The notes: generated by a model not told the origin, from the letters alone. DNA of 31,334 bases from Candidatus Sumerlaeota bacterium (GCA_016928995.1 JAFGJS010000073.1:1-31334); one strand, 5' to 3'. Counted from the stretch's first letter, positions 1 through 31,334 are shown. Program-made: numbers and translations.

Positions 1-2
1 CC

Positions 3-62
3 TTGAAAAAACGGGGGGACGGCGGAATTGCATTCAGCAGAGATTGGGATGAGCAAAAGTAG
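3..62 (+). CDS. Possible C-terminal tail of an upstream gene cut by the window edge
   Basis: Frame 3 stays open from the window edge to a TAG at 60-62 and encodes 19 residues rich in Lys, Asp, Gly and Arg. The next gene starts 53 bases later on the same strand, so this could be the end of a co-transcribed upstream gene. PP2C phosphatases of this type often sit beside anti-sigma factor or anti-anti-sigma genes. The fragment is too short to assign to a family and could be chance. Confidence 0.22.
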   Translation: MKKRGDGGIAFSRDWDEQK

Positions 63-115
63 AGTGTATTTTTAAATTGGCTCTATAGTAGTTGAATTTA
101 CTAGGACGATAAAAA

Positions 116-1216
116 ATGGATATCGCAGCGGAAACTATATTGAACTCACTTCGCGATGGCGTGTATGTCACGAATCGCAACCGGGAAATCGTTTACTGGA
201 GCAAATCGGCGGAAAAAATCACAGGATGGAGCGCGGAGGAAATTCGCGGCAAGGGTTGCTTTGACGGCATTCTATGCCATGTTGACAACGCCGGCCACAG
301 TTTATGCGGCAAGGCATTTTGTCCGTTGCATCGCAGCATTCAAACCGGCGAGATGAGCAACGTTCCGATCATTTTATTCGCGAACACAAAAGATGGAAGA
401 CGCATACCGATGCATGTGACCGTCGCTCCGGTTTATGACGAACACGGTGAAATCATCGGCGGAGTGGAATGCTTCCGGGATCTGAGCGAGACTTATAAAG
501 ACTTGCAGCATGCGAAGGATATTCAAAAGTCGATCCTGCAGGCGAATGCGCCCCAGGATTCCCGGATCCAGTTTCGAATCCATTATACGCCCTTCGATGT
601 GATTGGCGGCGACTTCTACCGCATCCATCAAATCGACAAGGACACATACGGCGTCCTGGTGGCCGACGTGATGGGGCATGGCGTGGCGGCGGCCCTATAC
701 ACTATGCATCTGCATTCTCTGACCGACAGGTATCTTGAACTGATGAGGCATCCGGAAGTCTTTCTTTTTTTCATGAATGAAAGCCTCAACGCCTTAAGCG
801 GCGATAATATCTCTTTCGCCGTGGCGATGTGCGCAGTGATCGATTTGAAAGAACAGACGCTGCACATCTCCAGCGCCGGCATGCCGTATCCTTTGTTATT
901 TATAAAAGAAGAACTGAAAATCCTGAAACTGACCGGCTTGGCCTTGGGGATGTTCGAAAGCTCAAAATACGATGTGATCAAACTCCCCTTTCATCGCGAT
1001 GACAAACTGTTGATCTATACAGACGGCGCAACCGAGATTAATAATTTCAACAACGAAGAGCTGGGAATGGAAGGCTTGCTGGAGATACTGAAGAAAAGAG
1101 GATACCCAAACAACCCGCAAATCTCTTTGGAGACGGTGGAAAAAGACCTGTTGGAGTATTCGAACAACATCCACCTGCAGGATGATCTGACGATGCTGGA
1201 AATATCGATGTTATAA
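116..1216 (+). CDS. PAS domain-containing PP2C (SpoIIE/RsbU-type) protein serine phosphatase
   Basis: This looks like a cytoplasmic signalling phosphatase that dephosphorylates an anti-sigma factor antagonist (STAS protein) in a partner-switching pathway. The N-terminal ~125 residues form a PAS sensor fold (DGVYVTNRNREIVYWS, then GWSAEEIRGK). It contains a cysteine-rich insert with C48, C54, C64 and C69, the last followed by PL. A short helical linker (about 126-140) leads to the SpoIIE-type PP2C domain. The metal-binding acidic residues are in place: IGGDFY (D166), VADVMGHG (D184), YTDGATE (D303) and DDLT (D356, D357). The ATG has only a weak AGGA ten bases upstream. No transmembrane segment is seen, so the signal is probably intracellular, such as redox state, a metal or a ligand. 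The partner STAS and kinase genes are not in the window; they may lie to the left. Family assignment is firm; the target and signal are inferred. Confidence 0.93.
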   Translation: MDIAAETILNSLRDGVYVTNRNREIVYWSKSAEKITGWSAEEIRGKGCFDGILCHVDNAGHSLCGKAFCPLHRSIQTGEMSNVPIILFANTKDGRRIPMHVTVAPVYDEHGEIIGGVECFRDLSETYKDLQHAKDIQKSILQANAPQDSRIQFRIHYTPFDVIGGDFYRIHQIDKDTYGVLVADVMGHGVAAALYTMHLHSLTDRYLELMRHPEVFLFFMNESLNALSGDNISFAVAMCAVIDLKEQTLHISSAGMPYPLLFIKEELKILKLTGLALGMFESSKYDVIKLPFHRDDKLLIYTDGATEINNFNNEELGMEGLLEILKKRGYPNNPQISLETVEKDLLEYSNNIHLQDDLTMLEISML

Positions 1217-1239
1217 TTGGCGCGACGATACACACGAAA

Positions 1240-1282
1240 AGAAAAGCCGCCGGATGATTGCTTCACATCCGGCGGCTTTTCT
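1240..1282. terminator. Bidirectional intrinsic terminator between convergent genes
   Basis: A perfect 17-bp inverted repeat (1240-1256 with 1266-1282) encloses a 9-base loop. The GC-rich core (GCCGCCGGATG) is bordered on each strand by a run of four A or T, so the hairpin can end transcription from the phosphatase gene on the plus strand and from mdh on the minus strand. Confidence 0.9.
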
Positions 1283-1297
1283 CGATGAATAATAGGC

Positions 1298-2278
<981 letters not shown>

Positions 2279-2310
2279 CTATCCGTTTCGATCAATGTGT
2301 TTGTGGCGTC

Positions 2311-2338
2311 ATTGTAAGGATCAAACCACGATGATCAA
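2311..2338 (-). promoter_or_regulatory. Candidate sigma-70 promoter of mdh
   Basis: On the minus strand, TTGATC (2333-2338) and TACAAT (2311-2316, 5 of 6 consensus) are 16 bp apart, about 60 bases ahead of the mdh start. The element GATCAA occurs three times nearby (about 2300, 2319 and 2333), so the exact -35 box is uncertain. Confidence 0.5.
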
Positions 2339-2463
2339 GCGCCATTTCATGGGATGATCGTTCGCGTTGTTTTTTCTTTGAAATCTCCCACCGGTATGCA
2401 TTACCGTGCGGCTGATGCAAAGATCCGCATGCATCGAATTCTTATAACTGTTGAACGCGCATT

Positions 2464-3993
2464 GTGAATTCATCTTCGCCACATATTGACTCATTGCCAG
2501 TTGCGCAAGCCGCAGACCGCTTTCCGTGGCTATCAGCGTTCGCAATAACAGGAGCGGCGCTGGCGTTCCGGCTGTGTCAGCTCAGCGAAGAAGCGTTGTT
2601 CATCGATGAATATCTGACGATCCGGATCGCGCAAGTTCCCGGCGGAGCATGGGGGTTGGTGCAATACTTATGGACGACCGAACCGAATCCGCCGCTTTAT
2701 TTCGTGTTCATGCGTTGCTGGCTCGACTTGTTTGGCTCTTCTGCATTCGCCTTGCGGCTTCCTTCAGCCATCGCCGGGGCGGGACTGGCGCCAGTCCTGA
2801 TGTGGACCGCCTGGGAGGCGCGAAAGGACGTGCGCATCGCCGTTACAGCAGGAATCTTGACGGCGATCAATCCATTTTTATTCTACTACAGCCAGGAAGG
2901 CCGGGTTTACCTGATCCAAACGCTCATCATCGGCGTCAATCTGGCCCTGATGACACGGTTGTGGAATCAGCGCGAGCAAGCCGTGGAAAAATGGCTCCCC
3001 GCCGCAATTGCCGCAAGCGCCGCCCTCGCGATTTTTTCGCATTACTACTCCATCTTTCTGCTGGTTTTAGATTTATCGATCTTTGGATTGCTTTTTTTGA
3101 TTTGCATCTCGCTGGAAGGCTGGCCAAACGCCTGTCAAAAATTCCTCCATCCCGCATGGAGCGCGCCGATTCTATCGCTTGCCGCTTTGCTGTTTTATGC
3201 GCTGATGGCAGGCTCCATCGCAGCGAGCCGGCCAGGATGGGCCATGCAGTTGCCGGAATGGCGTCCGGTTTTCATCCTTCTGCAATTGAGAGCGATTTTC
3301 TACGGCCCGCATTGGGCGGTTGTTCCGGCGTGGGCGCTAGCGATTCCACTCGCCGCCTGGATCGCCTTGCTGATCAACTTCCGCTGGCATGAGCGCCCAG
3401 CCGCAACGATCCCGGCGCTATGGGGCGTCTTCTGTCTGCTGGCATTGCCGCATCTCGTGTCGATTTTTCACCCCATCTTGCTCGGAGGGCAACGCTATAC
3501 TGTGATCGCCATGCCGGCCCTGATCCTGCTGACGTGCATCGCACTGATGCATCCGCGAATTCGCTGGCTGCAAATAGTCCTGTTGGCCGCGCTGCTGCTC
3601 GCGCCGGCGCCGTATTACTACTCGTATTTCTCACATCGCCAGAAGCGGACCTGGGACACGGCGGCTGAAATTTGCCAGCAGCAACTAGCCGAGGATAACG
3701 GTGAAATCTGGGCGCTCTCGCCATTCGAAATTCCGCTGTCATATTATCTCGGCGCGAATCGGGAGAAACTGCATCTCATGCGGAGTTACGAAGAACATCC
3801 CGCTCCCGCGGCCTCGAGCGATATGATCATTCTCGTCGCGGCAAAAGTAAAAACCGCGCAATCCGCCATACCACCATCCTGCTTTCATCAAGAAGGCAGC
3901 GCGATCTTACTCGAGACACATCAGCCCGGCAATGAGATTGCACTGATGATCTTTCGACGTGATACGGCATCTGTTTCAGAGCATCAGGAATAA
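2464..3993 (+). CDS. Polytopic GT-C glycosyltransferase, family 39/83 (ArnT/PMT-like)
   Basis: An integral membrane transferase that probably moves a sugar from a polyprenyl-phosphate donor to a lipid or protein acceptor on the periplasmic side. After a short cytoplasmic head there are about 11-12 hydrophobic helices. The first periplasmic loop has the GT-C acidic pair D48-E49 in FIDEYLT, followed by family motifs TEPNPPLYF, LRLPSAIAG and FYYSQEGRVY. The last ~120 residues (from about 390) are soluble and are the least conserved part. The start is GTG at 2464; the nearest upstream in-frame codon is a stop at 2452-2454, and no good ribosome site is seen, so the true start may be slightly further in. 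It stands alone, with no O-antigen or lipid A genes beside it, so the acceptor cannot be guessed. Confidence 0.88.
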   Translation: MNSSSPHIDSLPVAQAADRFPWLSAFAITGAALAFRLCQLSEEALFIDEYLTIRIAQVPGGAWGLVQYLWTTEPNPPLYFVFMRCWLDLFGSSAFALRLPSAIAGAGLAPVLMWTAWEARKDVRIAVTAGILTAINPFLFYYSQEGRVYLIQTLIIGVNLALMTRLWNQREQAVEKWLPAAIAASAALAIFSHYYSIFLLVLDLSIFGLLFLICISLEGWPNACQKFLHPAWSAPILSLAALLFYALMAGSIAASRPGWAMQLPEWRPVFILLQLRAIFYGPHWAVVPAWALAIPLAAWIALLINFRWHERPAATIPALWGVFCLLALPHLVSIFHPILLGGQRYTVIAMPALILLTCIALMHPRIRWLQIVLLAALLLAPAPYYYSYFSHRQKRTWDTAAEICQQQLAEDNGEIWALSPFEIPLSYYLGANREKLHLMRSYEEHPAPAASSDMIILVAAKVKTAQSAIPPSCFHQEGSAILLETHQPGNEIALMIFRRDTASVSEHQE

Positions 3994-4053
3994 AACGATC
4001 TTCCCGAGCCGAACGAGCCTCCCTGCACAACACTGAAAATAATCCAAACCGCC

Positions 4054-4082
4054 TTGACATCAGGCATGCAGAAATGTATCAT
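4054..4082 (+). promoter_or_regulatory. Sigma-70 promoter P1 of the HU/DUF4469 gene
   Basis: TTGACA (4054-4059, exact consensus) and TATCAT (4077-4082, 5 of 6) are separated by 17 bp. It lies about 110 bases ahead of the ATG at 4193. It is the upstream member of a matched pair. Confidence 0.7.
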
Positions 4083-4110
4083 TCGTGATTGATTTGTTTT
4101 CGATTGTCGC

Positions 4111-4139
4111 TTGTCAACAAGCATGTCGGTGTATATCAT
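4111..4139 (+). promoter_or_regulatory. Sigma-70 promoter P2 of the HU/DUF4469 gene, resembling P1
   Basis: TTGTCA (4111-4116) and TATCAT (4134-4139) are again 17 bp apart. GCATG occurs at the same place in the spacer as in P1. Expected transcripts start near 4146, giving a leader of about 45 bases. The -35 box sits in a small inverted repeat, GCTTGT-CA-ACAAGC (4109-4122), which could be an operator. Confidence 0.65.
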
Positions 4140-4192
4140 AAACACACAAACGGCCTCACGGAAATCCCAGACATCGACTAGGAGACTGAGCC

Positions 4193-4894
4193 ATGCCCAT
4201 TAACTACGCCCTATTCGAGAATAACCTGACCAGCGCCCCGGAAGACTACGCCGCGCAAGTGCAGATCACCGCTTCGGCCGACCTCCACGACATTGTTCAA
4301 CGCATCGTTCAGCAAGGATCCCTCAGCACCGAAGCCGAAATCACAGCCGTGCTGGAGGACGCCATCAAAGCCTGCGAATCGCTGCTGCTTGAAGGCCACC
4401 GGGTCAACCTGGGCGGACTCGTCGAACTCTACCCTCGCGTGACCGGCATCTTCGACAGCGTCACAGACACATTCGATTCCTCGCGCCATCGCATCGACAT
4501 CGGCGCCAATCCCGGCAGCCGCATCCGCAAAACCGTCCGCAGAGGCGCGCAGGTTATGAAAGTCGAATTCGCCAAACCCATGCCCACCCTCGTGGAATAC
4601 GCCGATCTCGGCAGCGGCGAGACCAACGGAACGGTCACGCCGGGCAACATTGGCACACTGAACGGCCGCCGCCTGAAATTCAATCCGAACAAGTCCGACG
4701 AAGGCATCTTTTTCCTCGCCGTCTCCAGCGGCGCCGGGATCAAGGTTCCGGCCGCGCAGAAGAATCGGCCCACCCAGTTAATCTTCGTGATACCCGCCGT
4801 GCCACCGGGAGACTACTACCTTGAAGTCCGCGCCCGCCAGCGTGACGGCGCCGAGCTGCGCACCGGAAGGCTTGACGCCACGCTCACGGTATAA
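4193..4894 (+). CDS. HU/IHF-like DNA-binding protein with C-terminal DUF4469-like Ig-fold domain
   Basis: A 233-residue protein with two parts. Residues 1-125 resemble the variant HU fold found in large HU-like proteins: LHDIVQRIVQQGSLSTEAEI as the helical start, then GHRVNLGGLVELYPRV and an arm ending in RIDIGANPGSRIRKTVRRG. Residues about 130-233 are beta-rich with a KFNPNKSDEGIFF block and PPGDYYLEVRARQRDG, typical of the Ig-like DUF4469 module. The family is best known in Bacteroidetes and PVC bacteria and is thought to bind or organise DNA, but its role is not well established. The ATG follows AGGAG at 4180-4184. Two strong promoters point to high expression, as expected of a nucleoid protein. 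No signal peptide is present. It is monocistronic. Confidence 0.82.
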   Translation: MPINYALFENNLTSAPEDYAAQVQITASADLHDIVQRIVQQGSLSTEAEITAVLEDAIKACESLLLEGHRVNLGGLVELYPRVTGIFDSVTDTFDSSRHRIDIGANPGSRIRKTVRRGAQVMKVEFAKPMPTLVEYADLGSGETNGTVTPGNIGTLNGRRLKFNPNKSDEGIFFLAVSSGAGIKVPAAQKNRPTQLIFVIPAVPPGDYYLEVRARQRDGAELRTGRLDATLTV

Positions 4895-5080
4895 TAAAGA
4901 ACGCACGACAAAAAGCAAAACACCAAGCGACATGAATCGCAAGGCTGAGGCTGAGAATACGCAAACTGCCGTTCCTCACATAGTAGAACACGGCATCAAC
5001 ATCAGCATCAGCGAAATTGGAATTGACCTAAAAGATCGTGCGCAAGCAAGAGCAAGAAAGAAAGTAAGCGGACTTGGCGT
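4895..5080. other. Low-complexity convergent intergenic region
   Basis: This stretch between two convergent genes has runs of short imperfect repeats, such as GGCTGAGGCTGAG, CATCAACATCAGCATCAGCG and GCAAGCAAGAGCAAG (5042-5056). The last is related to the GAGCAA hexamers at 15337-15491. No terminator hairpin or convincing gene is visible. A 50-residue reading frame starting at 4932 has no recognisable features. Confidence 0.5.
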
Positions 5081-7306
5081 TTAAGCGGGATTCGATCCCA
5101 GCAATGATTCCAACCGTTGAGCAAGGCCGGTGTGGCGGTGTTGGATCTGGTCGTTGCGCACGGCCATGGCGAGCGCTTTCTTGCTGCCGACGAGGCAGAC
5201 GAGCTTCTTGCCGCGCGTGACGGCGGTGTAGATCAGGTTGCGCTGCAGGAACACGAAGTGCTGCGTATGGATCGGGATCACCACGGCCGGATACTCGCTC
5301 CCCTGCGACTTGTGCACCGTGATCGCGTAAGCCAGTTGCAGTTCGTCCAACTCGCCATACTCATAGGGAACCCGGCGTCCGTAAAAATCCACCCACACCG
5401 TCTGCTCCGTTTCATCGATCAACGAGATGTTGCCGATGTCGCCGTTGTACACGTCGCGGTCGTAGTTATTGCGCAGCTGCATGACCTTGTCGCCCACGGC
5501 GAAAACGCGCCCGCCGCGGATCAACGGTTCGCGCTTGCCGTTCAGCGCGGCTTGCAGCTCCTGATTGAACGCCAGCGTCCCGAGCTCACCGCGATGCATC
5601 GGCGTGATCACCTGCACGTCGTCGCGGGCGTTGAACTTGAACTTGCGCGGGATGCGTGTCTTGACCAGTTCGATGATCGCGCGCTTAATCTCCGCCGGAT
5701 CGGATTTATCCGTGAAGTAAAAATCGAGTTTGCCGTGTCCGGGTTCATTGTCCAGGAACGGCATTTTCCCTTCATGAATGCGGTGCGCGTTGACGATGAT
5801 GCGGCTGGCGCGGGCCTGGCGGAAGACCGTCTCCAGCCGCACGACCGGAACCTGCCCGGAGGCGATCAGGTCGCCCAGCACATTGCCCGGACCGACCGAA
5901 GGGAGCTGATCCACGTCGCCGGCCAGCAACAGCGACGCGCCGGACTCCAGCGCCTGAAGCAGGTGAAACGCCAGCGGCGCATCCAGCATCGAAGATTCAT
6001 CCACGATCAGCAGATGGCATTTGAGCGGATGGTTGGAGTTGTGTTCGAAGGCTGTTGTGCGCGGATTGAACTTGAGCAGCCTGTGAATCGTGGCCGCCTC
6101 CATGCGCGTCACCTCGCCGAGGCGCTTGGCGGCGCGGCCGGTCGGAGCACAGAGCCGGATCGACGCCCCGGCGCGGCGCAGTATCTCGATGATCGCGCGA
6201 ATCAAGGTCGTTTTTCCGGTGCCCGGTCCGCCGGTGACAATCAGCACCCCGCCGCGCAAAGCCTGCTCTACTGCAGTGCGCTGCTCAGGCGCGAGTTGGA
6301 AGTTGTACTCGCGCTGGAAGCGCTCAATCTCGGCGTTCACATCCAGTTCCGGCAACGATTTCCCCGTGGTCAGCAATCCGCCGATGAGCCGCGCGATGGC
6401 CGACTCGAAGCGCCAGAGATAATGCAGGTAAACCGCCTTGGTCTCATCCGGCAATTTCTCCAGGTGAATCTTTTCCTCTTCATGCAGACGCTTCAGCGCG
6501 GTGTTGACCGGCGCCGGATCGTCGATCTCGAGCAGCTGCATCGCGCCGTCGAGCAATTCCTCATGCGGCAGGAAACAGTGCCCGTCGTCCGCGCGGTCTT
6601 TCAGCAGATGCAGCACACCAGCCTCCATGCGCTGCGGCGCGTCGCGCGGAATGCCGAGGCGTCCGGCCATGGCGTCGGCGGTGCGGAAGCCAATGCCCGC
6701 AATGTCGATGGCGAGTTGATACGGATTTTTCTGCAGGATCAGCGCGGCCTTTTCGCCGTAGGTGCGGAAGATGCGCGAGGCGTGCGTCAGCGGAATGTCA
6801 TGATGCTGCAGAAAGACCATCAGGTCGCGGATGCTGCGCTGTTCGCCCCAGGCCTTTTTGATCTGCTCAAGGCGCTTGGGGCCGATGCCGTCAACTTCGC
6901 CAAGCAGGTCGGGATCGTTGTCGAGCACGGCGGCCACGTCCACGCCGAACTTGGCGACGATGCACGCGGCGTATTTCTTGCCGATGCCGGGAATCAGACC
7001 GCTGCCCAGGTATTTCTCCAGCCCCTTGGCCGAGGCGGGCAGCACGGGCCGGAAGGATTCGACTTCGATCTGCGGTCCGTATTGCGGATGGCTTTTCCAG
7101 CGCCCGCGCACATCGAGGCAATCGCCGACCGTGGCGCCGACAAGATTGCCGACGATGGTGATCAGGCCGTGATGCCCCTCGGCGTCGAGGCGGGCGATGG
7201 TGTAGTGATTCTCCGGATTGTAAAACGTCACGCGCTCCAGCACGCCGCTGACCGCCGCCTCCCCTTCCGGACCGCCGAACATGGATGTCTGCCGTGGATC
7301 GGCCAT
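5081..7306 (-). CDS. recD2: RecD2-type SF1B DNA helicase
   Basis: A 5'-to-3' ATP-dependent DNA helicase of the RecD2 type, which acts in repair without RecBC. The N-terminal region has the RecD2 block SGVLERVTFYNPENHYTIARL, an OB-like segment and helix-hairpin-helix repeats (GLIPGIGKKYAACIVAKFG; VDGIGPKRLEQIKKAW). The helicase core follows: Walker A GGPGTGKTT at about 358-366, APTGRAAKRL, Walker B VDESSM near 434, motif III LLLAGDVDQLPSVGPG, VFRQA, and motif VI in YAITVHKSQGSEYPAVVIP and AVTRGKKLVCLVGS. At 741 residues it has the usual length. I chose ATG at 7304-7306; a TTG at 7334-7336 would add ten residues but lacks support. The rhomboid gene ends 128 bases upstream on the same strand, so they may share a transcript. 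Confidence 0.94.
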   Translation of the reverse strand: MADPRQTSMFGGPEGEAAVSGVLERVTFYNPENHYTIARLDAEGHHGLITIVGNLVGATVGDCLDVRGRWKSHPQYGPQIEVESFRPVLPASAKGLEKYLGSGLIPGIGKKYAACIVAKFGVDVAAVLDNDPDLLGEVDGIGPKRLEQIKKAWGEQRSIRDLMVFLQHHDIPLTHASRIFRTYGEKAALILQKNPYQLAIDIAGIGFRTADAMAGRLGIPRDAPQRMEAGVLHLLKDRADDGHCFLPHEELLDGAMQLLEIDDPAPVNTALKRLHEEEKIHLEKLPDETKAVYLHYLWRFESAIARLIGGLLTTGKSLPELDVNAEIERFQREYNFQLAPEQRTAVEQALRGGVLIVTGGPGTGKTTLIRAIIEILRRAGASIRLCAPTGRAAKRLGEVTRMEAATIHRLLKFNPRTTAFEHNSNHPLKCHLLIVDESSMLDAPLAFHLLQALESGASLLLAGDVDQLPSVGPGNVLGDLIASGQVPVVRLETVFRQARASRIIVNAHRIHEGKMPFLDNEPGHGKLDFYFTDKSDPAEIKRAIIELVKTRIPRKFKFNARDDVQVITPMHRGELGTLAFNQELQAALNGKREPLIRGGRVFAVGDKVMQLRNNYDRDVYNGDIGNISLIDETEQTVWVDFYGRRVPYEYGELDELQLAYAITVHKSQGSEYPAVVIPIHTQHFVFLQRNLIYTAVTRGKKLVCLVGSKKALAMAVRNDQIQHRHTGLAQRLESLLGSNPA

Positions 7307-7434
7307 GCTAAAATCCAATCGCGATGTTCTGCACAAAGATTCAATGGGATGCCGCTGGACACAAGCAAAAATGGATTTTTACGCCGCACACTATCACGAT
7401 TCAAATGGTTTCGCGTGTAATGCCCGACACAAAA

Positions 7435-9783
7435 CTAATGACTGCGCCAATCGGCGCAACGGGTATACAGCATCCAGGTGTTGTAGTTGTCGTACTCCTC
7501 GAGCGAAAAGAACTCATGAGGCTGGCGCGAAGGGGATTGCAGCGCTTTTTCCAACGACCGGGAGCGCACCGCTTGCGACGCGCGCTGGACGACCTGATGG
7601 TAAAGCGGTCCAACCTGGGCGTTCGGCAGTGGAACATCGTCAATCTTCGAACGGCGCGGACTGAACATGTCTTCCCAGATACGCACATGATGACGCGGCT
7701 CGATGAGGAAAAAATCAAGCACGCGGCGCGTTTCATCCGCAGCGGCGCCGGGCATGTCCATGCGCCCGCCGCTCAGCATGAAAACCTGCTTCCATTCAAA
7801 CGTCAGACCTTCCGCGTATGTGTGGATCAACGCCTCTTCAGCGTTCCAATCGAATGCGACGGCGTTGACCGCTTCGCCAAAATCAAACTCGGGCATGACC
7901 GGCAACACAAGCGCCTCGATCCCCTTGGCTGCCAGGAACTCGCAGTATTCCTCCGCCTGCGCATAGTCGGCGTTGGCCAGCAAAACGCCCTTGCCCGAGC
8001 GAAATTGCCGTTCAGCGGCGCTTTTCTTCAGCTCGAAAAATTCCATCTGCGCTTCAATCATCGCGTCGATTTCGATGCTGCGATCCGGCCGCAGCAACAC
8101 CATCGCCGCTTGACGATTGTTCCACGGCACAGCGAAGCGAAATCCCGCTTCATCCTCAGGCGGCTCTGTTTGCTCCGCGGTCTCATGCGCCGGCTGCGGC
8201 GCAGCCGATGACGCGGTTTGCTCTTGAACGCCCGCCATCACACGCTGTTCATCAACGGACTTCGGCAAAGGCGGAGGCATGGCTGGCGAAGGAACGGCTG
8301 TTTCGTCCGGCGAAGGATTTTCTCCATTCGCCTCATCGAGACTCCTCGTCGGCACGTTCGGCGCATCTTCTTCTTTCATTTTTTCCAGCGCGAAGTCGAA
8401 ATCAGCATACCCCAAGGCCACTTCATCCTGCTCCGGCAAGGCCGCGGCGAAGATATCACTCTCGTTCACAGCCTCGTCCGCTGGAGCCTCCTCCGCGATC
8501 CGGTCTTGAATTTTCGCCTCGATCTTTTCCAGTTCCAAAAGATCCTTGCGCAACTTGCACTCGTTTTTGAGCTCCTGGATGAAGATAAAGCCAATGTGGT
8601 AGTGCGCTTTGTCTTTTGAGTAAGCCCGGGCCAATTTGATCTTTGCTTCGATCGCGTCGGGAAACTCCGGATGTTTTTTCAACAGGTTTTCCAGCGCGTG
8701 GATGCAGAGATCGGGCCGGCCGCCTTCCAGCAGCATGCCGCCCAACAGCAAATGCGGTCCGGGAGAAAGAACAAGGTCGTCATAATTCTGAATGGCGCCT
8801 TCATAAGTCTCAACTGCGGCAATGATACTGCGCTTATGCACCAATTGCTGGAGCCGGGCGATCGCAGCCAGTTTCTCCGGTTCGATCTCCTCCTGGTATG
8901 TCACGCCCCCCTCGCCGTCTCCCTCGAAGATCCCATGCGCGATCTCGCGTTGCAGCCGTTTTGTCTCAAATCGCTGCACAAATTTCGGAAGATTATCCAT
9001 AACGGAACCGTCGACCTTGCGGAACAATCCGCCCGTGCCGTAAAACAGCGACGTAAACAAAACGCCAAAGGCGAAACCGCCGATATGCCCCCAGAAGGAA
9101 ATCTGGCCCTTGAAATGATCCATCGAAGCCAAACCCATGCGCAACTGCCAGATCATGAACAATGCGAAGACGATCGAGGCTTTCAGGTGAATACGAATGA
9201 ACAGCAGCAATCCGAAAAGCAGCAACAGGCTGAGCCACAGGCTTTCCGTAGTGAAGTAAATCTCCGGTTTGAAAAAGACCACCAGCATGAAAATCAGATG
9301 GATGGGCCAGATGATCAGTCGCAGTCTGGCGTGGCAATATAAAATCAAGTACGCGCCGATCAGCGCGAAAATCGCGCCCGATGCGCCCAGATAAAGATGC
9401 AGCTGATCGAGTGTGCCATGCGTCAGGGCCGAAGTAATGCATGCCAGCAGGTAGAAAGCCGCGAAACGCCCATGCCCCATGCGCGATTCAACATTGAACG
9501 CCACAATGTAAAACATGAGCATGTTGGTCGTGAAATGGATGAAGTCGGCGTGCAAAAAAGCCGAACTGATCGTCGTCAGGATGTTGTTGTCAAAAGGACG
9601 GAAATACAGCGGAGACATCGCGTCGATGCCGACTGAACTGGAAATGATATACATCGCCAGATTCAAACAGAAGATCACATAGCAGACCCACGGCTGCTTG
9701 GAATAAGGAACATTTGAGCCGATCGCCAGAAACATGGATTCAATATGAGGCGCATCGCGCCCCGCCTGGAAAAGTCCGCGCAT
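7435..9783 (-). CDS. Rhomboid-family intramembrane serine protease with long C-terminal tail
   Basis: A membrane protein with a rhomboid core in its first ~270 residues: helix 1, then SAFLHADFIHFTTNMLMF, the catalytic serine S135 in GASGAI, and the partner histidine H233 in WGHIGGFAFG. The Ser-His gap is 98 residues, against ~50 in GlpG, and the extra stretch contains additional hydrophobic segments (IHLIFMLVVFF; LWLSLLLLFGLLLF; SIVFALFMIW). The remaining ~500 residues are soluble: helical TPR-like repeats (about 290-430), an acidic Pro/Glu-rich linker (about 440-550), then a mixed alpha/beta region I do not recognise, ending near 782. The ATG at 9781-9783 is the longest start; an ATG at 9735 (FLAIGSNVP) resembles typical rhomboid N-termini and may be the real one. 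Neither has a clear ribosome site. Protease activity is inferred from the catalytic pair; the substrate is unknown. Confidence 0.85.
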   Translation of the reverse strand: MRGLFQAGRDAPHIESMFLAIGSNVPYSKQPWVCYVIFCLNLAMYIISSSVGIDAMSPLYFRPFDNNILTTISSAFLHADFIHFTTNMLMFYIVAFNVESRMGHGRFAAFYLLACITSALTHGTLDQLHLYLGASGAIFALIGAYLILYCHARLRLIIWPIHLIFMLVVFFKPEIYFTTESLWLSLLLLFGLLLFIRIHLKASIVFALFMIWQLRMGLASMDHFKGQISFWGHIGGFAFGVLFTSLFYGTGGLFRKVDGSVMDNLPKFVQRFETKRLQREIAHGIFEGDGEGGVTYQEEIEPEKLAAIARLQQLVHKRSIIAAVETYEGAIQNYDDLVLSPGPHLLLGGMLLEGGRPDLCIHALENLLKKHPEFPDAIEAKIKLARAYSKDKAHYHIGFIFIQELKNECKLRKDLLELEKIEAKIQDRIAEEAPADEAVNESDIFAAALPEQDEVALGYADFDFALEKMKEEDAPNVPTRSLDEANGENPSPDETAVPSPAMPPPLPKSVDEQRVMAGVQEQTASSAAPQPAHETAEQTEPPEDEAGFRFAVPWNNRQAAMVLLRPDRSIEIDAMIEAQMEFFELKKSAAERQFRSGKGVLLANADYAQAEEYCEFLAAKGIEALVLPVMPEFDFGEAVNAVAFDWNAEEALIHTYAEGLTFEWKQVFMLSGGRMDMPGAAADETRRVLDFFLIEPRHHVRIWEDMFSPRRSKIDDVPLPNAQVGPLYHQVVQRASQAVRSRSLEKALQSPSRQPHEFFSLEEYDNYNTWMLYTRCADWRSH

Positions 9784-9822
9784 CCGTCGATCCGGCTAAA
9801 GATGCGCGTCTGCATTCAGACA

Positions 9823-9836
9823 ATGTCGAGCGACAT
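9823..9836. promoter_or_regulatory. Dyad ATGTCG-AG-CGACAT, possible operator
   Basis: Two perfect 6-bp arms with a 2-bp spacer sit just past the predicted start point of the minus-strand rhomboid transcript (about 9839). That is a position where a dimeric repressor could block transcription. No regulator gene is nearby. Confidence 0.35.
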
Positions 9837-9845
9837 CGGTTCCAC

Positions 9846-9875
9846 ATTATTTTGATCTTTTACGCCGCGTGTCAA
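9846..9875 (-). promoter_or_regulatory. Candidate sigma-70 promoter of the rhomboid gene
   Basis: On the minus strand TTGACA (9870-9875, exact consensus) is followed after 18 bp by AATAAT (9846-9851, 5 of 6). The 5' leader would be about 55 bases to the ATG at 9783, or about 105 to the ATG at 9735. Confidence 0.6.
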
Positions 9876-9914
9876 TCGAATACCGCGAGCATGCGCCGCA
9901 ACAGCGCTTTGCCC

Positions 9915-9943
9915 TTGACTTGACGCGGAGCATCGGCTTGAAT
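9915..9943 (+). promoter_or_regulatory. Weak candidate promoter of the LysM lipoprotein gene
   Basis: TTGACT (9915-9920, 5 of 6) and TTGAAT (9938-9943, 4 of 6) are 17 bp apart. The leader to the ATG at 10036 would be about 85 bases. The -10 box is poor, so this is tentative. Confidence 0.3.
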
Positions 9944-10035
9944 GAGCTCACATTTTCGAAACTGACGCTCGCGCTTGCTGACGCTCCCGTTGATGCGACT
10001 CATACTCATACCGTTCCCGTGGAAGGAGATCGATC

Positions 10036-10608
10036 ATGCTGCACCGCTTTATTCGTATGGCCTGCCTTTTTGTGCTTCCGGCGATTTTACTGGCCGGATG
10101 CACCCCCAACGACCAGGACAAATTCGTCGTTAAAAACCAGTTGGACAACATCCGCGATGAAATCAAACTGCTCAAAACGCAGATTGATGACTTATCCGTG
10201 GAAAAAGCCGCTCTTGAAGAGCAGGTGGAATCCTTGCGCGCCCAGCGCACAGCGGCCGCTTCGCCGGATCCAGCCATGCTCCAGGGCATCGAGAAACGCT
10301 TCCAGGCGCTGGAACAGGCCCAGCAAGGAATGGCGGATTCGGTGAAAACGCTGAGCCAAAAAGTGGATGAACAACAAACAGCCATCGTCAAGGCCGCGAC
10401 GCCCGTGAAAGTGGCTGCTGTCACGCCCCCCACGCCGCCGCAGAAAAGCGCGCCGAAATCGGCCGGTTTTTATTATACCGTGCAAAAAGGCGAGACCGTG
10501 GAGATGATCGCCAAAAAGCATCAAGTCTCCGAAGCGGCCCTGCGCAAGGCCAACCATATCCCGGACAGCAGCAACGTCGTCGGCGGACAGCGTATTTTTG
10601 TCCCATAG
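10036..10608 (+). CDS. LysM-domain lipoprotein with coiled coil
   Basis: A 190-residue secreted lipoprotein. The signal peptide ends in the lipobox LLAGC with the lipidated cysteine at C22; the next residues (TPND) have no Asp at +2, which fits outer-membrane sorting in systems that use that rule. Residues about 30-125 are rich in Leu, Glu, Lys and Gln with heptad spacing and should form a coiled coil, followed by a Pro/Ala/Lys linker. A single LysM domain fills 145-190 (YTVQKGETVEMIAKKHQVSE, then GQRIFVP), so the protein probably tethers the membrane to peptidoglycan. The ATG has an ideal AAGGAG at 10023-10028. A strong terminator follows 23 bases after the stop. Layout resembles coiled-coil envelope lipoproteins near division or Pal systems, but no partner gene is here. 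Confidence 0.88.
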   Translation: MLHRFIRMACLFVLPAILLAGCTPNDQDKFVVKNQLDNIRDEIKLLKTQIDDLSVEKAALEEQVESLRAQRTAAASPDPAMLQGIEKRFQALEQAQQGMADSVKTLSQKVDEQQTAIVKAATPVKVAAVTPPTPPQKSAPKSAGFYYTVQKGETVEMIAKKHQVSEAALRKANHIPDSSNVVGGQRIFVP

Positions 10609-10631
10609 TGAATGTATATCGCGAAATCGAA

Positions 10632-10670
10632 AAAAGAACCGGACATCGTTGACGGATGTCCGGTTCTTTT
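10632..10670 (+). terminator. Intrinsic terminator after the LysM lipoprotein gene
   Basis: A perfect 16-bp stem (10632-10647 with 10655-10670) with a 7-base loop ends in TTTT. It lies only 17 bases ahead of the next start codon at 10688, so it may work as a read-through control for the downstream gene. Confidence 0.88.
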
Positions 10671-10687
10671 GCCATAAGAGCTGCATC

Positions 10688-11506
10688 ATGGAAATCGACG
10701 CCATTCAGAAATCGGCCAATGGACCTGTCACCGCCGCGCGAATCGTGAAAGACCTGGATCGCCTGGGAGCGCGTCCCGGAATGACATTGCTGGTCCATGC
10801 TTCACTCAGCGCGATGGGATGGGTCTGCGGCGGCGCTGTCGCAGTCATCCAGGCGCTGGAAACCGTCCTGACAGATGCCGGCACATTAATCATGCCCGCC
10901 CACTCCAGCGACTTCAGCGATCCTTGCGCTTGGGAAAACCCGCCGGTCGATCCCGCTTGGTGGAAAACCATTCGGCAGACAATGCCTGCTTTTGATGTGA
11001 ATTTGACTCCGACTCGAAAAATGGGCGCCATTGCTGAATGCTTCCGTAAACAGCCGGGCGTTGTGCGCAGCAATCATCCGCAGCATTCTTTTGCCGCCTG
11101 GGGCAAGCACGCCAAAAATGTTGTCGCAAATCATTCGCTCGAGCGCAGCCTGGGAGATCATTCCCCGCTCGCCAAAATTTATAAACTTGACGGATCGATC
11201 TTGCTGCTCGGAGTCGGATATGACTCTTGCACTTCGATGCATCTCGCGGAAGATCGCAGTTTCAGCGTTTGCCAGCACGTCCGGAAATGCGGCGCGCCAA
11301 TCATGCAAGACGGCAAACGATGCTGGATTGAATTCATGGAGCTGAATTATAACAGCGGCGATTTTCATCAAATCGGCATGGCGTATGAAGACAGCGGCAA
11401 CGTATTGTCGAAAGGAATGCTTGGATACGCCGAATCGATATTAATTCCGCAAAGATCATTAGTGGATTTTTCCGTCAGTTGGATGGATCAGAATCGAAAT
11501 TTTTAA
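10688..11506 (+). CDS. AAC(3)-family (YokD-like) N-acetyltransferase
   Basis: A 272-residue cytoplasmic acetyl-CoA-dependent transferase of the aminoglycoside 3-N-acetyltransferase fold. Family blocks are clear: TLLVHASLSAMGWVCGGA near 31-48, GTLIMPAHSSDFSDP, TPTRKMGAIAECFRKQPGVVRS, then NHPQHSFAAWG, SPLAKIYKLDGSILLLGVGYDSCTSMHLAE. The ATG at 10688 is the first that lies after the upstream terminator hairpin, with AAGAG at 10676-10680; a reading frame open from 10598 would put the start inside the hairpin and is unlikely. Many chromosomal members do not confer resistance and their natural substrates are unknown, so drug resistance should not be assumed. recX follows 16 bases downstream and is probably co-transcribed. 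Its own promoter is not apparent. Confidence 0.9.
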   Translation: MEIDAIQKSANGPVTAARIVKDLDRLGARPGMTLLVHASLSAMGWVCGGAVAVIQALETVLTDAGTLIMPAHSSDFSDPCAWENPPVDPAWWKTIRQTMPAFDVNLTPTRKMGAIAECFRKQPGVVRSNHPQHSFAAWGKHAKNVVANHSLERSLGDHSPLAKIYKLDGSILLLGVGYDSCTSMHLAEDRSFSVCQHVRKCGAPIMQDGKRCWIEFMELNYNSGDFHQIGMAYEDSGNVLSKGMLGYAESILIPQRSLVDFSVSWMDQNRNF

Positions 11507-11522
11507 GGCATTCCGCAAACTT

Positions 11523-12170
11523 ATGCCCCAGGTTAAAATCACATCCCTGAAACTGATTAACACGCGCAAGGAACTCTATCGCGCCACGCTGGATAACGGC
11601 GAGTCATCCGAGCTCGATGCGGAAATCGTGCTTCAACGCGGAGTCGCCGCTGGCGTCGAGTTCGATGAACGCGAATGGGAAGAACTGCTGCGGGAAAATG
11701 AACTGCGCCTGGCGCGCAAAAACGGCGTGGCCTATGTGGCGCTCGGACTCAAACCCTCCGGCCAGGTGCGAAGTTACCTCATCAATAAAGGCTTCAGCGA
11801 GGATGCCGTGGAGCACACGCTCGATCATCTGACTCAACGCGGCTACGTCAACGACGCGGAGTATGCCGCGCGGACCGTTGAACTCCGCCTGCACAACGGC
11901 GGCAAGGGTCCGACCAAGGTGCGCGCGGAACTCAAGGCCAAGGGCATCCCGGAAGAATTGCTGGATCGAGCCGTGCCTCCGCTCGAAGAGGCCGAGTGGC
12001 AGCGTCAGGCGGCGATCAAACTGGCGGAAAAGAAATTCAAGACAGAACGCGAAACCGATCCAGTGAAGCTCAAAGCGAAAATGTATCGCTTCCTGGCAGG
12101 ACGCGGTTTCCACAGCGAGGCGATCCACGCTGCGATCGATGCATGGATGGAGCAGCGCCGTTCGGAATAG
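11523..12170 (+). CDS. recX: Regulatory protein RecX
   Basis: RecX binds RecA filaments and limits recombinase activity. The 215-residue protein starts with a beta-rich N-terminal extension (VKITSLKLINTRKELYRATLDNG) followed by three-helix repeats typical of the family: ENELRLARKNGVAYVALGLKPSGQVRSYLINKGFSE, then ALDHLTQRGYVND-like block at about 95-110 with DAEYAARTVELRL, GPTKVRAELKAKGIPEELLD, and a final KMYRFLAGRGFHSEAIHAAID. Length and repeat order match full RecX. The gene follows the AAC(3) gene by 16 bases and its ribosome site is weak (AAGG overlapping the upstream stop), suggesting translational linkage. recA itself is not in the window, although recX often lies beside it. The 3' side runs into a non-coding region with no clear terminator. 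Confidence 0.9.
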   Translation: MPQVKITSLKLINTRKELYRATLDNGESSELDAEIVLQRGVAAGVEFDEREWEELLRENELRLARKNGVAYVALGLKPSGQVRSYLINKGFSEDAVEHTLDHLTQRGYVNDAEYAARTVELRLHNGGKGPTKVRAELKAKGIPEELLDRAVPPLEEAEWQRQAAIKLAEKKFKTERETDPVKLKAKMYRFLAGRGFHSEAIHAAIDAWMEQRRSE

Positions 12171-12402
12171 ACGATTCCTGCACGGATCATCCTCACCCAT
12201 CAAACACCATTCAAACATAGCATTTTCTTAACGGGCGCACTGTAATTCTTTCGACAAAAGTGACACATTCTAAACACGTGGCACAATAACATCCACGCCA
12301 ATATCGCCTCTCATTATCCTTAATATGACCTGAATCCCCTGAACTCGATAGATTTCCTCTATTTTCGATCAATTTTAAGCATTTTTAAGCAAAAAAACAG
12401 GC

Positions 12403-12417
12403 TGGCCCATTATTTGC
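12403..12417 (+). promoter_or_regulatory. Sigma-54 (RpoN) promoter upstream of amt
   Basis: TGGCCC-N5-TTGC places the invariant GG (12404-12405) and GC (12416-12417) exactly 12 bases apart, with a pyrimidine before TGG as in the consensus YTGGCAC-N5-TTGC. It lies about 100 bases ahead of the ammonium transporter start, a classical target of nitrogen control through RpoN and NtrC. Confidence 0.8.
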
Positions 12418-12499
12418 GCTTATCGTGGCAATCCATCTGGAATCATTTTCCTTATGGCAATGAGACTCATTAAACTCACTTTTGGAGATGAAATCGATC

Positions 12500-12506
12500 A
12501 AGGAGG
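12500..12506 (+). promoter_or_regulatory. Strong ribosome binding site that sets the amt start
   Basis: AAGGAGG ends 8 bases before ATG 12515, which is ideal. It ends only 2 bases before ATG 12509, and it would lie inside the coding region if translation began at TTG 12482. The start at 12515 is therefore preferred. Confidence 0.8.
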
Positions 12507-12514
12507 AAATGAAA

Positions 12515-13900
12515 ATGATCAGGAAAAGCGACATCACCAAACTAACAGCTCTAACTCTATTGTTGAGCGCAACCGGCTTCGCACAGGAAGAGGCTGCAAC
12601 GACCGAACAGTTGCAAAACAACATCAACATCGTCTGGACTCTTGTCGCGGCGACCCTGGTCATGTTCATGCAGCCCGGCTTCGCTATGCTCGAGGCCGGA
12701 TTGGTTCAGGCGAAAAACAGCGTCAACATTTTGATGAAAAACCTGATGGACTTCTGCATCGGATCGGTCATGTTCTTCATCATCGGCTTTGGCCTGATGT
12801 TCGGCTCGTCAACTTCGACCGGCGGATGGCTCGGAACGGACTACTTCATGCTGCATGGCATCACGGGCGGCGCGGACTGGACCTATACCTTCTGGATGTT
12901 CCAAGTCGTGTTCGCCGCGACGGCAGCAACGATCGTTTCCGGCGCAGTGGCGGGACGCATCAAGTTTCATTCGTATCTGATTTACTGCGTAGCCATTTGC
13001 GCGTTCATCTATCCAATCTTCGGCAAATGGGCCTGGGGATCATTGTTGAACGATAACGGCGCCGGATGGCTGGAAGGCAAAGGTTTCATCGACTTCGCCG
13101 GATCAACAGTGGTTCACTCCATCGGCGGATGGCTGGCTCTGGCTGGCGCGATCGTAGCCGGAGTGCGCATCGGCAAATATGACAAAAACGGCAAGCCCAA
13201 AGCGATCCTGGGGCACAGCATCCCGATGGCGGCGCTGGGCGTCTTCATCCTGTGGTTCGGCTGGTTCGGCTTTAACGCCGGTTCCACGACCACAGGCGAT
13301 GGCGAAATCGGACGCGTCGCAGTCACAACAAACCTGGCGGCCGTCGCCGGCGCCATTGGCGCGATGATCACCAGTTGGATTCTGTTCAAGAAACCCGAAG
13401 CCACCATGACCTTGAACGGCGTCATCGCCGGCTTGGTTTCGATCACGGCAGGATGTTACACCGTGACTCCGATCGGCTCTCTGGCCATCGGCCTCATCGG
13501 CGGCGTCCTGGTTGTATTCAGCGTGCTCTTCATCGAACGCGTATTGAAAATTGACGATCCCGTCGGCGCCATCAGCGCGCACGGAGTTTGCGGCGCATGG
13601 GGCACGCTGGCCTGCGGCGTCTTCGGCGCGGAAGCCGTGCTGGGCATCGGCGACGCAAACACCGGTTTCCTTTACGGCGGCGGATTCAGTCAGTTCGGCG
13701 TCCAGTTCCTCGGCGTCATCGCGGCCTTTATCTGGGCCTTTGGAACGGGCATGGCGCTCTTTACAGCGATTAAATACACCGTGGGCATCCGCGTGAGTCC
13801 GGAAGTCGAGCGCGAAGGCCTTGACACACATGAACACGGAATCCCGGCTTACACGCATGACATGGGCGAAGAAGCCCCGATGGTGCCAGTCATCGACTAA
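12515..13900 (+). CDS. amtB: Ammonium transporter (Amt/MEP/Rh family)
   Basis: An inner-membrane ammonium channel protein. It begins with a cleavable signal peptide (MIRKSDITKLTALTLLLSATGFAQ), then an N-terminal periplasmic part and 11 membrane helices. Signature blocks include MQPGFAMLEAGLVQAKNSVN in helix 1-2. The pore twin histidines are H201 in STVVHSIGGW and H356 in ISAHGVCGAWG. The other family motifs FIYPIFGKWAWG and LWFGWFGFNAGS are present. The C-terminal tail (GIRVSPEVEREGLDTHEHGIPAY) is the cytoplasmic latch that contacts PII proteins in homologues. At 461 residues it has normal length. A sigma-54 promoter upstream indicates induction under nitrogen limitation. No glnK/glnB gene adjoins it, although amt and a PII gene are usually paired; a terminator follows directly. 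Confidence 0.96.
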   Translation: MIRKSDITKLTALTLLLSATGFAQEEAATTEQLQNNINIVWTLVAATLVMFMQPGFAMLEAGLVQAKNSVNILMKNLMDFCIGSVMFFIIGFGLMFGSSTSTGGWLGTDYFMLHGITGGADWTYTFWMFQVVFAATAATIVSGAVAGRIKFHSYLIYCVAICAFIYPIFGKWAWGSLLNDNGAGWLEGKGFIDFAGSTVVHSIGGWLALAGAIVAGVRIGKYDKNGKPKAILGHSIPMAALGVFILWFGWFGFNAGSTTTGDGEIGRVAVTTNLAAVAGAIGAMITSWILFKKPEATMTLNGVIAGLVSITAGCYTVTPIGSLAIGLIGGVLVVFSVLFIERVLKIDDPVGAISAHGVCGAWGTLACGVFGAEAVLGIGDANTGFLYGGGFSQFGVQFLGVIAAFIWAFGTGMALFTAIKYTVGIRVSPEVEREGLDTHEHGIPAYTHDMGEEAPMVPVID

Positions 13901-13930
13901 GCCCTCTTTCCCCTTCAACTCCTCATAGAT

Positions 13931-13964
13931 AAAATCCTCCCTTCGACAAGAAGGGAGGATTTTT
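13931..13964 (+). terminator. Intrinsic terminator of amtB
   Basis: A perfect 14-bp stem (13931-13944 with 13950-13963), a 5-base loop and a run of five T at the end lie about 30 bases after the amtB stop. Confidence 0.88.
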
Positions 13965-14035
13965 CTTACGCGCTTATAGATTGATCCTGCGCCCTTCGAA
14001 ACAAAACATCCTCGCTCGTATCATTTCACTCCACC

Positions 14036-14070
14036 CAATTGCTAATTGCTGATTGACAATTGATCATTGG
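14036..14070. repeat. Heptanucleotide short tandem repeat, ATTGNNN x5
   Basis: ATTG recurs at 14038, 14045, 14052, 14059 and 14066, an exact 7-base period, with variable bases between. It lies in the 230-base gap before hemW. TTGACA at 14053-14058 falls inside it and could serve as a -35 box, but no good -10 box follows. Confidence 0.6.
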
Positions 14071-14130
14071 CTCGAAGGAATGACTCCATAGCCGTCGCAT
14101 TGATTGAAAATCACGTCAAGGAAGTGAGCC

Positions 14131-15282
14131 GTGTCCAGCCTGAGCCTTTACACGCACATCCCCTACTGTAAGTCGAAGTGCCCGTATTGCGACTTTTACT
14201 CCGGCCCAGCCGCGGAGCTCGGTGTAACGCAAGGAAAGTACTTCGACGCGCTCGCGGAAGAATTGCAGCTTGCTATCAACGCGTATGGTTTACGCGGACG
14301 CATGCTGCACACGCTCTATTTCGGCGGCGGCACGCCAGGATATTGCGATCCCGCGCTTTATCGCGCCTTCATTCAAGTTGTACGCGAATCCTTCGAACAC
14401 CCGGATCATGCGGAATGGACGCTGGAAATCAATCCCGGCGCCACGGATGAAAACCATATCGATGGCTTTATGCAACTCGGTATGAACCGCTTCAGCGTCG
14501 GAGTGCAGAGCTTCCAGCCGCGCTTGCTCAAGACGCTCGGTCGCATTCATCAAGCCGAGGACGCGCGCCGGATGTTAAGTCTGCTGCGGCCGCTGACGGA
14601 TGACGGGCGCCGCCTTTCGCTCGATCTGATCTTCGCTGTCGATTCGCAGACATTGGAGGAGTGGGAAGCCGACCTGGACGCGGCGCTGGAACACGCACCG
14701 GGGCATATCTCGCTCTACGGCCTCACCTATCACGAAGGCACGCCGTTTCATCGCCTGCGTGCGCAGGGCCACATGCGCGAAGCGAACGACGAATCGCAAT
14801 TGGCGATGTATGACCTGGCGCGCGCGAAACTCACGCAAGCGGGCTATGAGCATTATGAAATCTCCAACTTCGCCCGCCCCGGCTGCCAATGCGCGCATAA
14901 CCGGACATACTGGGAACATGGCGATTACCTCGGCCTCGGCGCATCGGCGCATTCATGCATCGATGGAAGGCGCTTTTGGAATCCAGCAGACGCGGAGCGC
15001 TGGAGCGGCGCCTTGCTCGCGGGAAAATTGCCGCATGAAGATGAAGAAACGCCCTCCGAACGTTCGCGGCTGGCCGAACGCGTCATGCTCGGTCTGCGCC
15101 TGCTCGAAGGCCTTTCGCTCAGCGCTTTCCGGCGCGAAACCGGAATCGACGCAGCGGAATACTTTGCCCCGGAGATCGCCAAACTGACCGAGCAAGGCTT
15201 GCTCGAATGCGTCAAGGACCGTCTGCGCCTGACGGCATCCGGGCTGCATCTCGCCGACACCGTCATGGCGGAATTTTTCTGA
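14131..15282 (+). CDS. hemW: HemW-type radical SAM protein (haem chaperone / CPO-like)
   Basis: A 383-residue radical SAM protein of the HemN/HemW group. The [4Fe-4S] motif CKSKCPYC (C13, C17, C20: CX3CX2C) follows YTHIPY at the very N-terminus, as in HemW rather than in true HemN, which has a longer N-terminal extension. Other blocks are LYFGGGTPG, EINPG, GMNRFSVGVQSFQPRLLKTLGRIH, DLIFAVDSQTLEEWEADL, HYEISNFARPG, HNRTYWEHGDYLGLGASAHS, and the C-terminal winged-helix-like HemN_C region (about 310-383). HemW binds haem and delivers it to enzymes; it is often misannotated as coproporphyrinogen III oxidase. The GTG start at 14131 has AAGGAAG at 14118-14124 with 6-base spacing. It stands alone. 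Confidence 0.92.
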   Translation: MSSLSLYTHIPYCKSKCPYCDFYSGPAAELGVTQGKYFDALAEELQLAINAYGLRGRMLHTLYFGGGTPGYCDPALYRAFIQVVRESFEHPDHAEWTLEINPGATDENHIDGFMQLGMNRFSVGVQSFQPRLLKTLGRIHQAEDARRMLSLLRPLTDDGRRLSLDLIFAVDSQTLEEWEADLDAALEHAPGHISLYGLTYHEGTPFHRLRAQGHMREANDESQLAMYDLARAKLTQAGYEHYEISNFARPGCQCAHNRTYWEHGDYLGLGASAHSCIDGRRFWNPADAERWSGALLAGKLPHEDEETPSERSRLAERVMLGLRLLEGLSLSAFRRETGIDAAEYFAPEIAKLTEQGLLECVKDRLRLTASGLHLADTVMAEFF

Positions 15283-15619
15283 CTCTCTATCCATCAGCGC
15301 ACCCGCTCACGCATCTTGACTTTATCCTGTGTCTTTTCTTGCTCTTGCTCTTGCTCCTGCTCTTGCTCTGATGAACCGCCTCTTCACGCAGCCGGCAATT
15401 TCTTCTTTCATGCAACGCTAGCCATATAAATCTGAATTCGATATTCAGAATCCATTTGAGAGCAAAAGCAAGAGCAAGAGCAGGAGCAAGAGTCTGAAGC
15501 GTAAAACAAGCCAAACATGAGATGCAGCCCCTGGTCGAATGCCCGGACTTTTATGCTTGAAAGGCATCTTTTGAAACGGCTAAATGCGAAGCAGATCTTC
15601 TATTGTATAAGGAGCGGTC
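15283..15619. other. Intergenic region with inverted hexamer repeats
   Basis: The region holds the two GAGCAA repeat arms (15337-15369 and 15459-15491) and then about 130 bases leading to the ribosome site AAGGAG (15609-15614) of the next gene. TTGAAA at about 15565 is a possible -35 box, but I see no convincing -10 partner. No gene is seen. Confidence 0.55.
15337..15491. repeat. Inverted pair of (TTGCTC)n / (GAGCAA)n hexamer arrays
   Basis: The left arm (15337-15369) is about five copies of TTGCTC; the right arm (15459-15491) is about five copies of GAGCAA. Over 33 bases the arms pair with 30 Watson-Crick pairs, one G-T pair and two mismatches, around an 89-base loop. A transcript through here would form a long hairpin, which might help end hemW transcription. 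A related partial array lies at 5042-5056. Confidence 0.8.
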
Positions 15620-15940
15620 ATGATTCAATACGAGGAATTTGCTCAACTTGACGTTCGGATCGGAAAGATATTATCTGCGACCAAAGTGGAAGGGACGGAT
15701 AAACTGATCAAAGTCGAAGTCGATCTGGGAGTGCAAAAAAGACAGATCGTCGCCGCCATGGCCAAGTTCTTCGATCCTGAATTCCTGGTCGGCAAAGAAA
15801 TGCCGATCCTGGTCAACCTGGCGCCCCGGAAATTCAAAGGCATTGAAAGCCAGGGCATGATCCTCGCCGCCGATGTCGATGGAAAACCCGTGCTGCTGCA
15901 TCCCGAAAGAGAAGTCCCCCCTGGCACGATTGTCCGATAA
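15620..15940 (+). CDS. Stand-alone tRNA-binding domain protein (MetRS C-terminal-like)
   Basis: A 106-residue OB-fold tRNA-binding domain matching the C-terminal dimerisation module of methionyl-tRNA synthetase (EMAPII/Trbp111/CsaA family). Features are FAQLDVRIGKILSATKVEGTDKL at the start, VDLGVQKRQIVAA, ILVNLAPRKFKGIESQGMILAA, and EVPPGTIVR at the end. The ending is close to that of MetG C-terminal domains rather than CsaA. It may act in trans with a MetRS that lacks this module or as a general tRNA-binding protein. The ATG at 15620 has AAGGAG at 15609-15614. Stop-proximal DNA has no clear terminator. No synthetase gene is adjacent, so it is either a split or a duplicated domain. Confidence 0.9.
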   Translation: MIQYEEFAQLDVRIGKILSATKVEGTDKLIKVEVDLGVQKRQIVAAMAKFFDPEFLVGKEMPILVNLAPRKFKGIESQGMILAADVDGKPVLLHPEREVPPGTIVR

Positions 15941-16272
15941 GAAAAGGCATGTGCGAATACGAAATGCCCATGCCAAAATCCGTATATTCACAGTTTTCCG
16001 CGCAAGATTCAGCATTTTTCCTTGTAAGATTGGGGCATTTCATCTATTGTATCCGGCCATATGGATCGAAATGCCGTTAAGCTGATTTTCATAGGATTTT
16101 CTGTTTCATGCTCCATCGTTGATTGCTTAACGCCCAAGTATTAGCGATTCTCGATCGCTGCTTTGCATTTCGCTCCGCCATGCGATGTGTTGATTTGTGT
16201 CGATCTGCCATTGTCATCGCCTTCATCATGTAAGAAGAACGTGCCGCATCCAATTACACTCAGCACTGATTG
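15941..16272. other. Intergenic region without a recognised gene
   Basis: About 330 AT-rich bases. A small inverted repeat AGCGAT-TCTCG-ATCGCT occurs at 16143-16159, and a weak promoter-like pair TTGTAA/TATTGT (16022-16050, 17-bp spacing) lies about 220 bases ahead of the next start. Neither is convincing on its own. Confidence 0.4.
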
Positions 16273-18243
16273 ATGCAATCCATCGATAACGGGAGAACCG
16301 TGTTGAATCCGTTGAGCAAATCATCCAATCAAAATATTGGCGTATTGATCCGCGACCTGCTTTTTTTCATTCTGTTTTTTCTGTACATTTGCCTTGTGAT
16401 TGAAACGCGTTTTATCTACCACGGCAACGGCATGACCGTGCGGTGGCCGGTCTTTTACACCGGCTGGGAGTTTTTCCAGCAGTTCTTGTCCTATCCCGGC
16501 GGGCTTGTTGAATATGGCACCGCCTTGCTCTTTCAACTTTTCTATCTCTCCTGGGCCGGAGCGCTCATCCTGACTGTGCTGGCCTGGTTGATGTGCGCAT
16601 GCACCGGCGCGTATCTTGATGCGATCCATACGAAGTATTTCCGCTGGATCCGCTGGATCGCTCCGATGCTGATCCTCATCCTATACACGCAATACACATA
16701 TTATCTCATCACCATTGCCGCCGTGGCGGTCGCCTTGCTTTTCGTCCGCCTCTATCTCAAAATTGCCCCCAAAGACACGCCGTCCGGCATAATTATCCTT
16801 CTGATCCTTTCTGCGATTCTATATATCCTCGCTGGCGGCGCGTTTTACGCATTCGCCGCGCTCTGCGCGATTTACGAAGTCTTTTACCTGCGCCGATGGC
16901 GAACTGCTCTAGTCTGCCTATTGTCCGTCATCGCGATTCCATTTGTCGTTGGCGTGTTGATCTACGAAGTCAGAATAGCCGAAGCCTTCAACAGTTTATT
17001 GCCGCTCTCCTGGAAAATCTCCTGCACGGATCACCTTCCGCATAAGGCGCTTGTTGTGTCGTCGATTTATGCTGTCTGCATCTTTCTACCGGCGGCCGCG
17101 GCCATCCTGGGACTTTTCCATTTTTTCGCCTCAGGCTCAAGATCGCAACAAGATGCGCCAAACACATCTGATGATAAACCGGACCTTGCCACAAGCCGGT
17201 CCGGCGCAGGATTGCGCGCATGGTATACCGGCAAACCGGCGCTGAAGTGGCTTGCCGAGTCGCTGCTGTTATTCGCAGTCGCCGGAGCAACGATTTACTT
17301 TTCCACGGACAGTAGAATCAAAGCCTCATGCGCCGTGGATTACTATGCATTCAATCAGCAGTGGCCCGAAGTGCTCGAAACCGCCAAGGACTATCCGAAC
17401 AATTATTTTATCATCCATGCGGTTGACCGGGCCTTGTTTCACACGGACCGTCTGTTCGAGGACATGTTTGACACGCCACAGGATTTCGACTTTCTTTTCC
17501 TGACCGCCGAAGGCGTCCAGACCCACCACTGGCGCCGCGCCGGCATGTATATCGATCTGGGACTGCTCAACCTGGCGGAAAAATCGCTCTGTGAATCCCT
17601 GGAGCAACTCGGCGAACGTCCCGTCATTCTCCGGCAAATGGCGCTGATCAATCTGGCCAAAGGCAATTACGACGCTGCCAAAGTCTATCTGCACCGTCTG
17701 CAAAAAACGCTGTTCTTCTCCGCTTGGGCCGACGATTATCTCGCCCGGCTGAAAACGGATCCCGGCTTGTCGAATGACACGGAGATTACGCATCTGCGCC
17801 AGGTGATGATGGACAAGGATTATATTTACATCGCCTATAAAACCGAGAGCGTCGCCGCCGATTTTGAGCGGTTGCTGTTTGACCTGCTGGAAAAAAACAG
17901 GCACAACCGGATGGCCTTTGAGTATCTCATGGCGTATTACCTCCAAACCAAGCAACTGGACAAATTCGCTCAAAATCTCGGCCGGATGAATGACTTCAAT
18001 TACCCAAATCTTCCGCGCCAGTTTGAGGAAGCCATCCTGATCAGCCAGGACAAACTTGGCCAAAAAATCGACATCAATGGACGGATGATCAGCCCGGAAT
18101 CGATCAAGGCGTTCCATCGGTGCACTGATGCGCTCCGCCGATCCAACGGAGAACTGAAGCTGGCCTATAACGAGCTCGTTCACGACTATAAAAACACTTA
18201 TTTTTTCTACTATCTTTTTTATAATATCGATAGAGGAGCATAG
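16273..18243 (+). CDS. Polytopic membrane protein, DUF6057-like
   Basis: About 656 residues. The N-terminal half has about ten hydrophobic helices, beginning with LLFFILFFLYICLVI. It contains a periplasm-facing loop with FIYHGNGMTVRWPVFYTGWEFFQQFLSYPGGLVEY, a layout I associate with the DUF6057 family. From about residue 345 the protein is soluble and made of helical TPR-like pairs (ETAKDYPNNYFIIHAVDRALFH; RAGMYIDLGLLNLAEKSLCESL; ILRQMALINLAKGNYDAAKVYL). The function is not known. The next gene starts 3 bases past its stop, so they form an operon. The start is uncertain: ATG 16273 has no ribosome site, whereas GGGAG at 16291-16295 favours GTG 16300 or TTG 16303, which would lose about ten residues. 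A possible role in building or monitoring envelope polymers is speculation. Confidence 0.75.
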   Translation: MQSIDNGRTVLNPLSKSSNQNIGVLIRDLLFFILFFLYICLVIETRFIYHGNGMTVRWPVFYTGWEFFQQFLSYPGGLVEYGTALLFQLFYLSWAGALILTVLAWLMCACTGAYLDAIHTKYFRWIRWIAPMLILILYTQYTYYLITIAAVAVALLFVRLYLKIAPKDTPSGIIILLILSAILYILAGGAFYAFAALCAIYEVFYLRRWRTALVCLLSVIAIPFVVGVLIYEVRIAEAFNSLLPLSWKISCTDHLPHKALVVSSIYAVCIFLPAAAAILGLFHFFASGSRSQQDAPNTSDDKPDLATSRSGAGLRAWYTGKPALKWLAESLLLFAVAGATIYFSTDSRIKASCAVDYYAFNQQWPEVLETAKDYPNNYFIIHAVDRALFHTDRLFEDMFDTPQDFDFLFLTAEGVQTHHWRRAGMYIDLGLLNLAEKSLCESLEQLGERPVILRQMALINLAKGNYDAAKVYLHRLQKTLFFSAWADDYLARLKTDPGLSNDTEITHLRQVMMDKDYIYIAYKTESVAADFERLLFDLLEKNRHNRMAFEYLMAYYLQTKQLDKFAQNLGRMNDFNYPNLPRQFEEAILISQDKLGQKIDINGRMISPESIKAFHRCTDALRRSNGELKLAYNELVHDYKNTYFFYYLFYNIDRGA

Positions 18244-18246
18244 AAA

Positions 18247-19866
18247 ATGCCGAATCCTCCGGGAGTTATTCAATATAAACGCTTCGTCTTCGGTCTGCTG
18301 GCGGCGCTCGTGTTTTTTTCCTGCATCGCGGCCTACTCGCTCATCGGCGGCAAACCGGATATCAAGGAGCATGCCAGCATCGACCATCCAGCCAAGATTC
18401 ATCCTGATTATTCCGGGACGGTCATCCCTCCCAACATCGCGCCGTTGAATTTCATCGTGGACGAAGAAGGCGACGAGTATTTCGTGAAAATTCATTCCAA
18501 CCAAGGCGAACCAATCACCGTTTTCAGCAAAGACGCCTCGATTGAAATCCCTGCATCCCCTTGGCATGCGCTTCTCTCGGCGAACAAAGGCGAGCAGCTG
18601 CTTTTTGATGTTTACGCCCGCAAACAAGGCGGGCAATGGCGTCTGTTCTCCCCGATCGCCAATACGATCGCGCATGAGGAAATTGACGCGTTCCTGGCCT
18701 ACCGCAAGCTGCATCCCGGCTGCAACATGACCGATGAAAACGCCATTTTTCAGTATGATCTGGAAAATGCCCGCGAGTCCCTGGTGCTGAGCAACCGTTC
18801 TTTCGACGATGGCCAGGCGTGCATGAATTGCCATAACTTCCTGCATAACAACCCTGATAAAATGCTGATCCATTTCCGCAATATGCTCGCCGGGAAAAAG
18901 TCGATGTTGCTGATCGAAGACGGCAAGGCGACGGATATCGATTCCCGCACGCAATTCGGCTCGGCGCCCATGGGCCATTCCGCATGGCATCCCAGCGGCA
19001 AGCTGATCGTGTTCACGGTCTATAAAATCCAGCAGCTCTTCCACACCGCCCGGCTGGAAAGCCCCCGCGAGGGCATGGACACCGATTCGAATATGGGCTA
19101 TTATATATTCGAATCAAACACGCTGAAATCTTTTCCGGGCATTTCCGGCGAAGATCATTTTGAAACATTCCCCGCCTGGTCGCCGGACGGAAAATACTTA
19201 TACTTTTCCAGCGCGAAGAAGAGATGGCCCAACAATGACAACGCGCTTTATCCCGAAGAATACAATCAATCCAAGTACGACCTGGTTCGCATCAGCTACG
19301 ACATCGAAACCGACACATGGGGCGAGTTGGAAACCGTGCTCCCGTCCGCAGAAACAGGGCGCAGCGCGCTGCTGCCCAGAATCAGCCCGGACGGCCGCTG
19401 GCTGATGATCTGCATGTGCGGATACAGCTGCTGGCCCGGCTTTCAATCCGACAGCGACCTCTACCTGATCGATCTGGAGGAAGCGCAGCAAACCGGACAC
19501 TACGACTATCAGCCGCTGGCGCAGGCCAACAGCGCCGAGTCGGACTACTGGCATTGCTGGTCCAGCAACGGCCGCTGGTTTGTATTCAGCAGCAAACGCG
19601 AAAGCGGCATCTTCACTAAGCCGTACTTCAGTTATTTTGATGAAAATGGCGTGGCGCATAAACCTTTCGTATTGGTCCAAGACGATCCCGCATACTACGA
19701 CTCGCTGATCCGCGTGTATCAACTGCCGGAGCTAATCGTGAAGCCAATTCCGATCACCGGCGAGCGGCTAGCCAGCGTGCTGCGCTCCACATCCGATGTG
19801 GAAAGCCAGGCTCCCGCCGCCAAAGCGCCGCCAACCAGCGCTCCGTGGGGCTCATCGGATCGATAG
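18247..19866 (+). CDS. Membrane-anchored PD40/TolB-like beta-propeller with haem-binding CxxCH motif
   Basis: A 539-residue exported protein. An uncleaved anchor or signal segment (FVFGLLAALVFFSCIAAYSLI) is at the N-terminus, and no lipobox is obvious. Residues about 60-185 form an unassigned beta-rich domain. A c-type haem site follows: CMNCH with C192, C195 and H196, in QACMNCHNF. PD40/WD40-like repeats follow from ~225: SAWHPSGKLIVFT, FPAWSPDGKYLYFSS, LLPRISPDGRWLMIC, CWSSNGRWFVFSSKR. A second cysteine cluster CMCGYSC lies near 388-394. GAGGAG at 18233-18238 is well placed for ATG 18247, inside the end of the upstream gene, so translation is coupled. Known TolB-type propellers bind partners in the envelope; a propeller with a mono-haem module suggests an electron-transfer or sensing role, which is inference. 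Confidence 0.82.
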   Translation: MPNPPGVIQYKRFVFGLLAALVFFSCIAAYSLIGGKPDIKEHASIDHPAKIHPDYSGTVIPPNIAPLNFIVDEEGDEYFVKIHSNQGEPITVFSKDASIEIPASPWHALLSANKGEQLLFDVYARKQGGQWRLFSPIANTIAHEEIDAFLAYRKLHPGCNMTDENAIFQYDLENARESLVLSNRSFDDGQACMNCHNFLHNNPDKMLIHFRNMLAGKKSMLLIEDGKATDIDSRTQFGSAPMGHSAWHPSGKLIVFTVYKIQQLFHTARLESPREGMDTDSNMGYYIFESNTLKSFPGISGEDHFETFPAWSPDGKYLYFSSAKKRWPNNDNALYPEEYNQSKYDLVRISYDIETDTWGELETVLPSAETGRSALLPRISPDGRWLMICMCGYSCWPGFQSDSDLYLIDLEEAQQTGHYDYQPLAQANSAESDYWHCWSSNGRWFVFSSKRESGIFTKPYFSYFDENGVAHKPFVLVQDDPAYYDSLIRVYQLPELIVKPIPITGERLASVLRSTSDVESQAPAAKAPPTSAPWGSSDR

Positions 19867-20020
19867 ATAACCCGCCGAATCCACATTACGCAGCGCATTG
19901 CAATTATTGCACCGCCAATTATTAAAACAAAACTGGCGCCTTCATCACAAATTCCACCAATCATTACAACGGGAAATAATGTTCGAGATATGAGGATTTC
20001 ATGGAAATGGCTCGTTCATC

Positions 20021-20083
20021 GGGTATGGAAAAACCCTACCTTGGGTAAAATGTATGGTGAAACCAACTGATTCGAATTTACCC
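20021..20083. repeat. Nested inverted repeats
   Basis: GGTA (20022-20025) pairs with TACC (20037-20040). Next to it GGGTAAA (20043-20049) pairs with TTTACCC (20077-20083) and encloses TGGT-GAA-ACCA (20055-20065). It may be a structured RNA at the end of the propeller gene transcript or a protein site; it matches no riboswitch I know. Confidence 0.35.
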
Positions 20084-20243
20084 GCGACCAACGACCTGCA
20101 TTCCAACATAAAATCCATGTAATCCTAATATTTTCAGATATATATCTTATCCAAAACCGACGCTAACGCTGACATTTTCACAATTTCTCGTGCTCATTTT
20201 TTTTTGATTTTACCAACATATCCAGCAAAAAAACGATTATTCA

Positions 20244-20272
20244 TTGACATCTACCCCCACAAACCGTGTAAC
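20244..20272 (+). promoter_or_regulatory. Candidate sigma-70 promoter of the GH128-like gene
   Basis: TTGACA (20244-20249, exact consensus) is followed after 17 bp by TGTAAC (20267-20272, 4 of 6). AT-rich DNA lies upstream, as in strong promoters. The transcript would have a leader of about 345 bases. Confidence 0.5.
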
Positions 20273-20574
20273 ATGCTTGCTGAAATATCTGCCCTATATG
20301 GGAAGGGGGAAGAGGGAGGAGAAGAAAGGCACAAGGAGTAAGTATTATCCGCAACCTACCTGCGGTATAGTAAAATTCCGGCACGTTTGATGTAACGCGG
20401 ATATAACTTTCGAGAGCGCTACTGCATGTTTGTTATTCCATTGGTCGTCATGCCTTGAACGATGAGAACCCTCTCAAGCGCAAATCAGTTGAATAGATTG
20501 ATATAGAATCTCTTTCGAAAGGAGGTGGACTAGCAATCAATTCCAAATGCAATGCGCGGTTTCCAGTTGGTATG

Positions 20575-20597
20575 AATTCAATCGTTTCGATTGAATT
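20575..20597 (+). promoter_or_regulatory. Hairpin directly upstream of the GH128-like ribosome site
   Basis: AATTCAATCG-TTT-CGATTGAATT is a perfect 10-bp inverted repeat with a 3-base loop, ending 13 bases before the GGAGGAGGAG run. It could tune translation or be a protein-binding site. Confidence 0.45.
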
Positions 20598-20610
20598 AAA
20601 AAATTGGACT

Positions 20611-20623
20611 GGAGGAGGAGAGG
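20611..20623 (+). promoter_or_regulatory. Strong ribosome binding site that sets the GH128-like start
   Basis: GGAGGAGGAGAGG directly precedes ATG 20625. A longer reading frame opening at 20604 would place this run inside codons, so 20625 is preferred; it also gives a clean signal peptide. Confidence 0.75.
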
Positions 20624-20624
20624 A

Positions 20625-23600
20625 ATGACTACAAAGGTGAGTATGAAAGGGAGCGTTTCTGTATTTGTTCTGTTACTGACACCGTTTATCCTCAGTTTGG
20701 CGCAAGGCCAAGGTCTTCAAGTTTGGGACGGCGCGAATTATTCTGGAAGTTACACCCTGCAATGCACCGATTACACCTATTACACCACCGATGATCTCGG
20801 CGTTCTCGACAACGCCATCAGCTCGTTTAAATTAAAACAGGGGTGGGCATGCACGCTGGCGGTCAATGCCGATGGCACAGGCGTTGCCCAGAATTACGTC
20901 GCGCAGGACAATGATGTCAATATTGCCCAACTGCCGTCAGGTTTAGACGACCAAGTGTCCTTCGTCCGGGTCTATCCTTGGCGCACGACGACGAAAAAAG
21001 GTTGGTCCGGGAGCAAATGGGGCGCGACCATCCTGGAGTGCGACTGGAATTACGATTGGGACAATGTCGATGTTTCGTCTGAGGCAATTGAATATGTTCC
21101 GATGCGGCATAATCAGTGGTGGAACGCTTATTCTAACATCAATAATAAAACCGGCTCGACGCATGCGCTTGGTTTCAATGAGCCGGATTCCGCCGATCAG
21201 GCCGATATGACCGTGGCCACTGTTATCTCGGAATGGCCGAATCTCCTGGCCTCCGGTTTGCGGCTTGGATCGCCGGCCCCGACCGATGGCGGACTGTCCT
21301 GGCTCTACGACTTTTTCGATGAAGCCGACGCCGCCAACTTGCGCGTCGATATCGCCGCCTGCCATATGTACAAAGGCGGATGGGACGGCGCAACTTTACA
21401 CTCCTGGCTGCTGGATATTTATAATCAAACCGGCCGCCCGGTGTGGGTCACCGAGTGGAACAACGGCTGCAATTGGACCTGCTGCGAGCCGGAAGACGCG
21501 GAAGAGCAAGCGGACATCATTCAGGACTTCATCGACACGATGAACGCGGATGATTTCGTTGAGCGCTACGCGGTCTATAACTGGTGCGGACCTGACGGCA
21601 TCCGTCAATTGATCGAAGGCGACGGCACGATCAATCCCGCGGGCCAGGTTTACATCGACACTCCGGCGCCCGTGGCATACATCCAGGAGTCGTATTCCGG
21701 TCAGGACTTCGGACTGTCCTCTCCTTTCGTCGGCTTTTACGAATTCAACGGCGATACGACCGACTCCTCAGGCAGCGGAAATGACGGCACAGCCACGGGA
21801 AGTCCATCATACGTGACGGGCGTCAACGGCCAGGCGATCGACTTGGATGGATCGGATGATTTCGTGACATTGCCGCCTAGCGTAGCAGCAAGTGAAGACA
21901 TCACCATTGCTGTGTGGGTTAATTGGGACGGCGGCGGTGACAATCAGCGTATCTTTGACTTCGGCAACGGCACATCCGAGTATATGTTTCTGACTCCGGC
22001 TTCGAGCGGTCAGCTACGGTATGGCTTCAGGTTAAACGAATATCCATATCCGAGCTTATATGCATCGGCATTGGCGACCGGCGTCTGGACGCATGTCGCT
22101 GTGATTATGGAGGGCGACATCGGAACGCTCTATGTCAACGGGACAGCCGAGGATTCGATCACGATCACTGGCGATCCAATTGATATGTCGCCGCAAAACC
22201 TGTTTATCGGCGACAGTCAATGGTCGGCGGATCCTTTCTTCAACGGACGCATCGACGACTTCCGTATTTACAGCTACGCTCTTTCGAGCGCCGATATCGC
22301 GTCGCTGGCTGCAAACACGCCCCCGGCGATTCCATCGGCTCCGACAGGGCTTTCTGCCTCGGCGATTTCCCAATCTCAGATCAATCTGAGTTGGAATGCT
22401 TCGGCAGGTGCGACGAGTTATAATGTGAAGCGCGCGACCGCCAGCAGCGGACCTTACAGCACCGTAGTGCAAAGCTATTTGGGAACCAACTATAGCGATG
22501 CAACTTTGCTTGGCGGCACAACGTATTACTACGTGGTCCAAGCGCAAAACATCAGCGGCGTCTCGGCGGATTCATTGAAGGCCTCGGCGACAACTGATCC
22601 GGATACAACGGCGCCTGACGCTCCGGCGAACCTGACCACAAAAGCAGGCGACGGCTTTGTGCAACTGGATTGGGATAGCAATTTCAATCTCGACTTCGCC
22701 AGTTTTTCAGTTAAGCGTTCAACGTCTTCCGGCGGACCGTATGCGACCCTTGCGACGGGCTTGACTGACAGCGAATACACCGATGATACAACAGTGAATG
22801 GAACGACGTATTATTATGTCGCAACCACTATTGACGCATCTTCGAACGAATCGGACAACAGCGCAGAGGTCTCAGCATCTTTCTCTCCGCAGTTGGTCGC
22901 GTTTTATTCCTTCGAAGGCAATGCTCTTGATTCTTCCGGCAACGCGTTGAATGGAACAGTCAGCGGTGGAACTTCATACGTCACGGGTGTAAGCGGACAG
23001 GCAATCAGCCTGGATGGCGTTGATGGCTATGTCACTCTTCCGGCAGGCGTGGCGGACTCCTACGACATCACAATCGCCGCATGGGTGAATTGGGATGGCG
23101 GCAGCATATGGCAGCGTATTTTCGATTTTGGCAATGACACGTCAGAGTACATGTTCTTGACGCCAATTTCTTCCGGAAGCACGTTACGCTTCGGCATCAA
23201 GGACGGCGGCGTCGAGGAGCAGTTGAACGCCGCTCAATTCACAACAGGCATATGGCATCACGTTGCTGTGACTTTGGATGGGGACACCGGCGTGCTTTAT
23301 GTGGACGGGGTTCCGCAAGTCACAAATACCGTCACGATGAATCCAATCGACTTCACGCCTGTAGTCAATTATATCGGCAAGAGTCAATGGGCCGATCCGT
23401 ATCTCAGCGGAGCGATCGATGAAGTGCGTATTTACAACTACGCATTGACCGCAGCTGAAATCGCCGACCTGTATGGAGGATCGGTAAACTATCCTCCGGA
23501 ATTCTCAAGCGATCCAATAATCAGGGCGGACGCGACAGAAGATACAGCGTATAACGGCACGACGCTTTCAGGTGAAGCGACCGATCCGGACGGCGATTCG

Positions 23601-24368
23601 GTCACATACAGCAAAGCGAGCGGTCCGGACTGGCTCAACGTCGCCAGCAATGGCTCGCTCTCCGGCACGCCATCCAACGATGATGTCGGCGTCAATAGTT
23701 TCACGATCCAGGCCAGCGATGGAAACGGCGGGCTGGATTCCGCGACGCTGAACATCACCGTGGTTAATGTGAATGATGCGCCGACCTGGATTTCCGATCC
23801 GATCACAGAGGCTGGCGCGTCGGTCGACGAAGCATACAGTTCTTCGCTGGCGGATGACGCGAGCGACGTCGATGCGGGCGATACGTTGACATTCAGCAAA
23901 GTCAGCGGACCGTCCTGGCTCACAGTAGCCAGCGACGGCACATTGTCCGGAACGCCGAGTTCGTCCGATATCGGCGCGAATAGTTTCACGGTTCGTGTGA
24001 CGGACTCCGCATCAGCCAGCGCTGATGCGACCGTGGAAATCGAGGTCAGTGAAACGGCGTCAATGCATGTCAATTCGATTGCGTTGAGTATCGTCACTGC
24101 CAGCAGAAACAGGTACAAAGGACAGGCCGTCGTGACCATTCTCGACAACTCCGGCAATCCGGTTTCCGGCGCCGTGGTCACCGGCGCGTTCTCTGGCAGA
24201 TTCAACGAAACCCAATCGGCCACGACGAACAGTTCGGGAGTGGCGACGCTCACTACTGGCGCGTCGCAAAAACTCCCGATCTCCTTCACCTTCTGTGTCA
24301 CGAATGTTTCACATGCAGATTATGAGTATGACTCTTCCGCGAATGTCATCACGTGTAATTCGTACTAA
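20625..24368 (+). CDS. Secreted multidomain glycoside hydrolase, GH128-like, with LamG, FN3 and Ig-like domains
   Basis: A 1,247-residue secreted enzyme, probably an endo-beta-1,3-glucanase. After a signal peptide (MKGSVSVFVLLLTPFILSLAQG) there is a crystallin/Greek-key-like module (about 29-115: LQVWDGANYSGSYTL...). The catalytic barrel (about 115-350) has GFNEPD with acid/base E186 and WVTEWNNG with nucleophile E277, the 91-residue spacing expected of GH128 (Glyco_hydro_cc). Then come LamG/concanavalin-like domain 1 (about 364-562), two FN3 domains (568-755), LamG 2 (755-954), two Ig-like putative cadherin/He_PIG repeats ending in VNVNDAP (955-1142), and a C-terminal beta domain (1146-1247) with GNPVSGAVVTGAFSG. 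The two LamG domains are similar at DNA level, showing internal duplication. No anchor or sorting signal is recognised. A clear terminator follows. The substrate is inferred from the family. Confidence 0.87.
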   Translation: MTTKVSMKGSVSVFVLLLTPFILSLAQGQGLQVWDGANYSGSYTLQCTDYTYYTTDDLGVLDNAISSFKLKQGWACTLAVNADGTGVAQNYVAQDNDVNIAQLPSGLDDQVSFVRVYPWRTTTKKGWSGSKWGATILECDWNYDWDNVDVSSEAIEYVPMRHNQWWNAYSNINNKTGSTHALGFNEPDSADQADMTVATVISEWPNLLASGLRLGSPAPTDGGLSWLYDFFDEADAANLRVDIAACHMYKGGWDGATLHSWLLDIYNQTGRPVWVTEWNNGCNWTCCEPEDAEEQADIIQDFIDTMNADDFVERYAVYNWCGPDGIRQLIEGDGTINPAGQVYIDTPAPVAYIQESYSGQDFGLSSPFVGFYEFNGDTTDSSGSGNDGTATGSPSYVTGVNGQAIDLDGSDDFVTLPPSVAASEDITIAVWVNWDGGGDNQRIFDFGNGTSEYMFLTPASSGQLRYGFRLNEYPYPSLYASALATGVWTHVAVIMEGDIGTLYVNGTAEDSITITGDPIDMSPQNLFIGDSQWSADPFFNGRIDDFRIYSYALSSADIASLAANTPPAIPSAPTGLSASAISQSQINLSWNASAGATSYNVKRATASSGPYSTVVQSYLGTNYSDATLLGGTTYYYVVQAQNISGVSADSLKASATTDPDTTAPDAPANLTTKAGDGFVQLDWDSNFNLDFASFSVKRSTSSGGPYATLATGLTDSEYTDDTTVNGTTYYYVATTIDASSNESDNSAEVSASFSPQLVAFYSFEGNALDSSGNALNGTVSGGTSYVTGVSGQAISLDGVDGYVTLPAGVADSYDITIAAWVNWDGGSIWQRIFDFGNDTSEYMFLTPISSGSTLRFGIKDGGVEEQLNAAQFTTGIWHHVAVTLDGDTGVLYVDGVPQVTNTVTMNPIDFTPVVNYIGKSQWADPYLSGAIDEVRIYNYALTAAEIADLYGGSVNYPPEFSSDPIIRADATEDTAYNGTTLSGEATDPDGDSVTYSKASGPDWLNVASNGSLSGTPSNDDVGVNSFTIQASDGNGGLDSATLNITVVNVNDAPTWISDPITEAGASVDEAYSSSLADDASDVDAGDTLTFSKVSGPSWLTVASDGTLSGTPSSSDIGANSFTVRVTDSASASADATVEIEVSETASMHVNSIALSIVTASRNRYKGQAVVTILDNSGNPVSGAVVTGAFSGRFNETQSATTNSSGVATLTTGASQKLPISFTFCVTNVSHADYEYDSSANVITCNSY

Positions 24369-24386
24369 GAGTATCTAAACCAGAAT

Positions 24387-24421
24387 CTCCGGGCTTGCGC
24401 AAAGCAAGCCCGGAGTTTTTT
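24387..24421 (+). terminator. Intrinsic terminator after the GH128-like gene
   Basis: A perfect 12-bp GC-rich stem (24387-24398 with 24404-24415), a 5-base loop and six T. It sits exactly between the convergent stops. The minus strand lacks a matching T run, so it mainly serves the plus-strand gene. Confidence 0.9.
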
Positions 24422-24422
24422 G

Positions 24423-26429
24423 CTACTGCCGCGATAGGTCTGGCTCTGCCTGCTTCGTCTTCTCTCCGTACACTTTCACCTCATACAGCGTCGGCGGATA
24501 CCAGTTGTTGGGATTGTTATGGAGAACGGCGCGCTGAACATTGATCCGCACATAGCGTGCCTCAGACGCATCGGGCAAGATGTCGCTGCTGAAACCGTAG
24601 GTCTTGCTGACGACTGTGTCTTTCTCGTCAGTCCGGTCGAGCAACAGACGCCATTGATCGCCATCCGCGCTCCCCTCAATCGTGTATTTGTAATAGGCTT
24701 CGGAGCCTTTGTGGATGTGCCAGGAAATCTGCACGTTGCGCACCGTGCAGTTCTCCCCTAAATCCGTAGTCACACTGAAAGGCCAAGTCTTCTCATCGCT
24801 GCGGAAGAATGTGGCGTAATCGCCGTCAAACGCCATCGCTACTTCCTGGTCTTTGTTTCCAGGGATCGAAGAAGATGCTGGTTGATCCTGGGAAAGAAGC
24901 CTTCCCGCATCCAGTGGAATGATCCGATTTTTCGACGGAGAAAACAGCAGGTCCGGAAAGTAATCGCAAAAGGCGAAACCATCCTTGCACTGTATGGGCA
25001 GAACGACATTGCCGCTCGTGCCTTCGCCGCGAATCCAGCGATTGGCCATCATGACTGGAACGAGCTGCTCGCCGTGCCCGTAGTCGATAATTCCGCCGGA
25101 CTGCGCCGAAAATGTGGAATTATTCCCAATATACCGCAAATCGCTCCAGCGGCCGTCGAGCGATTTGGCGGACATATAACCCGCGCAACTCGGATACCAG
25201 CCGGCCGCCTGTGAGAAAACGAGATAATAGAATCCTCCGGTTTTGATGATGTGAGGCGCTTCACGGTATCCATCTTCCATGACCTTGTTCACAATGCCAG
25301 TCACGTCGGTGTAGTCGGTGTTCAATTTGAAGATGTAAAGCGTGGCGTTGGCGCCCTGTCCGTGGATGTTGGAAGCCGCCACAAGATAGCCCTGGTCATC
25401 GTCATCCACGAAAACGCTCATATCGCGAACCTGAACTCCCAAGGGATTATAAATATGATGCACGGTGAAACGCTCGCCGGGTTTCGCCGTGGCCACCATG
25501 GCTCGCCCGTGTCCATAGCTCGAACCAGAGCGTTCCCAGTGACACCACCACACAATCCGATTGTGGATTTTATCGTAAAACTGGCTTCCCGACTCGAACT
25601 TGAAGTCATCGAGATCCGGATGGCTGCTTTGATCCATCACGACTGGGCCGTCAGTCCAATTCTCCCCATCCAAGGAAGTCTTGACGATGAAATGCTTGAT
25701 CCTGCGGTCTTCGCGCACGGAGCTTAACCGGTAATATGTGTCGCCGGCCTTCAACGGCTCGCCAATCCTGGCCGAGGACTTGCCAGTCTCATTCGAGTAT
25801 TCCTGAACGTCGTCCGGCATGGCTATCGTTGCGACCTGCACAGGTTCTGATTTCTGAGTATACCCGTCGCGATAAGCCACCAGCCTGTATGTGTAAACGC
25901 CGTCTTCAAGGTTGTAATCCTTGAAGGATGCGCCATGCCCGGAATAAATCTTCGTGAAATCTCCGTCGTTTCCGTGCGCGCGATAGATTTCGATGGAATC
26001 GCTGGGATCGATTGCCGCCCACATGAGTGCGACATTATTGACCGGACCTTCGCGATCCGTCGCGAACAGCGAAGCGCTCAAGGCGATCCGTGGATTGTTG
26101 TCGGGCAGTGCTTCTCGTTTTTTCAGCGCGTCAATCGCCTGCTGCACACGAATCCGCGCCTGCTCCAGTTCTTCAGTCGTGGCTTCCTGTTTGTTCATCA
26201 ACTCGCGCGCGTCATGCATGACGAAACGAAGGTTATTCCAACTCTCGAAGCTGTAGTCTTTCTCAGTGAATTTTCCGCCCTCATCGATCTTCCCGATTAG
26301 TCTCTCCCTTGCGCCACTGGCTGAGGCGTTCTCCTGCTGTGCCGCCGCCATCATGCCGTCACCAAATGAACTGAACAGAAATATTCCAGCAGCAACAATC
26401 CCAACAGTTAATAAACTCTTCTCGCTCAT
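24423..26429 (-). CDS. Secreted GH43-like (exo-beta-1,3-galactanase type) enzyme with FIVAR and F5/8C domains
   Basis: A 668-residue exported protein. A signal peptide (to about 31) is followed by a FIVAR-like helical hairpin (about 42-105), an FN3-like domain (about 112-205), a five-bladed propeller (about 206-525) and a discoidin/F5/8C (CBM32-like) domain (about 535-665: TTDLGENCTVRNVQISW, ARYVRINVQ, LYEVKVYGE). The propeller resembles GH43 subfamily 24/34: VDDDDQGYLVAAS, TLYIFKLNTDYTDVTG, REAPHIIKTGGFYYLVFSQAAGWYP with probable general acid E390, then STFSAQSGG with Q443, and ANRWIRG. In characterised exo-beta-1,3-galactanases of this group the usual Asp base is absent and a Gln is proposed to take its role, which fits. 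ATG 26429 is chosen because AAGGAAG (26435-26441) precedes it by 5 bases; the GTG six bases upstream would overlap that site. Confidence 0.8.
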   Translation of the reverse strand: MSEKSLLTVGIVAAGIFLFSSFGDGMMAAAQQENASASGARERLIGKIDEGGKFTEKDYSFESWNNLRFVMHDARELMNKQEATTEELEQARIRVQQAIDALKKREALPDNNPRIALSASLFATDREGPVNNVALMWAAIDPSDSIEIYRAHGNDGDFTKIYSGHGASFKDYNLEDGVYTYRLVAYRDGYTQKSEPVQVATIAMPDDVQEYSNETGKSSARIGEPLKAGDTYYRLSSVREDRRIKHFIVKTSLDGENWTDGPVVMDQSSHPDLDDFKFESGSQFYDKIHNRIVWWCHWERSGSSYGHGRAMVATAKPGERFTVHHIYNPLGVQVRDMSVFVDDDDQGYLVAASNIHGQGANATLYIFKLNTDYTDVTGIVNKVMEDGYREAPHIIKTGGFYYLVFSQAAGWYPSCAGYMSAKSLDGRWSDLRYIGNNSTFSAQSGGIIDYGHGEQLVPVMMANRWIRGEGTSGNVVLPIQCKDGFAFCDYFPDLLFSPSKNRIIPLDAGRLLSQDQPASSSIPGNKDQEVAMAFDGDYATFFRSDEKTWPFSVTTDLGENCTVRNVQISWHIHKGSEAYYKYTIEGSADGDQWRLLLDRTDEKDTVVSKTYGFSSDILPDASEARYVRINVQRAVLHNNPNNWYPPTLYEVKVYGEKTKQAEPDLSRQ

Positions 26430-26434
26430 AATCA

Positions 26435-26441
26435 CTTCCTT
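26435..26441 (-). promoter_or_regulatory. Ribosome binding site of the GH43-like gene
   Basis: AAGGAAG on the minus strand lies 5 bases before ATG 26429. It decides that start over the in-frame GTG at 26433-26435. Confidence 0.7.
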
Positions 26442-26519
26442 GCTTGGACTTTTTTACTTCTCGCCTGTCTACAAATCCTCGACCAGCATTGTGAGGAATT
26501 CGTTTGCTCAAGCGTTTCT

Positions 26520-26550
26520 AAAAAAACGAAAGGCGCCGTTAGGGCGCCTT
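26520..26550 (-). terminator. Intrinsic terminator of the beta-helix protein gene
   Basis: On the minus strand AAGGCGCC pairs with GGCGCCTT (26543-26550 with 26530-26537) around a 5-base loop and is followed within 3 bases by seven T. It lies 40 bases past the stop of the 26590-30741 gene, so the GH43-like gene downstream on the same strand should have its own promoter. Confidence 0.8.
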
Positions 26551-26589
26551 CTCGTCTTGTTCGATGCCATGCGTAATGGAATTTTTGCG

Positions 26590-29500
26590 TTATTGCAAGG
26601 TAAACAGCACGTCGGCGATGTCGACATTGCCGTCGTTGTTGAGATCGAGATTGAGCCTGTCTTCGAGTTGCAGCGGCAGCAACTCCAGAATCGACTCGGT
26701 GATGACGCGCGTCAAGTTCGCCGCTGTTGGGACATCGCTGTCATCCGTCGGCGATGATCCTGCCTCGACCTCGATCAGATCGGTATAGCCGTCGTCGTCG
26801 CTGTCGCGGTCGAATGGATCCGAGCCGTTCGTCAATTCCTCCGCATTGGTTAAACCATCGCCGTCCGGATCCTCATTCGCGTCATTTACAAGCGGATTCA
26901 AGCCGTTGTCGATCTCATCGCCGTCGTTCATCGTATCGCCGTCGGTGTCTGCGCTGTCCGGAAAAGTGCCGTGTTCAAATTCCGTAAGCGCATCCACGCC
27001 GTCGCCGTCGGTGTCGCTGCTTCCGTCCGAATCGTCGGATGGACTCAACCCATTGTCCGTTTCCCATGCGTCGTCCATTCCGTCCTTGTCCGCATCAAGG
27101 TATGCCGCGGTTCCCAGCGCCAGAAACAGCGGTCTGCCAGCCTGAAAGTTCGCCCCATCCAGCACGACTCTGAGCGCGATCATCTCCGCATGCGACGTCA
27201 ACGGACCGCTGTAATGCATGTCCCAGGAAAGAGTGGCCGTTGTGCCTGCGGTCAGTGTGGCGATAGTCTGGGTGGATGGCGATGTCTGAAGCGACAGGCT
27301 GGTTCCCTCGATGAACGAGACTGCGACCGGCACATCAACAGCCTCGATCCCGCCGAAATTCGTCACTTTCGCTTCCAAGGTCAGATCGATGTCCGTGGCG
27401 TCCAGCCAGCTCACGCGTCCCGCGCCGGTCGTGACATAAGCGTCCACTAACGCCACCAGCGCGGTGGTGGATTCATCGTTGAACAGCATCTGCGCCTGAA
27501 GTGTAACCGACTCGAGTTCCTGAATCACCAGTTCGTATCGCTCGATCAGGTTTACCGCTGCCGTTTTTGCGGTTTGATACGCGGGATCGCTCGTGCTGGA
27601 TTTCAAGTCGTTTTCCGTCACCCAGCTCAAAACGCCCGCCAGATACCACATGCTGAAGTCGAGATATTCATGATATGCATCCGCGACCCGGCCGGAGGAA
27701 TCCACATTGTCCAGCAGCATGCCGGCCTGGGTGAAGTTGAATTGCATCCGCTGATCGAACGCGGCCATGGCGGGCAGATACTGGCCCTCGAACGCCGTCT
27801 GAAAGGCGGGCGTATCGTCAGCCTCGATTGCGGTCTGGCAGTCCTCCAACGCGTCCAGCAAGGCGTCGCCGGAAACAGAGCGTGACTGCGCGCCGCACGT
27901 GATCGCCTTCTGCGCCGCGCTTGATTTTAAGAGCGGCGATGGTGAGATCGAACCATAAATCACGGTGTCGCCGAACGCCTCGCGCGCGACCATGGTCGTG
28001 TATCGCGGCAAGGATTCGCGCATGATGTGCGAATATCGCTCAACGATCGCGCCAGTGCCGACGATCTCCAGCGACCGGAACATCATCTCGATTGTCGTCA
28101 GCATGCCCTGCAGACGCGGATCGCCGGACGGTTCGCCGAAAATTTTATTGATGATGCCCGTGAAACTATAGGTGAAGTTGGCCCCGGCATTGACATAGTC
28201 AATGTTCGTCGCCATCGCCGCCGCGGAATCATAAATGCCATTGATCGCGCGCAACGAATCGCCCACCATGCCGCGCGAGGCATCGTAATCGTTAGGACCG
28301 AACGCGCTTGATCCCTGCTTCGCGCGCAGCAGCGCCATTTCCAGTTCTTCTTTCACTCTGTCGCCATATTCCTGATAGTACAACTCAGCAATCTTATTAT
28401 TGAAGTCCTGTTGCAAATTGCCGCTGAGCGCGCCGCCAATGTTCAGGATTTGGTAATCGCCCGCTCCCAACAGCGCGGCGGTTTCTTCAAATGTCATCTT
28501 AAACATTTCAAATAAGAGCTGGCTGATTTGCTTTGGAATGGCCGCTTTCGCCAACATGCCGATATTGACGACCAGGCGTTGCTGAACCTTGTCGGCCAGA
28601 GCCTCGATGATCGGCTTTTGCACATTGAGGACCGTCGGCGTCAAACCCTGCAAATAAGAGTCCAGGTTGACCAGCGCGGCGATCATCCCCAGCGTCTGGC
28701 TGATGACATCGCCCACATAGCCGCCCAGCACGTCTCCCGTCATGCGCGCAATCACTGCGTTCTGATAAAAGCCCGCCTCGGCCAGTTCCAGCCGCCGGAA
28801 CGCTTCATCGAACTCTTCCTTGTTGTTGATCCACGTCAGCGCCTCAGTCTCCGTTGCGAGAAACGGATGATAATCATTGGGGCCGCCGGGATTTTCGACC
28901 GTGCCCGGCCAAAACTTCGTCTTGGCGATCAACTTCTTTTTGTTCTCACGCCGCGCATCATCCAGCGGGATGTAAAGTTCGAAATCGCGCTTGGCTTTCT
29001 CGCCATTGCTCCGCAAGGTCGCCGTCGTGGATTCCGGGTTGTACTCCGGCGCCTCGGCGAACGCCTTGTAGATCCCCACGGGAAGTTTCTTGAATTCATA
29101 ACCGCCGGTTTCATCCACCACGGCCACAGCAGTGAATTGTCCTTGCTCGTCGTAGAGCGAGACGATCGATTCGGGAACGGGTTCTATCGGATCGCTGTCC
29201 TTGATCATCACGGAGCCATAGATGACGCAACGCGGCATGCTCACGTCAATCGCGACGCTGTCGCTGGCGCAGGCTCCGGCGGAGTCCTTGAGGTACAGGT
29301 CCACCATTTGCCGGCCGCCCTCTTCAAAGCGATAATCGAGCGTGGCGCTGGTCCTCGCATCGCCGGCTTTTTCATTATCCACGTACCATCGGTATTCATA
29401 CGGCGGCGTGCCGCCGCTGACATGCGAGACGACGTGCACATCCAGCGCCGGATCGCCGTCCTCCGGACTTGCGCTGATCTCAACCTCCAGTTCCCATTCG

Positions 29501-30741
29501 TCTTCGCTGACGCCGTATGCGGACAAATCCACACTGGCCTCGTACGATAGATATGGATTCCACAAAGCCGGCTCATGCCCATATTCGCAGCTCAACGTGA
29601 CGCCGTCCGTGTCCGTATTTTCACCCGACACATACGGTCCGTCGACGTCGTTCCAGTAATTGTTCTGCAGGCTGATGACGGAGGTGTTGTCGTAGGTTCG
29701 CACCGAGCACAAGAAATTGTTTTCTGATATATCCGAACTCGTGTCGATAATCGCCAGTCTCACCCGGCCATAATTCAGCGCGCCCGTCGAAGGATTCCGA
29801 AAACCGCCAAACGTGTTGTGGCATACCGTATAGACAGCCTGGGTGTTGCGCTCGATCATGTAATCCTCGTTAATGCTGTCCTGCAGGGCCTGGGTTAAAC
29901 CAAAAATATTGTTTTCGACATTAATCGTCGCGGGAAATGACTCCCAGCTCGGCGCCGTGAAGCGGAAACGGCGAAACCGGTTGCCCTGCACTGACACGTC
30001 GCCGACATAGGCCGTGATGCGGCAATCCGTTTCCGGCATGTCATTGCGGCTGACTTTCAGCACATGGAGAGAGCCATCGGGCGCAAAACTGACCTTCGCT
30101 TCATTCGAATAATCGCCGATGTATGTGTTGCCGGAAAATACAACCGTTTTATTGCTGGTGCGCACTTCAACAAGGTGAAAGTTCTTTCCGGTCAACTCGC
30201 CTGCGTCGAAATGGCAATCCTTAACTTCGACGGATTCGCGCAGACTGATCACACGCTCATAGGTGTTCTCGCCATCCACAAAAAACTGGCAGTTCAACAC
30301 CCGTCCCTCGTTGCCGTACAGCATGTAATCGAAGCCTGTGACGTTTTCAAAAATGCAATTCTCCATGTAGAGATCAGGACTCACATGCAAAAAATAATCC
30401 GCGCTGGCCGTATTGTCGCCGGTGAAATGGATGTTCTTCAGGATCACGTCGTAAACGCCGCTGATGTTATTGTAGAGCTCAATCAACGAACTCGTCCAGG
30501 TGTTCCCATTGCCGACGATTTCGATTTGCGCGCCAGAAGTAAAACTCAGACTCAACGCGTCTAGCGATTCTCCAGTGACGCCGCCCGTCAGGTAAATCGT
30601 CCCGCCCTCCGGCTGCAACGCCGTCAGCGCCTCGGCAAGCGTCGTATAATCCTGCGGCACGACGAAACTTTTCGCGCTCCCCTCCCGGCAGATCAACAAC
30701 GCCAACAGCATGCTTCCGCATAAATATAATCGTCTGTTCAT
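26590..30741 (-). CDS. Giant secreted beta-helix protein with PKD, helical, TSP3 and dockerin-like regions
   Basis: A 1,383-residue exported protein with no single known function. A signal peptide (to about 23) leads to a right-handed parallel beta-helix (about 24-400; repeated short strands such as NIHFTGDN, ENCIFENV, NVENNIFG, ISENNFLC, SLQNNYWND). Then come a PKD-like domain (about 404-500), a carboxypeptidase-regulatory-like beta domain (about 502-588: GGYEFKKLPVGIYKAFAEAPEYNP), a helical region of ~500 residues (about 590-1105) that I do not recognise, a CARDB-like domain (about 1110-1205), calcium-binding thrombospondin type 3 repeats (about 1210-1335: DTDGDGVD, DTDGDTMNDGDE, DPDGDGLTNAEE) and a final dockerin-like half (1366-1383: DLNNDGNVDIADVLFTLQ). 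ATG 30741 has a ribosome site AAGGGAG. It is probably a surface or extracellular protein that binds or cleaves polysaccharide; no catalytic residues are identified. Confidence 0.8.
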   Translation of the reverse strand: MNRRLYLCGSMLLALLICREGSAKSFVVPQDYTTLAEALTALQPEGGTIYLTGGVTGESLDALSLSFTSGAQIEIVGNGNTWTSSLIELYNNISGVYDVILKNIHFTGDNTASADYFLHVSPDLYMENCIFENVTGFDYMLYGNEGRVLNCQFFVDGENTYERVISLRESVEVKDCHFDAGELTGKNFHLVEVRTSNKTVVFSGNTYIGDYSNEAKVSFAPDGSLHVLKVSRNDMPETDCRITAYVGDVSVQGNRFRRFRFTAPSWESFPATINVENNIFGLTQALQDSINEDYMIERNTQAVYTVCHNTFGGFRNPSTGALNYGRVRLAIIDTSSDISENNFLCSVRTYDNTSVISLQNNYWNDVDGPYVSGENTDTDGVTLSCEYGHEPALWNPYLSYEASVDLSAYGVSEDEWELEVEISASPEDGDPALDVHVVSHVSGGTPPYEYRWYVDNEKAGDARTSATLDYRFEEGGRQMVDLYLKDSAGACASDSVAIDVSMPRCVIYGSVMIKDSDPIEPVPESIVSLYDEQGQFTAVAVVDETGGYEFKKLPVGIYKAFAEAPEYNPESTTATLRSNGEKAKRDFELYIPLDDARRENKKKLIAKTKFWPGTVENPGGPNDYHPFLATETEALTWINNKEEFDEAFRRLELAEAGFYQNAVIARMTGDVLGGYVGDVISQTLGMIAALVNLDSYLQGLTPTVLNVQKPIIEALADKVQQRLVVNIGMLAKAAIPKQISQLLFEMFKMTFEETAALLGAGDYQILNIGGALSGNLQQDFNNKIAELYYQEYGDRVKEELEMALLRAKQGSSAFGPNDYDASRGMVGDSLRAINGIYDSAAAMATNIDYVNAGANFTYSFTGIINKIFGEPSGDPRLQGMLTTIEMMFRSLEIVGTGAIVERYSHIMRESLPRYTTMVAREAFGDTVIYGSISPSPLLKSSAAQKAITCGAQSRSVSGDALLDALEDCQTAIEADDTPAFQTAFEGQYLPAMAAFDQRMQFNFTQAGMLLDNVDSSGRVADAYHEYLDFSMWYLAGVLSWVTENDLKSSTSDPAYQTAKTAAVNLIERYELVIQELESVTLQAQMLFNDESTTALVALVDAYVTTGAGRVSWLDATDIDLTLEAKVTNFGGIEAVDVPVAVSFIEGTSLSLQTSPSTQTIATLTAGTTATLSWDMHYSGPLTSHAEMIALRVVLDGANFQAGRPLFLALGTAAYLDADKDGMDDAWETDNGLSPSDDSDGSSDTDGDGVDALTEFEHGTFPDSADTDGDTMNDGDEIDNGLNPLVNDANEDPDGDGLTNAEELTNGSDPFDRDSDDDGYTDLIEVEAGSSPTDDSDVPTAANLTRVITESILELLPLQLEDRLNLDLNNDGNVDIADVLFTLQ

Positions 30742-31255
30742 GCTAATCGTTCTCCCTTATGTGAGAATTCATCATCACATCCAAAATCGCAACGCCTGGA
30801 GCTGCCACGAAAATCGTTTAATGATCAACGCCGTCCCATTGCCGCCGGAACCACAGGGCGAGAAAAGATGTCGCGCATTGCGAAGACTTCACTCTGGACA
30901 TGAGACCATATACGATCAAACAGAATAATAGTCTATGAATATGGCAAATATTAACCAGTGCGCTGACGCACTTCAAGGAATTTGATCGGGATGGGCATCC
31001 AGATGACGGTTAGTCATTCACTTTAATCTCAACCGAAGCATGAGGCGATTGACGATTCCGATAAAACTCATCGAATGTCAATTGTGGAGAAAATCTACTG
31101 GTTGAAGGTTAAAAGTGCAGTGCGGCCGGGCAAGATCGCGCTGCACATTGATCCGCTACGCACTGCCAAAATGAGATGATTTCTCGAAGCCGGCAAAAGT
31201 CCCAAAGGTTTTGGTCATCTTCACATAGCCGGAGAATCCGTCAGGTCATTATAAT
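30742..31255. other. Intergenic region without a recognised gene
   Basis: About 510 bases upstream of the beta-helix protein gene. It has a hairpin AGTGCG-CTGA-CGCACT at 30957-30972. An open frame at 31075-31179 encodes 34 residues with no recognisable family. Short coding-like stretches in different frames (for example around 30970-31015) could be the remains of a decayed gene, but I cannot name it. The promoter of the beta-helix gene should lie here. Confidence 0.4.
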
Positions 31256-31334
31256 TGTCCCCAAAAACTGGACAGCCATTAAGGTGGATTTTTCTCCGGT
31301 TTTCGTTCGAAAATTCAGAGGAACGAAAAGGAGA
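31256..31334 (+). mobile_element. Possible left end of an insertion sequence, cut by the window edge
   Basis: TGTCC (31256-31260) and GGACA (31270-31274) form a terminal-repeat-like start beginning with TGT, as in many IS3-type ends. About 55 bases on, a purine-rich AAAAGGAGA ribosome site ends the window, where an orfA transposase start would be expected. A hairpin covers 31293-31334 (see findings). The transposase itself is outside the window, so this is a layout-based guess. Confidence 0.35.

Follow-up and report, generated by a model that had tools for sequence, protein, structure and literature searches.

A recurrent gene pair joining a DUF6057 membrane protein to a β-propeller with a predicted haem c motif

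The described systems closest to the locus analysed here include: (i) TolB, an exported six-bladed propeller of the PD40 type, (ii) cytochrome cd1 nitrite reductase, a β-propeller protein with c-type haem in which a separate helical cytochrome domain accompanies an eight-bladed propeller holding the d1 haem, with no known membrane TPR partner, (iii) hydrazine synthase (HZS) alpha, a c-haem protein of Planctomycetota that contains a six-bladed propeller, and (iv) GT-C enzymes, of which the STT3/AglB type has 11-13 transmembrane (TM) helices and which keep a catalytic acid in the first outer loop, directly behind TM1. The haem of HZS alpha is Tyr-ligated and resides in a domain of its own that follows the propeller (PMC12758564, PMC12607021), while the TMTC1-4 proteins of the GT-C class combine a membrane bundle with TPRs (PMC7801869). 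The DUF6057 family (PF19529) is given no function by Pfam, and the literature searched contained no paper mentioning DUF6057 and no description of its pairing with a haem propeller. The pair reported here, which is neither TolB nor hydrazine synthase, appears to be a bipartite bacterial envelope machine that has not been described.

The pair lies in a 31,334-nucleotide stretch of DNA (the window) from a Candidatus Sumerlaeota bacterium (GCA_016928995.1 JAFGJS010000073.1:1-31334). It consists of a DUF6057 membrane protein gene (D; 16270..18243, + strand) and a gene for an exported PD40/TolB-like six-bladed propeller of 539 aa with a CxxCH motif (P; 18247..19866, +). As the preliminary description had stated, the two genes are 3 nt apart (18244-18246, from stop to ATG) and the ribosome site of P, GAGGAG (18233..18238, +), is situated within D. 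The start candidates of D are TTG 16270 and ATG 16273 (657 aa), and GTG 16300 and TTG 16303 (about 646 aa); the start is uncertain, but GTG 16300 or TTG 16303 is likely to be used rather than ATG 16273, as the ribosome site (GGGAG) is better. Residues 1-18 of D are modelled with very low confidence by AF2. Upstream of the pair (14131-15279, +) is a HemW-like radical SAM haem chaperone, a protein absent from the repeated neighbour families listed for the pair.

The two families are found together well beyond the window. In the own genome (G000), 11 matches to P and 11 DUF6057 genes over the cut-off are present, including copies cut by contig ends, and 11/11 are paired. A scan of a bacterial genome collection with the single window propeller returned no relatives; a profile of the own-genome P copies returned at least 526. 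From other genomes, 84 strong propellers in 78 loci were kept and were scored as paired when a DUF6057 gene lay no more than 400 nt away on that strand. Pairing was found for 76/84, with the order D then P in 66 and P then D in 10, and with a modal overlap of 4 nt for D-P. Of the eight unpaired propellers, some have a DUF6057 gene nearby on the opposite strand (L096, L104) and several are near contig ends. Within 20 genomes searched for both families, pairing holds for 51/54 propellers and for 52/56 DUF6057 genes. An independent search driven by DUF6057 covered 392 genomes from the Bacteroidota phylum of the Ignavibacteriae genome G075 and found ten long members, nine of which adjoin a propeller with CxxCH; the tenth has such a propeller about 5.6 kb away, beyond a SusC-SusD pair. 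The preliminary description had called a haem site next to a TolB-like propeller an odd combination and had named a lack of conserved pairing as one outcome that would refute its proposal; the pair is indeed odd, and the adjacency is widely conserved. Both the pairing and the CxxCH are found again in dozens of genomes that are unrelated to one another, so that they are not due to chance. D and P almost certainly form a functional pair.

The two genes have also diverged in step. The distance matrices of D and P correlate over 69 pairs with a Mantel r of 0.78, a value reached by 0/2000 permutations (best permutation 0.22); for nine own-genome pairs, where few distinct arrangements are possible, r is 0.95. 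The own-genome copies fall into three groups, and the window pair is closer to pairs of Phycisphaerae (L038, L039; about 50% identity in the propeller) than it is to its paralogues, and no other genome searched in the own class and phylum has a DUF6057 member over the cut-off. Thus, judged from distances between sequences and not from a rooted tree, the two-gene unit probably entered the genome on more than one occasion and was duplicated afterwards; the presence of 11 paired copies in a genome from a small phylum, together with the closeness of the window copy to those of planctomycetes, also suggests that acquisition and duplication were repeated and involved the intact unit. The P relatives kept are mostly from Planctomycetota (Phycisphaerae), with others from Armatimonadota, Verrucomicrobia, Acidobacteriota, Aminicenantes and Ignavibacteriae. 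The distribution of the pair is sparse and uneven: it occurs in none of 118 other genomes drawn evenly from the phylum of the planctomycete G062 and in 5/391 genomes, besides the seed, from the phylum of G075. No relatives were found in viral collections.

The AF2 model of P (74 homologues; mean pLDDT 89.2) has an N-terminal hydrophobic helix (residues 7-33; 18265..18345, +) that is a probable signal anchor, a β domain (about residues 40-143; 18364..18675, +) in which the motif VIPPNIAPLNF is near-invariant, and then a six-bladed propeller (about residues 145-499). P also matches PF07676 (E 3.5e-17). The P homologues of Bacteroidota start, as read by eye, with lipoprotein-like signals. The best fold match of P is TolB (Z 26, rmsd 3.2, 277 aligned), followed by HZS alpha (5c2v_A; Z 23.9 over 289 residues, 10% identity), which stands above all other non-TolB propellers listed (about 21 or less); cytochrome cd1 nitrite reductase (1aom, 1aof) is matched by Foldseek with E about 3e-7. 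PDB sequence searches gave weak PD40/TolB and TPR matches only. These fold matches would suit a P that is a diverged TolB or HZS-alpha-like protein, the pair then acting within one of those known systems. However, P scores 16.7 bits against the TIGR02800 equivalog cut-off of 343.15 and differs from TolB in its CxxCH, its hydrophobic or lipid anchor and its DUF6057 partner. The haem alpha-I motif of HZS alpha (His587) is beyond the matched propeller, residues 54-417 (PMC12758564). By contrast, the sole CxxCH of P (residues 192-196) is inside the propeller region, and an HZS identity for P was rejected on this haem position; a place within either known system is thus highly improbable. Nor do we know of any DUF6057 partner of HZS alpha.

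The haem c attachment motif predicted in P is CMNCH (18820..18834, +), noted previously in this exported propeller and located behind its hydrophobic N-terminal helix. Its residues C192, C195 and H196 are invariant among 74 aligned homologues, and CxxCH is found in 84/84 strong P homologues from other genomes and in 11/11 own-genome copies; loss of the motif in close homologues, named in the preliminary description as another outcome that would refute its proposal, is thus not seen. CxxCH is not part of the patterns used to search for P (VIPPNIAP, RW..F.S.R). The own genome encodes a cytochrome c assembly protein (PF01578, E 7e-49), as do 23/24 other pair-bearing genomes; as this protein is common in bacteria, it adds little weight. 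P probably binds haem c covalently. The motif had been placed just before the propeller, a position that the model revises: CxxCH falls within strand 192-199 of blade 1, the propeller matches starting at about residue 145.

It is unusual for the CxxCH of a haem c site to lie in a β strand, and none of the candidate distal ligands of P is invariant (H248 is Arg in two own copies, H436 is 91% conserved and M206 86%). These features, along with a second cysteine cluster in many homologues, would fit a CxxCH that binds a metal (Zn/Cu) or forms a disulfide in a propeller of structural function, the pair forming a structural or scaffold complex. However, the His and the two Cys are invariant together, the proteins are exported, and 24/25 pair-bearing genomes checked have cytochrome c assembly genes; a metal or disulfide site is therefore unlikely. 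The second cluster, CMCGYSC (19411..19431, +), was recognised earlier near residues 388-394, and its cysteines are now assigned to C389, C391 and C395, which are conserved in 85%, 77% and 66% of the 74 homologues, respectively. The cluster is complete in 37/74 homologues and incomplete in all nine other own-genome copies that span it and, thus, is not required.

D is a full-length DUF6057 protein, matching PF19529 (E 2e-92) with 311 bits against a Pfam gathering cut-off of 29.8 and over profile positions 10-568 of 569, as its description as DUF6057-like had implied. Its AF2 model (59 homologues; mean pLDDT 89.2) has a membrane half (residues 18-345; 16321..17304, +) and a tail of helical repeats for which structure comparison gives TPR proteins as matches (residues 346-657; 17305..18240, +). 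The tail had been anticipated together with about ten membrane helices; the model and the positive-inside counts reduce the latter to nine. Across the 59 homologues, loops 2, 4, 6 and 8 are rich in basic residues (1.6-2.7 per 10 residues) and loops 1, 3, 5 and 7 are poor (0-0.7 per 10 residues). By the positive-inside rule, the modelled N-terminus is predicted to be inside and the TPR-like tail outside, on the same side as P.

The membrane half of D weakly resembles the oligosaccharyltransferases of STT3/AglB type (8agc_A, 7oci_F, 7e9s_A, 8b6l_I and 3waj; Z 7.6-8.9), which are the sole membrane proteins to match it among the matches listed. An acid directly follows TM1 (E45; Asp or Glu in 85% of the 59 homologues), a PGG motif (residues 76-78) is conserved, and the union of a membrane bundle with TPRs is shared with TMTC1-4. 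By contrast, D has nine TM helices and a haem-propeller partner. The top match (8agc_A) has Z 8.9 with rmsd 5.6 over 268 residues, a Z of about 9 that is not decisive given a chance range for helical proteins that reaches about 13. The 25 of 31 Pfam families listed as matches of the 59 homologues at E up to 0.5 include none of GT-C type. The modelled kinship of the membrane half with GT-C proteins is, thus, suggestive only, and a role of D as a glycosyltransferase or other GT-C-type transferase is possible but doubtful. Two long ORFs carry DUF6057 at their C-terminal end (L084:2979-6971 and L097:3045-6923); in L097, a MacB periplasmic domain precedes it, which suggests that DUF6057 is fused there to a protein of ABC-exporter type.

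There is strong support for the pairing, for the haem motif and for a common extracytoplasmic side of D and P, features that fit a membrane complex at the envelope. The preliminary description had suggested that such a complex would sense or pass electrons; no redox partner was identified for D-P. D and P probably associate physically and form a two-subunit complex in the envelope. D would span the inner membrane nine times, with its membrane half in a GT-C layout, and would present the TPR arm outside, while the N-terminal anchor (a lipid anchor in Bacteroidota) would hold P at the outer face of the same membrane, docked on the TPR arm and bearing one covalent haem c in blade 1. The haem may supply a redox step or redox sensing, the reaction itself being a guess. 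A purely sensory role, in which the haem propeller detects redox state or a small molecule and signals via the TPR arm and membrane bundle of D, would account for the many copies per genome in varied contexts (11 in the own genome and nine D matches in G061), and a sigma-54 response regulator is near one own-genome pair. However, D is without a recognisable cytoplasmic output domain, its cytoplasmic loops are short except for residues 290-322, and no recurrent regulator neighbour was seen, all of which make a sensor improbable.

The neighbourhoods of D-P point more to glycan use (SusCD, GH28, GH106, GH2, GH43 and carbohydrate-binding modules) than to respiration. In two Bacteroidota genomes (G544 and G580, with 66 SusD genes in 5.1 Mb and 31 in 3.3 Mb, respectively), SusD is within 1.6 kb of 5/6 DUF6057 genes, an adjacency to SusCD polysaccharide utilisation loci that random placement within 2 kb would give with P about 2e-5, the limit having been set after the loci were seen. 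One of these loci reads SusC-SusD-D-P and includes GH28 and GH106 genes. The own genome has no SusD and its pairs have mixed neighbours (GH2 by one pair; PheT, FeoB, PALP and a YhdP-like protein elsewhere). In the window, a gene downstream of the pair (20604-24365, +) encodes a large protein that combines a glycosyl hydrolase core with laminin-G and Ig domains, and faces the gene of a GH43 + F5/8 C protein (24426-26435, -). As the own genome is without SusD and many of its pairs have neighbours that are housekeeping genes or unrelated, the carbohydrate link may be lineage-specific, and a tie of D-P to carbohydrate use or modification is put at slightly under an even chance. The literature searched contained no paper on SusD with TolB and cytochrome c, and none on PD40 with cytochrome c in planctomycetes.

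The neighbourhoods also point to a chorismatase-like third gene more than to respiration. Its product has an FkbO-like (chorismatase-like) N part and a RidA part, with matches to TIGR04444 and FkbO that are below cut-offs or weak, and it is encoded near or adjoining the pair in about 17 loci of Planctomycetota, Armatimonadota, Bacteroidota and the own genome (e.g., L032:13997-15190 (-), L036:8782-9888, L059:3839-5023, L112:8577-9770, L141:4347-5588 and L142:8876-10063). This phylogenetic breadth would suit a system in which the pair and the third protein make, flip or attach a chorismate-derived aromatic at the envelope and the haem oxidises it. By contrast, the gene is near a minority of pairs and is single-copy in the own genome against 11 pairs, and distant relatives are found in genomes without D-P. 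A chorismate-derived product is, thus, quite unlikely.

The preferred reading is a duplicated, haem-bearing, two-subunit envelope complex with a GT-C-like D, which would serve extracellular carbohydrate use or modification; the module would be inherited and duplicated as a unit, with one pair per substrate. As a whole, this reading is tentative and somewhat below even likelihood. Its most specific form, in which D is a GT-C-like transferase whose TPR arm carries the haem c propeller, with transfer of a glycan or lipid-linked group coupled to redox and substrate-specific copies across phyla, is unlikely. If haem and transferase both held true, D-P would be a new kind, beyond the known haem c β-propeller proteins; haem in a carbohydrate-linked envelope system would be unexpected. 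The pair provides DUF6057, a Pfam family with no function, with a constant partner, a predicted topology and a testable cofactor, and the SusCD-adjacent pairs of Bacteroidota, where genetics is possible, place the question within reach of bench work.

Directly after one pair is a gene (L040:8617-11799) for a 1061-aa protein that combines MFS-like helices with a spermidine synthase domain and TPRs. Single chains of 670-880 aa with a CGNCH motif and weak similarity to P are near or beside the pair in four loci (L038:8781-11084, L049:8641-10938, L051:8642-13572 and L061:1-4656). The L038 chain, the sole one scanned, has a PD40 propeller and C-terminal TPRs; thus, propeller and TPR are also fused in one chain.
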